A stretch of DNA of 64,000 nt from assembly GCF_000512735.1 (NCBI RefSeq), contig NZ_CP007028.1, positions 558,001 through 622,000 of the forward strand. The letters are read 5' to 3'. A program made the position numbers and the translations under genes. Shown piece after piece: positions 1-64,000 of the stretch (positions are counted from its first letter, which is position 1; the number at the start of each line of letters is the position of its first letter). The stretch is from Thermocrinis ruber (lineage in GTDB: Bacteria > Aquificota > Aquificia > Aquificales > Aquificaceae). The notes beneath the pieces are model-generated. The model was given only the letters and a program-made list of their open reading frames with translations. It was not told the origin of the DNA and searched no databases.

Positions 1-833
<833 letters not shown>

Positions 834-926
834 AACCTCGGGTTCTTCCTCCCTATTCAGTTGCCAAGTTGACAAGGGGCTTTAAACTTTCGCCCCTCAG
901 TTCCCCTTACGGGGATTTTGATCTTA

Positions 927-955
927 ATTATAACTTAACAGCTCAAACTTGTCAA
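927..955 (-). promoter_or_regulatory. rRNA promoter, proximal copy
   Basis: On the minus strand TTGACA (950-955), a 17-bp spacer and TATAAT (927-932) give an exact sigma-70 consensus. The predicted transcription start is near 920, leaving a leader of about 85 nt before 16S. Confidence 0.85.
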
Positions 956-1010
956 GCACTTTTCAACAAGGGGCTTTTTACGCCCCTCAGTTTTTCTTAA
1001 GTGTTTTTTA

Positions 1011-1039
1011 ATTATAGCTCAACTACCGAACTTTGTCAA
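1011..1039 (-). promoter_or_regulatory. rRNA promoter, middle copy
   Basis: TTGACA (1034-1039), 17-bp spacer, TATAAT (1011-1016) on the minus strand, an exact consensus promoter 84 bp upstream of the proximal copy. Confidence 0.85.
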
Positions 1040-1098
1040 GTGCTTTTTAACAAGGGACTTTGAACTTTCGCCCCTCAACCTTGCTCAAGATATTATTA

Positions 1099-1127
1099 AT
1101 TATACACCATTCTTCATAGGATGTCAA
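1099..1127 (-). promoter_or_regulatory. rRNA promoter, distal copy
   Basis: TTGACA (1122-1127), 17-bp spacer, TATAAT (1099-1104) on the minus strand, 88 bp upstream of the middle copy. Its upstream side faces the argF promoter. Confidence 0.85.
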
Positions 1128-1169
1128 GGGGTAAAAACTCTCCACAAAAAACCCTTTTTCCGCTTGGTT

Positions 1170-1175
1170 TATAAT
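1170..1175 (+). promoter_or_regulatory. argF -10 element
   Basis: TATAAT lies 8 nt before the argF ATG and no good -35 or Shine-Dalgarno sequence is seen. Transcription would start within a few bases of the start codon, so the mRNA may be leaderless. Confidence 0.55.
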
Positions 1176-1183
1176 ACTAGCTT

Positions 1184-2101
1184 ATGATAAGGCATTTTAT
1201 TGATCTGTGGGACATTACAGTAGAGGAAGGATGGCTAGTATTAGATGATTCCCTTAGGATAAAGGAAGGGGCACCCCAAGAGAAAATTTTGGAAGGTAAA
1301 TACTTTGCCCTTATATTTACAAAACCGTCCACCCGCACAAGGGTATCCTTTGAGATTAGCATAAGAAAGTTAGGTGGTGAGGTTATGTTCCTTCAGGAAA
1401 ACAACCTCCAGTTGGTGAGGGGAGAGGACCTAAAAGACACCGCACGGACCCTTTCAAGGTATTTGGACGGTGTAGTGATACGCACTGATTCCCACGAAAA
1501 GCTCAAAGAGTTTGCCGGTTATTCATCCATTCCGGTCATAAACGCCCTGACGGATATGTCCCATCCTTGTCAGGTCCTCAGTGATGTTTTTACTCTTTAC
1601 GAACGCTTTGGGGAGGGCATAAAGGATCTCAAGATCGCTTACGTGGGAGATGGTAATAACCTTTGCAACACCTGGCTTGTGGCTGCTGGGCTATTTGGCC
1701 TAAAGCTTTTTGTTTCTACTCCTGAGGGTTATGAGCCTTCCTCTTACTACTATCAGGCGGGAGAAGACCTTTGCAAAATCACGGGCGGTAGCATCTATCT
1801 TACTCCCAACCCAGTGGAGGCGGTAAAGGACGCGGATGTGGTATATACGGATGTTTGGGTGAGTATGAACCAGGATAGGGATGAGGAGAAGTTGCAAGCC
1901 CTAAAAAACTATCAAGTAAACAGTGAGCTCTTGAAGCACGCAAAGGACACCGTACTGGTGATGCACTGCCTGCCTGCCAAAAAGGGAGAAGAGATCACGG
2001 AGGATGTGTTTGAAAGGTTTGTAGACTTTATCTTCACACAGGCGGAGAACAGGGTATATGCCCAGATGGGACTCTTAAAGCTTTTATTCACTCAACAGTG
2101 A
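1184..2101 (+). CDS. argF: Ornithine carbamoyltransferase
   Basis: A cytoplasmic enzyme that joins carbamoyl phosphate and ornithine to give citrulline in arginine synthesis. The carbamoyl-phosphate loop STRTR is at about residues 49-53, HPCQ at 127-130, and HCLPA near residue 265 supplies the ornithine-side Cys. Length (305 aa) fits the family. ATG 1184 has no Shine-Dalgarno but lies 8 nt after a TATAAT box. The 3' end overlaps glmS on the other strand by 14 bp, with no terminator. argG, the next step of the pathway, is at 27773-28990. Confidence 0.96.
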   Translation: MIRHFIDLWDITVEEGWLVLDDSLRIKEGAPQEKILEGKYFALIFTKPSTRTRVSFEISIRKLGGEVMFLQENNLQLVRGEDLKDTARTLSRYLDGVVIRTDSHEKLKEFAGYSSIPVINALTDMSHPCQVLSDVFTLYERFGEGIKDLKIAYVGDGNNLCNTWLVAAGLFGLKLFVSTPEGYEPSSYYYQAGEDLCKITGGSIYLTPNPVEAVKDADVVYTDVWVSMNQDRDEEKLQALKNYQVNSELLKHAKDTVLVMHCLPAKKGEEITEDVFERFVDFIFTQAENRVYAQMGLLKLLFTQQ

Positions 2102-3867
2102 CGGTCTTTGCCAAGTTTCTCGGCTGATCCACATCCAAGCCCAAGTAGTCTGCAATATAGTAGGCAAAGAGCTGTAAGGGAAGCACTGTCAAGAAGGGGC
2201 TCAGTTCCTCTGCCACCTGGGGAATTTCAATAAAGTCCTTTGAAAGCTTTCTGAGGTTTTCATCGCCCTCAAAGCCGACGGATATAACGATACCTTTTCT
2301 TGCGAGAACTTCCTCTATGTTGGAGAGGATCTTTTCATAAACCCTATCCCTTGGGGCTACCACCACAACGGGCATGTGCTGGTCTATAAGGGCTATGGGA
2401 CCGTGTTTCATCTCGCCCGCAGGATAACCCTCCGCGTGTATGTAAGAAATTTCCTTCAGCTTTAGGGCGCCCTCTAAGGCAACTGGGTAGCTTAGATACC
2501 TTCCCAAGTAGAGAAGGTTCTTCTTTTGGGAATAGTTAAGCGCTACCTCCTTTATGCCCTCAGCCTTTGACAGAACTTCCTCCATAAGGTTGGGAACCTT
2601 CAAAAGCTGGTTTATAAGATTTTCCCTCTCTGGATGTTCGCTTATAGCTAAGGAAAAGAGAACTGCCAGTTGGCAGGTAAAGGTTTTGGTTGCTGCAACA
2701 CCTATCTCGGGTCCTGCGTGGGTGTATAGGGTGTAATCAGACTCCCTGCTCAGGGCACTGCCCATCACGTTCACGATAGACAACAAAACTGCACCCTTTT
2801 CCTTGGCAGATAGGGCAGAAAAGCGTGTATCTGCAGTTTCGCCCGATTGGGATATGGCAATCACCAAGTCTCCCTCTCCTATGGGAGTGTCCGAATACCT
2901 GAGCTCCGAAGCGTACGATACCTCCACAGGAACACCCACAAACCTTTCAAAGCCAGTATTTTCCTATAAGTCCTGCGTGATAGGACGTTCCGCAGGCGGT
3001 TATAACGATCCTTCTAAAGTCCTTTAGGGAGAAGGGTAGTTCGTAATCTCGGGAAATGTAGCCCTTTATTGTATCTGCCACTGCCCGAGGTTGTTCAAAG
3101 ATCTCTTTTAGCATAAAGTGTTTGAAACCTCCCTTCTCGGCGGATAGCAGGTCCCACTGAACAGTTATAGATTCCTTTACCTTTAGATTGCCCTCAAAGT
3201 CGTAGATGCTAACACCATCCGGAGTAATGTCTGCTATCTCTCCATCCTCCAAAGGTATAACCTTTTTGGTAAAGGGAAGCAAAGCTGGAATATCCGAAGC
3301 CAGAAAGTTTTCACCCTCTCCAAGTCCTACCACCAGAGGACTTCCGTACCTTACGCCCACTATGCGGTTAGGTTCCATAGAACTGATTACCGCAAAGGCA
3401 TACGCCCCCTTTAGCATAGGTAGGACCTTCAGCACAGCCCTTAGGAGGTCTCCCTCGTAGTTAAGGGAAATCAGATGCACTATAGCTTCTGTGTCCGTCT
3501 CGGAAACGTACTTTACACCCCTTGAGATTAGATACTCCTTTAGCTCTCGGTAGTTTTCTATAATGCCGTTATGTACCAAGGCAAAACGTCCTTCACCGTC
3601 GGTGTGAGGGTGGGCGTTTAGCTCACATACACCCCCATGGGTAGCCCATCGGGTGTGCCCTATGCCAGTGGTAGCGTTGAGTTCCTTTCCCCACAGGCTC
3701 CTTATCAGTTCCCTTATCTTACCTACCTTCTTATCCACAAAGATCCGTCCCTCTTCCAGAAGGGCAACGCCAGAGGAGTCGTAGCCTCTGTATTCAAGGC
3801 GTTCCAGGGCTTCCAAAAGTATAAAGATCGCCCTCCTTTTGCCTGTGTATCCAACTATACCGCACAT
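2088..3867 (-). pseudogene. glmS: Glucosamine-6-phosphate synthase, reading frame broken by a +1 shift (possibly still functional)
   Basis: Makes glucosamine-6-phosphate from fructose-6-phosphate and glutamine for peptidoglycan and lipid A. The N-terminal part (2947-3867) starts MCGIVGYTG with Cys2 as the glutaminase nucleophile and ends at ACGTSYHAGLIGKYWL. The two sugar-isomerase (SIS) domains continue one frame over (2088 to about 2948). At the junction the codons read TGG CTT TGA AAG; skipping one T gives YWL-ERFVGVP with exactly the spacing of E. coli GlmS. CTT TGA is the same slip site as in prfB, but no Shine-Dalgarno-like stimulator sits at the usual 3-nt spacing. Programmed frameshift, sequencing error and recent mutation are all possible. 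A -10-like TAAAAT (3877-3882) precedes the ATG by 9 nt. Confidence 0.85.
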
Positions 3868-3910
3868 TTGGGATGTATTTTAACACTGCATGGTTTAAAT
3901 TATTCACACT

Positions 3911-4429
3911 ATGGCTGTAAGGAAGATTGTCCGATTTCCAGACCCTATTTTGAAAACCCCCACCCTAAAGGTGGATGTTATAGACAGAGATATAGTAAAG
4001 CTCGTGGAGGACATGTTTGAAACCATGTATCATGCAGAGGGTGTGGGCTTGGCAGCAAATCAGATAGGAGAACCCCTCCGCATAATGGTCATAGATACAT
4101 CCCCAAAAAAGGAGTCTCCTCCTGTAAAGCTGGTGCTCATAAACCCCGAGCTCTTGGAGGGACAGGGTAGCATAAAATACAGGGAAGGTTGCCTATCCTT
4201 CCCCGGTCTTACGGTGGAGGTGGAGAGATACCAAAAGGTAAGGTTCAGGGCTATGGACCTAAAGGGAGAGATAAAGGAGTATGAGTTGGAGGGATTTCCC
4301 GCCATAGTATTCCAGCACGAACTGGACCATCTGGATGGCATCACCTTTATAGACAGGGTGAATGGTCTTAAGAGGAGGTTAGCCCTTGAAAGATACGCCA
4401 AACTCCAACGACAGGGTACCGGAGGTTGA
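3911..4429 (+). CDS. def: Peptide deformylase
   Basis: A metal-dependent hydrolase that removes the formyl group from the N-terminal Met of new proteins. All three signature motifs are present: GVGLAANQIG (about 45-54), EGCLSFPG (about 95-102) and QHELDHLDG (about 139-147), which supply the metal-binding Cys and two His. At 172 aa it has normal length. It is divergent from glmS and overlaps the SpoVG-like gene downstream by 44 bp, so the two are probably translated together. Confidence 0.97.
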   Translation: MAVRKIVRFPDPILKTPTLKVDVIDRDIVKLVEDMFETMYHAEGVGLAANQIGEPLRIMVIDTSPKKESPPVKLVLINPELLEGQGSIKYREGCLSFPGLTVEVERYQKVRFRAMDLKGEIKEYELEGFPAIVFQHELDHLDGITFIDRVNGLKRRLALERYAKLQRQGTGG

Positions 4430-4685
4430 GCTTCTGAAGTTTTACCCCTTTGAAGTAAGCGCCAAAAGACCTCGCCTTTTGGGCTATGCAGATGTTAAGA
4501 TAGACGAGATAATAATAAGGGGCATAAAGCTCTTTGAGGCAAAAAACGGCGGACTCTTTATCCAACTGCCAGCCATAAATCAAGGTGGAAAGGACTACCC
4601 GGTGGTGGAGATAAAATCTAAAGTTCTCCTTGACAGAATAAGGAGGAAGGTAGTAGATTACTATAAGGCTCTTGAGAATGCTTAA
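4386..4685 (+). CDS. SpoVG-like protein
   Basis: A 99-aa protein resembling SpoVG (small RNA/DNA-binding proteins): the core has the ADVKI...IRGIKLFE...GLFIQLPA...YPVV pattern followed by a C-terminal helix, like the DIRVIDGNNGLFVAMPS region of SpoVG. The start is a TTG supported by AGGAGG at 4373-4378 (7-nt spacing) inside def. It overlaps the next gene at its 3' end. No sporulation is expected in this lineage, so a regulatory RNA-binding role is inferred only. Confidence 0.7.
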   Translation: MKDTPNSNDRVPEVELLKFYPFEVSAKRPRLLGYADVKIDEIIIRGIKLFEAKNGGLFIQLPAINQGGKDYPVVEIKSKVLLDRIRRKVVDYYKALENA

Positions 4686-6315
4686 AGGCTATGCCTTTTT
4701 GATCCTCTCCTCAGTATTTTTTCTTGGGGTAGTTATTGCAGGGCTCTTTCATCTCAAGCAGGTTGGAATTCATTATTTTGCCCTTTTGTTTGTCTCGGGT
4801 TTTCTGTTTGCAGTGTCCTTTTTGAAGTTCCTCTGGGATAGCCTAAGGGCACTCTACCGAGACTACAAAAAGTTTAACAGCCTTCCTGTCTTTCTCTTTG
4901 AGTTTTTTGCCAGTATAAAGCTTGCCATATTTTTGATGATCGCCATAGGCATTCTCTCTATGCTAGGTTCCACCTACATAGAACAAAACAGACCCTTTGA
5001 ATTTTATGTGAATAAGTACGGTCCGGCGAAGGCAGAGTGGTTTTGGAAGCTGTGGCTAAACGATGTTTTTCACTCATGGTATTACATCCTGTTTGTTGCT
5101 TTGCTTGCCCTAAACCTGATCCTCTGCTCTTACAAGAGACTGCCCAGCGTGTGGAAGCATACCTTTTCGAAGGAGAGGTTTCAAAAACTGGACGAGCACT
5201 TGGAAAAACACCTAAAACCCATAGAGGTCAAGATAAACCCGGACAAGGAAAAGGTCATAAGATTTCTCCAGTCAAAGGGCTTTAAGGTTTATGCGGAGGA
5301 AGAAGGAAACAGGATTTACCTTTACGGAGAAAAGGGTAAATACTCCCGGCTTGGGGTTTATGTGGTACATATAGCCCTACTTGTGATAATGGCAGGGGGA
5401 CTAATAGACGGACTCTTTGGAAAGAGGGGCATGGTCATTGTGCCGGAGGGTGCAAGAGAAAACATAATGACAAGCCTTAGCCAGGATAAGGTCTATAGGC
5501 TTCCCTTTCAAATTAAGGTAAATGCCTTTCACATAGTTTCCTACGAAGAGGAGGCAAAGAGAAAGGGAAAGGAGTTTAAAGGGGACCCAAAGGTAAAGGA
5601 TGCCATTGCAAGCTTTGAAAGTGAAATAGAGATCATAGAGAACGGCAGGGTGGTCGCCAAAGGAACAGTGGCTGTAAACAAGCCCTTTGAGTACGGAACC
5701 TACAGAATATTCCAGGCTAGCTACGGGCTAACGGGCAGTGCGGGCTATGTTAAGCTTTCTGTCTTTGACAGAAGAGTCCTTCCGGAGGACCCCCAAAGGG
5801 CGCTTTTGGGAACGGTGGAGCTCAGGGCTGGGCAGGTGGCAGAGTTTAAAGACATGCTCCTTTCCATTGACAGGTCTGTGTTGAACTTAGAAAACCCAGA
5901 GGACACAGAACATCTAAAGCCTGCCCTGATGATAAAGGTGCTAAAGGATGGAAAATCCTACGATGTACCGGTTATTTACTCTCCTGAGCTTACCATCTTT
6001 GCCTTCTTTCAACTTAGGGAACTTTCTGACTTTCCTTACATATTCTTCTTAGAGGACTTTAGACCTCAATTTTTTAGTGGTCTGCAGGTTTCCTACAGCC
6101 CGGGTACCACTTTGATCTGGGGAGGTTCTATACTTTTGGTTTTGGGACTGGTCTTAGCCTTCTACACCATCCACCGTAAAGTTTGGGCAAGGATAGAAGG
6201 AAACAGCCTTAAAATATCCTTTTGGTCCCACAAGCTACGGGAAGAGTTCAGAAGGAGCTTTATAAAGGACCTGGAGGAACTCGGTTATGTGGAGAAGAAT
6301 TTTAGAGAGCGGTAA
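4678..6315 (+). CDS. ResB/Ccs1-type cytochrome c biogenesis protein
   Basis: Inner-membrane protein of the system II (Ccs) cytochrome c maturation machinery, which delivers haem and keeps apocytochrome thiols reduced. Hydrophobic segments at about residues 6-25, 33-52, 75-95 and 135-155 precede a large extracytoplasmic domain (about 250-460), with a last membrane helix near 475-500, as in the ResB family. ATG 4678 is preferred over TTG 4672 because AAGG lies about 9 nt upstream. The partner ResC/CcsA is not in this window. It overlaps yqhA by 29 bp. Confidence 0.88.
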   Translation: MLKGYAFLILSSVFFLGVVIAGLFHLKQVGIHYFALLFVSGFLFAVSFLKFLWDSLRALYRDYKKFNSLPVFLFEFFASIKLAIFLMIAIGILSMLGSTYIEQNRPFEFYVNKYGPAKAEWFWKLWLNDVFHSWYYILFVALLALNLILCSYKRLPSVWKHTFSKERFQKLDEHLEKHLKPIEVKINPDKEKVIRFLQSKGFKVYAEEEGNRIYLYGEKGKYSRLGVYVVHIALLVIMAGGLIDGLFGKRGMVIVPEGARENIMTSLSQDKVYRLPFQIKVNAFHIVSYEEEAKRKGKEFKGDPKVKDAIASFESEIEIIENGRVVAKGTVAVNKPFEYGTYRIFQASYGLTGSAGYVKLSVFDRRVLPEDPQRALLGTVELRAGQVAEFKDMLLSIDRSVLNLENPEDTEHLKPALMIKVLKDGKSYDVPVIYSPELTIFAFFQLRELSDFPYIFFLEDFRPQFFSGLQVSYSPGTTLIWGGSILLVLGLVLAFYTIHRKVWARIEGNSLKISFWSHKLREEFRRSFIKDLEELGYVEKNFRER

Positions 6316-6748
6316 GGCAATAGCCCTCTTACCGTCCCTTAGTTTGTTTTTGGGTGCGGTCTTTTTGAGTTTTTACGGCATTTATATCTTGCTTGAGACA
6401 CTATACAAGGCATTTACTGACGAGGCTACCAGAGACAGCACCATCCTTGCCACCAAGTTCATATCGGTGATGGACATTCACCTCCTTTCTGTGGTTCTGT
6501 ACATCTTTGCGGTAGGGCTCTATGAACTTTTCGTGGGGAAGCTTCAAGTGCCCGAGTGGCTAAAGATAGAAAACATAGACCAGCTAAAGTCCAAGCTTGC
6601 AAGCGTGATTGTGCTGATCCTTGCCATCACCTTTACAAAGAAATTTGTAGAATGGAAAAACCCCTTGGATACTCTCCTCTTTGGTTTGGCAGTATCTGCG
6701 GTTATCGCGGTGCTTATCTTTTACTACAAAATCAAATCGGAACATTGA
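6287..6748 (+). CDS. UPF0114 (YqhA-like) membrane protein
   Basis: A 153-aa membrane protein with four hydrophobic segments (about 13-37, 62-85, 102-118, 127-147). The DIHLLSVVLYIFAVGLYELF stretch and following KIENIDQLKSKL are typical of the UPF0114/YqhA family, whose function is not established. It overlaps the 3' end of the ResB-like gene by 29 bp and is followed 3 bp later by ispE. Confidence 0.75.
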   Translation: MWRRILESGKAIALLPSLSLFLGAVFLSFYGIYILLETLYKAFTDEATRDSTILATKFISVMDIHLLSVVLYIFAVGLYELFVGKLQVPEWLKIENIDQLKSKLASVIVLILAITFTKKFVEWKNPLDTLLFGLAVSAVIAVLIFYYKIKSEH

Positions 6749-6751
6749 GCC

Positions 6752-7642
6752 ATGGAGCTTTTGTCCCCTGCCAAGCTGAACTTGGGACTTTGGCTTTTAG
6801 GAAAGCGTCAAGATAACTACCACGAGATTTTTACTATCTTTCAGGCTATAAACCTCTTTGACAGAATAGAGATTTTAGAAAAAGGTCCCCTGCGGGTTGA
6901 AACCTCCAAAGGCATACCCCAAGAGGAAAATTTGGTTTATAAGGCTTTAAGGCTCATGGAAAGAGCCCTGGGTACTGACTTGGAGGTACAGGTTTACATA
7001 GAGAAGGTCATCCCGATAGGCGGAGGTTTGGGTGGTGGTTCCTCTAATGTGGCGACCGTTTTAATGGGTGTCAACAAACTCTTGGGTGAGCCACTAAGCT
7101 TTGAGGAGCTAAAAGCTATAGCTTCTGCGGTCTCCTCTGATGCGGTGTTCTTTTTGTACGGCGGTTCCGCTGTGGGCACTGGTAGAGGGGAAAAGATCCA
7201 GCCTATTGACCTTCCCAAGTTTAAGTTTGTGGTGATCTATCCGGGGGTCGCGGTTTCCACTAAGAAAATCTACTCCCTGGTGGGTGAAAAACAATTGACA
7301 CCCAACTTGGACCGTGATAAAATAATAGATTGCTTAGTAAGGGGTGAGCTCGAGGTTCTGGAGAACAGGTTGGGCGAGCTGTGTGCGGAAGAGGTGCCCC
7401 AAGTGGGCGAAGTGGTTAGGTTCTTGAGGAGTGTGGGTAAGAGGCCTCTGGTAAGTGGAAGCGGTTCCTGCGTGTTCTTTGTGGGAGAGCTGGAAGAGGA
7501 TCTAAGAAGGGCTTGTCAGCTGAGAGGTTGGCAAGTCTATGAGGTGGAAAGCTTGGGGTGTAGCTCAACTGGCAGAGCACCGGACTTTGGATCCGGGGGC
7601 TCCTGGTTCGAGTCCAGGCACCCCAGCTTTCCCCTCCCATAA
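6752..7642 (+). CDS. ispE: 4-diphosphocytidyl-2-C-methyl-D-erythritol kinase, frame running through a tRNA gene
   Basis: A GHMP-family kinase of the MEP isoprenoid pathway. It starts MELLSPAKLNLGLWLLGKR, and the ATP-binding loop PIGGGLGGGSSN lies at about residues 87-98. About 267 codons precede the tRNA, close to the family's usual length. The same frame then reads through the whole tRNA-Gln gene, giving the tail GCSSTGRAPDFGSGGSWFES..., and stops 16 nt past it. The ancestral stop seems lost, by mutation or by sequence error just before 7554. The tail is probably not a functional domain. Confidence 0.9.
   Translation: MELLSPAKLNLGLWLLGKRQDNYHEIFTIFQAINLFDRIEILEKGPLRVETSKGIPQEENLVYKALRLMERALGTDLEVQVYIEKVIPIGGGLGGGSSNVATVLMGVNKLLGEPLSFEELKAIASAVSSDAVFFLYGGSAVGTGRGEKIQPIDLPKFKFVVIYPGVAVSTKKIYSLVGEKQLTPNLDRDKIIDCLVRGELEVLENRLGELCAEEVPQVGEVVRFLRSVGKRPLVSGSGSCVFFVGELEEDLRRACQLRGWQVYEVESLGCSSTGRAPDFGSGGSWFESRHPSFPLP
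7554..7626 (+). tRNA. tRNA-Gln (TTG anticodon)
   Basis: A 73-nt cloverleaf: acceptor TGGGGTG pairs with CACCCCA, discriminator G, anticodon loop CTTTGGA giving TTG, T-arm with GGTTCGAGTCC. The U1-A72 pair is usual for tRNA-Gln. CCA is not encoded. The gene lies completely inside the 3' end of the ispE reading frame on the same strand. Confidence 0.96.
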
Positions 7643-7660
7643 AAACTAAGAGGTTGGATT

Positions 7661-8596
7661 ATGACAGGTTCTATTAAACTTTTGACCGGCACAAGCAATC
7701 AAAAGTTAGCAAAGGAAGTTTCTGAGTATTTAAACATCCCCCTCTCTGATGCGATCGTTTCCCGTTTTAGCGACGGAGAGGTAAGGGTTCAGATAAACGA
7801 GTCTATGAGAGGCGAGGATGTTTTTGTGATCCAGTCCCTCTGCCATCCCATAAACGAGAGCATAATGGAGCTTCTTCTCATCTTGGATGCCATAAAGAGG
7901 GCTTCTGCCGGCAGGATCACCGCAGTGATACCTTATTATGCCTACGCAAGACAGGACAGAAAGGACAAGCCGAGGGTTCCCATAAGCGCAAGACTGTTGG
8001 CAGACCTTATAACGGTTGCTGGTGCCCAAAGGGTGGTGGTGGTAGATTTGCATTCTCCTCAAATTCAGGGTTTTTTTAACATACCCGTTGATAATTTACA
8101 CGCGTTGGGTGTTCTTTACGATTACCTCAAGGATAAAGTGGATGGTGATACGGTGGTGGTTTCTCCCGACGCGGGGGGTGTGGAAAGGGCAAGGCTACTT
8201 GCCAACAAAATAGGTTGCCCCATAGCCATAATTTACAAAAGAAGACCCGAGCCCAATGTAGCGGAGGTTCTTGACATAATAGGGGATGTAAAGGGTAAAA
8301 GGGCTATAATCGTTGATGACATAATAGACACCGCGGGTACCGTGTGTGCTGCCAGTGAGCTGTTGCTCTCAAAGGGTGCCAGTAGAGTGGATGTGGTTGC
8401 CACCCATGGACTGTTGTCCGGTCCTGCGGTGGAAAGACTGAGGAAATCGCCCATAGAGGAGGTGGTTATAACCAACACCATACCAGCAGAACATAAGAAC
8501 CTTGAAAAGCTTAAGATCGTATCCATAGCCCCCCTCATAGGGGAAGCCATAAGAAGGATCCACGAAGGAGAATCTGTTAGCATGCTATTTACATAA
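7661..8596 (+). CDS. prs: Ribose-phosphate pyrophosphokinase
   Basis: Makes PRPP from ribose-5-phosphate and ATP for nucleotide, His and Trp synthesis. The class I motifs are visible: the flexible-loop region YYAYARQDRKD (about 87-97), the divalent-cation/PP region VVVDLHSPQIQGFF (about 126-139), and the PRPP-binding loop VDDIIDTAGT (about 217-226). At 311 aa it has normal length. It follows the tRNA-Gln by 34 bp and leads into rplY, 11 bp away. Confidence 0.97.
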   Translation: MTGSIKLLTGTSNQKLAKEVSEYLNIPLSDAIVSRFSDGEVRVQINESMRGEDVFVIQSLCHPINESIMELLLILDAIKRASAGRITAVIPYYAYARQDRKDKPRVPISARLLADLITVAGAQRVVVVDLHSPQIQGFFNIPVDNLHALGVLYDYLKDKVDGDTVVVSPDAGGVERARLLANKIGCPIAIIYKRRPEPNVAEVLDIIGDVKGKRAIIVDDIIDTAGTVCAASELLLSKGASRVDVVATHGLLSGPAVERLRKSPIEEVVITNTIPAEHKNLEKLKIVSIAPLIGEAIRRIHEGESVSMLFT

Positions 8597-8607
8597 AGGA
8601 GGAAAGC

Positions 8608-9189
8608 ATGAAAAGGATAGAAGTTAAGCTAATTCCCAGAACACTCGGACGCAAAAGTGAGAGAAAGCGAATGAGAAGAGAGGGTTATATCCCTGTAGAG
8701 ATCTATGGCAAGGGAGTAGAAAACGCCCACGCATACATGAGCCTGAAGGACTTTTTATCTTTGCCTCACGGTGAGACCTTTCTGATTGTGGCGGATTTGA
8801 ACGGCGACAAAAGGGTGTGCTTTTTGAAGGAGGTTCAATACGGTTGGCTCGGAGATAATCCTATACACATAGACCTTTACAATATTTCTAAGGTCAGGGA
8901 GATAGACATAGAAGTGCCTATAGAGTTCGTGGGCGTACCGGAGGGTGTAGCCTTGGGTGGAACCTTTGAGGTGGTTCTCTCTACCCTTACCGTAAGGGCA
9001 AGCGTGGAAAACATACCCGACAAGATCGTAGTTGATGTTAGCAAGTTGGGACTTGGAGACTCTTTGCACGTTAGGGATATACAACCTCCGCCTAACTGTA
9101 TCATACTAGACAACCCCGAGGAGGTGGTAGCGGTAGTCTTAGAACCCGAAGCGGAAGAGACAACCACTGAAGAAACTACCACCACTTAA
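8608..9189 (+). CDS. rplY: 50S ribosomal protein L25/CTC form
   Basis: The two-domain (CTC-type) form of ribosomal protein L25, which binds 5S rRNA. The N-terminal L25 domain (about 1-95) is followed by the TL5/CTC beta domain (about 96-180) and an acidic Thr/Glu-rich tail (EAEETTTEETTTT). It is preceded by AAGGAGGAAAGC (Shine-Dalgarno) and its TAA overlaps the pth ATG (TAATG at 9187-9191). The prs-rplY-pth order is common in bacteria. Confidence 0.94.
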   Translation: MKRIEVKLIPRTLGRKSERKRMRREGYIPVEIYGKGVENAHAYMSLKDFLSLPHGETFLIVADLNGDKRVCFLKEVQYGWLGDNPIHIDLYNISKVREIDIEVPIEFVGVPEGVALGGTFEVVLSTLTVRASVENIPDKIVVDVSKLGLGDSLHVRDIQPPPNCIILDNPEEVVAVVLEPEAEETTTEETTTT

Positions 9190-9761
9190 TGATAAGGCTT
9201 TTGGTAGGTCTTGGAAACCCGGGGAAAAAGTACGAAAGAACCCGGCACAATGTGGGCTTTATGGTGGTGGATGAATTTTTAAAAAAACTGAGGGTGAAAG
9301 ACTACAAAGAAGAGTGTCTTTCTCATCTGTTCAGGGTTAAGGTTTTTGATAGGGAGGTTTTGGTGGCAAAGCCACAAACCTACATGAACAACTCGGGGCT
9401 TGCGGTTTTAAACATCCTCGAAGAATACGAAATCCATCCAGAGGAGATGATGGTAATTTACGATGACTTGGATCTACCCTTGGGTAGGATACGCCTGCGT
9501 CTTGAGGGCAGTAGTGGAGGTCATCATGGCGTTGAGTCTATAATAAAGGAAATAAAGTCTGAAAACTTTGTAAGGCTTAGAATAGGCATAGGAAGACCCA
9601 AAGATAAAAACAAGGTGGTGGAGTATGTGCTCTCTCCCTTTTCCCCCGAGGAGGAGCCTTTGCTGTATGCGGTGTTAGGTAGGGCTTGTGAGTGTATTCT
9701 TAGGTGCCTTGAAACCTCTCCTCAGGACGCCATGTCCTTTTGCAACGCACCGTTGGAATAA
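9189..9761 (+). CDS. pth: Peptidyl-tRNA hydrolase
   Basis: Releases tRNA from prematurely freed peptidyl-tRNA. It has the family N-terminus GLGNPGKKYERTRHNVGF with the catalytic His (about residue 20), PQTYMNNSG (about 61-69) with the conserved Asn, and IYDDLDLPLG...GGHHGVESI (about 91-116). At 190 aa it is of normal size. It is translationally coupled to rplY. Confidence 0.96.
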   Translation: MIRLLVGLGNPGKKYERTRHNVGFMVVDEFLKKLRVKDYKEECLSHLFRVKVFDREVLVAKPQTYMNNSGLAVLNILEEYEIHPEEMMVIYDDLDLPLGRIRLRLEGSSGGHHGVESIIKEIKSENFVRLRIGIGRPKDKNKVVEYVLSPFSPEEEPLLYAVLGRACECILRCLETSPQDAMSFCNAPLE

Positions 9762-9805
9762 ATCATTTTTAATAAAGCCCGCCCTCCCCTCCCCCACAAA
9801 TTTAT

Positions 9806-11785
9806 TCAGAAGGTGTAAGACGCATTTATGTAGAAAGTTCTCCCGGGCTCTGGCACTTTAACACTAGGGGGCATTGCGAAAGGATTTCTCAGATAGGATA
9901 GATGTTCAAAGTACTTTTTGTCAAATACGTTGTCAATGCCCGCGTTAATAGTAAATCCTTTGAAATTCCCGCCCACTTTAACATTTACCACACCATAACC
10001 AGAAGTTCTTTGCTCATTTAGGTCTGTGTCTACCCTACTCTGAGTTGCGGAAAGGACCGTTTCCACTTCTCCAAAATATATGCCTTTGTCGTACCTAAGG
10101 GCGAGCCTTGTTTTAAGAGGTGGGATTTCTGCAACTTTGGAGCTTCTTATGTTTTTCTCGGGTTTTGTTTCTTTCCTTGCCTGCACATAAGACATTCCAC
10201 CAAAGAGAAAGAGCTCTTGAGTTAGAGAGAGCCTTAAATCCGCCTCACCACCGAAAAATTGGGCGTTTACGTTTTCATAAGAGAGTGGATTACCAGGACC
10301 GGCTGGCTTATGAACTGTTATGTAGTCCTGCACATAGCTGTAAAAGGCTGTTGCTTTTATGAGTATTCTGTCAGTAAAGTGCTTTATACCCAGGTCAAGC
10401 TCCGTATTCCTGGAAGGCTTGAGTTCCGGATTTCCTACCCGGATATTACTCCCCATGCTGAAGGCAAAGTATCTTTCCTGAGCGTCTGGCACTCTCACCG
10501 AATGTCCTAAACCTACAAACAGTTCAGTGCCCTCTTGAAGTTCATAAAAGAGCTGTATATTTCCAGAGGGATAGGTGTCTCTTTTTGATGTGCTTGTGGT
10601 GTTTTTATAAGTATTATACAAGCCTGTGTTTGCTTTTGATCTGTCCGCTTCGGTCTTTGTGGTGTCAAGCCTTAGCCCTGTTACTAACCTTAGCCTGTCC
10701 GAAAGGTTCCTCTTGTACTCGCCATAAAAACCAAAGCTTTCAGTATCCACATTGGGTATTACGTACTGAGTCATCATCCCCATACGGTTGACAGCATCCC
10801 AATTTCTCCTGTAAGCCTCAAAGCCTAATGTGAGATTACCAAGGTTAGCTTCAAGCCTGCCTCCGTAGGTTTTTGATTTGGCATCCGTTCGCATATACGT
10901 ACCAGTTCTGAAACTAGTATCCATCGGGTGATCCACTTTTGTGTAGTAGAGCTGAAACTTCAGGCTCTTTAGCGTGTCTGATATTCCGTCTATTTGGTAG
11001 TTCATGTTAAACCTATCCGTCTTATCGTAAATGGCGTCCATACGAAGGTAAGGGTAAAGAACGTGTCTTGCGTCCTGTTTTGTGTAAGAAAATTCTACGC
11101 TGTGATTTTCAATGGGCTTAAAACCAAGTTTAGTCCAGTATGTGTTAATTTCAAAGGCTTTTTTGTTTCTAAACTCTGGTCTGTAGTTGGCATTCTGGGC
11201 CTCAGTAATCCTTCTTCCATCGCCATCTTTGTAAGGTTTAGAATATCTGTAAGAGTAGCCCACAAGTATGCCAAACTTGTCATCTGCATAAGAAACCACT
11301 GGAGAAAGGTTGATAAAGTTAAAGGAACCGGCAGATGCGTTGAGTTTTAAGTGAAAGCCTTTTTCAGGCTTCTTGGTGATTATGTTCACAAGCCCTGCCA
11401 TAGACCCTTGATGTCTTACGTCAAAAGGTCCTTTAATGATCTCTATCCTCTCTACTTCTGAAAAATCCACGTGAAATGCGGGCGGGTCCATTCGGTTGGG
11501 ACAGGCAGCATACACTCTACTACCGTCTATTAGCACGTTTATGTTGTCCCTGTAAAATCCTCTGAGGACCACATCGTTTGCTATTCCGCCCTTCCTTATT
11601 TTCCAGATACCTTCCAGTTTGGTAAGGGCTTCTCCCACATCTTTTGCGGAGCTTTCTCTTACCTCTCTTACTTCCAAGCTGTCTTTGAACGTCTCCTTCT
11701 TAGCCTTTAGCTCCACCTCTTTTAGCAAAATCTCCTGGGCGTAGCCAAAAGATACTATGGCGGTCAGCAAAAATGCCTTCTTCAT
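9806..11785 (-). CDS. TonB-dependent outer-membrane receptor, OprC/NosA (copper) type
   Basis: An outer-membrane beta-barrel receptor driven by TonB. There is a signal peptide (about 1-16, cut after YAQ), a plug domain (about 35-140) and a barrel ending in a terminal Phe (NASYTF). The plug carries CPNRM (C95, M99) followed by DPP, and the barrel has HPM (H286, M288). These match the CxxxM and HxM copper ligands known from Pseudomonas OprC, so copper uptake is the best inference. Its promoter is at 11815-11843 and the Shine-Dalgarno is AGGAGGT. A TonB-like protein is at 24910-25611. Other metals cannot be excluded. Confidence 0.85.
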   Translation of the reverse strand: MKKAFLLTAIVSFGYAQEILLKEVELKAKKETFKDSLEVREVRESSAKDVGEALTKLEGIWKIRKGGIANDVVLRGFYRDNINVLIDGSRVYAACPNRMDPPAFHVDFSEVERIEIIKGPFDVRHQGSMAGLVNIITKKPEKGFHLKLNASAGSFNFINLSPVVSYADDKFGILVGYSYRYSKPYKDGDGRRITEAQNANYRPEFRNKKAFEINTYWTKLGFKPIENHSVEFSYTKQDARHVLYPYLRMDAIYDKTDRFNMNYQIDGISDTLKSLKFQLYYTKVDHPMDTSFRTGTYMRTDAKSKTYGGRLEANLGNLTLGFEAYRRNWDAVNRMGMMTQYVIPNVDTESFGFYGEYKRNLSDRLRLVTGLRLDTTKTEADRSKANTGLYNTYKNTTSTSKRDTYPSGNIQLFYELQEGTELFVGLGHSVRVPDAQERYFAFSMGSNIRVGNPELKPSRNTELDLGIKHFTDRILIKATAFYSYVQDYITVHKPAGPGNPLSYENVNAQFFGGEADLRLSLTQELFLFGGMSYVQARKETKPEKNIRSSKVAEIPPLKTRLALRYDKGIYFGEVETVLSATQSRVDTDLNEQRTSGYGVVNVKVGGNFKGFTINAGIDNVFDKKYFEHLSYLRNPFAMPPSVKVPEPGRTFYINASYTF

Positions 11786-11814
11786 GCCTTACCTCCTTTG
11801 TTAATATTGTCATT

Positions 11815-11843
11815 ATTTTACGTTAATTTTAGTTTAAAGTCAA
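11815..11843 (-). promoter_or_regulatory. Promoter of the copper receptor gene
   Basis: On the minus strand TTGACT (11838-11843), a 17-bp spacer and TAAAAT (11815-11820). The surrounding 80 bp is very AT-rich with several TTAA-containing repeats that could hold an operator; no regulator site is identified with confidence. Confidence 0.6.
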
Positions 11844-11897
11844 GTTTAATTAACATAAAAAAGTCTTGGCGGATTTTTACGGAAGGGAAGTGGTGAG

Positions 11898-14180
11898 TTG
11901 TATATAAAATTTTTCTCTGTGAGGGAGAAGGACTTTTCCAACTTAGAGCTGTGGAAGGTCTTTGAGAGGCTCAAGGGATACTTCAATTCAAAGGCAACGG
12001 AGAAATTCTTGCAAACTCTAAAACCTTATATAGATGTGGAGGGGCTAAGGCAAGAAATTCAGCTGGTGGAGGACTTTCTTGCGGTTGAGGAATCTTTGAC
12101 TCTTTATCCCTTTGGAGACATAGAGCCCTATATAAAAAAATCTGTCCTGCAGGATGCAACCCTCAGCTTGGAGGAAATATTAGAGATATACAAAGTTATA
12201 AAGCTCATAAGGGACGCAAGAAAAGCCCTTGGTGCCCATGTGCCCCTTAGGAAGAGTTTGGGGAACCTTCTAAAAACCCTCTATCACTTTCCGCAGATAG
12301 AAGGCATCATAGAGAGCACCATAGACCAGAGGGGCTTTGTTAAAGACAGTGCCAGCCAAGAGTTAGCAACCATCAGAAAGAAGATAAGGGATTTAGAAAA
12401 GGAGGTCTCCAAGAGGTTGGAAAACATCCTCAACCGTCCCGATGCAGACAGGCTTCTCTCAGACAGGATCATAACCATAAGGAATAACCGCTATGTTTTG
12501 CCCGTAAAGACTACGGAGATCAACAAGATCGTAGGCATAGTGCATGGCACTTCGTCTTCTGGATACACCACCTACTTGGAACCTCACAGTGTGGTGGAAT
12601 TAAATAACCGCCTTGTGGTATTAAAGGAAGAGGAGGAAGAGGAGGTCAAAAAGGTTCTAAAGCGGATCACCTCCTACATCGGAGAGTTCAGCACAAAGCT
12701 TATGTCTGCCTACTACACCCTGCTAAAGCTGGATTACCTAAAGGCGGTAGCCCGCTTTAGCAAGGAAATAGGGGGCAAGTTTCCAAAGCTTTCGGATGCT
12801 AAGATTTTTTTAAAGTCCGTCAGGCATCCCCTTTTGGTATTCACCAAGGACCATGTGGTGCCTATAGATATAAAGATTGAGGGTAAGAAAGGGCTTGTCC
12901 TTACCGGTCCCAACACGGGTGGAAAGACGGTAGCCCTAAAGTCCCTTGGGCTGTGTGCCCTCATGTTCCAGTTTGCACTGCCCATCCCTATAGAGGAGGG
13001 AGAATTGCCGGTTTTTGAAGGCATATACACAGATATAGGAGATGAACAGAGCATAGAGCAGAACCTTTCCACCTTTTCTGCCCATGTCTCAAACTTGGCA
13101 GAGTTTTTGCCACTGGTTAATGAAAAAAGCTTGGTGCTTTTGGACGAGCTGGGCGCAGGAACAGACCCCATGGAGGGCTCTGCCTTGAGCATAGGTGTCC
13201 TTGAGTATTTAAAGAACAAAAAGGCTTATGTCTTTGCCACAACACACCATACACCCGTCAAGCTTTATGCTTTGGAGTCTGACTACTACACACCCGCCAG
13301 CGTATCCTTTGACAAAGAAACCTTAGAGCCCACATACCATATTCTTTACGATGCGGTGGGTAGCAGTATGGCCTTTGAGATCGCCAGAAGGTTTGGTATG
13401 CCAGAGGAGGTTTTGGAATACGCCCGCAAAAAGATGCCCGCAGAGTTTGAAAGATTCTCAAAGGCTAAGGAAGACTTAGAAGAGCTGATAAAAGAGTATC
13501 AGGGAAAGCTAAAGGAAGTGGAGCAGGCAAAGGAAGAGTTGGAAAGGATGAAGGCAGAATATTCGTCCTTGCTTGCCCTCTCGGAAGAGATCAAGGAAAG
13601 GGCTTACAGGGAGGGAATGTCTCGGGCTTTGCAGTATTTACAGGAGATAGAAAGGGAGGCGGAGGAGCTCTTAAAAAGCGCAAGGGAAAGGCAGAAGATA
13701 AAGCAGTTTGTTAAGGAAAAGAAGCAAGAGGTTATGAAAGAACTGAATGAGGAACCGATAAAGGTAGGCGATTGGGTGGAGTTTATGGGCTCAAAGGGAA
13801 GGGTTCTGGAGGTGAAGGAGGAAAAAGTGCAGGTGTCCTTTGGTGGTGTAAAGGCTTGGATAGAAAAACAGAAGCTAAAGAAAGCACCTCCACCCGTAGT
13901 AGAGCAGGAGGAATACTCCCTTGAGGTCAATAAGAGATTTCCTACGGAGATAAATCTAATAGGACTTAACACGGAGGAAGCCCTTTATAAGCTTGAGTCT
14001 TTCCTGAAGGAGGCTAAGGCGCTTGGGATAAAGAGCGTAAAGGTAATCCATGGCACGGGGGTTTTAAAAAGGGTGGTGGAGGACTTTTTGGAAGGTTCAG
14101 ATTTGGTAGTTTTTCGTAGGGAGGGATACCCAAGGGAAGGGGGAGCGGGCGTTTCGGTGGTTTTTTTGGAAAAGCCATAA
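11898..14180 (+). CDS. mutS2: Endonuclease MutS2
   Basis: A MutS-family ATPase with a C-terminal Smr nuclease domain, linked to recombination control and ribosome rescue in other bacteria. The Walker A GPNTGGKTVALK (about 337-348), Walker B region SLVLLDELGAGTDP (about 411-424), a long coiled coil (about 515-620) and the Smr domain (about 690-760, with INLIGLNTEEA and HGTG) are in the expected order. The first start is TTG 11898; GTG 11919 would begin VREKDF, nearer the usual MutS2 N-terminus, but neither has a clear Shine-Dalgarno. It is followed by fliI after 18 bp. Confidence 0.94.
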   Translation: MYIKFFSVREKDFSNLELWKVFERLKGYFNSKATEKFLQTLKPYIDVEGLRQEIQLVEDFLAVEESLTLYPFGDIEPYIKKSVLQDATLSLEEILEIYKVIKLIRDARKALGAHVPLRKSLGNLLKTLYHFPQIEGIIESTIDQRGFVKDSASQELATIRKKIRDLEKEVSKRLENILNRPDADRLLSDRIITIRNNRYVLPVKTTEINKIVGIVHGTSSSGYTTYLEPHSVVELNNRLVVLKEEEEEEVKKVLKRITSYIGEFSTKLMSAYYTLLKLDYLKAVARFSKEIGGKFPKLSDAKIFLKSVRHPLLVFTKDHVVPIDIKIEGKKGLVLTGPNTGGKTVALKSLGLCALMFQFALPIPIEEGELPVFEGIYTDIGDEQSIEQNLSTFSAHVSNLAEFLPLVNEKSLVLLDELGAGTDPMEGSALSIGVLEYLKNKKAYVFATTHHTPVKLYALESDYYTPASVSFDKETLEPTYHILYDAVGSSMAFEIARRFGMPEEVLEYARKKMPAEFERFSKAKEDLEELIKEYQGKLKEVEQAKEELERMKAEYSSLLALSEEIKERAYREGMSRALQYLQEIEREAEELLKSARERQKIKQFVKEKKQEVMKELNEEPIKVGDWVEFMGSKGRVLEVKEEKVQVSFGGVKAWIEKQKLKKAPPPVVEQEEYSLEVNKRFPTEINLIGLNTEEALYKLESFLKEAKALGIKSVKVIHGTGVLKRVVEDFLEGSDLVVFRREGYPREGGAGVSVVFLEKP

Positions 14181-14198
14181 AGCCGAAGCTGAGATAGG

Positions 14199-15476
14199 AT
14201 GGATAAAGTTTTTAGGGTTTACGGAAAGGTGGTTAAGGTAAGCGGTGTGTATCTTGAGGCAACGGTACCGGAAGGTGCGGTGGGCAACCAGTGCATCATA
14301 AAAACAGAAACGGGGGATGTAGAAGGCGAGGTTATAGGTTTTCATGAGAACAGATGCCTTATTATGCCCTTCAGTAGTTTGTTAGGAGTTAAAACAGGAG
14401 ACAGGGTTTGGATAAAGAGGGAACCTGTATCCACCATTGTGGGTGAAAAAGCTTTGGGACAAATACTGGACCCTTTCGGTAGGAGAATTTCCGACGGAAG
14501 GTTAATACATGGCGAGAGAAGACCCATTGAGCTAAAGGATATAAATCCCTTACAACGGGAGAGAATAAAGGAAGTCTTTGACACGGGCGTTAGGACCATA
14601 AACGCCCTATTCACCTTGGGCAGGGGGCAAAAGGTTGGCATATTTGCGGGGGCGGGTGTGGGGAAAACTACCCTTCTTGGGATGATCACCCGATTTAGCA
14701 AGGCGGATGTTGTGGTCCTTGGGCTCATCGGGGAAAGGGGAAGAGAGGTCAGAGAGTTTGTAGAGGATATTCTTGGGAATTCAATAAAAAGAAGCGTGGT
14801 GATAACCACCACCGCAGACCAAACCCCCATACTGAAGGTTAAAGGTGCCATCAGTGCGTTGGTGCATGCGAGGTACTTTGCGGAGAAGGGACTAAATGTT
14901 CTGCTGGTTTTGGACTCTCTGACGAGGTTTGCAATGGCACAGAGGGAAGTGGGACTTTCTGCAGGAGAGCCTCCCACATTAAAGGGCTACACACCCTCTG
15001 TTTTCTATCTGATGTCAAAGATAGTGGAAAGCTGTGGAAACTTTAACAGGGGAAGCATAACGGGTATATTTAGCGTTTTGGTGGAGGGAGACGACATAAG
15101 CCTTGACCCTGTGGCTGATGCCCTCATGGGTATGCTGGACGGCCATATAATCCTCTCAAGAAAGTTGGCAAACAGTGGTCTGTTTCCAGCTATAGATCCT
15201 GTGAGAAGTCTAAGCAGGCTTATGCCTCAGATAGTTTCAAAAGAGCATATGAGGGCTGCCCTCTACTTAAAAGAGCTTTTGAGTGCATATGAATCGTTAG
15301 AAGATTTAGTGAATCTTGGCTTATACACCAAAGGAACAAACCCTGTGGTGGATAGGGTTATCAAGCACGAAGAGCTCATAAAGGACTTTTTAAGGCAAGA
15401 TTACACAACTCCCGCCGACTTTGAAAGCAGTGTATCAAGCCTGATGGAGTTATACAGAAGGCTAACTCAGGAATAG
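14199..15476 (+). CDS. fliI: Flagellum-specific ATPase
   Basis: The ATPase of the flagellar type III export apparatus. Walker A is GIFAGAGVGKTTLL (about residues 149-162), and the export-specific stretch LGEPPTLKGYTPSVF is present in the form AGEPPTLKGYTPSVF (about 258-272). It resembles F1 beta but has the FliI N-terminal domain; 425 aa is normal. It is separated from the flgB-fliM cluster by 40 kb, so flagellar genes are scattered. Confidence 0.95.
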   Translation: MDKVFRVYGKVVKVSGVYLEATVPEGAVGNQCIIKTETGDVEGEVIGFHENRCLIMPFSSLLGVKTGDRVWIKREPVSTIVGEKALGQILDPFGRRISDGRLIHGERRPIELKDINPLQRERIKEVFDTGVRTINALFTLGRGQKVGIFAGAGVGKTTLLGMITRFSKADVVVLGLIGERGREVREFVEDILGNSIKRSVVITTTADQTPILKVKGAISALVHARYFAEKGLNVLLVLDSLTRFAMAQREVGLSAGEPPTLKGYTPSVFYLMSKIVESCGNFNRGSITGIFSVLVEGDDISLDPVADALMGMLDGHIILSRKLANSGLFPAIDPVRSLSRLMPQIVSKEHMRAALYLKELLSAYESLEDLVNLGLYTKGTNPVVDRVIKHEELIKDFLRQDYTTPADFESSVSSLMELYRRLTQE

Positions 15477-15480
15477 GGCT

Positions 15481-16248
15481 TTATCTACCAAGCTTTTTCT
15501 TTGCTACCTCCGCTTCCTCCGAAAGGGGAAATTCTTTCAGGATTGCCTCGTAATACTCCCTTGCCTTCTCGTTGTTTCCCTGTGCTTCGTAGAGCCTCGC
15601 CAACTGTAAGTAAGCAGAGGGCAGTTTATTGCAATCCACCATTTCTCCCCTTTTACACCTTTCCTCCAAGGTGCGCCACACCGCCTCCGCCCTAACATTA
15701 TCTCCCAAATCTCTATAAACAACACCTAGCCAAAGGTATGCGTTATCCGTAAGAGGAGTCTTTGGATATTTTCTTATGAACTCAATAAACTTCTCCTTTG
15801 CCTGATTTAGCTGTCTTAAGTTATACAGGTCAAGGGCGGACTTGTATTCCTTTTCGTAGTCGGGGGACAGAGTCTCTACGCCTCTTTGTCCTTCTTGGGG
15901 TCTTTGGACAAATGGTTCAGGTTGAATAGGTTGCGTTCTAGGCTGTCCTTCTACCTTTGCAGGTTGGGATTGGGATACATTTTCTGGCTTTGATGGAATA
16001 GGCTGTGGGAGACTGGTTCTCCCTTCCACCCTCAATCTTTCCACCTCAAGCCTTAAGCTTGCCAGATTTTGTGAGAGGGCATCCACTCTCTCTTCGGTCT
16101 TTATCTGCTGGGCTCTAATGGTTCTCTGCTCCTCCTCCAGTTTTTCTATACGCCTGTTGATCTGGGCTAATCTGGCGTTTAGCTCCTCTTGGGTAACTGC
16201 ACCGCAGGAAGAGAGTAAAAAGCAAAGGAAAAGAATATTCTTTCTCAT
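15481..16248 (-). CDS. Tol-Pal-associated TPR protein CpoB/YbgF-like, predicted lipoprotein
   Basis: A 255-aa envelope protein. The N-terminus has a lipobox-like LLSSC (Cys15) after a hydrophobic stretch, suggesting a lipoprotein rather than the soluble form seen in E. coli. A coiled coil follows (about 20-70), then a Pro/Gln-rich linker and a TPR/YbgF domain (about 130-253, DLYNLRQLNQAKEKFIEFI, NAYLWLG). CpoB links outer-membrane constriction to peptidoglycan synthesis in E. coli. No tol or pal gene lies nearby. Its ATG overlaps the ATG of the divergent ATPase gene in a CATG. Confidence 0.78.
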   Translation of the reverse strand: MRKNILFLCFLLSSCGAVTQEELNARLAQINRRIEKLEEEQRTIRAQQIKTEERVDALSQNLASLRLEVERLRVEGRTSLPQPIPSKPENVSQSQPAKVEGQPRTQPIQPEPFVQRPQEGQRGVETLSPDYEKEYKSALDLYNLRQLNQAKEKFIEFIRKYPKTPLTDNAYLWLGVVYRDLGDNVRAEAVWRTLEERCKRGEMVDCNKLPSAYLQLARLYEAQGNNEKAREYYEAILKEFPLSEEAEVAKKKLGR

Positions 16249-17038
16249 GGAACTTTATTTTAAACTATTTGCTATGTTTGAAGAGTTTTTAGCCTTCAGG
16301 TTCAAAGATGGTAAGCTCCAGCCTATAGCACATCCGCACCTGCCAAGCTTTGAAAGCCTTCTCTTCATAGACAGACAGAAGGAGGAGCTTAAAAGAAATA
16401 CCCTACAGTTTGTGAAAGGCTATCCTGCCAACGACGCCCTCCTCTGGGGAGACAGGGGAACAGGGAAGTCCTCCCTTGTGAAGTCCATGCTCACACTCTT
16501 TGGCAAAGAAGGATTAAGGCTCATCCAAGTCTATAAAGCTCAGGTGGAAGACCTATCACAGCTCTACGAACTGCTCAGAGACAGCAAAAAACGCTTTATT
16601 CTCTTCATTGACGACCTTTCCTTTGAACCTGAGGAAGACCAATACAGGCTTTTAAAGTCCATGCTGGATGGGGACTTAGAAGAAAGGCCAGAAAACATAC
16701 TGGTGTACGCTACATCCAACCGCAGGAACATTGTAGCAAACAGGGAAAGGGATGGAAAGTTCCCAGAAGAAGACTACAGAGAGATGATATCGTTGGTGGA
16801 AAGGTTTGGGCTTAGGCTTGGCTTTTTCTCCTTTGACAAAGCACAGTATCTAGAAATCGTGAAAGCTTATGCAAAGGAGAGGGGAATATCTATTCCTCAG
16901 CAGGAGTTGGAAGAGAGGGCGCTCCTTTGGGCGACCGAAAGAGGCAGTTTTTCCGGAAGGACCGCTTATCAGTTTATAAAAGATCTGGAGGGAAGGCTAA
17001 GGCTTAGCCAAACCTTCCCGTCACATATTCCTCCGTGA
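16247..17038 (+). CDS. DUF815 family AAA-type ATPase
   Basis: A predicted ATPase with Walker [16 protein letters not shown] (about residues 65-79 from ATG 16247) and Walker [12 protein letters not shown]. The N-terminal [11 protein letters not shown]...[16 protein letters not shown] and ATSNRRNIV match the DUF815 family, whose role is unknown. Two starts are possible: ATG 16247, in the same CATG as the divergent cpoB start, or ATG 16274 ([10 protein letters not shown]), which leaves a short intergenic space and looks more family-like. Neither has a Shine-Dalgarno. The 3' end overlaps pstB on the other strand by 35 bp. Confidence 0.82.
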
Positions 17039-17771
17039 GCTTTTTGTCGGGCTTGGTGAATATCTTTTCTGTGGGGTTGAACTCTATGAGCTCACCCAAA
17101 TACATAAAGCCCGTAAAGTCAGATATCCTCGCAGCCTGTTGCATGTTGTGGGTGACGATAACTATGGTGATCTTCTTTTTGAGTTCCACTATAAGCTCCT
17201 CTATTTTGGCGGTGGATATGGGGTCCAGGGCGGAGGTGGGCTCATCAAAGAGCAATACTTCCGGCTCCACTGCAATAGCCCTGGCTATACATAGCCTTTG
17301 CTGTTGTCCTCCCGAGAGGGAGAAAGCGCTGTCTTTGAGCCTGTCTTTGACTTCGTCCCAGAGGACAGCGTCCTTTAAAGCCTTTTCCACTCTGTCCTTT
17401 AGCTCGGTACCCTTTATACCCTTTAGCCTTAGACCAAAGGCTACATTGTCAAAGATAGACATGGGGAATGGCGTGGGCTTTTGGAAAACCATACCCACCT
17501 TGCTCCTGAGGTCTATAACATCCATCTTGAATATGCTTTCACCATCAAGGAGGATGTCTCCCTCGTATCTGTTGTTAGGATACAGGTCGTGCATACGGTT
17601 AAGACATCTCAGAAGGGTGGTCTTTCCACAGCCCGAGGGTCCGATTAGGGCGGTTACCTTTCTGTCGTATATGGGCATGTTTATGTTTTTGAGGGCTTGA
17701 TTGGAGCCGTAGTAGAAGTTGAGGTTTTTAACCTCCATGCGGGTCTTTAAAGCGGTCTGAGTCTCTACCAT
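17004..17771 (-). CDS. pstB: Phosphate ABC transporter ATP-binding protein
   Basis: The ATPase of the high-affinity phosphate importer. Walker [20 protein letters not shown], the Q-loop in [19 protein letters not shown], the signature [14 protein letters not shown] and Walker [13 protein letters not shown] are all present. A Shine-Dalgarno (AGGAGG, 7-nt spacing) supports ATG 17771. It is the last gene of pstSCAB; phoU is not adjacent. Confidence 0.97.
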
Positions 17772-17774
17772 AGC

Positions 17775-18662
17775 TTATCCTCCTTTCTTACCTGTTATGG
17801 AACGCACTATATAAAAGAGAGGTTCAAGTATGTTTCTGTGGAGTAAAACCCTTGCTATTATGGAAAGAAGCAGGACACCCATAGTAAGTATAAACGCCGC
17901 AGCCCAAGCTTGCTGGTGCCAGTAGTGGTAAGGTCCCATCACATAGTTGAACATGGTTACAGTCAGAGATGCCATCGGGTCCCTAAGGTCAAAGGTCAAA
18001 ACGTTGTTGTTGAAGGAAGTAAAGAGCAAGGGTGCAGTTTCTCCTGCAATACGGGCAACGCCAAGGAGCACTCCCGTCAGTATTCCCACCTTTGCCGCCC
18101 TCATGACCACACCCTTTATAACTTGCCATTTGTAAGCTCCCAGAGCGTACGCTGCTTCCCTCATCTCTCTGGGGACCAACTTTAGCATCTCGTCGGTGGT
18201 GATGGCAATAACGGGTAGCATCAAAAGGGCCAAGGCAACCGCACCAGAAAAGCCGTTAAAGTGTCCCACAGGTCTGACCAGCACCGCATAAACCACCGCA
18301 CCCATCAAGATTGAGGGAGTGCTAACCATTATGTCCGTGATCTGTCTGAGGGTCATGAAGAACTTGCTGTTCCTTCCGTATTCCGCAAAGTATATACCAG
18401 CCATTATACCTATGGGGACTCCTATTACAGTTGCAAGGGAGGTGATGATCAAGTGTCCCACAAAGGCGGGTCTTAGACCTCCTCCCTCCTCTCCGGGTGG
18501 TGTAGGGTCCAAATAGATAAGCTCGGGGCTAAGATACCTAAAGCCATTTACAGCGAGACTGCCAAGGATCCAAAAGAGCCAAAAAATTCCATAGGCGGCG
18601 GTAAGGAAGGATACAAAAAGCATAAAATTGCTAAAGAGCTTTCTGCGGGTTTTCCTGCTCAT
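17775..18662 (-). CDS. pstA: Phosphate ABC transporter permease PstA
   Basis: An inner-membrane permease with about six helices and the ABC-permease EAA-like loop (REAAYALGAYKWQVIKGVV). GIMAGIYFAEYGR and the TPSILMGAVVYAVLV stretch are typical of PstA. ATG 18662 overlaps the pstC stop (ATGA); an in-frame GTG at 18671 is less likely. Confidence 0.95.
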   Translation of the reverse strand: MSRKTRRKLFSNFMLFVSFLTAAYGIFWLFWILGSLAVNGFRYLSPELIYLDPTPPGEEGGGLRPAFVGHLIITSLATVIGVPIGIMAGIYFAEYGRNSKFFMTLRQITDIMVSTPSILMGAVVYAVLVRPVGHFNGFSGAVALALLMLPVIAITTDEMLKLVPREMREAAYALGAYKWQVIKGVVMRAAKVGILTGVLLGVARIAGETAPLLFTSFNNNVLTFDLRDPMASLTVTMFNYVMGPYHYWHQQAWAAAFILTMGVLLLSIIARVLLHRNILEPLFYIVRSITGKKGG

Positions 18663-19636
18663 GCCTTCCACCTCTTTTCAAGTCTTAGCACCATGAACTT
18701 GGCAATACCGAGCATGGCAAAGGAGACCAAGTAGAGCAAGAGCCCCGCATAGTAGAGGGCGGAAAGATACACATCCGTGTCTGCTTCGGTGAATTGGTTT
18801 GCCAGGGCAACGGTTATGGTGGTGAAGGGCTCCAACAGGGACTTGGGGATCTGTGGGCGATTTCCTGCCAAAAAGGTTACCGCCATGGTCTCTCCCAGAG
18901 CCCTTCCTGCGGAAAGAATCAAACCTCCAGCTATGCCCGATGCGGTGTAGGGGATTACCACCTGCCTTATAACCTCCCACTTGGTAGCCCCAAGCCCGTA
19001 GGCAGACTCCTTCATTATGGGAGGGACCATGTTAAAGGCATCCCTCACAACCGCAGCCATAAAGGGTATGATCATTATGGAGAGCACAAGGCTGGTGGTC
19101 AATACGTCAACACCGGTAGGCGCACCCTGAAAGAGCTTTCCTATGAGGGGCACATCTCCCAGCTTGTCTTGGAGCCAAGGCTCCACTTTGGTTGCCATTA
19201 TGGGGGTAAGGATAAAAAAGCCCCAAAGTCCGTATATGATGCTTGGAATGGCTGCCAAGAGTTCCACCGCAGTGGAGACTATGGGTTTAAACCAATTGGG
19301 TGCCAGCTCGGTGATAAAGATGGCTATGCCTATGGCAACGGGTGCGGCGATGAGCATGGAGAGAAGAGTGCTAACCACCGTACCAAAGATCATGGTGGCA
19401 GCGCCAAAGTCCTCTTGCACAGGATCCCAGTTGGTGTGGGTCAAAAAGTGTATAAAGCCAAACTCTTTTATGGCGAGCCTTGCTTCGTAGAGGAGGATAA
19501 GTCCCGCAAGTATTGGAAAGAGGAGCCCCGCGAAGAGGGCCCAAAAACCGAGGCTAAGCTTTAAAAACCTCTCTAAGAACTCTCCGCGGGTTTTGATTTC
19601 CCTTAGGCTCTTCTGTACTTCTGCCACGTTCTCCAT
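18659..19636 (-). CDS. pstC: Phosphate ABC transporter permease PstC
   Basis: The partner permease of the phosphate importer. It has multiple membrane helices, ELLAAIPSIIYGLWGFFILTP and the EAA loop KESAYGLGATKWEVIRQVV. An N-terminal cytoplasmic extension of about 25 residues precedes the first helix. It follows pstS by 13 bp and overlaps pstA by 4 bp. Confidence 0.96.
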   Translation of the reverse strand: MENVAEVQKSLREIKTRGEFLERFLKLSLGFWALFAGLLFPILAGLILLYEARLAIKEFGFIHFLTHTNWDPVQEDFGAATMIFGTVVSTLLSMLIAAPVAIGIAIFITELAPNWFKPIVSTAVELLAAIPSIIYGLWGFFILTPIMATKVEPWLQDKLGDVPLIGKLFQGAPTGVDVLTTSLVLSIMIIPFMAAVVRDAFNMVPPIMKESAYGLGATKWEVIRQVVIPYTASGIAGGLILSAGRALGETMAVTFLAGNRPQIPKSLLEPFTTITVALANQFTEADTDVYLSALYYAGLLLYLVSFAMLGIAKFMVLRLEKRWKA

Positions 19637-19649
19637 GATTATACCACCC

Positions 19650-20645
19650 TTATGGTGCTACGCCATGATCCTTCCAGTATTCCATGACGAGCCTTTTGAC
19701 GTTTTCGGGCATGGGTATGTAATCAAGTTCTTGGGCATACCTGTCTCCCTTTTCAAAAACCCACTTGAAGAAGGTGGTAGCCCTCTTAGCCCTCTCGGGT
19801 TGGTCTTTGGGAATCAGTACGAAGACTGCGCCCGTTATTGGGTAGGCATCTCTACCGGGTTGGTCTGTGAGGACTTCGTAGAAGTGCTTGGACTTATCCC
19901 ACCTGGCGTTCCTTGCAGCCTCTTGCATGGTTCTTACGGTTGGCTCCACAAAATTTCCTTCCCTGTTTTTGATCCTTGCAGCGGGTAGGTTATTCTGCTT
20001 GGCGTAGATGTATTCCACATATCCTATACCGCCCTGGGATCTCCTCACGTAGTTTGTTACGCCTTCATTTCCTTTTGCACCAACGCCCGTAGGCCACTTG
20101 ACGGAAGTTCCAAATCCCACCTTTTCCTTCCACTCGGGGCATACTTTAGAGAGCCAGTTGGTGAAGATCCAGGTGGTTCCAGAGCCGTCGGACCTGTGCA
20201 CTACCACTATGGGTCTGTCGGGGAGCTTTACGTTGGGGTTGAGCTGTTGCAGGTATGGGTCGTTCCACCTTGTGATCTTGCCCATGTAGATGTCGCAGAC
20301 CGCCTTTTGGTCCATGTTTAGCACAGTTCTCCCCAACTCTGGCACGTTGTAGGTAACCACAACTGCGCCTATAACTACGGGGAATTGGAGGAGCTTATGC
20401 CTTTCCAACTCCTCGGGTGTTAGGGGTGCGTCAGAGGCTCCAAAATCCACCGTCCTGTTGATGGCCTGCCTGATACCACCACCGGAGCCTATGGACTGGT
20501 AGTTTACCTTGTGTCCCGTCTCCTTGTTGTACTCAAAGGCCCACTTGCCCATGATCGGAAAGACAAACGTGGACCCGGCACCGGTGATTTCAAGGGCTAA
20601 AACCGTTCCGCTGAAAATTGCAGTGGCTAAAAGTACTTTCTTCAT
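19650..20645 (-). CDS. pstS: Periplasmic phosphate-binding protein
   Basis: Binds phosphate in the periplasm and delivers it to PstCA. It has a signal peptide (about 1-17, MKKVLLATAIFSGTVLA), the N-terminal ITGAGSTFVFP and YQSIGSGGGIRQ (phosphate-binding loops), and HRSDGSGTTWIFTNWL. A Shine-Dalgarno (AAGGAGGTG) precedes the ATG. It follows a small periplasmic protein gene by 12 bp in the same operon. Confidence 0.97.
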   Translation of the reverse strand: MKKVLLATAIFSGTVLALEITGAGSTFVFPIMGKWAFEYNKETGHKVNYQSIGSGGGIRQAINRTVDFGASDAPLTPEELERHKLLQFPVVIGAVVVTYNVPELGRTVLNMDQKAVCDIYMGKITRWNDPYLQQLNPNVKLPDRPIVVVHRSDGSGTTWIFTNWLSKVCPEWKEKVGFGTSVKWPTGVGAKGNEGVTNYVRRSQGGIGYVEYIYAKQNNLPAARIKNREGNFVEPTVRTMQEAARNARWDKSKHFYEVLTDQPGRDAYPITGAVFVLIPKDQPERAKRATTFFKWVFEKGDRYAQELDYIPMPENVKRLVMEYWKDHGVAP

Positions 20646-20657
20646 GGCTTCACCTCC

Positions 20658-20900
20658 TTACTGGGATTTTTGTTCCATAGCTTTTCTCATCTGTTCAATA
20701 GCCTTGTTTATCATGGACTCAATTTCTCTGTTTCTTTCGGCCATGTTCCTTTTGAGCTCCTTGGCATACTCTTGGGCTTCCTCGGGTGTTATCAAGCCCT
20801 TGTCCATGAGTATGTAGAGGATCGTGTCAAGGGCAGGATGGTTTGTGCCCGCAAAGGCAAAGGTGGAAAGGGCTAAAACTCCCAACGCAAGCTTTCTCAT
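20658..20900 (-). CDS. Small predicted periplasmic protein at the head of the pst operon
   Basis: An 80-aa protein not recognised as a known family. It has a signal peptide (MRKLALGVLALSTFAFA), a short segment ending TPEEAQEY, and a long charged helix to the C-terminus (KELKRNMAERNREIESMINK onwards) that may form a coiled coil. ATG 20900 is chosen because AGGAGG lies 8 nt upstream; an in-frame GTG at 20909 sits against that site. Position as first gene after the PHO-box-like operator implies phosphate-starvation expression with pstSCAB. Confidence 0.72.
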   Translation of the reverse strand: MRKLALGVLALSTFAFAGTNHPALDTILYILMDKGLITPEEAQEYAKELKRNMAERNREIESMINKAIEQMRKAMEQKSQ

Positions 20901-20926
20901 ATCAAACACCTCCTAACTGTTTTGTT

Positions 20927-20965
20927 AGTTAAGATTTTAGAGAAGAATTGTTAAGATTTTGTTAA
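20927..20965 (-). promoter_or_regulatory. PHO-box-like operator (four 6-mers, 11-bp period)
   Basis: On the minus strand TTAACA-N5-TTAACA-N5-TCTCTA-N5-TTAACT, each start 11 bp apart and each spacer exactly 5 bp. The third unit is degenerate. Direct repeats with one helical turn are the hallmark of PhoB/PhoP sites, and the site lies 27 bp upstream of the first gene of the pst operon. Confidence 0.65.
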
Positions 20966-22191
20966 GAAGCACTCCTGAATATATCCACCGGGTTTAGCCT
21001 GCTTGCCCTGTAGGAAGGATAAAGGCTGGCAAGCACCGCAAAGAGGACAGAAAAGATTCCGCCGTAGATGTAAAGGCTAAAGCTTCTATAAAGCACAAAG
21101 CCCGGAGTCCTTATGAGCCCCTCCACGTCTAACTTTACGGATTCCAAATACTCTTGCAAGCCATAACCGATTATGGAGCCAAGCACCGCACCCACTAAGC
21201 CCACAAAAACCCCCTGCACCAAAAAGATCAAAAGTATGTCTCTCCTTGAATAGCCCATAGCCATCAAAATGGCAATATCCCTTTTCTTTTCCAGCACGGT
21301 CATCATTATTATGTTGAAGATCCCAAAGGCAGAAACTAGCAGTATTGCAAAGACAATGAGGTAAGTTATTATGTTTTGAATTTTAAAGATGCTCAAAAAG
21401 TTCCTGTATGCCCTCTGCCAACTTTCAACCTCGTAGTTGAGCCCTGCACCAAAAACTTTGGCTAACCTTTCTGCCCTTTCTGGGTCCTTTAGCTTTATGA
21501 CGATCTCGTTTACCTGCCCCTCTTTGCCCAAGATGGATTGCAGGGTGTTTATGTGCATATACACCCTCGTGTCGTCCAAGTTGGTGATGCCGGAGTCAAA
21601 TATGTCTATGACCCGAAAGGTGGAGGAGGTGCCGTTGGGTGTGGTGATCACCACCTTTCCGCCCAGCTCTTTTATACCCAAGCTTTTGGCAACTAACACT
21701 CCGAGGATAACTCCATCCCTCCTGTTTTCCAAGCTTTTAAGGTTTTTATACACCAAGAACCTCTCTATTATGGATGCCTTGGGCTCCCTTGTTGGGTCTA
21801 TGCCGAGCAAATTGACGGGCTTTTCTTTGGTGCCGTACTGAACTATGCCCCTGCTCACCAGCCTCGGTGCAGAACCTACCACTTCAGGATGCCTGTCTAA
21901 GCTCTGCATCAGGTCCCTCCAGCCCAGAATTTTTTCCTCCTCCTTTGGCTTTGCCCCAAGGACCACAGAAAAATCCTGCCTTAGACGGTCCTCCGCACTC
22001 TCCTTGGGTTTTATCCTTATGTGAGGCTCCAAGTCTATGACCTGTTGGATAAAGTAAGACTGAAAACCCAGCATCAGAGAACTCATCACCACAAAGGCAG
22101 AAACTCCTATGCTAACACCCAAAAAGGATATGACTGTCTGACGCTTTCTCTCCAAAAGGAGCTTTAGTGCCAAAAAGAGTACATGGTTCAT
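20962..22191 (-). CDS. ABC transporter permease, MacB/LolC-FtsX type
   Basis: A 409-aa permease with one N-terminal membrane helix (about 18-40), a periplasmic MacB-like domain (about 50-265) and three C-terminal helices (about 275-300, 322-352, 370-395), as in LolC/LolE/MacB. It overlaps the HlyD-type adaptor gene by 4 bp, which suggests an export pump rather than a Lol system. No ATP-binding subunit is encoded beside it. Confidence 0.85.
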   Translation of the reverse strand: MNHVLFLALKLLLERKRQTVISFLGVSIGVSAFVVMSSLMLGFQSYFIQQVIDLEPHIRIKPKESAEDRLRQDFSVVLGAKPKEEEKILGWRDLMQSLDRHPEVVGSAPRLVSRGIVQYGTKEKPVNLLGIDPTREPKASIIERFLVYKNLKSLENRRDGVILGVLVAKSLGIKELGGKVVITTPNGTSSTFRVIDIFDSGITNLDDTRVYMHINTLQSILGKEGQVNEIVIKLKDPERAERLAKVFGAGLNYEVESWQRAYRNFLSIFKIQNIITYLIVFAILLVSAFGIFNIIMMTVLEKKRDIAILMAMGYSRRDILLIFLVQGVFVGLVGAVLGSIIGYGLQEYLESVKLDVEGLIRTPGFVLYRSFSLYIYGGIFSVLFAVLASLYPSYRASRLNPVDIFRSAS

Positions 22192-23294
22192 CGCAAAATT
22201 ACTCTATCACCCTCCTTGAGCCCCTCCAAGACCTCCACATACCCCTCGTACTCTCCACCCAACTTAACGGGCACCTCCACCGAACGAACCCTTTCATATC
22301 TCAGCACCTTTCCGTCTTTGACCGCTTCCTTTGGTACCAGTAGGGCGGACCTCTCTTCCACCAAGACCTTACCCTCCACTGTGGCAAAGGCGGGCGTGTT
22401 GGGTGGAAGGTTTGCCCGGACTTTCACCTTTAAGGTTTTCCTTGTCCTGTCCAACTGTCCCTCTTTGGAGTAAATGGTGCCCTCAAAGGTCTGCCCTGGG
22501 AAGGCATCAATGGAGAGAAAGACCCTTTGTCCCTCCTTTATCAGCCCCACATACTCCTCGTCTATTTCCAAGACCACTTCCAACCTGTTTGGGTCTCCCA
22601 CACCAAAGAGAACATTCTCTTGGGAAAGGTGGTTTATGTAGCTTCCCTCCTTTACAAACTTAGACAGGACCACCCCGTTAATTGGACTTTTTATGAAATA
22701 CTTTTCCCTCTGGGCGTTCAGCCTTTCTATCTGTGCCCGTAAGCTTTTGCTCTCCGCCTGTAAACTCCTTATAGCATCCCTGTATTGGCTTAGGTTTGCT
22801 TCGTACTCCCTGCGGTGGATTTCGTAGGTGGTTTTGAACTTTTCAAGCTGTTCCTTTGGAATTAGCCCCCTCTCAGCCAAATCCCTTCTTCTTTCATACT
22901 CCCTCTCCGCCTGCCTGAGTTGTAGCTCGGACGCTTCCACCTTCTCCTTCAAGAACCTAAGGTAAGGAGAGTCTTCTCTCAGCCGTTCTTCCACCAAGCT
23001 GAGCCTTGCCTGAAGGTCCTTTATGGAGCTTTCCAACTCTTGGGCGGAGATCTTTGCGAGCACCTGACCCTTCTTAACCTTGTCCCCCTCTTTTACATAA
23101 ACCGCCTCTACTATTCCAGAGACCTCTGACTTTACCAGCACAAAGTCCTCGGGCTCCACATATCCGGACGCATACACGAACTTTTTAACTTCTTTTATTT
23201 GGGCAACCGCAGTTTTTGGCTCACGATGTAGATAGGACCATGTCAGAAAGACTAAAGGTAAAGCCAACAGTGGGATAAGAAACCATTTTTTCAT
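22188..23294 (-). CDS. HlyD/MacA-type periplasmic adaptor (efflux membrane fusion protein)
   Basis: One N-terminal membrane anchor (about 4-22), a biotinyl-lipoyl half (YVEPEDFVLVKSEVSGIVEA), a long coiled-coil hairpin (about 85-205), the second lipoyl half (YFIKSPINGVVLSKFVKEGS) and beta-barrel domains follow in the order of the RND/ABC adaptor family. It overlaps fabI upstream and the ABC permease downstream by 4 bp each. The substrate is unknown. Confidence 0.88.
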   Translation of the reverse strand: MKKWFLIPLLALPLVFLTWSYLHREPKTAVAQIKEVKKFVYASGYVEPEDFVLVKSEVSGIVEAVYVKEGDKVKKGQVLAKISAQELESSIKDLQARLSLVEERLREDSPYLRFLKEKVEASELQLRQAEREYERRRDLAERGLIPKEQLEKFKTTYEIHRREYEANLSQYRDAIRSLQAESKSLRAQIERLNAQREKYFIKSPINGVVLSKFVKEGSYINHLSQENVLFGVGDPNRLEVVLEIDEEYVGLIKEGQRVFLSIDAFPGQTFEGTIYSKEGQLDRTRKTLKVKVRANLPPNTPAFATVEGKVLVEERSALLVPKEAVKDGKVLRYERVRSVEVPVKLGGEYEGYVEVLEGLKEGDRVILR

Positions 23295-24109
23295 TCACTT
23301 TTGCCAAAAACTTCCTTTTTGATCTCTTCCTCTCTACCAAAGACACCCATAATGTGATAGCCATTATCCACATGAATAACTTCTCCCGTTATAGCCCTTG
23401 CCCAATCACTGCACAGAAAAACTGCAGTATCTCCCACATCCTCTATGGTTATTGCCCTGCCAAAGGGATTAACCTTTGTGGTGTGTTCCATCAAAAGGTG
23501 AAAGCCGGTAATACTGTAAGCAGCGAGGGTCTTTACTGGTCCTGCGGATATGGCGTTTATTCTGTGTCCATATTTGGCAATATCGTAAGCCAAGTATCGT
23601 ACTGTGCACTCTAAAGCCGCCTTTGCTATACCCATAACATTGTAGTGTGGCACCACCTTCTCCGCCCCATAATAGGACAGAGTTATGATACTTCCGTTTC
23701 TTCCTTCCATCAAGGGCAAAAGTTCCCGTGTAATGGCTATTAATGAGTAAACAGATATGTCCATTGCAATTTTAAAGCCCTCCCTGGAGGTGTCTATTAC
23801 TCCACCCTTGAACTCCTCCTTTGGTGCGTACGCTATGGAGTGGACTATTATGTCAAGGCTTCCCCAGTTTTTTTCAAGCCACTCCCTTAACGCCTTGATA
23901 TGCTCGTCTTTGGACACATCGCACTCAAAGGTCAAGTTTGAACCAAACTCACTGGCAACCTCCTCCACCCTCTTTTTGAGCTTTTCGTTGGCATAGGTAA
24001 AGGCAAGCTCCGCACCTTCCCTGTGAAAGGCTTTAGCTATGCCGTAGGCTATGCTCCTTTCGTTGGCAACGCCCATAATAAGTGCCCTTTTGCCCTCCAA
24101 AAGACCCAT
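23291..24109 (-). CDS. fabI: Enoyl-[acyl-carrier-protein] reductase (NADH)
   Basis: Performs the last step of each fatty-acid elongation cycle. It is a short-chain dehydrogenase variant with the FabI nucleotide site GVANERSIAYGIA (about 13-25), HSIAYAPKEEF, and the active-site Tyr-x6-Lys pair in YNVMGIAK (about residues 155-162). SAGPVKTLAAYSI is also typical. Length is 272 aa. It abuts the aldolase gene upstream. Confidence 0.96.
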   Translation of the reverse strand: MGLLEGKRALIMGVANERSIAYGIAKAFHREGAELAFTYANEKLKKRVEEVASEFGSNLTFECDVSKDEHIKALREWLEKNWGSLDIIVHSIAYAPKEEFKGGVIDTSREGFKIAMDISVYSLIAITRELLPLMEGRNGSIITLSYYGAEKVVPHYNVMGIAKAALECTVRYLAYDIAKYGHRINAISAGPVKTLAAYSITGFHLLMEHTTKVNPFGRAITIEDVGDTAVFLCSDWARAITGEVIHVDNGYHIMGVFGREEEIKKEVFGKSE

Positions 24110-24907
24110 TCATTTACCTCCTTCCAACAGGCTAAGAGCCTCCTCCACGGAGGCGTTCTCATGAACTAGCTTATACAAAGCTTTTACCATTTGGACCCTG
24201 TTCTTGGCTTGAAAGACGTTCCTACCCACCGATAGCCCCTTGGCACCCGCCTGCAGGGCACCGTAGACCATTTCAAGGACCTCCCTTTCCGTCTTCATCT
24301 TGGGACCACCCGCAATAACCACCGGTACTGGGCAACCCTCCACCGCAGGGGCAAAGGTTTCTGGAGAACCCGTATAGGGAACTTTTACTATGTCTGCCCC
24401 AAGCTCCGCCCCCAGCCTTGCACAGTGGGCAACTACCTTTGGGTCATACTGGTTCATATCCTTTCCCCTGCCGTAAACCATTGCCAAGAGGGGCATACCC
24501 CACTCTTCACAAGCTTTGGAGACTATGCCAAAGTCCCTGAGCATCTCCCTCTCTAAGTCCGCCCCAATGTTTATGTGGATGGAAACTCCGTCCGCTCCAA
24601 GTTTTATGGCTTCCTCCACAGTGCACACCAAGGTCTTGTCATTTCTTGTGGGAGCCCAGTCGGTGGAGGCGGAAAGATGCACTATGAGTCCTATGTCTCT
24701 GCCTCGCCCCCTGTGTCCTGCCTTTACCATGCCCTTGTGGAGGACCACCGCATCTGCACCACCTTCCGCTACATCCTCCACAGCCTTTTTAATATCCACT
24801 ATACCCTCTATGGGACCAGAGCTCACCCCATGGTCCATGGGCACTATTATTGTTCTACCTGTCTCCCTGTTTATGATCCTCTCAAGCCTCACCAACTTAC
24901 CGATCAT
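24110..24907 (-). CDS. DhnA-type class I aldolase, close to archaeal ADH synthase
   Basis: A TIM-barrel Schiff-base aldolase. The sequence closely follows Methanocaldococcus MJ0400 as I recall it: [61 protein letters not shown] (Schiff-base Lys) and [12 protein letters not shown]0400 makes 2-amino-3,7-dideoxy-D-threo-hept-6-ulosonate, the start of the alternative shikimate route. Family members can also be fructose-bisphosphate aldolases, so substrate is open. It lies in the same long operon as aroD. Confidence 0.82.
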
Positions 24908-24909
24908 CC

Positions 24910-25611
24910 TCAGCCTCCTTTAAACCTAAAGGTTATAATGCCTGTTTGTATTATATTACCTTCTATTGGTTCAAACCTTATACTCCTTAAAAATTGCACT
25001 AAAGCACTGTCTATCTCCGGCACGCCACTCCTTTTTAGGACCTCAACCTTAGCAACTCTACCCGAAGGCTCCACCCAGAGCTTAGCCTGAAAGGTGGAGG
25101 GTAGTTCAGTAGCCCTAAGCTGTGGAAAGGGAGGGATGTACAAGATCTTTCTCGTAGCACCTTTTGCCAGATCCACCCCACTTCCTGAGACCACTCCGCT
25201 GAGCTCACCAAAGCTCTCGCTAACAGTAGGTCTGCCCTGAGTAGCTTCCGCTTTTTGGCTTTTGACCTTCCTTTCTATCTCCGACAGAATGGACTCCTCG
25301 GCGGTTTCTTTTGAGGCTACTGGCACATCCCCACTCTCGGTTTCCACTGGAGGAAGGGAAGGAGCGGGCATACCTCCCTTAGCCTTTTCAAGCTTCTCTT
25401 TAATTCCTCCCGCTCTTAGCGTTCTCTTCTCAAAGATTACCTTCTCCTCCCTGGGCATTTCTTCCAAAAGCAAAGTAATGGGTTTATTCACCTCGTGGCT
25501 AAGCCTCGTAATCAAAAGGTAGGTGGAAAGCAGTGTAAAAAGGATAAGGTTTATAACGAGCGCAGTTAAAAAGTAAAGACCCTTTTCTAATAGGCTCTCT
25601 TCCTTTGTCAT
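24910..25611 (-). CDS. TonB-like energy transducer
   Basis: A 233-aa protein with a single N-terminal membrane helix (about 12-34), a variable periplasmic linker, and a C-terminal TonB domain (about 150-233: [20 protein letters not shown], then [20 protein letters not shown]). It probably passes proton-motive-force energy to outer-membrane receptors such as that at 9806-11785. No exbB/exbD is in the window. It lies between lpxC and the aldolase gene. Confidence 0.82.
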
Positions 25612-25626
25612 GGATGGAAGGGAATA

Positions 25627-26424
25627 TTATAACTCAGACAGGGCTTTCACCAGTTGATAGTTAAGACTGTGCCCTCCGTAATGGGATACAACCTTGCCCT
25701 TTAGCCTTTTGCCCAAAAGGGAAAGGTCTCCTATTAGGTCCAAAAGCTTATGCCTTATGGGTTCATCCTTGCATCTTAGACCCTCTCGGTTGTAGGGCTT
25801 GCCCTCTTTGGTCAGCACCACTGCGTTTTTCAGACTGCCTCCCTTTGCCAAGCCCATGTTCCTGAGGGCTTCCACTTGATAATCGTAGCAGAAGGTTCTG
25901 GCAAAGACTACGTCTTTGGCGTTTCCCTTGAACTTAACCCGATGGTCCTTGAGGGAACCCTCCACGCTCCCAACGTACTCCACCGAAAAGTCTTTGCTCG
26001 GTAGGGCATCAATCCTTGCGGTGCAGTTTTTAACACTTATGGGCTTTTCTATCTTTAAAAACTCCTTATCTTGGTCAATCTCATAGACCAGGTCCTTCAG
26101 AGACTTGTAAAAGTAATAACCACTGCCATCCATAGCGGGCACTTCAAAACCTTCTAAGAACTCTATCACCACGCTGTCTATACCAAGGATGTAAAGGACC
26201 GCCAGAAGATGCTCCACCGTTTTTACTACCACGCCGTTTTTTCCCAGGTCGGTGGAGTGGTTTGTGTTCACCACATACTGGTAATGGGCAGGAATTATCT
26301 CACTCTTTATCAGAAACCTAACAGAGCCACCGTCATCTGGGTGTAAAACGATCCTTGAAAACTCACCCGAATGAAGTCCCACACCCTCAAAGCTAACCTC
26401 TTGCTTTATGGTAGCCTTCTTCAT
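25627..26424 (-). CDS. lpxC: UDP-3-O-acyl-N-acetylglucosamine deacetylase
   Basis: A zinc enzyme of lipid A synthesis (first committed step). The motifs VEHLLAVLYILGID (zinc-ligand His), HKLLDLIGDLSLLG (His and Asp ligands) and GGHSLN (catalytic His) are in order. At 265 aa it is slightly short but complete. It confirms, with lpxB, a lipid A-bearing outer membrane. It follows hemD by 23 bp. Confidence 0.96.
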   Translation of the reverse strand: MKKATIKQEVSFEGVGLHSGEFSRIVLHPDDGGSVRFLIKSEIIPAHYQYVVNTNHSTDLGKNGVVVKTVEHLLAVLYILGIDSVVIEFLEGFEVPAMDGSGYYFYKSLKDLVYEIDQDKEFLKIEKPISVKNCTARIDALPSKDFSVEYVGSVEGSLKDHRVKFKGNAKDVVFARTFCYDYQVEALRNMGLAKGGSLKNAVVLTKEGKPYNREGLRCKDEPIRHKLLDLIGDLSLLGKRLKGKVVSHYGGHSLNYQLVKALSEL

Positions 26425-26447
26425 CTCCTTATTTTTATATGCAAAAA

Positions 26448-27145
26448 TTATGCCAATTTCTTTAGGAGCCTTAGGATATCTTCCATTGTTGGTTTTTCTG
26501 GGGTTTCACAGGGGGTACCAAAGGTCCTTTCCCACTCTCCTTTGGTAGTTTTGCCAATGCAGATAATTTTTTTATCCTTTAAAAGGCTTTTGTCTCGTAG
26601 TTTTTGCAAATTTGCAAAAAAGCCCTTAACCGCAGATGGGCTGGCAAAGACTAAAAAGTCCGAGAGCTTTACCTTGGCTTCAAATTCCTCCGGTGGATAG
26701 TCTAAAAGCTTGGTTTCATAAACATTAAGTGGGACTACCTCAAAGCCAAGCTTCTTTAAGCTTTCAATTGCCTCTTCCCTTCCTACAGATGACCTTGGAA
26801 TCAGAACCCTTCCACAGTAGCCCTGTAAAAGCTTTGCAACCTCCTCTGCGTAAAACTCGGTGGGAACTGCCCAAACATTGTAGCCATACTTTTCCACCTC
26901 TGCCTTTGTCTTTTCTCCCACCGCCAAAATTTTTTCTTTCCCTGTTAAAGAACACTTAGCGAAAAAGTACTTTACGCCTTTTGGCTCTGAAAGAGCACAA
27001 AATCAAAGGGACCTTCTGGCATATCAAAGTCCAAGGGCACATCCTGTATGAGGGGCAAAGCTATAACCTCAAAGCCCTCCTTTTCAAAGGGCTTTCTGTC
27101 CCTCTCTATATCGTCCTTCGAACGGGTAAGGAGAACCCTCTTCAA
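26448..27145 (-). pseudogene. hemD: Uroporphyrinogen-III synthase, reading frame broken by a 1-nt deletion
   Basis: Closes the tetrapyrrole ring in haem synthesis. The N-terminal part begins at TTG 27145 (overlapping the aroD stop as TTGA) with LKRVLLTRSKDD and ends at FVLFQSQKA followed by TAA near 26974. One base more would continue as VKYFFAKCSLTGKEKILAVGEK, the downstream frame (26448 to about 26976), which carries RVLIPRSSVGREEAIESL and FASPSAVKGFF typical of HemD. Both halves are otherwise intact. A sequencing error or recent deletion is most likely; no good -1 slippery heptamer is seen. Confidence 0.85.
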
Positions 27146-27801
27146 GGGTAAAACTCTCTTTTTAGTCTTACCATCTCCTCCAAGGAGAGCTGACCTTCTG
27201 CGGTGGCAGACCGGTAGAAGGCGTAGCTTATTACACTACCAAAAATGTATCCTGCCAAGCGGGAGATTTTTCCGTATTTACCCATAGCTATTATGATCTT
27301 TTCTCCCTCCTCCTTTTCGCAAAGGCACAAGAGCCTTGCGGTGTCCTGGTAGGAGTTGGCTTTTACCGCCACCTTTACTATGTCTGCAGACCATCTTCTG
27401 GCTTGCCTGAAGACCTCCCTCAAGATCCAATTGGCGGGTGTTAGCTCAAAATTGTGGTAGGAGATGATGAGTTTTTTCCCTGAGCCCTTCACTAAATCCC
27501 TCACAAAGGGGAGGAGGTCTTGGGAGGAAAGTTCAATGTCTGTGTAGTCTGAATGGGGGCAAGCCCTTTCAAAGAGCTCTCTCCTGTTTGGGACCTCTTT
27601 GCCACCCTCCTGCGGGCTCCTTATGGTCAGAATGGTCAAAAGACCTAAGGACTTTGCCTTTTGCAAACACCAAAGGACCTTATCCAGGCTTTTGTCCTCA
27701 AAGAGGTCTACCCTAACCTCTACCGCATCCGCACCTAAATCCTTTATAGCCTTTGCGTCCTCTTCAAAGTTTTTATCTGTCAGAGGAACCGCTATGAGCA
27801 T
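27142..27801 (-). CDS. aroD: 3-dehydroquinate dehydratase, type I
   Basis: Third step of the shikimate pathway, by a Schiff-base mechanism. AVEVRVDLFED, ISYHNFELTPA (catalytic His) and ADIVKVAVKANS (catalytic Lys), and the C-terminal AEGQLSLEEM, mark the type I enzyme. At 219 aa it is typical of the monofunctional form. It overlaps argG by 29 bp and hemD by 4 bp. Confidence 0.95.
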   Translation of the reverse strand: MLIAVPLTDKNFEEDAKAIKDLGADAVEVRVDLFEDKSLDKVLWCLQKAKSLGLLTILTIRSPQEGGKEVPNRRELFERACPHSDYTDIELSSQDLLPFVRDLVKGSGKKLIISYHNFELTPANWILREVFRQARRWSADIVKVAVKANSYQDTARLLCLCEKEEGEKIIIAMGKYGKISRLAGYIFGSVISYAFYRSATAEGQLSLEEMVRLKREFYP

Positions 27802-28990
27802 TCTTTACCCTCCCAAGGACCTTTAGGGGAAGTCCAAAGACCTTTGTAAATTGGGCTCCCGCTTTGTGGTCAAAGGCATCCTTTTCTGAATAGGTTGCCA
27901 AATCTTCCACATACAAGGAGTTGGGCGATTTCCTTCCCACTACCTGTGCATGACCTTTGTACAGCTTGAGCCTTACGGTGCCATTAACAAACTGGGCTAT
28001 GCTTTCTGTGAAAGCATCCAAGGCAGTCCTCAGGGGAGAAAACCAGAGGCCCTCATAGACGAGCTTGGCATATTCGTGGGGTATGTGGGTCAAAAAGTAG
28101 TGAAAGGTCCATCTGTCTGTGGTCAAAGAAAGAAGGTCTTGGTATGCTTTGTATAGAACCGTTGCCCCGGGCGCCTCATAAACCTCCCTGCTCTTTATAC
28201 CTACAAGGCGGTTTTCTACCATGTCTATACGTCCCACACCGTGCCTTCCTGCAATCCGGTTCAAATCAAGGATCAGTTCGCTGAGCTTTTCGTAGGTTTT
28301 TCCGTTTAACTGGGTGGGAACTCCCTTTTCAAAGGTGATCTCCACATACTCAGGCTCGTTGGGGGCTTTCTCTGGGGATACGGTCCATTCAAAGGCGTCC
28401 TCGGGAGGCTCTGTCCATGGATCCTCCAAGGGTCCGCACTCTATGGAGATACCCCAAAGGTTCTTGTCTATGGAGTAGGGCTTATCCTTGGTAGCCTTAA
28501 CGGGTATCTGATGACGTAGGGCATACTCCACCTCTTCCTCCCGAGATTTGAACTCCCACTCCCTCACCGGTGCCAAAACCTCTAAGTTTGGGTTCAGAGC
28601 CCAAACGGACAGCTCAAACCTCACCTGGTCGTTTCCCTTTCCTGTGGAGCCGTGGGCTACAAAGTCTGCCCCAAACTTTTCTGCATACTCCACCAGCTTT
28701 TTGGCAATGAGCGGTCTTGAGAGGGATGCAGTCAAAGGATACCTTCCCTCGTAGAGGGCTAAGGCCCTTAGGGTGGGCAAACAGTACTCCCTTGCAAATT
28801 CCTCCTTTAGGTCCTCCACTATGGCATCCACTGCCCCGGAAGCTTTAGCCTTCTGTGGGATCTCTGTGAGTTCCTCTCCCTGTCCCACGTCGGCGGTGTA
28901 GGTGATCACTTCGTAGCCCCTTTCCGATAGCCAACGCACTATTACGGAGGTGTCCAGCCCTCCCGAGTAAGCTAAGATAACCCTCTTCAT
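27773..28990 (-). CDS. argG: Argininosuccinate synthase
   Basis: Joins citrulline and aspartate with ATP in arginine synthesis. The PP-loop LAYSGGLDTSV is at residues 5-15, with HGSTGKGNDQVRFE and the C-terminal aspartate/citrulline-binding regions present. ATG 28990 (MKRVILAYSGG) overlaps the gltB stop as ATGA; an upstream in-frame start would add 18 unrelated residues. Length is 405 aa. Confidence 0.97.
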   Translation of the reverse strand: MKRVILAYSGGLDTSVIVRWLSERGYEVITYTADVGQGEELTEIPQKAKASGAVDAIVEDLKEEFAREYCLPTLRALALYEGRYPLTASLSRPLIAKKLVEYAEKFGADFVAHGSTGKGNDQVRFELSVWALNPNLEVLAPVREWEFKSREEEVEYALRHQIPVKATKDKPYSIDKNLWGISIECGPLEDPWTEPPEDAFEWTVSPEKAPNEPEYVEITFEKGVPTQLNGKTYEKLSELILDLNRIAGRHGVGRIDMVENRLVGIKSREVYEAPGATVLYKAYQDLLSLTTDRWTFHYFLTHIPHEYAKLVYEGLWFSPLRTALDAFTESIAQFVNGTVRLKLYKGHAQVVGRKSPNSLYVEDLATYSEKDAFDHKAGAQFTKVFGLPLKVLGRVKNAHSGSSDR

Positions 28991-31900
28991 GACTTTACCT
29001 CCACCTCGCAAACATCGGTAGCCCCAAAGGCATCCCTCTTGCAAGCCTCTAAGGGAACCACCTTGTAGAACTTCTCCGCAAACTCCTCAAAGTTTTCTAG
29101 GATATACTTTGCCCACTGGCTTTGGGTGTATTTGTAGTGCTTGTCTATCAGTTTCTTTAACTCCTCCTTTTCCGCCTCGGAGATGAGCCTTCTTGCCAAC
29201 ACATAGGAGGTGTTGATCTTCTTTGGCAATTCTGGGTCCAACACATAGGCATAGCCTCCGGTCATGCCCGCACCAAGGTTGTAGCCCACAGAACCAAGAA
29301 CTACCACTATGCCCCCCGTCATGTACTCACAGCAGTGCATACCAGCTCCTTCCACAACTGCGATGGCTCCGCTGTTTCTTACTCCAAAGCGTTCTCCTGC
29401 CCTTCCCGCCGCAAAGAGTTCTCCGCCCGTTGCACCATAAAGGCATGTGTTGCCCATGATCACGTGGTTTTGAGTGTCCTCCACATCCAAAGGTTTTAGG
29501 ACGATTCTTCCCCCATACATACCCTTGCCTACATAGTCGTTGGCATCGCCCAGAAGGGTCAAAGACATACCCCTGTGGTTAAAGGCACCAAAGCTCTGTC
29601 CTGCAGTGCCCACAAAGACCAAGTTTATGGTATCCTCCGGAAGCCCTTCATCCCTGTATTTTAGGGCTATGTAGTAGGCAAGGCGTGTGGGCACGCTCCT
29701 GTCTATGTTTCTTATGGTGTATTCTCTATGGACCTTCTGCCCTTTTTCTATGTAGGGAACAATTTCCTCCTCCAACTGCTTGGCTAAGGTGCTCCTGCGT
29801 GGGTTGTCGTTTCTTTCCACCAAACACCTGAGGGGCTTGTCCTTTGGATAGTCTTCCTTCAAAAACTCCTCAAGCTTTACACGCTTGGAGCCGGGTATGT
29901 GGTCAAAGCTAACAACCTCCAAAAGGTCCCGCCTTCCTATGATCTCATCCAGGCTTCTAAAGCCCATCTCCGCAAGGATCTCCCTTACCTCCCTTGCCAC
30001 CGCCTTAAAGTAAGCCATCACATTTTCCACCTTGCCCTTGAATTTTTCCCTGTATTTGGGGTCTTGGGTGGCAACGCCCGTAGGACACTGATTTGTGTGG
30101 CACAACCTTGCCATTACGCATCCTTCCGCTATCATGGCAGCGGTGCCAAAGCCAAACTCTTCCGCACCCAAAAGGGCAGCAATGATCACATCTTTGCCCG
30201 TCCTCATGCCCCCATCCACCCTCACCCTTATCTTGTCCCTCAGGTTGTTTTCCATCAAAACCCTTTGGGTCTCCGCAAGTCCGATTTCCCAGTAGTTGCC
30301 CGCGTTCTTGATGGAGCTGTAGGGGCTTGCACCAGTGCCACCCTCCGCACCGCTAACTTGGACTATATCTGCGTATGCCTTGGCTACTCCCGCTGCAACT
30401 GTGCCCACTCCCGTTTCTGCCACAAGCTTTACGCACACCTTGGCTTGGGGGTTTGCCTCCTTTAGGTCGTTTATGAGCTGTGCCAAGTCCTCTATGGAGT
30501 AAATGTCGTGGTGGGGTGGGGGAGATATTAGGGTTATACCCGGTTGGGCATGCCTGAGCTTTGCGATGTATTCGCTGACCTTGTGCCCGGGCAGTTGCCC
30601 ACCTTCTCCGGGCTTTGCCCCTTGGGCGATCTTGATCTCCAAATCCTTGGCGGATGCCAAGTAGGTGGGCGTTACTCCAAACCTACCGGACGCCACCTGC
30701 TTTATGGCAGAGTTCTTTATGGTCCAGTATCTTGCTGGGTCCTCTCCACCCTCTCCCGAGTTGCTCTTCATACCGAGCCTGTTGCAAGCCTCCGCCAAAA
30801 CCTCGTGGGCTTCTGGAGAGAGGGCTCCCAAGGACATGCCACCAGTGACGAACCTCTTTAGAATGCTCTCTTCGGGCTCCACCTCCTCCAAGGGAATGGG
30901 TTGGTCTGCCTTTTTGTAAGTTAGAAGGTGTCTTATAAAGGTTGGTCTTTCTTCGTTGGCGATCCTTGAAAATTCTTTGTAATCCTGATAGTCTTTTGTT
31001 TCCAAGAACTTATGAAGTGCTCTTACCACAAAGGGAGACCAAGCGTGCCACTCTCCACCCTTGCGGAACTTCATATGCCCCCCATAGTCAAGCTGAGGCT
31101 GATCCACCTCGTATCCCGCATCGTGTCTTATCAGCAAGCTCTCTTGCACTTCAAAGATGCCATCTGCCTCCAGGGTAACGGGCGTGCCCGGGAAGTATTC
31201 TTCCACAAAATCTTTATTTAGGCAAACCGTGTCAAAGATCTTTGCACCCTGATAGGAGTTGAGGGTGGATATGCCCATCTTGGACATGATCTTCAAAAGC
31301 CCATCCTCCAAAGCCTTCTTGTAGTTAAGGATTGCCTTTTCAAAGGGCTGTTTGATCTCTCCCTTTTGGCAAAGGTCCTTTATGGTTTGGTATGCCAAGT
31401 ATGGATACACTGCGGACGCACCGTAGCCTATCAAACAGGCTATATGATGAGTGTCCCTTGCCTCTCCCGTTTCTACTATTATGGAGACCTTGTTGGAAAG
31501 CTGTCTTTCCGCTAACCATTTAAAGACTGCAGAGACCGCCAAAAGGCTTGGTACCGCCAAACGGTATTTATTTATGTTCCTGTCTGAAAGCACCACGATC
31601 TCCGCACCCTCGCGCACTGCGGACTCCACCCTTCTGCACACAATCTCCACACCCAGCCTCAGGTCGCATATGCTAACACCCTCATACATGGCGTCGTACA
31701 AAATGTCCGTGATCCGACGCTCACCTGCCAGATCCTGAAGCTCCACAACGCAGTAGCTTCTTTCCTTGGGATAGGTCATGGGTATCCAGGCAACCTTAAA
31801 GTCCTTCTGCTCAAGGATAGCCTTAAACTCCTCTGGTAGTAAAATGGGACTCTCTATTTGAAGCCTTTTTGCGTGTTCTGGAGTTTCCTTGAGAAAGTTC

Positions 31901-33477
31901 CTCTTGTAGCCCAGGTTCATACGCAAGGACATTACAGCCCTTTCCCTTATTGGGTCTATGGGTGGGTTGGTAACCTGGGCAAACCTCTGCTTGAAGTATC
32001 TAAACAAAAGCACGGGCTTCTCAGAAAGTGGTGGTATGGGCGTGTCGTCTCCCATAGAGAACGTCAGCTCCTTTCCCTCCTCCGCCATGTAGGAAAGAAC
32101 ATTCTTTATCTCCTCCTGTGTGTAGCCAAAGGCTACTTGCTTTCTTATAAGATCTTTGTCCTCTTCTATGTCAATGGCTTGATCTTTAACAAAGTCCTTT
32201 AGCCTTTTGAGGTGTTTTTCGAGCCACTCGCCGTAGGGCTTTTGGTCTGCAAGCCTTTTAAGTATTTCCTCTGTCTTTTCTATCTTTCCCTCTTTAGGGT
32301 TAACCAAAAGGGTGTCTCCGGGACCGAGCCTTCCTTTTTCCTTGATCTTTCTCCCAGAGAGGTCTATCATTCCCACCTCGGAGCCAAGCACCAGTACGTT
32401 GTCCTCGGTAAGGATGTAGCGGGAGGGTCTAAGACCGTTTCTGTCCAAGTGGGCACCGATCACCTCCCCATCGGTGAAGGCAATGGCGGCGGGTCCATCC
32501 CAGGGCTTCATCAAAAGGGACTGATACTCAAAGAACTGAATAACCTCCTTTGGTAGCCAAGGCACAGACTCCCAGGCGGGTGGGATGAGCATATTGATAG
32601 CATGCTCGGGTGAATAACCCGCCAAAACCAAAAGCTCAAAGACCCTGTCCAGAGAGGCAGAGTCGCTTTCATCGTAAGAGACCAAAGGTTTTACAAGCTT
32701 TATACGTTCTCCAAATAGTTCGTGTTCAAGCTCGTGTTGAATTGCAAGCATCCAGTTTCTGTTTCCCAAAAGGGTGTTTATCTCGCCGTTATGGGCAAGG
32801 TATCTAAAGGGCTGTGCCAAGTTCCAGTTGGGAAAGGTGTTGGTGGAATATCTTTGGTGAAAGAGGCAAAACCAAGAGGTTAGCCTTTCGTCCAGAAGCT
32901 CCGGATAAAACACATCCAACTGAGGAGCCACAAGCATCCCTTTATATACCAGCTTCCTGGAAGACAAAGAGGCAAAGTAAAGCTTGTTGCCAAGCTTCCT
33001 GTCTGTTTCTATGGACCTTCTCAAAAGGTAAAGCTCCAGTTCCCTGAGGGAGGGTTCCACCTTCTCGCAATCCAAAAGGAGGTGAAAGATCTTTGGCATA
33101 ACCTTTAGGGCGGACTCTCCCACCGCAGACTTATCCACAGGCACCTCCCTCCAGCCCACAAGCTTGAAGGGAGACTTTTTGATGTGCTCCTCCACCGCGG
33201 AGCGCACGTCTTCATAAAGAAAGACCGCACCCACAGCCAGATTGTCCAAGGAGCTTATGGAGAGTCCCTTTTCCTCTATGTAATCTGCAAAGAATTTCCT
33301 TGGAATTTCCAGCATAATACCCGCACCGTCTCCAGTTTTACCGTCTCCACCCACTGCACCCCGGTGGGTGAGGTTTTTGACCGCCTCTATGCCCCACCTA
33401 ACTATCTGATGGCTTCTTTCACCCTTTGTGTGGCATACAAATCCAACTCCGCATGCATCATATTCCCACACCGTCAT
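28987..33477 (-). CDS. gltB: Glutamate synthase, large (alpha) subunit
   Basis: A 1496-aa glutamate synthase. A short propeptide (MTVWEYDA) precedes Cys9, the glutaminase nucleophile (CGVGFVCHTKGERSH). Then come the central domain, the FMN/Fe-S synthase domain (GGMSLGALSPEAHEVLAEA, GEGGEDPARY, ARLCHTNQCPTGVATQ with the 3Fe-4S cysteines) and the C-terminal GXGXG beta-helix domain. The small NAD(P)H subunit gltD is not adjacent. It heads the long minus-strand operon; a Shine-Dalgarno AAAGGAG is upstream, and divergent mogA begins 51 bp away. Confidence 0.97.
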   Translation of the reverse strand: MTVWEYDACGVGFVCHTKGERSHQIVRWGIEAVKNLTHRGAVGGDGKTGDGAGIMLEIPRKFFADYIEEKGLSISSLDNLAVGAVFLYEDVRSAVEEHIKKSPFKLVGWREVPVDKSAVGESALKVMPKIFHLLLDCEKVEPSLRELELYLLRRSIETDRKLGNKLYFASLSSRKLVYKGMLVAPQLDVFYPELLDERLTSWFCLFHQRYSTNTFPNWNLAQPFRYLAHNGEINTLLGNRNWMLAIQHELEHELFGERIKLVKPLVSYDESDSASLDRVFELLVLAGYSPEHAINMLIPPAWESVPWLPKEVIQFFEYQSLLMKPWDGPAAIAFTDGEVIGAHLDRNGLRPSRYILTEDNVLVLGSEVGMIDLSGRKIKEKGRLGPGDTLLVNPKEGKIEKTEEILKRLADQKPYGEWLEKHLKRLKDFVKDQAIDIEEDKDLIRKQVAFGYTQEEIKNVLSYMAEEGKELTFSMGDDTPIPPLSEKPVLLFRYFKQRFAQVTNPPIDPIRERAVMSLRMNLGYKRNFLKETPEHAKRLQIESPILLPEEFKAILEQKDFKVAWIPMTYPKERSYCVVELQDLAGERRITDILYDAMYEGVSICDLRLGVEIVCRRVESAVREGAEIVVLSDRNINKYRLAVPSLLAVSAVFKWLAERQLSNKVSIIVETGEARDTHHIACLIGYGASAVYPYLAYQTIKDLCQKGEIKQPFEKAILNYKKALEDGLLKIMSKMGISTLNSYQGAKIFDTVCLNKDFVEEYFPGTPVTLEADGIFEVQESLLIRHDAGYEVDQPQLDYGGHMKFRKGGEWHAWSPFVVRALHKFLETKDYQDYKEFSRIANEERPTFIRHLLTYKKADQPIPLEEVEPEESILKRFVTGGMSLGALSPEAHEVLAEACNRLGMKSNSGEGGEDPARYWTIKNSAIKQVASGRFGVTPTYLASAKDLEIKIAQGAKPGEGGQLPGHKVSEYIAKLRHAQPGITLISPPPHHDIYSIEDLAQLINDLKEANPQAKVCVKLVAETGVGTVAAGVAKAYADIVQVSGAEGGTGASPYSSIKNAGNYWEIGLAETQRVLMENNLRDKIRVRVDGGMRTGKDVIIAALLGAEEFGFGTAAMIAEGCVMARLCHTNQCPTGVATQDPKYREKFKGKVENVMAYFKAVAREVREILAEMGFRSLDEIIGRRDLLEVVSFDHIPGSKRVKLEEFLKEDYPKDKPLRCLVERNDNPRRSTLAKQLEEEIVPYIEKGQKVHREYTIRNIDRSVPTRLAYYIALKYRDEGLPEDTINLVFVGTAGQSFGAFNHRGMSLTLLGDANDYVGKGMYGGRIVLKPLDVEDTQNHVIMGNTCLYGATGGELFAAGRAGERFGVRNSGAIAVVEGAGMHCCEYMTGGIVVVLGSVGYNLGAGMTGGYAYVLDPELPKKINTSYVLARRLISEAEKEELKKLIDKHYKYTQSQWAKYILENFEEFAEKFYKVVPLEACKRDAFGATDVCEVEVKS

Positions 33478-33527
33478 CGCACACTCCTTTAAAAAAAGAG
33501 TATAATATTTTAAACTTACACTTTAAG

Positions 33528-34058
33528 ATGGAAAAGGCGAAGTTTGGCGTACTAACAGTGTCAGACAGGGCAAGCAGAGGAGAGTACGAAGACATAAGCG
33601 GAAAGTACATAATAGAGTATCTCCACGAGGTGGTCTCTTCGCCCTTTGAGGTCGTTTATCGCATAGTCCCAGACGAGAGGGAGCTTATAGAGGGTGCCCT
33701 TATACACATGGCGGATGTGGAAGGGTGCTGTTTGATACTTACCACCGGTGGCACTGGACCCGCACCAAGGGATGTGACGCCGGAGGCTACTGAAGCAGTC
33801 TGTCAAAAAATGCTTCCGGGCTTTGGTGAGCTGATGAGACAGGTATCCCTACAGCAGGTCCCCACCGCCATCCTCTCAAGGCAGACTGCGGGCATCCGAA
33901 ACTCTACCCTGATCATAAACCTTCCCGGAAGGCCCCAGTCTATAAAACTGTGCCTTGATGCGGTATTCCCTGCAGTTCCCTACTGCATAGAACTCATTGG
34001 CGGTCCGTACATAACCACCTATGAACATCGCCTGAAAGCCTTCAGACCTCAGAAGTAA
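33528..34058 (+). CDS. mogA: Molybdopterin adenylyltransferase
   Basis: Adenylates molybdopterin before metal insertion. GVLTVSDRASRGEYEDISG (about 7-25) and LTTGGTGPAPRDVTPEAT (about 71-88) are the family signatures; NLPGRPQSIKLCLDAVFPAVPYC completes the fold. ATG 33528 (MEKAKFG) fits the family start; a TATAAT box lies at 33501-33506. Implies molybdo- or tungsto-enzymes in the cell. It overlaps the next, convergent gene by 10 bp. Confidence 0.94.
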   Translation: MEKAKFGVLTVSDRASRGEYEDISGKYIIEYLHEVVSSPFEVVYRIVPDERELIEGALIHMADVEGCCLILTTGGTGPAPRDVTPEATEAVCQKMLPGFGELMRQVSLQQVPTAILSRQTAGIRNSTLIINLPGRPQSIKLCLDAVFPAVPYCIELIGGPYITTYEHRLKAFRPQK

Positions 34059-34801
34059 AAGACAACCCTTTCCCCCAACTCTAAGTTAAAAAGCTCTCTG
34101 GCACTTGCCAGTGGAACAAAAAGTTCCATGTAGCCAAAGCTACCGCACAGACTGTTTAGTTTCCCCCTCTCCCCCGCCAAAAAGTGGCTAACTACCTTTA
34201 TTTCCTCTCCTCTGAAGACAGCCTTGGAGCAGCGTGCGCATGGCACGTTGGTTATAGCGTTTCCGTATCTGTCAAAGTAGGTAAGCTTTCCCTCCACTCT
34301 GTCCTCAAACTCCACCGCCTTCTCCCACTTGAGCAAAAACTCGTATTCTATTTTCCTGCCCACCAACTCCAAAGGCACACCCTTTGAGAGGTAGCCGCAG
34401 ACTGGTGCAAACACATCCCTCCCATGAAAGGTTTCGTTGACCCTTGGCAGGGTAAAGTTTTCAATCAGCCTACACTCTATAGGTTTTTTTATGTCCTCCA
34501 AGGCAAGGTCAAAGAGACCGTTCATAGGACCTACAAAAAAGTAATCGTCACAACGGACAGCTACCGCCTTCCTTTGGGAGCCAACCCCCGGGTCCACCAC
34601 GCCAAGAAATATACTACCCTTCGGAAAATACCTGTAGTGTGCCTTCAACACAAGGGCACCTTCTGTTATATTAAAAGGTTCTATGTGGTGGGTGAGGTCT
34701 ACAAACTTCAGAGAGGGATTTATGGAGAGCATTACCCCCTTTAAAACACCTACAAAGCCATCCTTTTCGCCAAAATCTGTTAGCAGGACTACCAAGCTCA
34801 A
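34049..34801 (-). CDS. SAM hydrolase (DUF62, chlorinase/fluorinase superfamily)
   Basis: Family members hydrolyse S-adenosylmethionine to adenosine and methionine using hydroxide. [32 protein letters not shown] and [15 protein letters not shown] are signature motifs. A loop with CARCSK sits in the C-terminal domain. The insertion typical of true halogenases is not evident, so a SAM hydrolase role is favoured. It overlaps lysC by 4 bp; aspartokinase leads to methionine, so SAM turnover could be linked (inference). Confidence 0.88.
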
Positions 34802-36036
34802 CTGTTTATAACCTGCACCTTTTCCCCTTCTTCTATAAAGGCAGAGTGTAGCTCTCTAACCGCCAGCTCTCCGTATTTTTCCTCTATGAGGCACGAGATC
34901 TTTATCTCGGATGTGGATATAGCCATTATGTTTATGTTGTTTCTGTAAAGCACCTCAAACATCTTTGCAGCGGTGCCATAGGAGCTCTTCATGCCTATGC
35001 CCACCACAGAGACCTTTGCCACGTGGTCGTCCCTCTCCACACCTTCTGCGCCTATCTCCTTTGCCACCCTTCTGACGATTTCCTCCGCCTTGTCCGCATC
35101 AGCCTTATTTACCGTAAAGGACAGATCCGTGTAGCCTTGATGGGACACGTTCTGAACGATCATATCCACCACTATGTGAGCATCCCCAAGGGCTTTAAAA
35201 ATGCTGTAGGCTATGCCCGGTCTGTCGGGCACCCTAACCACCGTAAAACGGGACTCCTTTGTGTCCAAGGTTATAGCCCTAACCTCCACCTTCTCCATGA
35301 CTTCCTCCTCCGGTACTATCCATGTTCCTTCCTCTTCAGAAAAGGAGCTTCTAACATGTATTCTAACACCGTACCTCATGGCAAACTCAATACTCCTTGC
35401 CTGCATTACCTTTGCCCCAAGGGAAGCCATTTCCAACATCTCTTCGTAGGATATGTAGGGAATCTTTCTAGGTTTGGCAACAATCCTTGGGTCTGCGGTA
35501 AAGACACCGGGCACATCGGTGTATATCTCACAGTCGCAGTTTAGGGCGTACGCCAATGCTACCGCAGAAAGGTCAGAACCACCTCTACCGAGGGTGGTGA
35601 TCTCCCAATCCTCCGAGACCCCCTGAAAACCCGCCACCACCACCGTGTATCCCTCATCAAGAAGATTCTTAATCCTCTGAATGCCGATCTTCTTTATTCT
35701 TGCCTTGGTGTGCACCTTATCGGTGATTATGGGAACTTGCCATCCGCAGAGGCTAACCGCAGGCACCCCTAGCTTGTTTAAGGTGAGGGCAAAGAGAGCT
35801 ATAGCTTGCTGTTCCCCGGTGCTTATGAGCATATCCACCTCTCTCTCTGAGGGAAAACGGTCTATTTGCTTGGCTAAGTTTATAAGCCTGTCCGTTTCAC
35901 CCGCCATAGCAGAAGAAACCACCACTACCCTATAGCCCTCCTGTAGTCTCTTTATCACCCGCCTTGCAGCGTTCTCTATTCTTTCCAAACTTCCCACCGA
36001 TGTTCCGCCAAATTTCATCACCAAAGTTTTGCTCAT
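34798..36036 (-). CDS. lysC: Aspartate kinase
   Basis: Phosphorylates aspartate, the entry to Lys, Thr and Met synthesis. [14 protein letters not shown] at the N-terminus, [16 protein letters not shown] in the catalytic domain and two C-terminal ACT domains (about 265-410, [37 protein letters not shown]) indicate a feedback-regulated monofunctional enzyme. 412 aa is typical. A TAAAAT box lies 9 nt before ATG. Confidence 0.96.
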
Positions 36037-36064
36037 AGGACTTTTATTTTAAATGAAGAAGGGT

Positions 36065-36070
36065 TATAAT
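36065..36070 (+). promoter_or_regulatory. tRNA-Ser -10 element
   Basis: TATAAT 11 nt upstream of the mature tRNA-Ser; the -35 region is poor. Confidence 0.5.
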
Positions 36071-36081
36071 ATTCTTCGTTA

Positions 36082-36171
36082 GGAGAGGTGGCCGAGAGGC
36101 CGAAGGCGGCTCCTTGCTAAGGAGTTGTAGGGTTTACAGCCCTACCGCGGGTTCGAATCCCGCCCTCTCCG
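36082..36171 (+). tRNA. tRNA-Ser (GCT anticodon)
   Basis: A 90-nt type II tRNA: acceptor GGAGAGG/CCTCTCC, discriminator G, anticodon loop CTTGCTAAG with GCT, a long variable arm (TAGGGTTTACAGCCCTA) and T-arm GGGTTCGAATCCC. CCA is not encoded. The convergent ferredoxin gene ends one base beyond it. Confidence 0.96.
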
Positions 36172-36172
36172 T

Positions 36173-36460
36173 TTAATCCGTTTCAAGCTCTATCTCGCAA
36201 CCTTCCTTTTCTATGACCAGCTGACAGGTTAGCCTCCTGTTCTCTTCGTATTCGCCGATCCTCCAGAGGGTTTCCTCCTCCGTCTCCGACGGCTCCGCAA
36301 GACACTCCAAGCCCTTCTTCACAGTGCATACGCACACACCACACTGTCCGTCGGTGCATCCAAACTCTACGCCTGCCTTTTCTATCTCGTGGTGCAGTTC
36401 TCCAAACCTAACACCCGCTGGAATCTCAAAAGTCTTATTGTTAATCTTTACCTTAGCCAT
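36173..36460 (-). CDS. [2Fe-2S] ferredoxin
   Basis: A 95-aa ferredoxin with CTDGQCGVC (Cys-x4-Cys-x2-Cys at about 35-43) and a fourth Cys in RRLTCQLV (about 79), the plant/adrenodoxin-type cluster ligands. Acidic surface fits an electron carrier. It is not next to the 2-oxoacid oxidoreductase, so its partner is not evident. It stands alone between tRNA-Ser and frr. Confidence 0.9.
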   Translation of the reverse strand: MAKVKINNKTFEIPAGVRFGELHHEIEKAGVEFGCTDGQCGVCVCTVKKGLECLAEPSETEEETLWRIGEYEENRRLTCQLVIEKEGCEIELETD

Positions 36461-36517
36461 AGGGAAATTTTATACCCATTTTAGCAAGGCATAGATGATT
36501 ACCATCAAGAAAAATGC

Positions 36518-36523
36518 TATAAT
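36518..36523 (+). promoter_or_regulatory. frr extended -10 element
   Basis: TGC-TATAAT (extended -10) 8 nt before the frr ATG; no Shine-Dalgarno between them, so a leaderless or nearly leaderless mRNA is likely. Confidence 0.6.
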
Positions 36524-36531
36524 CATTAAAC

Positions 36532-37074
36532 ATGATGGAGGAGATTTTCAAAAGCACAGAAGAGGATATGAAAAAGGCGGTTCAGTACTTCAAGAATGAA
36601 ATAGCGGGCTTAAGAACAGGAAGGGCGAGCACCGCTTTAGTGGAGGAGATTAAGGTAGATTATTACGGCTCAAAGGTTCCCATAAAACAGTTGGCTTCTA
36701 TCAGTGTCCCGGAGGCAAACCAAATAGTCCTGCAGGTTTGGGACAAGGGAGCGGTGGACCTGGTGGAAAAGGCAATAATAGAAAACTTAAACATAACACC
36801 CCAAAAGCAAGGAAACGTCCTAAGGCTAACTCTACCACCTCTAACTGAGGAGAGAAGAAGAGAGTTGGTGCGCATGCTCCATAAGATGGCGGAAGAGGCG
36901 AGGGTGGCGGTCAGAAACATAAGGAGGGACGCAAAGGAGCTAATAGAGGATCAGGAGGGCGTCTCTGAGGACGAAATAAAGAGGGCTTTGGAAAGACTCC
37001 AAAAGCTAACGGACAAATACATAGAGGAAATAAACCAGTTAACGGAAGCCAAAGAAAAGGAGATCCTTGGCTAA
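36532..37074 (+). CDS. frr: Ribosome recycling factor
   Basis: Splits the post-termination ribosome with EF-G. GLRTGRASTALVEEIKVDYYG (about 25-45), ASISVPEANQIVLQVWD and LTEERRRELVRMLHKMAEEARVAVRNIRRDA (split here across domain I helices) are diagnostic. Two adjacent ATGs (36532, 36535) are possible; the first is used because the -10 box is 8 nt away. The 3' end overlaps the convergent glycosyltransferase gene by 4 bp. Confidence 0.97.
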   Translation: MMEEIFKSTEEDMKKAVQYFKNEIAGLRTGRASTALVEEIKVDYYGSKVPIKQLASISVPEANQIVLQVWDKGAVDLVEKAIIENLNITPQKQGNVLRLTLPPLTEERRRELVRMLHKMAEEARVAVRNIRRDAKELIEDQEGVSEDEIKRALERLQKLTDKYIEEINQLTEAKEKEILG

Positions 37075-38294
37075 GGCTCACACATGTAAAGTCTGTAGTT
37101 GCCGTCAAACTCCCTTGCCTTCAAAATTTCCCTGCATTCCCTTATGTCCTCTTTGCTTATGAGCATTGCCCTGTGGTTGGGAACATGGTCTATCTTCGGC
37201 ACACATCTTTTCAAATAAAAGGGAATGGAGGATATCTCGGCTCCTCTGTAGAAATATACGGGTCCGTCAAAATCCTTTAGAAAGGGCAGTGCCTTCCTTT
37301 GAAACCGGTTTTCTTCATAAAAATACACACCCATACTTAAACCTAATAGGAAAACAGTGGCTATCACCAAAACCCTCTTTATGTAATCCATAGAAAGCTG
37401 GTAAGCGAAGGCTATGGAGAGGGCAGGATAAGAAAAGATTATGTAGTGGTGCAGTTTGTTTTTGGCAAGGCTGAAAAAAACAACCACAAACACAGCCCAA
37501 AGCAAGAAGGGAAGGATTTTTGGCTCCTTTTTAAAGAACTTTGGAATGGCCGGAAGGTAGAAAATGAAGGCAACGGCAAGAACGATAAGATAGTAATAAA
37601 AGGGGTAAGAATGGATGATAGTTTGCCCTGTGTATCTCATTATGTTTTCATAAATGAAAAACTTTTGAAAGTATGCCCAGCCAAAGTTGTAGAGCATGAG
37701 ATAATACCAGCTTCCTCCCACCAACAAGAAAAGGAGGACGCCCTTTAATTGAAGAAATGCAAGATCCCTTCTGAGGATCAAGTAAGCACCCAGAGGTAAA
37801 AACACGCCCACCGGTCCTTTGGTTAAAAAGGCAAAGGCTAAAAAGAGCCATCCCAAGGTGGTTCTGTTAGTTAAGAAAAAGTAAAGACCTCCCAGCATAA
37901 AAAAGTTAAGAAGCATCTCGGGGACAAAAGCCCTTGACTCCACCCACACGTGGGGCAAGGTAGCAAGCACCAAAAAGGATTTAAGGGCAGTTTCCCTGTC
38001 AAAGAAAAGCTTTGCCATAAGATATGTGAAAATTCCCACACCAAAGGCAGAAAGCCCGGAGACCAACCTAAGGGAGAACTCGTTCAATCCAAAGAGCTTG
38101 GCAAAGACCAATCCAAAATAGTAAAGCATGGGTGGTTTTTCAAAACGCACCTGACAGTTGTAGTAGGGCACTAAAAAGTCTTTGGAGCTTAGCATGTTTA
38201 AAACCGCTGAGGCGTTCCTACCCTCATCCAAAGAGGTCAGCCCCAAAAACCAATTGCCAAAGATGAAAAAGAAGAGACCAAACAAAAACCACAT
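37071..38294 (-). CDS. Membrane glycosyltransferase, GT39/ArnT type
   Basis: A 407-aa polytopic protein. The first periplasmic loop has SLDEGRNA and RFEKPPMLYY, the acidic and EKPP motifs of the PMT/ArnT (GT39/GT83) superfamily, which transfer sugars from polyprenyl phosphates to lipid A, proteins or other glycans. About ten hydrophobic segments follow, then a small C-terminal domain. It follows a PAP2 phosphatase gene by 6 bp; together they suggest lipid A or glycan modification (inference). Confidence 0.8.
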   Translation of the reverse strand: MWFLFGLFFFIFGNWFLGLTSLDEGRNASAVLNMLSSKDFLVPYYNCQVRFEKPPMLYYFGLVFAKLFGLNEFSLRLVSGLSAFGVGIFTYLMAKLFFDRETALKSFLVLATLPHVWVESRAFVPEMLLNFFMLGGLYFFLTNRTTLGWLFLAFAFLTKGPVGVFLPLGAYLILRRDLAFLQLKGVLLFLLVGGSWYYLMLYNFGWAYFQKFFIYENIMRYTGQTIIHSYPFYYYLIVLAVAFIFYLPAIPKFFKKEPKILPFLLWAVFVVVFFSLAKNKLHHYIIFSYPALSIAFAYQLSMDYIKRVLVIATVFLLGLSMGVYFYEENRFQRKALPFLKDFDGPVYFYRGAEISSIPFYLKRCVPKIDHVPNHRAMLISKEDIRECREILKAREFDGNYRLYMCEP

Positions 38295-38300
38295 AACCCC

Positions 38301-38807
38301 TTATGCAAGGCGTAGGGCAATCAAGAAGGAGAAGATGCCTATGAGGGCTCCCGCAAAAACATCAAGGGGAAAGTGTGCTCCCACATATACTCTACCGTAG
38401 GCTATCAGTAAAGCATAGACCAAAAAGACAAAACCCAACTTTGGATTGAGCCAGAGGAAAAAACTAGCCAAGGCAAAGGCCATTGCACTATCCCCCGAGG
38501 GGAAGGAGCTCAGATGCAAAGGCTCCAAAAGATAAACATCCTCTAAAAGGGTTGCGGGTCTTGGTTGTTTGGTGAGTTTCTTTAAAACCTCCACCAAAAC
38601 GGTGGATATGCCCATGGTGTATAAAAACACCTTAAGGCTTGCCTTTTGAAAAATAAACAAACCGATAAAAATCGGGATTAAAACCCAACCTTTGCCCAAA
38701 AGGTAGAATTTGGAAAAGAACGCATCCAAAAGGGGATGCCTGTTGTGGTTTATGAGATAAAAAAGCTCTCTGTTAAGATAAAAGTTCTCAAAGACAACCC
38801 TAAACAC
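38301..38807 (-). CDS. PAP2-family membrane phosphatase
   Basis: Five or six membrane helices with the three PAP2 motifs: KKLTKQPRPA, FPSGDSAMAF and YGRVYVGAHFPLDV. These act on lipid phosphates or pyrophosphates (undecaprenyl-PP, lipid A or phosphatidate). Start is uncertain: GTG 38807 has GAGG at good spacing; TTG 38825 would add six residues. It overlaps ilvN by a few bases and precedes the GT39-type gene. Confidence 0.85.
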   Translation of the reverse strand: MFRVVFENFYLNRELFYLINHNRHPLLDAFFSKFYLLGKGWVLIPIFIGLFIFQKASLKVFLYTMGISTVLVEVLKKLTKQPRPATLLEDVYLLEPLHLSSFPSGDSAMAFALASFFLWLNPKLGFVFLVYALLIAYGRVYVGAHFPLDVFAGALIGIFSFLIALRLA

Positions 38808-39363
38808 CTTCCCTCTCCAGGGCAACCTTTCCAGTCCTTGCCATCTCCTTTATGCCAAAGGGTCTGACCAATTCCACAAAGGCGTTTATCTTGTCTTCAT
38901 CTCCCGTGATCTCCACCGTGTAGGTATCTGGAGAGACGTCCACGATCTTGCCCCTAAAGATCTCTGTAAGTCTGAGAACCTCATCCCTTGCCCTTGGAGT
39001 GGCGGTATATACCTTTATCAGGGCAAGCTCCCTCTCCACATGGGGGCTATCTGTTAGGTCTCTAACCTTTATGGTATCTATGAGCTTTCTTAACTGTTTT
39101 ACCACCTGCTCTATTACCACATCGTCCCCTATTACCTCTATGGTCATCAAAGAAAAGCCTTTCTCGTGAGTCTCTCCCACCGACAATCCCTCTATGTTGT
39201 ATCCCTTGCCCGCTATGAGGGTTGCGATCCGGGCGAGAACTCCAAGCTCGTTGCGCACGAGCACAGATATTATGTGCCTCCTTGTCTCTCCCTTCCTTAC
39301 TTCCCTCAGCAGCGGTGCCTTTATGGCAGACAGCTCGTTCTTTCCACCCACCGTATCACTCAT
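38800..39363 (-). CDS. ilvN: Acetolactate synthase, small (regulatory) subunit
   Basis: The ACT-domain subunit that regulates branched-chain amino-acid synthesis. The N-terminal ACT domain (ISVLVRNELGVLARIATLIA, GYNIEGLSVGETHEKGFS) and the C-terminal IlvN domain (LALIKVYTATPRARDEVL) are both present. An N-terminal extension of about 28 residues precedes the ACT domain, longer than usual. The catalytic ilvB is not in the window. It overlaps surE by 4 bp. Confidence 0.93.
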   Translation of the reverse strand: MSDTVGGKNELSAIKAPLLREVRKGETRRHIISVLVRNELGVLARIATLIAGKGYNIEGLSVGETHEKGFSLMTIEVIGDDVVIEQVVKQLRKLIDTIKVRDLTDSPHVERELALIKVYTATPRARDEVLRLTEIFRGKIVDVSPDTYTVEITGDEDKINAFVELVRPFGIKEMARTGKVALEREGV

Positions 39364-40130
39364 TTTTCCACCTCTGTAGTAAATTTTAAACGCTTTTTAA
39401 GTATCTCCATAGCCCTGTAGTTGGTTAAGTCCAGTTGCAAGGGTGTTATGGACACGTAGCCATGATAAACAGCCCAATAGTCAGTACCCTCCTCCAAGTG
39501 CCATCCAAACTCAGTGGCGGTGATCCAGTAAAGGGGCTTTTTGCCCGGATCAAGGAGTTTTAAAACCTTTTCTTTGTATGCCCTCCTGCCCTGTTTGGTG
39601 ATCAAAAAGCCCTTTATTTGGTCTTGGGGCAAATCGGGAATATTCACGTTCAAGTATGTGTCTTCGGGCATACCCTTTTCTAAAACCTCTATAACTACCT
39701 TTTTTGCCACCTTTGCAATCTCTGAAAAATTCTTACTCTCTCCTCCAAAGGCGGAGAAGGCTATGGAGGGTATTCCGAGAATTCGGCCTTCCATGGCACC
39801 GGAGACAGTGCCCGAGTAAGTTATGTCCTCGCCCAAGTTGGGACCCTCGTTTATACCCGAGCATACCATGTCTGGCTTTTTACCATCAAGCAAAACGTAG
39901 TAGCCCAAATGTACGCAATCTGCGGGAGTTCCACCTATAACCGTCCAAAAGTCCTCATCTACCCTCCTGATCCTCAAGGGCATGCTGAAGGTCAAAGAGT
40001 GTCCCACACCGCTGAGATTTCTATCAGGGGCAATCGTTATAACCCTTCCAAGACTCTTTAGCTCTTCCCTCAGGGCCCTTATACCCTCAGAAAAGTATCC
40101 ATCGTCGTTAGTTAGCAGAAATACTGGCAT
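39360..40130 (-). CDS. surE: 5'/3'-nucleotidase SurE
   Basis: A metal-dependent nucleoside monophosphatase. VFLLTNDDGYFSEGIRAL (metal-binding DD), APDRNLSGVGHSLTF, GTPADCVHLG and VCSGINEGPNLGEDITYSGTV are family motifs. 256 aa is typical. It overlaps the haem-copper oxidase-like gene by 23 bp. Confidence 0.96.
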   Translation of the reverse strand: MPVFLLTNDDGYFSEGIRALREELKSLGRVITIAPDRNLSGVGHSLTFSMPLRIRRVDEDFWTVIGGTPADCVHLGYYVLLDGKKPDMVCSGINEGPNLGEDITYSGTVSGAMEGRILGIPSIAFSAFGGESKNFSEIAKVAKKVVIEVLEKGMPEDTYLNVNIPDLPQDQIKGFLITKQGRRAYKEKVLKLLDPGKKPLYWITATEFGWHLEEGTDYWAVYHGYVSITPLQLDLTNYRAMEILKKRLKFTTEVEK

Positions 40131-41388
40131 GTCTACCCTTGAGGCTGATCCTTAGCATGGAGATAACAAAGATAACGCCACCGATGACTGCAAACACAGT
40201 ACCCACCATCATCAAACCCAGGGACAAAAGCACAAAGGGGTCGTCGGTAAAGCCTGTGCCGTAGGTCTTCCTTGGGGCACCCTTAAAGCCCGCAAAGTAA
40301 AGTCCCAGAACAAAGAGCACCATACCAAAGCCATACATGAAAAGCTGAAACCTTGCCACCTTTGGAAAATCCTTTACCCAACCATACTCCTTTACCAAGT
40401 GGTAGGAGATACCCATTAGGGCTAAGGTCAGGCTAGTTACCGCGCCATGGTAGTGGGCGGGAACCCTAAGGTCTGACTTCAACCCTGCGTAGGCGATAAG
40501 GATTCCAAGAAAGTAAAGGAGCATAGAAAGCCAAAGAGTAATGGAATAAACAGAGTAGTTAAAGACAAGTCTTCTCAGGATGTTAAAGGCGTGTAAAAAG
40601 ATAGGAATGCCAAGTCCTATGGCGTAGGATATCTCAGTGAAAACCTTTGCAGACCTTGAGACGGGGTCTTCAAAGATCACAGGCACAAGTACCAAAAGTA
40701 CTGAAAAGAAAAGAAAGGAAAGGTTCGCATATCTCAAGAGTTTTAGCTCGTGCTCAACTCCCAAGAGTTTTGCTAAGAAGTACCACGAAAATAGTAAAAC
40801 TGCACCGTTCAGAAACTGATGGATGTGTCCAGGTGCCCAATAGAGCCTTTCGTAGAAGAGGTAAAGCTCCGAATGACTACCCGTTTTAGGTATGGAAGTC
40901 AGGGTTGCCAAAAGCATCATAAGGGCTAAGACTACGCTTGCGCTCAAGCTGTTTATCGTCGGGTCCTTGGAGAATAAGTTCTTTATGGCTAAATCAAGCC
41001 TAACAATGCTCGCAAGCCAGAAGCCCGAAAAGAAGAGTATAGCACCTGCAAAAAAGAGGGGATGGTCTATGGTAGGAAGGTAATTGTTGGAGACCGCGGT
41101 ACCCTTGCCGGAGAGGGAAATAAGGGCTATGCCCAAGAAACCTAAAAGGACAAGATAGAAGCTAATGGGATCCCTCTTTGGTATGATCCTGTTCCAAAGA
41201 AGCATAGTAAAGGTGAGCAAAAAGACCACAATAGCCAAGTCTACATGTCCCACCAAGGCATGGTAAAAGTATCCGGGAGGGAAGAGTTTATAAAGAATTG
41301 GCGTGCGTGCCAGCGCCACCAAAAAAGCCAGAAGACCACCGAGACCCAAAGAGACAATAGAAAGTAAAAAGAGCGGTCTTTCCATCAC
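40108..41388 (-). CDS. Haem-copper oxidase subunit I-like protein lacking the CuB His-His pair
   Basis: A 426-aa protein with about twelve hydrophobic segments, similar to B-type (ba3-like) subunit I. HALVGHVDLAIVVF has the helix II low-spin-haem His, YWAPGHIHQF the helix VI His, and VPAHYHGAVTSL the helix X haem His pair. In the helix VII region (VPVIFEDPVSRSAKVF...) the HH pair that completes CuB is absent. Oxygen reduction by the normal mechanism is thus doubtful. It is fused in transcription to ctaA and ctaB; no subunit II or III gene is adjacent. Confidence 0.75.
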   Translation of the reverse strand: MMERPLFLLSIVSLGLGGLLAFLVALARTPILYKLFPPGYFYHALVGHVDLAIVVFLLTFTMLLWNRIIPKRDPISFYLVLLGFLGIALISLSGKGTAVSNNYLPTIDHPLFFAGAILFFSGFWLASIVRLDLAIKNLFSKDPTINSLSASVVLALMMLLATLTSIPKTGSHSELYLFYERLYWAPGHIHQFLNGAVLLFSWYFLAKLLGVEHELKLLRYANLSFLFFSVLLVLVPVIFEDPVSRSAKVFTEISYAIGLGIPIFLHAFNILRRLVFNYSVYSITLWLSMLLYFLGILIAYAGLKSDLRVPAHYHGAVTSLTLALMGISYHLVKEYGWVKDFPKVARFQLFMYGFGMVLFVLGLYFAGFKGAPRKTYGTGFTDDPFVLLSLGLMMVGTVFAVIGGVIFVISMLRISLKGRHASISAN

Positions 41389-42266
41389 TATCTCCTCATA
41401 TCAAAGACCATAATGGTAAATAGAAGGGCCAAGTATAAGATTGAGTAGAAAAACAAAAAGCCACCCTTTGGCTCCTTTGAAGAAACAAACTTCAAGGTTA
41501 GGGCTAAATAGATCAAGCTCAGCAGTGATGCGGACAAAAAGTATATTTCACCAGCCATACCGTAAAAGTAGGGCAGAAGGCTTACGGGCAAAAGCCCAGC
41601 GGTGTACAGAAGGGTTCTAACCTTTGTATGCTCTATACCTCTTACAACAGGCATGGTGGGAATGCCAGCCACTTTGTAATCTTGGGCGTACTTTATAGCC
41701 AAAACCCAAAAGTGAGGAGGTTGCCATATGAACATGATCAGAAAGAGGATGAGAGGTTCAAGGCTCAGGCTTCCAGTAACCGCAGTATAGCCTATAACCG
41801 GGGGCATTGCACCGGCAACACCCCCTATTTCCGTAGCCAAGGGGCTCTTTCTTTTAAGGCTAAGGGTATATACGGAAATATAAAAAAAAGACGCCAAGGC
41901 GGTAAAGAAGGTGGCTATAGGGTTTGTAAAGAAGAACATGATCAGGAAGGAGAGGGAAAGTAGAGATACTCCAAACCAAAAGGCGTGGGATGGTGCCACA
42001 CTGCCAAGGGGAAGAGGTCTTGATTTAGTGCGTTCCATCAGGGCGTCAATGTCCCTATCAAAGTATTGGTTCAGAACTGCAGAGCCCGCAGAAGCCAAAC
42101 CGGTGCCAAGCAAAGTCCAAAAAACAAGCTCCACCGGAGGCATACCCCTCTGGGCAAAATACATACCCGTTAGGGTAGTTATTAGCACCAAAAGAACAAT
42201 ACCCGGCTTCGTAAGGAGTATGTAATCCTTCAGAGAAGCCATTTTAACTAAAGTCTTTACTACCAT
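41388..42266 (-). CDS. ctaB: Protohaem IX farnesyltransferase (haem O synthase)
   Basis: A UbiA-family prenyltransferase making haem O. NQYFDRDIDALMERTKSRPLP carries the first Asp-rich motif, with KIAYAQDYKVAGIPTMP-like second motif (KYAQDYKVAGIPTMP). About eight membrane segments. ATG 42266 overlaps the ctaA stop; ATG 42242 (MASLKDYILLTKPG) is nearer the family start. One base is shared with the next gene. Confidence 0.95.
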   Translation of the reverse strand: MVVKTLVKMASLKDYILLTKPGIVLLVLITTLTGMYFAQRGMPPVELVFWTLLGTGLASAGSAVLNQYFDRDIDALMERTKSRPLPLGSVAPSHAFWFGVSLLSLSFLIMFFFTNPIATFFTALASFFYISVYTLSLKRKSPLATEIGGVAGAMPPVIGYTAVTGSLSLEPLILFLIMFIWQPPHFWVLAIKYAQDYKVAGIPTMPVVRGIEHTKVRTLLYTAGLLPVSLLPYFYGMAGEIYFLSASLLSLIYLALTLKFVSSKEPKGGFLFFYSILYLALLFTIMVFDMRR

Positions 42267-43114
42267 GCGGTCCTCAGGTTAGGTTGTGGTTCTCCTAACT
42301 TTAGGTGATAAGTTAGCCAAGCAAAGAGGAAAAAGCCGGAGGCGGTGTCAAGAAAAACCAAAGGAAGGAAGAAACCGCTCAAAACCATGGAGATGGCAAA
42401 GACAAACTGAAGGTTTATCAAAGCAAAGGTGTAGAGGGCAAGCCGACTCCTTGAAACTACCAAGTAAAGCAGGAAAGCTAACCAGGTTAAGTAAGCAAGG
42501 TTCCTATGGATAAATTGCAGGGCAATTTGCCAGTTGGAAAGGTCTGGGATCAGGGCACCTGCACATGTGGGCCACTCGTGACCGCAAGCCTCGCCAGAGC
42601 CCGTGTATCTGACCAACACACCCGTGATCATTGTTGCAAGGGCAAAGGTATAAGCCCAAAGGGGAATACCATCACCAGTAGGCTTGTCTTTTTGAATGAA
42701 CCTGTAAGTTAGCACAAGGGAGCCTAGGATGAGCATAGACTCGTATATGTGAAAGGATTCCAAGAGCATATGGCTAACGTATTTAAGGTTGGGAGCTTCC
42801 GATTTTATCATCTTCATGCCTGTAAGGGCAGCGCTTACAGTAAAAAGCAAAGCCAAAGCGGAGGTAAGCCTGGGCAATCCTTTGAAGTGCTTCCAAACAT
42901 AGATAAAGGTCAAGAGCACAAAGAGCCCCGCAATGCTACTGACCGTTCTGTGTCCCATTTCCAACTTGGCTGAGGTCTCTTTTGGTAGGCTAAAATCTCC
43001 GTAGCAAAGGGGCCAACTGGGACACGCCAAACCCGAGTCCGTGCTCCTTACCACCCCTCCCCAAATCATTACTATATAGGTGAAAAGTATGGCAAAGCCT
43101 AAGATTATTCGCAT
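42260..43114 (-). CDS. ctaA: Haem A synthase (CtaA/COX15)
   Basis: Oxidises the haem O methyl group to give haem A. Eight membrane helices with the first-half MIWGGVVRSTDSGLACPSWPLCYG and second-half TGVLVRYTGSGEACGHEWPTCAG repeats, both with conserved Cys pairs, and haem-ligand His in KLEMGHRTVSS and FIHRNLAY. ATG 43114 (MRIILGF) fits; an upstream start would add a basic stretch of 47 residues. It follows the PTPS gene by 10 bp. Confidence 0.94.
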   Translation of the reverse strand: MRIILGFAILFTYIVMIWGGVVRSTDSGLACPSWPLCYGDFSLPKETSAKLEMGHRTVSSIAGLFVLLTFIYVWKHFKGLPRLTSALALLFTVSAALTGMKMIKSEAPNLKYVSHMLLESFHIYESMLILGSLVLTYRFIQKDKPTGDGIPLWAYTFALATMITGVLVRYTGSGEACGHEWPTCAGALIPDLSNWQIALQFIHRNLAYLTWLAFLLYLVVSRSRLALYTFALINLQFVFAISMVLSGFFLPLVFLDTASGFFLFAWLTYHLKLGEPQPNLRTAW

Positions 43115-43124
43115 AGCTTTAAAA

Positions 43125-43472
43125 TTATACCTCAAAGTATTCTGCGCCACAGTCCTCTGTTTCCCAAACCACCACCTTTTGGACGGTCGGGTATCTTTCT
43201 TTAACCCTTTCGTAGAGCCATTTTGCCACATTCTCCGCACTGGGAGAAAAGTCAAACACCTCGTTCAACAGTTTGTAATCTGGAAGGATTTCATCAAGAA
43301 ACTTAGAGATCTCCACAAAGTCCTCACCCATACCGCCCTCGTCCAAGGTGTGCACCTTTAAAAAGACCTCCACCGCCCAGGTGTGACCGTGCAGAGGTTC
43401 TGGCTTTCCGTGGTAGTTGGTCAAAAAGTGTGCTGCGTTAAACTTCTTTTTAACTCTCAACAGCCAAGGCAT
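43125..43472 (-). CDS. 6-pyruvoyltetrahydropterin synthase family protein with an ExxHGH motif (PTPS-III-like)
   Basis: A 115-aa pterin enzyme of the T-fold superfamily. Zinc ligands H15, H28 and H30 are seen in FNAAHFL and LHGHTW. The Cys of QueD (as in CGRLHGH) is absent and Glu25 stands at ExxHGH, the pattern described for PTPS-III enzymes that replace dihydroneopterin aldolase in folate synthesis. So it may serve folate rather than queuosine synthesis; QueD is the alternative. A TTTACT-N17-TAAAAT promoter ends 7 nt before ATG. Confidence 0.78.
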   Translation of the reverse strand: MPWLLRVKKKFNAAHFLTNYHGKPEPLHGHTWAVEVFLKVHTLDEGGMGEDFVEISKFLDEILPDYKLLNEVFDFSPSAENVAKWLYERVKERYPTVQKVVVWETEDCGAEYFEV

Positions 43473-43479
43473 GCCTTTT

Positions 43480-43508
43480 ATTTTATATCCTAAACAAAGC
43501 TGAGTAAA
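43480..43508 (-). promoter_or_regulatory. Promoter of the PTPS-ctaA-ctaB operon
   Basis: On the minus strand TTTACT (about 43503-43508), 17-bp spacer, TAAAAT (43480-43485), only 7 nt before the start codon. Confidence 0.5.
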
Positions 43509-43572
43509 ATCATAATGAAAATCCGCTCTTAAAATACATTTAACTTAAATTTTTTAGGAAAGGAGGTGCAAT

Positions 43573-44781
43573 ATGGCACAAGTTTCTACAGAGAAGGTTA
43601 TATACAACAGGGCAGGCCAAAGGGTGGTTTCACCCGACTATTTACTTTTTGAAGCCCCGAGGACCAAGCATTTTATGACCGGTTCCGAAGCGGTCAAAGA
43701 GGCAGTCAAAAGGTCCTCTGTGGATGCATCCGTTTCTTATCCCATAACTCCCCAGTCTGAGGCGGCGCACCTGATTGGTGAACTGTGGGTAGAGGGCTAT
43801 GTGGGCGTCTATTTCAGGGGTGAGTCCGAGTTTGGCGTTATGTCTGAAATAGCAGGATGTGCTATGGCTGGGGCAAGGTGTATAACCACTACCTCCGGAC
43901 CAGGGACCCTCAGGGCAATGGAAAACTTCCCCATGTGGGCTGGTACCAGGATTCCCGTTCAGTTGGTTTTAATGGCAAGAGGTATAAACTCTCCACTTTC
44001 TATACAGCCTGACAACTTGGAGGTTTCTTTCCTTCTGGATACAGGATGCATGATCTGGTATGCAGAAAACGCCCAAGACCTCTTTGATATGATCATAGCG
44101 GGCTTTGTGGTGGCAGAAAAGCCCGAAGTCCATGTTCCAGTCATCACCGTAGTAGACGGCTTTTTTGTTTCCCACACCAGAGAGGCTGTGATGTTGCCTC
44201 CAGATGATATAGCTTTGCCTCCCTACGATCCATACAAGGCTCCAATGCCGGTCATAGACGCAGAAGTTCCTCCCGGAAGGTTCCTCAGGGACCCCTTTGT
44301 TATGAAATCCAACTATATCTCTTACGCCACGCATGCCAGCTGGCAGTTTGAAGTAAGGGCTGCCATAGAAAGGTCCAGACCTTACGCAAAGCACTACCTC
44401 AGAGGTCTCATAGAGGAGTTTGGAGATCCAGAGGCGGAAATTGTGTTTGTTGCCTGTGGAACCGCCGCAGCCCAGTCCAAGGAGGCGGTAAGGCTTCTTG
44501 AGGATGAAGGAATAAAGGCAAAGGTGGTAAAGCTAAAAACCATAAGACCTTTCCCCGTTGAGGAGCTAATAAACGCCACAAAGAACGCCAAGACAATCTT
44601 TGTGCCCGAGTTCAACGTGGTTGGATGGCTGGAGAGGGAGGTCAGAAGGTATCTTTACAAACGTTCCGACGCGGATATAATTGGAACCCCAAGGGTGGCA
44701 GGCGGTATGACAATGCCTCCTGAAGTAATAGTTAAAGAAGTCTTAAAAATACTTGGAAAGGAGGTAAAGCATGTCATATAA
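43573..44781 (+). CDS. 2-oxoacid:ferredoxin oxidoreductase, alpha subunit
   Basis: The large subunit of a pyruvate (or 2-oxoglutarate) ferredoxin oxidoreductase, used in the reductive direction for CO2 fixation. GSEAVKEAVKRSSVDASVSYPITPQSEAAH (N-terminal domain; split here for reading), GARCITTTSGPGTLRAMEN and VPEFNVVGWLEREVRRYL are typical of the alpha subunit. A strong Shine-Dalgarno (AAAGGAGGTG) precedes ATG. It overlaps the beta gene by 11 bp. Whether pyruvate or 2-oxoglutarate is the substrate cannot be told from sequence alone. Confidence 0.9.
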   Translation: MAQVSTEKVIYNRAGQRVVSPDYLLFEAPRTKHFMTGSEAVKEAVKRSSVDASVSYPITPQSEAAHLIGELWVEGYVGVYFRGESEFGVMSEIAGCAMAGARCITTTSGPGTLRAMENFPMWAGTRIPVQLVLMARGINSPLSIQPDNLEVSFLLDTGCMIWYAENAQDLFDMIIAGFVVAEKPEVHVPVITVVDGFFVSHTREAVMLPPDDIALPPYDPYKAPMPVIDAEVPPGRFLRDPFVMKSNYISYATHASWQFEVRAAIERSRPYAKHYLRGLIEEFGDPEAEIVFVACGTAAAQSKEAVRLLEDEGIKAKVVKLKTIRPFPVEELINATKNAKTIFVPEFNVVGWLEREVRRYLYKRSDADIIGTPRVAGGMTMPPEVIVKEVLKILGKEVKHVI

Positions 44782-45631
44782 GATCTATCAAGTAAACGAA
44801 GCACTTAGAGAATTTGTTCCAAAAGAAATAATAGACCTTGAGGAGAAGGCAACCTGGGGCAATCCCAAAAGGGGTGTTATGGACCTGCCTTACGCCAAGG
44901 AACTTATAGAGGAGCACTCCCTGTGTGCAGGTTGTCCCGAGTCAATGGCTTTTAGGTATATCCTTGCATCCCTTCCCGCACCCGAGGACACTATAATCGT
45001 CAATTCCACCGGTTGCACCTCTTTGGTGTTCCCACACATAGCCCTTCATACTGTTCATTCTCTCTTTGGAAACCAAAACGCAGTGGCAAGCGGTATAAAG
45101 AGGGTCCTTGAGTGGAGATTTCCAGAAAAGGTAAAGGATGTGATCGTTTTGGCTGGCGACGGTGCTATTGTAGACATAGGTCTTGACTGTACACTGCAGT
45201 CCTTCTTCAGACAGGAAAAGATCACCACCATATGCTTTGACAATGAGGTTTATGCAAACACAGGAGGTCAGGAGAGCGGTTCTACCGTCAAAGGGCATGT
45301 CTTTAAGATGGCCCCCAAGGGCAAGCAGTTTGAAAAGGTTCCAATGTGGCAGTTGGCAATAGACTCTGGTTGCCACTACGTGGCAAGGCTAACCGTATCT
45401 TCTCCTAAGAGGGTAGAGCAGGTAGTCAAAAAGGCTATATATGTAGCAAGGGAAGTGGGACCCACTTACATACACCTTTATACCCCTTGCATACTTGAGA
45501 TAGGTTTGAACTCCGACGATGGCTTGGAGGAAGCAAGGGCAAGGGACAAAGAAAGGTTCGCCTTCTTTGAGTATGCAACCCCAGAAGCCCAAGAGGTTAT
45601 AAACCGCAAGAAAGAGGAGGGATTGTTATGA
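44771..45631 (+). CDS. 2-oxoacid:ferredoxin oxidoreductase, beta subunit (TPP and 4Fe-4S)
   Basis: The catalytic subunit. CAGCPESMAFRYIL gives the first two cluster Cys, and further Cys are in NSTGCTS and LYTPC. The TPP-binding GDGAIVDIGLDC and DNEVYANTGGQESGST are clear. 286 aa. Preceded by AAAGGAGGTAAAGC as Shine-Dalgarno; overlaps the gamma gene by 4 bp. Confidence 0.92.
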   Translation: MSYKIYQVNEALREFVPKEIIDLEEKATWGNPKRGVMDLPYAKELIEEHSLCAGCPESMAFRYILASLPAPEDTIIVNSTGCTSLVFPHIALHTVHSLFGNQNAVASGIKRVLEWRFPEKVKDVIVLAGDGAIVDIGLDCTLQSFFRQEKITTICFDNEVYANTGGQESGSTVKGHVFKMAPKGKQFEKVPMWQLAIDSGCHYVARLTVSSPKRVEQVVKKAIYVAREVGPTYIHLYTPCILEIGLNSDDGLEEARARDKERFAFFEYATPEAQEVINRKKEEGLL

Positions 45632-46341
45632 TGAGAAAAAGATTAAACATACGGATGCCTGCTTTGGGCGGTCAGGGTGCGGTTACCGCCGCCCATATAA
45701 TAGCCACCGCAGCGGACTATGAAGGATACTATGCGGTCTCAAACCCCTTCTTTGGTGCAGAAAAGAGGATGGCACCCGCCGAGAGCTACGCCCGTATTGC
45801 CATAGAGCCCATCTTTGATAGAGGAGAGGTAGTCTATCCAGACATTATACTGGTCTTCCACCCGCAGGTGATCACCATGGGTAAATCCTACACCATGCCC
45901 TTTTACTCTGGTATAAAAAGGAACGGTCTGATCATCATAAACTCAGAAGAAGACCTTCTCACCGAGGAGGACAAGGAGTACCTGGAGAGCTTGGAGGTAA
46001 AGGTTTTGAACTTCAACGCCACCAAGTTCGCCATAGACATAGCGGGTACTGAGCTTGCCACCAACATGGCTATGATTGGAGCCCTCTTTGGTGCCATAGG
46101 TGTGGTGAGCGTGGAAGCCATAGAGGAAGGTATAAAATCCAGGTTCCTCAAAAAGTTTGTGGCATCTGGTGGAACTGCATCCTTGGACTCTGCCTTGGAA
46201 AGGAAGTTCAAAAAGAAATTAGAGCTCATACAAAAGAATTTGGACACCGCAAAGGCAGCCTATGAAATGGCTCAAAGATGGGCTCAGGAGCAGGGACTTG
46301 AACCATTCCTGCCACCACCGCCAAAGAAGGCTTTAGTATAA
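45628..46341 (+). CDS. 2-oxoacid:ferredoxin oxidoreductase, gamma subunit
   Basis: The CoA-related gamma subunit. RMPALGGQGAVTAAHIIATA and NPFFGAEKRMAPAESYARI mark the family. The C-terminal 45 residues extend past the domain into a charged helix (KKKLELIQKNLDTAKAAYEM) and a Pro-rich end. No gene for the ferredoxin-like delta subunit is present in the operon. Confidence 0.92.
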   Translation: MMRKRLNIRMPALGGQGAVTAAHIIATAADYEGYYAVSNPFFGAEKRMAPAESYARIAIEPIFDRGEVVYPDIILVFHPQVITMGKSYTMPFYSGIKRNGLIIINSEEDLLTEEDKEYLESLEVKVLNFNATKFAIDIAGTELATNMAMIGALFGAIGVVSVEAIEEGIKSRFLKKFVASGGTASLDSALERKFKKKLELIQKNLDTAKAAYEMAQRWAQEQGLEPFLPPPPKKALV

Positions 46342-46348
46342 TAGGTTT

Positions 46349-46765
46349 ATGCCCATAGAGGAGAGCTACAAAGAGCAGGCCCTTGAGAAGGTCCAAAGGT
46401 TAGGAAAGGTCCTTGAGGAGGAACTGCAGAATCTTTTAAAGGAAGTGGAAGAGGAAGACCTTGACTTTGGCGTAAGTGCAAGCCTCTCCGGTGGCCTGCT
46501 CTCTTCCCTTTGGAAAGAGTGCGTAGAAGACAACAACTACATGGAAGTTTCCTTTGTGGAAGTTATGGAGCACCACGATGGCACCTATCTGAAGGCAACC
46601 TTTAGAAATTCAACGCAAAATTACACCGCAGAGCGTTATGTTAGCGTTAGAAGTTCCGGGAGAGTGGAGATAAGCTACGCCTTTTTTGTGGAGAGGGACC
46701 GCGTGGTGGGCAGAGTGGAAAGGGAGCCAGATGGTAATTTTAAGGTCTTTTTAAAGGCTAAATGA
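46349..46765 (+). CDS. Unknown protein in the 2-oxoacid oxidoreductase operon
   Basis: A 138-aa soluble protein I do not recognise. The first 45 residues form an acidic helix (EQALEKVQRLGKVLEEELQN), followed by a beta-rich part (YLKATFRNSTQNYTAERYVS, SGRVEISYAFFVERDRVVGR). It starts 7 bp after the gamma gene and overlaps lpxB by 4 bp. Its position is that of the small extra subunit reported for the five-subunit enzymes of Hydrogenobacter, so a subunit or assembly role is an inference from place only. Confidence 0.65.
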   Translation: MPIEESYKEQALEKVQRLGKVLEEELQNLLKEVEEEDLDFGVSASLSGGLLSSLWKECVEDNNYMEVSFVEVMEHHDGTYLKATFRNSTQNYTAERYVSVRSSGRVEISYAFFVERDRVVGRVEREPDGNFKVFLKAK

Positions 46766-47847
46766 AAGTTTTTGTTTCTGTGGCGGAAAGATCTGCCAGC
46801 AACTACCTGCAGGCTATATTCAAAGACTTTGTCTCGGTGGAATTTTTCGGCTTAACCGATGAAAACTTAGAAGCCCTTGGTTTTAAAAGCATTGCAAGGT
46901 ACGAAGACATCTCCGTAGTAGGCATATGGGAAGCCATTCCAAAAATTCCAAAGGTTTTAAGGCTTTACTCCAAGATAGAGAGCCTTGCAAAGGATATGGA
47001 TGCCTTTATCCTATGCGATGCACCAGCCTTTAACATTCCCCTTTTAAAAAGAATAAGGGACAAAGTAAAGAAGGTCATATACTTTATATCCCCTCAAGTT
47101 TGGGCTTGGAGGGAAAGTAGGGCGGAGGTGATCTCAAAGCTCACAGACTACCTTGTGGTTATCCTACCCTTTGAGGTGGAGTTTTACAAAAAGTACGGAA
47201 AGGAGGCCCTGTTTGTGGGACATCCCCTCACCGATTTAGCCAAACCCACACTGCCAGAGGAAAAGGTAAAGGGTTTGGTAGAGTGGGAAGATTACTTGGT
47301 GATCCTGCCCGGTAGTCGTTGGAGTGAGATAAAAAATCACGGCGAGTATATCAAAAGGGCTTACAGGGTCCTGTATGAAAAAACCAAACTGCCCGCGGTT
47401 ATTCCCACCTTTGAACCCTTCAGAAGAAAGCTAGAACAGCTTTTTAAAGGTCTGCCCGTGAAGGTTTTTACACCCTTGGACTTAGAAAAGCCAAACTACA
47501 ACCTTTCCTTTTATGCCAAGTTTGGGCTTGTGGCAAGCGGGACTGCAGAGCTGGAGCTTAGCCTTTTGGAAGTTCCCCATGTGGTCTTTTATCGGGTTAA
47601 TCCTATTACCTATTGGGTGGGTAAAAGGTTGGCAAAGGTTTCCCACATAGCCCTAACCAACTTAATACTAAAGGAGGGTGTGATCCCGGAGGTAGTTCAA
47701 AGACCGTGGCAAGAGCTTGTATCTGTGGCCCTCAACATAGACGCTCAAAGGCAAAGGGAAGCCTTTGCAAGGTTAAAGACTGAACTGGGTGGAGAGGGTA
47801 GTATAAACCGCCTCAGGGCACTCTTTAAGAAGCTCTTAAGTAGTTGA
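46762..47847 (+). CDS. lpxB: Lipid-A-disaccharide synthase
   Basis: Joins UDP-2,3-diacylglucosamine and lipid X in lipid A synthesis. YFISPQVWAWRESRAEVI, VGHPLTD, VILPGSRWSEIKNH and LVASGTAELELSLL are family motifs. The N-terminal GExSGD loop is changed to VAERSASNY, unlike the common form. 361 aa. It overlaps the upstream gene by 4 bp and the convergent rluD by 23 bp. Confidence 0.9.
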   Translation: MKVFVSVAERSASNYLQAIFKDFVSVEFFGLTDENLEALGFKSIARYEDISVVGIWEAIPKIPKVLRLYSKIESLAKDMDAFILCDAPAFNIPLLKRIRDKVKKVIYFISPQVWAWRESRAEVISKLTDYLVVILPFEVEFYKKYGKEALFVGHPLTDLAKPTLPEEKVKGLVEWEDYLVILPGSRWSEIKNHGEYIKRAYRVLYEKTKLPAVIPTFEPFRRKLEQLFKGLPVKVFTPLDLEKPNYNLSFYAKFGLVASGTAELELSLLEVPHVVFYRVNPITYWVGKRLAKVSHIALTNLILKEGVIPEVVQRPWQELVSVALNIDAQRQREAFARLKTELGGEGSINRLRALFKKLLSS

Positions 47848-48787
47848 GCACTTTACTGAAGGGTTCCACATCCTTCACTTCAAACTCAAGCCATTTATTA
47901 TCTACCGGATGGAAAAAGCCAAGTTTGTAGCTCAAAAGCATGTGGCAGTTTCCCATCAACTCAAGGATTTCCTTTGAGACGCTCGCCGGTTTAAAACCGT
48001 AAGTTCTGTCTCCCAGTATGGGATGCCCAAGGGCAGAAACATGCACCCTGATTTGATGAGTTCTTCCCGTGTGGAGTCTCACCTCAAGAAGGGTGGCATT
48101 GTGTTTGGGAAACCTTTCCTTTACGAAAAACTCACTCTTGGCATACTTTCCGCCTTCCACTATCGCAAATTTTTTCCTGTCTATGGGATGCCTTCCTATG
48201 CTACTTTCCACCACTTTGTGTTCCCAGCTTACTATCCCTTGAACTATTGCCCTGTAAAGCTTAAAGACTTTTCTCTCTTTGAACTGCTCCGCCAAACTTC
48301 TGTGCACTTGGTCGCTCTTTGCCACCACCATAAGCCCCATGGTATCCTTGTCCAACCTGTGGACTATCCCCGGTCTTTCTACACCACCGATGGAAGAAAG
48401 GTCTTTTACATGATAAAGAAGGGCATTCACAAGGGTTCCAGTAGTATAACCGGGCGAAGGATGCACAACCATACCACAGGGCTTGACAACCACCAAAAGA
48501 TGGGCATCCTCATAGACTATCCTTATGGGAATGTTTTCGGGAGGGATCTCCAAGGGCTCGGGCTCTGGCACCAAGAGTAAAACTTTTTCCCCCCGCTTTA
48601 GCCTTTTTGAAGGTTTCGTGATAACTTGGTTTTCCACCAAAACGTACCCCTCCTCTATTAGCCTTTGCAGATAGCTTCTTGAAAAGTCCGGATAAGCCCT
48701 TGCCAAAAATCTGTCCAAACGATCTTCTTCTTCCACAAGAAATTCAAGGATTTCTTGGATACTTCTTTTCTTCAAATCAGCTATCAC
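47825..48787 (-). CDS. RluA-family 23S rRNA pseudouridine synthase (RluD-like)
   Basis: An N-terminal S4 RNA-binding domain (about 18-80, RLDRFLARAYPDFSRSYLQRLI) precedes the catalytic domain. GIVHRLDKDTMGLMVVAKS carries the catalytic Asp, and LHTGRTHQIRVHVSALGHPILGD closes the site. 320 aa. Which uridines are modified cannot be told; RluD-like is by domain layout. It shares a base with the small ORF upstream. Confidence 0.93.
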   Translation of the reverse strand: MIADLKKRSIQEILEFLVEEEDRLDRFLARAYPDFSRSYLQRLIEEGYVLVENQVITKPSKRLKRGEKVLLLVPEPEPLEIPPENIPIRIVYEDAHLLVVVKPCGMVVHPSPGYTTGTLVNALLYHVKDLSSIGGVERPGIVHRLDKDTMGLMVVAKSDQVHRSLAEQFKERKVFKLYRAIVQGIVSWEHKVVESSIGRHPIDRKKFAIVEGGKYAKSEFFVKERFPKHNATLLEVRLHTGRTHQIRVHVSALGHPILGDRTYGFKPASVSKEILELMGNCHMLLSYKLGFFHPVDNKWLEFEVKDVEPFSKVLNYLRAS

Positions 48788-48948
48788 TACGTTTTTTCTT
48801 CTTCCACCTCAAGCTTCAAAACCACCTCCTTTGGCTCCTCCTCCAGCTTGAGGCTCTTCAAAAAGCCAAGGACCACGTTGTAAAGAGCCCTCTTTGGGAA
48901 GTCCTTAAGCTTTACCTCCTTTCCATTAACCAATATTTGCACCTTCAT
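48787..48948 (-). CDS. Small conserved-looking ORF between purA and rluD
   Basis: A 53-aa acidic-basic protein (MKVQILVNGKEVKLKDFPKR at the start, ending VVLKLEVEEEKT), not recognised. ATG 48948 is preferred over an upstream start that would add 23 residues out of style. It overlaps the purA end by 23 bp and the rluD start by 1 bp, so it is very probably translated as part of the hfq-hflX-purA-rluD operon. Predicted beta-alpha-beta small fold. Confidence 0.55.
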   Translation of the reverse strand: MKVQILVNGKEVKLKDFPKRALYNVVLGFLKSLKLEEEPKEVVLKLEVEEEKT

Positions 48949-50221
48949 AGCTCTCTTCCTTAAGCCAGATGTATTTATCCTTTTCTGGACTCGTGGATAG
49001 CATGACCACAGGCACACCCACGTACTCTTGGATAAAGTTTATGTAATCCCAAGCTTTTTTTGGGATCTCTCTTCTATCCACCACGCCGTAAGTGCTTTCT
49101 TTCCAGCCTTCAAAGCTTTTGTACACGGGCTTGACCTTTTCCAAGAGTGTAAGGCTGGCAGGGAAGTTCTCTATTATTCTATCCTCCAGCTGGTACGCAA
49201 CGCAGACCTTTATCTCATCAAAGGCATCCAAAACATCCAGCTTTGTAAGGATTATACCATCCAAGCCGTTTAGCCTGACCGCATGCTTTAGGGCCACCAA
49301 GTCCAACCAACCACACCTTCTTGGTCTTCCGGTGGTGGAACCGTACTCACCACCCCTTTCCCTCAACAACTCCCCTGTGGAGTCCTTCAGCTCGGTGGGA
49401 AAGGGACCCTCTCCTACCCTTGTGGCATAAGCCTTGGAAACTCCGTAGAATTTGGCGTTGGAGAAAAACTTTGGTGGTAGTCCCGTTCCCGCAGAGAGCC
49501 CCAAAGCGGAGGAGTTGGAGGAGGTCACGTAAGGGTACGTTCCAATATCCACATCCAAAAGGGTTCCCTGGGCACCTTCAAAGAGGATGCCTTCTCGCTT
49601 TTCAAGGAGATACTGGGATGTGTCTATTACACAGTCTTTGACCTCCTCAAAGTTTTCAAGGCTACGATCCACCACCTCTTCTATCTTCAGTTCAAAGTCC
49701 TCGCAGTAGACCTTCTTACAGAGCTCTTCCACAAACTCCAAGTTGTCCTTTACCAAAGAGTAAAATCGGTCCTTATCCCAAAGGTCGCAGACCCTTATGC
49801 CCTTCCTTGCATACTTTAGCATGTAAGCAGGACCTATGCCCCTCAAAGTGGTGCCGATTTTCCCTTTTCTCTCCAGAAGAGAATCCAAAATCTTGTGATA
49901 AGGAAACACCAGGTGTGCCCTGTCGCTTATGAATAGCCTGTCCCTTACCCTTAGCCCCTTACTCTCTATATCTTTGATCTCCTTTACCAAGAGCTCCAAA
50001 TCAACCACCATACCTTGGGCTATGACGCCCACCGTGTGAGGATGCAGTATGCCCGTGGGTAGCAGGTGCAGGATAAACTTTTCTCCATTTATTACTACCG
50101 TGTGCCCTGCGTTGCTACCCCCTTGGTAGCGCACCACCACCTCGTAATTTTCCGAAAGCAAAGCAACCACCTTTCCCTTTCCTTCATCGCCCCACTGGGC
50201 ACCTAAAATTACCAAGTTCAT
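48926..50221 (-). CDS. purA: Adenylosuccinate synthetase
   Basis: Commits IMP to AMP synthesis with GTP and aspartate. VILGAQWGDEGKGKVV (about 3-18), YQGGSNAGHTVVI, GTTLRGIGPAY (split), and FYGVSKAYATRVGEGPFPTE with TTGRPRRCGWLDL are diagnostic. ATG 50221 (MNLVILG) overlaps hflX by 4 bp (ATGA). 431 aa is normal. A hfq-hflX-(..)-purA order also exists in E. coli. Confidence 0.97.
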   Translation of the reverse strand: MNLVILGAQWGDEGKGKVVALLSENYEVVVRYQGGSNAGHTVVINGEKFILHLLPTGILHPHTVGVIAQGMVVDLELLVKEIKDIESKGLRVRDRLFISDRAHLVFPYHKILDSLLERKGKIGTTLRGIGPAYMLKYARKGIRVCDLWDKDRFYSLVKDNLEFVEELCKKVYCEDFELKIEEVVDRSLENFEEVKDCVIDTSQYLLEKREGILFEGAQGTLLDVDIGTYPYVTSSNSSALGLSAGTGLPPKFFSNAKFYGVSKAYATRVGEGPFPTELKDSTGELLRERGGEYGSTTGRPRRCGWLDLVALKHAVRLNGLDGIILTKLDVLDAFDEIKVCVAYQLEDRIIENFPASLTLLEKVKPVYKSFEGWKESTYGVVDRREIPKKAWDYINFIQEYVGVPVVMLSTSPEKDKYIWLKEESYEGANIG

Positions 50222-51330
50222 AGGCTCGCTCCCGCCAGTTCTTCTACCTTTTCCCTTATTGCCTTTAAAAGTTCTCCAAGCCCCCACCCAAGCTTGCTGG
50301 ATACTACCACACACCTACCCTCCAAAAAGGCAGGCTCCGTCAAAAGCTTTATGTCCTCCTCCTTGCTTACCACCTTGTCCGCCTTGTTAAAGACGTATAT
50401 GGTGGGTTTGTCATCTGCGGAAAGCTCCTTAAGAATGCCCTGCACCACTTTTACCTTTTCCAACCACTTTGGGTCCGAGATGTCTATCACATGCAAAAGT
50501 ATGTCCGCCTCTTGGACCTCCTCCAAGGTTGCCTTAAAGGACTCTATAAGCTCTGGGGGTAGCTTTCTTATGAACCCTACCGTGTCTGTAATGAGGATTT
50601 TGATGTCTGGGAAAAGGAATTTGGCGGAGGTTTTTGTGTCTAAGGTGGCAAAGGGCATGTCTTGTATGTAGGTTTCCCTTCCCGTCAAAGCCTGCATTAG
50701 ACTGGATTTTCCCACGTTGGTGTAGCCTACCAGGGCAACCTTAACCACCTTTGTATCTCCGAGTGGTCTTTCTCTGCGTTTCCTCTGCTCCCTTCTCTGT
50801 CTTTTTACTTCTTCAAGCTCCTTTTTTATCTGCTCTATCTTTCTCTTTATTGCCCTTCTTTTGATCTCCACCTCTTGCTCACCGGGACCCCTTGTACCCA
50901 CTTTACCACCCAGACGGGAGAGCTCTTTTCCCCTTCCATAAAGTCTTGGAAGTTCATGGGTGAGCCTTGCCAGTTCCACCTGAAGCTTGGCGGTCTTGCT
51001 CCTTACCCTTCTTGAGAAGATCTCAAGCACCAAGTCCGCCCTGTCAAAGACCTTTACCTTTAGAAGTTCCTCTAAGTTCGCCACCTGGGAGGGAGACAGG
51101 AAGCTGTCAAAGACCACGCAGTCCGCACCGGTTCCACTGATAATTTCCTTTAGCTCCTGAGCCTTTCCCGCGCCTATGTAATACCTTGGGTCCGGAGAAT
51201 GCCTTCTTTGATAGATGTAGCCCAGAACTTTACCACCTACAGCCCTTACCAACTCCTTTAGTTCCTCTAAATATTCCCTAAACTCTTCTTTTGTTTCTGA
51301 GGAAAGAAGAAATACCAGTATTGCTTTCAT
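50218..51330 (-). CDS. hflX: GTPase HflX
   Basis: A ribosome-associated GTPase involved in rescuing or splitting stalled ribosomes. The N-terminal HflX domain (about 1-160: YYIGAGKAQELKEI, GRGKELSRLGGKVGTRGPGE) is followed by a G domain with GYTNVGKSSL (P-loop), DTVGFIRKLP (switch II) and NKAD. 370 aa. It abuts hfq with no gap. Confidence 0.95.
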   Translation of the reverse strand: MKAILVFLLSSETKEEFREYLEELKELVRAVGGKVLGYIYQRRHSPDPRYYIGAGKAQELKEIISGTGADCVVFDSFLSPSQVANLEELLKVKVFDRADLVLEIFSRRVRSKTAKLQVELARLTHELPRLYGRGKELSRLGGKVGTRGPGEQEVEIKRRAIKRKIEQIKKELEEVKRQRREQRKRRERPLGDTKVVKVALVGYTNVGKSSLMQALTGRETYIQDMPFATLDTKTSAKFLFPDIKILITDTVGFIRKLPPELIESFKATLEEVQEADILLHVIDISDPKWLEKVKVVQGILKELSADDKPTIYVFNKADKVVSKEEDIKLLTEPAFLEGRCVVVSSKLGWGLGELLKAIREKVEELAGASL

Positions 51331-51543
51331 TCACCCACCGACTACTATGGTGCTTATGGCGTGTTTGTAAATCAAGTTTGGCTCTCCTTCCACTTCCAAA
51401 AGCACCGTGTATTTGTCGTGGTCAATGATCTTACCGGTTATTCTGTTTCCCCTTGTTAAAAAAACCGTCACGGTGGCGTTCTTTCTCTTCAGTTCTTCAA
51501 TAAACTCGTCCTGCACGTTGCCGTTTTTTTCGATCGGAATCAT
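51331..51543 (-). CDS. hfq: RNA chaperone Hfq
   Basis: A 70-aa Sm-like protein: NVQDEFIEELKRKNATVTVF, then the Sm1 and Sm2 motifs (RITGKIIDHDKYTVLLE, LIYKHAISTIV). The YKHA of the Sm2 motif matches the proximal-face YKHAI used for small-RNA binding. There is no C-terminal tail. It heads the hflX-purA operon. Confidence 0.96.
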   Translation of the reverse strand: MIPIEKNGNVQDEFIEELKRKNATVTVFLTRGNRITGKIIDHDKYTVLLEVEGEPNLIYKHAISTIVVGG

Positions 51544-51560
51544 CTTTGCCTCCTGCTTAA

Positions 51561-51571
51561 TATAATATAAT
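51561..51571 (+). promoter_or_regulatory. tRNA-Leu -10 region (two overlapping TATAAT)
   Basis: TATAAT at 51561-51566 and again at 51566-51571 upstream of the tRNA; no clear -35 for either. Confidence 0.5.
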
Positions 51572-51581
51572 ACAAGGTAGA

Positions 51582-51665
51582 GCGGGTGTGGCGGAATTGG
51601 CAGACGCGCGGGACTCAGGATCCCGTGGGCTTACGCCCGTGAGGGTTCAACTCCCTCCACCCGCA
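51582..51665 (+). tRNA. tRNA-Leu (CAG anticodon)
   Basis: An 84-nt type II tRNA: acceptor GCGGGTG/CACCCGC, discriminator A, anticodon CAG in GGGACTCAGGATCCC, long variable arm (TGGGCTTACGCCCGT), T-arm GGGTTCAACTCCC. No encoded CCA. ymdB starts 14 nt downstream. Confidence 0.97.
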
Positions 51666-51666
51666 T

Positions 51667-51672
51667 TATAAT
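51667..51672 (+). promoter_or_regulatory. ymdB -10 element
   Basis: TATAAT directly after the tRNA-Leu, 7 nt before the ymdB ATG and with no Shine-Dalgarno; suggests a leaderless mRNA with its -35 inside the tRNA gene. Confidence 0.5.
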
Positions 51673-51679
51673 AGCCTTC

Positions 51680-52477
51680 ATGAAATTCCTGATCGTAGGA
51701 GACATAATAGGAAAACCCGGAAGAAAAGCCCTCAAGTACTACACCATATCCAGCCCAGGTACCTTTGATGTGCTGGTGGTTAATGTGGAGAACTCCGCAG
51801 GAGGCTTTGGCATAAACAGAAAGGTTTATGAGGAGCTAAAAGCCATCGGTGTGGATGTGATGACTTCCGGCAACCACATATGGGACAAAAAGGAAGTTTT
51901 GGAGTTTGTAAACACACCTGACCTTTTGAGACCTGCCAACTACCCAGAGGGAGTACCGGGAAGGGGCTATGGCATTTACGAGAAGAAGGGTGTAAAGTTT
52001 GCGGTGATAAACCTTATGGGAAGGGTCTTTATGGACCCAAACTTAGAAAATCCCTTTTCAACCTTTGACAGGATATACGAGGAAATAAGAGAAGAAACGC
52101 CTATAATTCTGGTGGATTTTCACGCGGAGGCAACCTCCGAGAAGACCGCCTTTGGCATATACGTAGACGGAAGGGCAAGTTTAGTTTATGGAACTCACAC
52201 CCATGTGCCCACCGCAGACCAGGTCATACTAAAGAGGGGCACAGGCTATGTTAGCGACGTGGGCATGTCTGGATGCTGGTATTCTGCCATAGGTATGAAG
52301 TCGGAGGATGTGATAAGGAAATTCCTTACAGGACTGCCCCAGAGGTTTGAGGTGGAAGAAAAAGAGGATGTGGTCTTTAACGGCATTTTGGCGGAGATAG
52401 ATGAGAGCTCGGGCAAATGCTTGCGCATAGAAAGGGTTCAAAAATACATCACCCGGGAGGAGTTCAAGGAATTATAA
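51680..52477 (+). CDS. YmdB-family metallophosphoesterase
   Basis: A dinuclear-metal phosphodiesterase; relatives hydrolyse 2',3'-cyclic nucleotides. FLIVGDIIGKPGRKAL, NVENSAGGFGI, TSGNHIWDKKE, VDFHAEATSEK and GTHTHVPTADQ carry the metal ligands. 265 aa is typical. It follows tRNA-Leu and is followed 7 bp later by fabG, whose -10 box overlaps its stop codon. Confidence 0.93.
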   Translation: MKFLIVGDIIGKPGRKALKYYTISSPGTFDVLVVNVENSAGGFGINRKVYEELKAIGVDVMTSGNHIWDKKEVLEFVNTPDLLRPANYPEGVPGRGYGIYEKKGVKFAVINLMGRVFMDPNLENPFSTFDRIYEEIREETPIILVDFHAEATSEKTAFGIYVDGRASLVYGTHTHVPTADQVILKRGTGYVSDVGMSGCWYSAIGMKSEDVIRKFLTGLPQRFEVEEKEDVVFNGILAEIDESSGKCLRIERVQKYITREEFKEL

Positions 52478-52478
52478 T
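52473..52478 (+). promoter_or_regulatory. fabG -10 element
   Basis: TATAAT overlapping the ymdB stop codon and 6 nt before the fabG ATG; no Shine-Dalgarno at normal spacing. Confidence 0.5.
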
Positions 52479-52484
52479 TTTTTC

Positions 52485-56120
<3,636 letters not shown>

Positions 56121-56121
56121 T

Positions 56122-56493
56122 ATGGATATTTTTAAGGGCATTGACAAGGTCCTGCCACACCTGAACTTTGCATGGAAAAGGCATAAGGTGATCCTGAGCA
56201 ACATAGCCAACGCAGACACACCCAACTACAGGGCAAAGGACGTGGTCATGGAGGAAGAAAGCGTAGGCAAGCTAAAAATCACGAGGGAAAAGCATATAAG
56301 CCCCAAAAGTGGAGAGGTGTTTAGGGTAATAGAGATTCAAAGAAGGCTCGTGGGTAATGATTTTAACAATGTTAGTCTTGAGGAGGAGATGGCAAAGCTC
56401 ACCCAAAACAGGATCGCTTACGAAGCATACATGAGGATGATAAGGGGTAGTGTGGATAAGCTAAACAACATAATAAAGGAGGGTAGGCAATGA
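56122..56493 (+). CDS. flgB: Flagellar basal-body rod protein FlgB
   Basis: Proximal rod subunit. The N-terminal VILSNIANADTPNYRAKDV motif and C-terminal amphipathic helix (NRIAYEAYMRMIRGSVDKL) are typical. 123 aa. It overlaps flgC by 4 bp; a Shine-Dalgarno (GGGAGGA) precedes the ATG. Confidence 0.94.
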   Translation: MDIFKGIDKVLPHLNFAWKRHKVILSNIANADTPNYRAKDVVMEEESVGKLKITREKHISPKSGEVFRVIEIQRRLVGNDFNNVSLEEEMAKLTQNRIAYEAYMRMIRGSVDKLNNIIKEGRQ

Positions 56494-56903
56494 ACGATCT
56501 TTTCCGGGCCTTTAGCATATCCGCCAGCGGTATGTATGCCCAGAGGGTGAGGATGAACGTGATAGCTTCCAACTTGGCAAACTACGAATCTTACAGGGCA
56601 AACGGGGAACCCTTCAGAAAGCTGGAGGTTGTTTTTCAAGCCCTTGAGGATCCAAAAAATCTATCCAAGGGAGAGGTGCCCGTAAGGGTGGTGGAAATCC
56701 GAGAATCCAACGAGCCCTTTAGATTGGTCTACGACCCTACAAACCCAAGGGCAAACCAGGAAGGCTATGTACAAAAGCCCAACGTGGAGCTTGTAAAGGA
56801 AATGGTGGACATGATAACCGCAGTTAGAAGTTATGAGGCAAACCTAAACGCCTTTTCAGCCACCAAGGAAATAGCCCAGAGGACCTTAGAGCTATGGAGA
56901 TAA
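56490..56903 (+). CDS. flgC: Flagellar basal-body rod protein FlgC
   Basis: Rod subunit. FSISASGMYAQRVRMNVIAS and NLANYES at the N-terminus, NVELVKEMVDMITAVRSYEA and NLNAF at the C-terminus. 137 aa. It overlaps fliE by 10 bp. Confidence 0.95.
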   Translation: MNDLFRAFSISASGMYAQRVRMNVIASNLANYESYRANGEPFRKLEVVFQALEDPKNLSKGEVPVRVVEIRESNEPFRLVYDPTNPRANQEGYVQKPNVELVKEMVDMITAVRSYEANLNAFSATKEIAQRTLELWR

Positions 56904-57175
56904 GGCCTATAAATCTCACGATCAGCCCAGAGAGAGAAAAGATAAAGGCAAGCTCCTCCAGCTTTCTGGACGAACTTTCCAAGTTCATTCACTGGGTAAA
57001 TCAGGAACAGCAGAAGGCTGAAGCTATAAAGGATGCGGTGCTAAAAGGTGCGGACATACCCCTGCATCAAATGGTGGTAGAGTTTGAAAAGGCGAGCATT
57101 GCCCTGAACCTGCTCATCCAGGTCAGGAACAAGCTGGTGGAAGCCTTCCAAGAGTTAAACAGGATGCAGGTTTAA
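56894..57175 (+). CDS. fliE: Flagellar hook-basal body protein FliE
   Basis: A 93-aa protein connecting the MS ring to the rod. The C-terminal half (PLHQMVVEFEKASIALNLLI, QVRNKLVEAFQELNRMQV) is diagnostic. Standard flgB-flgC-fliE order. Confidence 0.94.
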   Translation: MEIRPINLTISPEREKIKASSSSFLDELSKFIHWVNQEQQKAEAIKDAVLKGADIPLHQMVVEFEKASIALNLLIQVRNKLVEAFQELNRMQV

Positions 57176-57178
57176 GCT

Positions 57179-58690
57179 ATGGCTTGGCAAGACACCCTGA
57201 ACCAGTTGAAGGAAAAGTTTCTCTCCCTTAGCACTTCCCAAAAGGCTCTCGTTATTGGTGTGCCCCTTGCGGTTTTGACCCTACTTTCTTTACTCCTTTT
57301 CTACGCGGGAAAGCCCAACTATGTGGTCCTCTACGGAGGATTAAGCGGTGAGGATCTGAACGCAGTTCTTTTTGAGCTGGATAAAGAGGGCATTAAATAC
57401 AAGCTGAGCCCAGATGGTTCCACCATCTTTGTGCCAGAGGACAAGGCAAGAGACCTGAGGCTAAAACTTGCTGCCAAGGGAATTCCAAGCAAAGGCATAG
57501 TAGGCTATGAAGTCTTTGATAAGGGAAGTTTTGGTGTCTCGGACTTTCAAAATCAGGTGAATTTCAAGCGGGCGGTGGAAGGAGAGTTGGCAAAAACCAT
57601 AATGAGAATTGAAGGGGTGGATTACGCAAAGGTAAACATTGGCATGCCAGAAAAGTCCATATTCTTGAGGGAAGAGGACGAGCCCACTGCCAGCGTTTTA
57701 ATAAGGTTAAAGCCCGGACATGAGCTGTCGCCCGAGCAGGTGAAGGCAATAAGGAACTTGGTTGCCCTGAGCGTCCCAAGACTGAGCCCAAAGAATGTGG
57801 TTGTGGTGGATGACAAAGGGCGAGACCTTACCGCATTGCTTGAAGAGGATGAGATTTTAAAGGATAAAGAACTCAAGCTAAAGGCGGAGTTTGAGAAGAA
57901 CCTTTAGAGGAAGATCCAAAAGACCTTGGAGGAAGCCTTAGGCGTGGGCACCGTTAAGGTAAAGGTATCCGCAGACATAGACTTTACCAAGAGGGAACAA
58001 AAAGAAGAGATCTACGACCCGGACATGACGGCCATAGTCAGTCAGCAGAAGAAAAAGGAGAGAACATTTGGGGCGGTTGTTGGAGGAGTACCGGGTACGG
58101 GTGCCAATGTTCCACCGGGTACGGGTGCAGTGCAGGGTGCCGGAGGACCATTAACCTCAGAAAAGAGTGAAACCATAACCAACTACGAAGTTAGCAAGAA
58201 AGAGGTATATACCCAAGACCCTCTGATAAAGGTCAGAAGGTTGAACGTGGGTGTAATGATAGACAGCAACCTTAAAGGCGTAGATTTGGAAAAGGTAAAA
58301 CAGATGGTTCAGGCATCCGCAGGCATAGACCCAAACAGGGGTGATGTACTGAGTGTGGTTTCTGTCCCCTTCAGGAAACCTGAGGCGGAAAAGCCACCCA
58401 TTTCTTACGCAGAGTATATAAAGTGGGTTGCATTGCTTGTGTTTAGTTTGGTATCCTTTATAGCCCTTTTCATTGCCTTGAAGAAACTAAAGAAAAAGCC
58501 AGCCCCCACTGCTTACATACCACCCATTCCTACATCAGTTCCCTCTGGGCTTGAGGAATTGGCAGGGGTTGAAGAGATAAGGATAAAGGCAAAAGAAGTG
58601 GCAAGTATAGAAGCCATCTCCAAGTTGGCAAAGGAAGAACCCCAAAAGGTAGCCAAGATCATAAAAGCCTGGTTAAAGAGTAAAGGTTGA
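57179..58690 (+). pseudogene. fliF: Flagellar MS-ring protein FliF, interrupted by an in-frame TAG
   Basis: The MS ring that anchors rod, export gate and C-ring. The N-terminal part (57179-57907) has a membrane helix (about 24-44) and the YscJ-like domain (NYVVLYGGLSGEDLNAVLFE). It ends EKNL-TAG at 57905-57907, and the same frame continues RKIQKTLEEALGVGTVKVKV to 58690, with a second helix (about YIKWVALLVFSLVSFIALFI) and a C-terminal FliG-binding segment. The TAG replaces one residue (perhaps Gln, CAG). Readthrough, error or mutation remain open; a TTG at 57926 could only start the second half. Confidence 0.88.
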
Positions 58691-58692
58691 TC

Positions 58693-59640
58693 ATGGATGA
58701 ACAACTTCTGTCCCAAGAGGAGATAAACCTACTACTAAAGACCCTTGGAAAGGAGGAGAAAAAACAGGTAAAAACTGACAAAGAGGTTCAGCCCTTTGAC
58801 GTATCAGCTTTAGAGCGTATATACGCAGGAAGATTGCCAAGCTTGGAGTTTGTCTTTGAAAGATGGATCAGCGGTTTGAAGAGGGGGTTGGTTTCAGTGA
58901 TAGTGGGTGTGCCAACAATAATAAAGGAGAGCGTAGGCTCTGTGAAATTCAGTGAACTTGTTTCAAGACTTCCCTTCCCATCTGCGGTGGGTTATTTCAA
59001 CCTCCATCCTTTCAAAGGCAATTTTATGATCATCCTTGACCCGAAGCTAATATACATGGTCGTAAGCAATGTCTTTGGTGGTTCTGCCAAGCCTTACAAG
59101 ATTGAGGGAAAGGAATTCACGAAGGTGGAGATGAGAATAATAGAAAGAATGCTTAGGGTTATGTATGCGGAGCTGGAAGAAGCCTGGCGAACTGTTATGA
59201 ATGTGCAATTGATTCCCATAGGCATAGAAACAAACCCAGCTATACTCATGTTTGCAAGACCGAAAGAGAAATACATAGTTTTAAGACTTACGGTTAGTCT
59301 GGAAGGGGGAGACGGCTACATATTGCTTGCCATACCTCAGGAAGGAATAGAACCCTATAAGGAAATGCTAAAGGGTATCCTTGAAAGGAGTCCCGAGGAT
59401 TATGAAAAGCTACTGAAGGCTATACTCGGAGTGCCTTTGCATATAAGTGTGAAACTTGGCTATACCAAAATCACCTTAGGAGAACTATACAACCTTAAAG
59501 TAGGAGATACAATAACCTTGGACAAGCCCACAAGAGAACCGGTGGAGATCTACGTGGAGGGGATTAAAAAGTTCTTGGGCGTGTTAGGCCATTCAAAGAA
59601 CAAAAAAGCTTTTAAGATAATACAAGATGTCCAAGAATAA
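58693..59640 (+). CDS. fliM: Flagellar motor switch protein FliM
   Basis: C-ring component. The N-terminal LLSQEEINLLLKTL is the CheY-binding/FliM start; the CheC-like middle (LSSLEFVF-type ERWISGLKRGLVSVI, NVFGGSAKPY) and the SpoA C-terminal domain (VPLHISVKLGYTKITLGELYNL, VGDTITLDKP) follow. ATG 58693 is chosen with AAAGG 6 nt upstream; TTG 58687 is an alternative overlapping the fliF stop. fliG is not between fliF and fliM. Confidence 0.93.
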   Translation: MDEQLLSQEEINLLLKTLGKEEKKQVKTDKEVQPFDVSALERIYAGRLPSLEFVFERWISGLKRGLVSVIVGVPTIIKESVGSVKFSELVSRLPFPSAVGYFNLHPFKGNFMIILDPKLIYMVVSNVFGGSAKPYKIEGKEFTKVEMRIIERMLRVMYAELEEAWRTVMNVQLIPIGIETNPAILMFARPKEKYIVLRLTVSLEGGDGYILLAIPQEGIEPYKEMLKGILERSPEDYEKLLKAILGVPLHISVKLGYTKITLGELYNLKVGDTITLDKPTREPVEIYVEGIKKFLGVLGHSKNKKAFKIIQDVQE

Positions 59641-61360
59641 AGAGATCGCAGAAATATTCTCTAAGATGGCAGACATTATGGAATTTTTGGGGGAGAATCC
59701 TTACAGGATAAACGCTTACAGGAGGGTGGCGGAGGTCCTTTCTGAGTTAGGAGTGGATGTGGAGGAGTTGGTTAAAACTGGTAAGATATACCAGATACCC
59801 GGAATAGGAGAATCTTCTATAAGCAAAATATTGGAGTATCTAAGAACTGGGAAAATATCTAAATACGAGGAGCTGAAAAAGCAGGTGCCGGAGGATCTGC
59901 TTGAACTCCTTGATGTGCCTGGCATTGGTCCGAAAACCCTAAGGTTAGCCTACGAAAAGCTACATGTCAGAACTAAGGATGACTTTTTGAGGGCAGTCAG
60001 AAGTGGAATGCTTGCTACCTTGCCCGGTATAAGGGAGAAAAAATTACAGAACATAATGAGAGGGCTTGAACTGTATGAAAAGAGTAAAGAGCGTATGTCC
60101 CTTATAGAAGCTTATCAATTGGGCGAAAGGCTTTTGGAACATATGAAAAAAGTTGGGGAGCTTTACCAAAATATAGAACTGGCAGGAAGCCTAAGAAGGA
60201 AAAAGGAAACCGTTGGAGATATAGACCTCTTGGTTTCTGCGGATAAAAGGTTTTGGTCCACACTGCACGAGCACTTTACTAAATTTGATGAAGTTCAGGA
60301 TGTTCTACTTAAAGGAGAAACAAAATCCAGTGTGATTTTAAAAAACGGAAAACAGGCGGATTTCAGGACTGTTGAACCCCATCAATGGGGCTCTGCCCTC
60401 CAATACTTCACTGGTTCAAAGGAGCACAATGTTAGGATAAGGGATATAGCAAAAGCTAAGGGATTAAAGTTGAGCGAATACGGCGTCTTTAGGGCAGACA
60501 CAGAAGAGTGGTTGGGTGGAAGAACGGAAGAAGAGGTCTATGAACTTCTTGGTATGGATTGTCCTCCACCCGAGCTAAGGGAAAATGTGGGAGAGGTAGA
60601 GCTTGCCCTGGAGAGGAAGCTACCGAGGCTTGTGGAATGGGAAGACATAAAGGGTGATTTTCACATGCATACCAACTGGAGCGATGGGCTTGGTAGTATT
60701 GAGGAAATGGCGGAGACCGCCTACAGGCTGGGATTGCAGTACATCGTCATAGGAGACCATTCTCCCTCCGCAAGGGTAGCGAAGGGCTTAGACATACAAA
60801 GATACAGAGAACAGTGGAAGGTAATAGAGAGGTTAAACAGCTACTATAACAAGAAGGGCTTTTATATACTTAGGGGGTGCGAGGTGGATATACTTCCCGA
60901 TGGCAGTTTGGACCTTCCCAATGAATTTTTAGAAGAGTTTGACTTTGTGGTAGCTTCCATACATACACGCTTTGGACAGGATAACACCTATAGAATTTTA
61001 CGAGCAATAGAAAATCCCTATGTGAATTTAATAGGACATCCTACTGGGAAGGCTTACGGAAGCAGAGAGGGCTACCCTCTCGACATGGAACAGATAATAA
61101 ACTTGGCAAAGGAGACAGGAACCGCGTTGGAGCTAAACACATTCAGGGCAGACCTCTCCCCAGAAATGGTTAGAAAGTGTGTTGAAAAGGGCGCGCTCGT
61201 TGCCATCGTAACCGACGCCCACGCACCGAGCCACCTAAGATATCTAAAGATTGGTTTAGGTTTGGCAAGAAGGGGATGGGCAAAGAAAGAGGACATTTTA
61301 AACACAAGAACTGTGGAGGAAATAAAGGAGTTTGTAAGGAGAAAAAGGTACAATAGATAA
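59627..61360 (+). CDS. polX: DNA polymerase X family protein with PHP domain
   Basis: A 577-aa repair polymerase. An N-terminal helix-hairpin-helix part (about 1-130: IPGIGESSISKIL, VPGIGPKTLRLA), the pol beta-like nucleotidyltransferase GSLRRKKETVGDIDLL (about 189-204) and a C-terminal PHP domain (about 345-575: DFHMHTNWSDG, IGDHSPSARVAKG, IVTDAHAPSH) that usually gives 3'-5' exonuclease activity. It overlaps fliM by 14 bp. Confidence 0.94.
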   Translation: MSKNKEIAEIFSKMADIMEFLGENPYRINAYRRVAEVLSELGVDVEELVKTGKIYQIPGIGESSISKILEYLRTGKISKYEELKKQVPEDLLELLDVPGIGPKTLRLAYEKLHVRTKDDFLRAVRSGMLATLPGIREKKLQNIMRGLELYEKSKERMSLIEAYQLGERLLEHMKKVGELYQNIELAGSLRRKKETVGDIDLLVSADKRFWSTLHEHFTKFDEVQDVLLKGETKSSVILKNGKQADFRTVEPHQWGSALQYFTGSKEHNVRIRDIAKAKGLKLSEYGVFRADTEEWLGGRTEEEVYELLGMDCPPPELRENVGEVELALERKLPRLVEWEDIKGDFHMHTNWSDGLGSIEEMAETAYRLGLQYIVIGDHSPSARVAKGLDIQRYREQWKVIERLNSYYNKKGFYILRGCEVDILPDGSLDLPNEFLEEFDFVVASIHTRFGQDNTYRILRAIENPYVNLIGHPTGKAYGSREGYPLDMEQIINLAKETGTALELNTFRADLSPEMVRKCVEKGALVAIVTDAHAPSHLRYLKIGLGLARRGWAKKEDILNTRTVEEIKEFVRRKRYNR

Positions 61361-61362
61361 AT

Positions 61363-61926
61363 ATGCCACGCCATCAAAACACCAAAGAAAAAATTTTAGA
61401 ATCCGCCCTCAAGCTGTTCTCGGAAAAGGGCATAAGGGAGACCACCATAAAGGATATTGCTAAAGATGTGGGCATAACAGAAGGTGCCATATACAGACAC
61501 TTTGTTAGTAAAGATCAGATTGTTAGCACCCTCTTTTCCACGTATGCCGAAAGGCTGTATGAAGAGCTGATCTCGGTAGTTGAGGAAAAAACATTAATAG
61601 AAAACAGGTTTTTTAAGCTTGTGAAAACATTCTTAAACTTTTGCTTTGATAACCCACAAGCTTTTAAGTTCATAAACTTGTTCCACTATCTGAGGGCTGA
61701 GGAAGTAAAGAACTTTCAAAACCTCCCTAAAGACGCCCTGATGAAGTTCATGGATGAAGGTTTCAAGAAGGGAATTATCAAGGTCAGAAGGGAGTTGGCT
61801 TTAGCCATGGTGGTGGGCACTTTGGAAAGGACATTCCTTTTAGTGGAGGGTGGAATAATAGAAAGGGAGGCGGGCTTGGAGGAGGAGTTGGCAGAAGTCC
61901 TCTGGAAGGCAATTACTTACCAATAA
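61363..61926 (+). CDS. TetR-family transcriptional regulator
   Basis: A 187-aa repressor-type regulator. The N-terminal helix-turn-helix (TIKDIAKDVGITEGAIYRHF, about 26-45) is clear; the C-terminal domain is helical and variable. It follows polX by 2 bp and overlaps the convergent encapsulin gene by 14 bp. Its target and ligand are unknown. Confidence 0.9.
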   Translation: MPRHQNTKEKILESALKLFSEKGIRETTIKDIAKDVGITEGAIYRHFVSKDQIVSTLFSTYAERLYEELISVVEEKTLIENRFFKLVKTFLNFCFDNPQAFKFINLFHYLRAEEVKNFQNLPKDALMKFMDEGFKKGIIKVRRELALAMVVGTLERTFLLVEGGIIEREAGLEEELAEVLWKAITYQ

Positions 61927-62758
61927 CGAGTATAGCACCTGGCCTTTTTATCCTTGGTGCCAAAATCTCCATTACCCTGAATTCATGAACCATGTTGGTG
62001 GTTTCCACATAGGCAAGGGACACATCAAGGGCTACCACTATGTCCATGTTCTGAGGACCAGCGGAGACAAGTATAGCCTTCCCCTCTGGCACTATGGGGG
62101 AGGTGTGAACTTCGCTGACTATTTTCTTTATCTGCTCTATCTCAAGGAGCCCTGTGTTGTGATAGACGCGGTTTAGCTTGAAGTAATCCTTTGGGTTCAA
62201 AAGAAGATGGTATGGACCAAAAAATCCGCTTTCACTGAGCTTTGCCACACCCAAAGAAACATCATTAAAGGCATTTCCCATCACATCCCAATCGCTCATT
62301 GAGATGCTTTGCCTTCCCTCCGCCGTCAAGAGCCCTTCTATGCCTAGCTTTTTGTTGCCGTGTATTATAAGGGTGTCTTCTGCCACTGCGGTGGCAAAGG
62401 CTGCGGCGGACGCGGTGGATGTATCTATGGGCAAGCTAAACTGCCTGCTGTATTCAAGGTCCCTCCAGCTTATGGAAAAAGGTTTGTAGATGGTAGGAAG
62501 AACTATGTGTATTCTTTTACCTACCCTAACTGGCTCGCAGGTTTGGGCTTCCTCTCCGGGTCTTACCTCACAGCTACCGGGCTCCACACCAAGAAACACA
62601 TCGTAGGATATAACCTGATGCCCTGCACCTATTGGACCAACTACAGGCATAAACCTTCTGCAAACTAATGTATTTTTTGCTACCCTTATAACCGCCTCCT
62701 CTAAGGCGGACCACTCTTCCTGCGTAAGGGGTGATTGATCTCTACCCAGAAAGTCCAT
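61913..62758 (-). CDS. Family 1 encapsulin shell protein
   Basis: A 281-aa HK97-fold nanocompartment protein. The N-terminal MDFLGRDQSPLTQEEWSALE and AKNTLVCRRFMPVVGPIGAG, the SISWRDLEYSRQ (Trp in the flavin-site region of Thermotoga encapsulin), HGNKKLGIEGLL, FFGPYHLLLNP, and C-terminal ALDVSLAYVETT...IKRPGAILVIG follow the Thermotoga protein closely as I recall it. Strong own Shine-Dalgarno (AGGAGG, 6-nt spacing) inside the tsaE end. No ferritin-like, DyP or hemerythrin cargo gene is adjacent; the neighbours are tsaE and a metal transporter. Confidence 0.92.
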   Translation of the reverse strand: MDFLGRDQSPLTQEEWSALEEAVIRVAKNTLVCRRFMPVVGPIGAGHQVISYDVFLGVEPGSCEVRPGEEAQTCEPVRVGKRIHIVLPTIYKPFSISWRDLEYSRQFSLPIDTSTASAAAFATAVAEDTLIIHGNKKLGIEGLLTAEGRQSISMSDWDVMGNAFNDVSLGVAKLSESGFFGPYHLLLNPKDYFKLNRVYHNTGLLEIEQIKKIVSEVHTSPIVPEGKAILVSAGPQNMDIVVALDVSLAYVETTNMVHEFRVMEILAPRIKRPGAILVIGK

Positions 62759-63161
62759 AGCGCACCTCCTTTTTGTTAAATTTTAACACTACCCTTCTTC
62801 CATCTCCTTCAAACAGAAACTCAATAATACAATCGCAAAGCTCTAGGTTCCTTGCCCACTCCACCACCACTATACCTTCTCCCACAAACTGCTCCACGTC
62901 AAAGTCCTCCACCCTGTACAGGTCTATGTGTATTAACCTTCCCCTTTGGGTGGGATACTCATTGACGATTGTAAAGGTGGGACTTCTAACCTGATAGCCC
63001 TCCCTTATTCCTAAACCCTCTGCCAAACCTTTTACGAAAGTGGTTTTGCCCGACCCCAGGTCTCCAAGTAGGCATATTACTTCATCCCCCTTTAGCCTTT
63101 TGGCAAACTCTTTTCCAAAGTTTATAGTCTCTTGTTCGTCCTTCAAAAAGATCTCATCCAT
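62742..63161 (-). CDS. tsaE: tRNA threonylcarbamoyladenosine biosynthesis protein TsaE
   Basis: The ATPase of the t6A37 tRNA-modification complex. Walker A LLGDLGSGKTTFVKGLAEGLG (about 32-52, split), SPTFTIVNEYPTQRGRLIHI and DLYRVED are typical. 139 aa. It overlaps encapsulin by 17 bp and the transporter gene by 8 bp. Confidence 0.95.
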   Translation of the reverse strand: MDEIFLKDEQETINFGKEFAKRLKGDEVICLLGDLGSGKTTFVKGLAEGLGIREGYQVRSPTFTIVNEYPTQRGRLIHIDLYRVEDFDVEQFVGEGIVVVEWARNLELCDCIIEFLFEGDGRRVVLKFNKKEVRYGLSG

Positions 63162-64000
63162 CCTTACACTCCTTTATGCATTTGGCTATTTGAGAGAGGG
63201 CTATGTATGGGTTTTTTTCCTCTGTTTCCCACACAAATATACCCGCCCTGCTCAGGTTAAGCCTGGCGGTTTGATCTTCGGGATGCCACCCGCACACTAC
63301 AATGTTCACTCCACTTTCTGCCAATATTTGAGATATCTCCCTTTCATCGCCGGAGATCTCCTTTAAAAGCTCCCTCTTTCCGTCGGAGAATATGGCCAAG
63401 TATTTGGTATTTTCAAAGTGGGAAGAAACCTTTTGCTCCTCGTCCAAAAGCACACCCACCCTTGGCTTCATTCCTCCCACCGGCTCGTAATGGATAAAGA
63501 CCATCTCCAACTCAGGGATCTCCCTCTTTAGCCTTTCTTCCAAAGCATCCACCGTTTGATGGATGTGATGGAAGTTCCAACCCTCTACCGCTACTGTAAT
63601 ATCCGCAAAGAGCCTTCCGCCAGAGGACCTAACATAAAGATGTTTTATTTCCTTTATGTTTTCAAAATCCAGTATGATCTGCCTTATTCTCTCTAAGGTC
63701 TTTTCATCGGCAGAAACATCCAAAAGCACCGCAAACTCCCTTTTGAGTATGCTTATGGCAGTCCAAAGGATCAAAAGGCTCACAGCCATCGCAAAGTATC
63801 TGTCCAACTGGTACCCAAGCTTAGCACTTACAAAGCTCAAAAGCACCAAAGAGGAGCCAAAGGCATCCGTTAGGGTGTGATAGGAGTCCGCTATGAGGGC
63901 TGGAGAGTTGTACCTTTTGCCCGCCCACCTTTCCAGCATAGAAAGGCTAAGGGAGCCAAGGAGAGAAAAGACCACAACCCCCGCACCAATGCCCCAAAAC
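63154..64000 (-). CDS. Cation diffusion facilitator transporter with C-terminal NifX/NifB-like domain, 5' end outside window
   Basis: A CDF metal exporter (zinc, iron or similar). The visible part has NSPALIADSYHTLTDAFGSS with the metal-site HxxxD, membrane helices, and the cytoplasmic CDF domain (RLFADITVAVEGWNFHHIHQ, ERLKREIPELEMVFIHYEP). After about residue 170 of this part comes an extra domain (VGVLLDEEQKVSSHFENTKY, SGVNIVVCGWHPEDQTARLN) like the dinitrogenase Fe-Mo-cofactor/NifX family. The frame stays open to the window edge, so the first helices are missing. It lies upstream of tsaE and encapsulin in one operon. Confidence 0.85.
   Translation of the reverse strand, partial: FWGIGAGVVVFSLLGSLSLSMLERWAGKRYNSPALIADSYHTLTDAFGSSLVLLSFVSAKLGYQLDRYFAMAVSLLILWTAISILKREFAVLLDVSADEKTLERIRQIILDFENIKEIKHLYVRSSGGRLFADITVAVEGWNFHHIHQTVDALEERLKREIPELEMVFIHYEPVGGMKPRVGVLLDEEQKVSSHFENTKYLAIFSDGKRELLKEISGDEREISQILAESGVNIVVCGWHPEDQTARLNLSRAGIFVWETEEKNPYIALSQIAKCIKECKDG

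Follow-up and report, generated by a model that had tools for sequence, protein, structure and literature searches.

A tRNA-Gln Gene Nested in the 3′ End of ispE in Thermocrinis and a Candidate Promoter Within the Reading Frame

Introduction

In mitochondria, tRNA genes punctuate the transcript, and the excision of a tRNA sets the 3′ end of the message upstream of it; a crustacean mitochondrial example is reportedly cited in the work on selB and selC described below. In Escherichia coli, cleavage of a hairpin by RNase III turns the arfA transcript into a nonstop message, with tagging by tmRNA. Promoters that serve downstream genes from within coding regions are a general phenomenon.

The sole printed bacterial precedent that we found for a tRNA gene nested in a protein gene is selC, the gene for tRNA-Sec, which Alphaproteobacteria carry inside the 3′ end of their selB gene (Mukai 2021, PMC8124441). 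That paper describes itself as the first report of such an arrangement and proposes that a nonstop message is the consequence. No printed report of an overlap between ispE and a tRNA, or of a promoter inside ispE, was found in the literature searched, to which subscription papers contributed little, being mostly out of reach.

Here we analyze a stretch of 64,000 nucleotides from the heat-loving bacterium Thermocrinis ruber (the window), in which a tRNA-Gln gene lies inside the 3′ end of ispE, a gene for an enzyme of the isoprenoid pathway. The genome that contains it (G000) is a single contig of 1,521,037 bases. Like selB with selC, the locus has a complete sense-strand tRNA in the 3′ end of a protein-coding frame, and both arrangements are conserved in a lineage whose relatives place the stop codon inside or before the tRNA. 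The nonstop message is a proposed consequence in both, and a hypothesis for selB and selC too. In contrast to selB and selC, the present case involves another tRNA, another enzyme and another phylum, and is served by the protein-only RNase P HARP. IspE, as assigned by homology, would not act on the tRNA nested in its gene, and we know of no partnership between the two molecules. Moreover, the ispE stop codon does not overlap the start of the downstream gene prs, whereas such an overlap is common, though not universal, in selB. The ispE case also differs in having a conserved promoter-like site within the reading frame and several nested or overlapping pairs in a single genome. Nesting of tRNA genes in open reading frames, so far described for selB and selC, is extended to a new phylum, to a new tRNA and to more than one pair of genes within the same genome. 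The lineage concerned has the minimal HARP as the sole RNase P detected in it.

Results and Discussion

The tRNA-Gln Gene Lies Wholly Within the ispE Reading Frame

The ispE open reading frame (6752..7642, forward strand) runs from ATG to TAA, encodes 296 residues and has no internal stop codon in its full translation. Its product matches the family profile TIGR00154 with 181 bits, above the curated cut-off of 138.7, and by family it is a 4-(cytidine 5′-diphospho)-2-C-methyl-D-erythritol kinase, an assignment made by homology. The NCBIfam model NF011205 aligns to residues 2–266 with 329 bits, below its own cut-off of 364, and the structure match to PDB entry 2v2q covers the same residues; the alignment of a second structure match, 1uek, extends to residue 277. 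The family match and the structure match that rank best thus both stop at residue 266. Together with the confidence values of the structure model (pLDDT), these matches place the family core at residues 1–267 (6752..7552, forward strand). The original prediction, that ispE lacks a stop at the usual end of its family, is borne out: the frame continues past the core.

The tRNA-Gln gene (7554..7626, forward strand) has the anticodon TTG (UUG) and does not encode the CCA end. ARAGORN calls tRNA-Gln(ttg) at 7554–7627, and the Rfam model RF00005 matches at 7554–7626 with 68.7 bits against a gathering score of 29 bits. It is the sole tRNA-Gln among the 43 tRNAs detected in the genome. The entire gene lies on the sense strand within the ispE frame, as selC does within selB. 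The coordinates of the frame and of the RF00005 match agree with the claim that ispE crosses all 73 tRNA bases and stops 16 nt later: the stop codon occupies 7640–7642 and ends 16 nt past the tRNA end at 7626.

Beyond the core, the frame encodes a C-terminal tail of 29 codons (7553..7639, forward strand) that is almost wholly tRNA-encoded and, if translated, would form a putative extension predicted to be disordered. An AlphaFold2 model of IspE has a mean pLDDT of 89.1, with values below 50 for residues 271–296 only; it was built on a 30-row alignment in which just 4 rows carry the tail. A reading of the tail as a conserved domain is unsupported, because the tRNA dictates its letters in the ispE frame and the model shows disorder in this part. 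The tail looks like a disordered by-product that is probably tolerated rather than useful.

Only 3 nt separate ispE from the stop of the preceding open reading frame (6287..6748, forward strand), which has a weak TIGR00645 match below the cut-off; ispE therefore probably shares a transcript that begins further upstream. The gene prs, for ribose-phosphate diphosphokinase (7661..8596, forward strand; open reading frame and profile match), starts 18 nt past the ispE stop.

The Junction Between ispE and tRNA-Gln in Related Genomes

A search of 61 genomes for ispE gave a match in 59 and 58 usable loci; nothing was found in G031 and G045, the match in G013 was weak, and one locus (L062, from G021) covers just the 3′ part of ispE. 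Loci L031–L034 duplicate G001, G004, G005 and G006 and were excluded from the counts. Below, f1 denotes the Aquificaceae, the family of the window, and f2 and f3 denote the two other families compared.

A tRNA-Gln gene stands directly behind ispE in 50 of the 58 loci, the 8 loci without it all belonging to f1. Among the 50, the tRNA is wholly nested in 7, the ispE stop falls at tRNA nucleotides 8–10 in 21, and the stop precedes the tRNA in 22. Full nesting occurs in all 7 genomes of the genus (L001–L006 and L009), whose IspE proteins are 64–100% identical to that of the window. The 21 stops formed by UAG at tRNA nucleotides 8–10 are in f1 (20) and f3 (1), and the stop lies before the tRNA in 6/6 loci of f2 and 16/17 of f3. 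Overlap between ispE and the tRNA thus occurs in 27/27 loci of f1, 0/6 of f2 and 1/17 of f3, counting the loci with the tRNA.

A base error that hides an ordinary stop codon, in sequencing or in assembly, had been named as the observation that would overturn the nested reading. Nothing speaks for such an error, and comparison of the junction in relatives excludes it: the same full read-through is present in 7/7 genomes of the genus, two of them single-contig assemblies and five drafts, which leaves this explanation with practically no probability.

The junctions gtggaaagttaTGGGG (L010) and gtggaaagctTGGGG (Thermocrinis) are consistent with the loss of a single base. Read in codons, the junction is gtg gaa agt taT GGG GTG TAG in L010 and gtg gaa agc tTG GGG TGT AGC in Thermocrinis, which is one base shorter, so the nested state looks derived. 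The frame that Thermocrinis thereby enters contains no stop within the tRNA. The most likely course, as judged from these alignments, is the loss of a single junction base in Thermocrinis, with read-through as the result. A −1 slippage of the ribosome on the GGGG at the tRNA start would instead end the protein in ...VESLGV at the ancestral UAG, by ordinary termination. Such a shift on GGG does restore GTG TAG, in keeping with relatives that end in ...GV, but the canonical X XXY YYZ heptamer is absent in frame, and we consider slippage extremely unlikely.

The original prediction also held that cutting out the tRNA would remove the stop codon from the ispE message. This stands for cleavage at the 5′ end of the tRNA, but it is not peculiar to the full read-through: in the 20 further loci of f1 the UAG of ispE is tRNA nucleotides 8–10, and a 5′ cut would remove the stop there too.

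In the 7 nested genomes, the ispE stop sits 16–19 nt past the tRNA, and the prs match starts 11–19 nt past that stop, with 10–18 nt between the two and no overlap of stop and start; in the other loci whose sequence includes prs, the distance from the ispE stop is 77–129 nt. The short distance would be expected if read-through served to place the ispE stop near prs, allowing ribosomes to re-initiate and coupling the translation of the two genes on uncut transcripts. The short spacer behind the tRNA yields this distance by itself, and the other genera manage without it; there is only a slim chance that coupling is the explanation. Altogether, 42 of the 50 loci have prs behind the tRNA; in the remaining eight (L015, L025 and six loci of f2), prs was absent from the available sequence, which is short in some cases. 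As a separate observation, tRNA-Gln heads a cluster of tRNA genes in the f2 loci L044, L046, L049, L054, L056 and L061.

A Conserved Promoter-like Site Inside ispE

A scan for sigma70-type hexamers found a −35 hexamer TTGACA (7295..7300, forward strand) and a −10 hexamer TAAAAT (7318..7323, forward strand) within ispE. The −10 hexamer is preceded by TG, follows a 17-nt spacer and ends 230 nt 5′ of the tRNA. The site TTGACA-17-TAAAAT (7295–7323) carries 11 of 12 consensus bases, with a spacing inside the sigma70-type range of 16–18 nt. The scanned region of the window as a whole has 7 promoter-like sites versus 5.0 in shuffles, which is no overall excess. Synonymous codon shuffling of the window ispE gave no version scoring 11/12 anywhere in 200.

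Promoter matches were compared in 57 ispE genes, 49 with tRNA-Gln and 8 without it. The place that corresponds to the window site holds a match of at least 10 of 12 bases in 39 of the 49 genes with the tRNA versus none of the 8 without it. Seventeen genes of f1 have an 11/12 match at the same place, 230–234 nt from the tRNA, and five more have a 10/12 match; all 17 genes of f3 have the site, 15 of them at 12/12 and two at 11/12. Four f1 genes with the tRNA (L017, L018, L020 and L026) show no site there, their best match being 9/12 at 79–81 nt before the tRNA. The six f2 genes listed above have an 11/12 site elsewhere, at the extreme 3′ end of ispE, 29–39 nt before tRNA-Gln. In the 8 genes without the tRNA, the best matches lie elsewhere and score 8–10/12, with L053 and L060 reaching 10/12 at other places. 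Where an f1 or f3 gene scores 11/12 or 12/12, synonymous shuffles equal the observed score in 0–12 of 200 versions; for the f2 genes they do so in 0–21 of 200. The figure is 46–85 of 200 for the five f1 genes with 10/12, whose sites are therefore not beyond chance.

Conservation extends to codon choice. Among nine representatives, 86 aligned columns hold one residue (Met and Trp excluded), and 6 of these hold one codon; 4 of the 6 are promoter codons (182, 183, 189 and 190), which comprise the −35 hexamer and the first four −10 bases. This result is descriptive, because the representatives were picked among genomes with an 11/12 site, which favours it, and genera with a weaker site or none were excluded.

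TATAAT occurs at most 35 nt upstream of 23 of the 43 tRNAs of the genome, versus 2.4 by shuffling, whereas tRNA-Gln has no adjacent −10 box of this kind within the same 35 nt, the best candidate being TATGAG, with 2 mismatches. Locus L015 (from G007) keeps both the site and the tRNA with no prs within its available 1,485 nt, so the tRNA, rather than prs alone, seems to be what the site serves. The presence of the site in 39/49 genes with the tRNA versus 0/8 without it leads us to think that tRNA-Gln, usually together with prs, is transcribed mainly from a promoter of its own. The site is, on these sequence comparisons, a conserved candidate promoter that probably drives tRNA-Gln.

Like known intragenic promoters, the site consists of sigma70-type hexamers within the upstream reading frame; unlike the general case, its conservation reaches the codon level in two families, and it is associated with a tRNA that overlaps the reading frame in one of them. 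Such a site is easily overlooked, since annotation treats the region as coding. It also bears on the idea that translation of the message would compete with tRNA processing. The idea would apply only to transcripts that start upstream of ispE, and the competition is probably limited, because a promoter in ispE could yield tRNA-Gln RNA that has no ispE start.

RNase P, Rescue Machinery and the Acceptor Stem

HARP (PF08745) was detected in 36/37 genomes of f1, 6/7 of f2 and 0/17 of f3, and the RNase P RNA (RF00010) in 0/37, 0/7 and 16/17, respectively. This distribution agrees with statements on Aquificaceae in two papers (PMC4227106, PMC9051087). The genome of the window belongs to the HARP-type lineage: its HARP gene is represented by a PF08745 match at G000:C1:1098297-1098854, and no RF00010 match was obtained under the stricter filters of that search. 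Genes for tmRNA and SmpB are both present. No RNase Z scored over the TIGR02651 cut-off; the best match reached 32 versus 293 bits (G000:C1:1207107-1207418, L273). HARP was considered as the cause of the overlap and set aside, since the overlap occurs in f1 and not in f2, yet both have HARP; HARP alone is an insufficient explanation.

The last ispE bases ahead of the tRNA, GGAAAGC (7546..7552, forward strand), can pair with the trailer GCTTTCC (7626..7632, forward strand) beyond the acceptor stem, with one bulged U on the 5′ side. This pairing extends the acceptor stem by 7 pairs in 7/7 loci of the genus. In some other genera with HARP it is of comparable or greater length. The extension is 9–10 pairs in four loci of one other genus, 1–2 pairs in four f1 loci of one genus, and 1–2 pairs in 16/17 loci of f3, the family with the RNase P RNA. 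The mean extension is 5.1 in f1 (27 loci), 6.7 in f2 (6) and 1.6 in f3 (17), and the control, in which leaders and trailers were mixed within a family, gives means of 3.6, 7.0 and 1.7; only the f1 extension exceeds its own mixed control, and family and RNase P type are inseparable in this comparison. A genome-wide rule of extended acceptor stems is unsupported: the 43 tRNAs of the genome run from 0 to 6 pairs, with tRNA-Gln the longest (6, in that scoring). By our estimate, a run of 6 pairs is not rare if several offsets are allowed.

The HARP of T. ruber failed in vitro to cleave a pre-tRNA-His with a 9-bp acceptor stem (PMC9051087). By extension, the 7 additional pairs at tRNA-Gln would shield the long ispE message from HARP. 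The junction could then act as a processing switch, in which the stem of leader and trailer protects the message until its 3′ end is trimmed, so that uncut RNA would give IspE and trimmed RNA would give tRNA-Gln; more broadly, mergers of tRNA genes with protein genes would be tolerated in lineages with HARP. We regard this account, in its shielding mechanism and its broader form together, as quite unlikely.

A Proposed Course of Events at the Locus

The reading that we favour, and hold to be rather probable, combines gene packing, a promoter in ispE for the tRNA, mutually exclusive fates of long transcripts, and the loss of one base. Gene packing would have set tRNA-Gln flush against ispE in the Aquificaceae, and a sigma70-type promoter would have been kept within ispE, about 230 nt upstream, for the main transcription of tRNA-Gln, usually with prs. 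RNA begun inside ispE would have no ispE start and could be freely cut by HARP. Transcripts from upstream of ispE would also span the tRNA, and on these the translation of IspE and the excision of the tRNA by HARP would be mutually exclusive. A cut made before the ribosomes finish would leave an ispE message with no stop codon, to be rescued by tmRNA, while a long transcript left uncut would yield IspE with a tRNA-encoded tail. In the ancestor of Thermocrinis, a base at the junction would have been lost, bringing in a new frame that is open through the tRNA and reaches a stop 16–19 nt beyond it. One stretch of DNA thus appears to have two products, of which any given RNA copy can yield just one.

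As in mitochondrial tRNA punctuation, the message upstream would owe its 3′ end to excision of the tRNA, and an overlap can remove the stop codon. Unlike that system, the ispE case is bacterial, rescue by tmRNA is available, and TATAAT lies close upstream of more than half of the tRNA genes (the 23 of 43 mentioned above). The parallel to arfA lies in the loss of the stop codon to an endonuclease and in the tagging of the product by tmRNA, both of them proposed steps for ispE; the agents differ, RNase III and a hairpin for arfA, HARP and a tRNA for ispE. Should the long transcript be cut as expected, Thermocrinis would offer a simple case for asking how a bacterium copes when the stop codon of a message falls inside or past the sole tRNA-Gln gene detected in its genome.

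Other Overlaps Between tRNA Genes and Protein Genes

Besides tRNA-Gln and ispE, three further tRNAs among the 43 overlap with a protein gene that precedes them on their own strand (4/43 in all). A tRNA-Pro(CGG) gene (G000:C1:1304030-1304102; locus L102, G000:C1:1303700-1307000) lies wholly in the 3′ end of a reading frame for a TRZ/ATZ-like amidohydrolase, and a tRNA-Leu(TAA) gene (G000:C1:1004408-1004492; locus L103, G000:C1:1003900-1007500) lies wholly in that of a class IV aminotransferase. Nucleotides 8–10 of a tRNA-Thr(CGT) gene (G000:C1:256849-256920; locus L101, G000:C1:256400-260000) form the UAG stop of pnp. The C-terminal tails of IspE and of the two other nested proteins are translations of tRNA and should not be annotated as domains. 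A fifth open frame in this genome, at tRNA-Leu(gag), was dropped because it probably belongs to the downstream gene.

For each of these genes, 30 loci were examined out of 58–61 genomes with a match. The overlap of pnp and tRNA-Thr is present in 16/16 loci with the tRNA, at nucleotides 8–10 in 10, by one base in 1 and deep inside the tRNA in 5; pnp enters the tRNA in all three frames, which differ among lineages. Nesting of the tRNA-Pro recurs in 4 loci of the genus and also in L105, whose contig ends just past the tRNA; L108 is cut short, the tRNA is missing at that place in G003, and it stands flush behind the stop in 4 loci of another genus. The tRNA-Leu is nested in G000, G001 and G004 only, among the 30 loci; it is absent there in G002 and G003, and G005 and G006 are unreadable at this place. 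On this comparison of sequences, the conserved feature is a tRNA placed close to the end of the gene, and not the sequence of the tail.

These pairs bear on the proposal that the overlap is a selected either/or switch, as suggested for selB and selC (Mukai 2021, PMC8124441). Excision of the tRNA would make ispE mRNA nonstop, and fast maturation of tRNA-Gln would lower IspE. The position of the ispE stop in or beyond the tRNA in 27/27 loci of f1 with the tRNA, and the presence of tmRNA and SmpB in the genome, are in line with this. Yet the promoter-like site in ispE would uncouple the tRNA supply from the ispE message, and we know of nothing that would connect Gln-tRNA functionally with isoprenoid synthesis. 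The flush arrangement is, moreover, also found with the unrelated genes pnp, amidohydrolase and aminotransferase, and the frame in which pnp runs into its tRNA differs among lineages, with all three frames in use. We therefore regard selection for a switch as unlikely, and prefer gene packing with a promoter for the tRNA inside ispE.

The own-promoter idea does not generalize to the other overlaps, in that pnp and tRNA-Thr lack a comparable conserved promoter. Within 420 nt upstream of the tRNA, the distance searched for each of these tRNAs, no clearly conserved promoter was found for this pair: a 9–10/12 match is present in 5 of 16 loci (three at −352/−353, two at −188) and absent in 11. For tRNA-Leu, the same 420 nt gave no promoter match in 3 loci. 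For tRNA-Pro, TTGACA-16-AAAAAT (10/12) is found at −92 in 3 loci, with a 9/12 variant in a fourth.

Two control genomes show overlaps as well, at 3 of 43 tRNAs in G029, which has HARP, and at 1 of 39 in G056, which has the RNase P RNA (38 examined); these numbers, like the 4/43 of the window genome, are too low for enrichment to be claimed. A fourth overlap in G029 was dropped, as its tRNA-Leu was called by ARAGORN only and is missing from the Rfam list. In L217 (G029) and L241 (G056), which belong to different families, nucleotides 8–10 of a tRNA-Arg(CCG) gene form the stop of the upstream reading frame.
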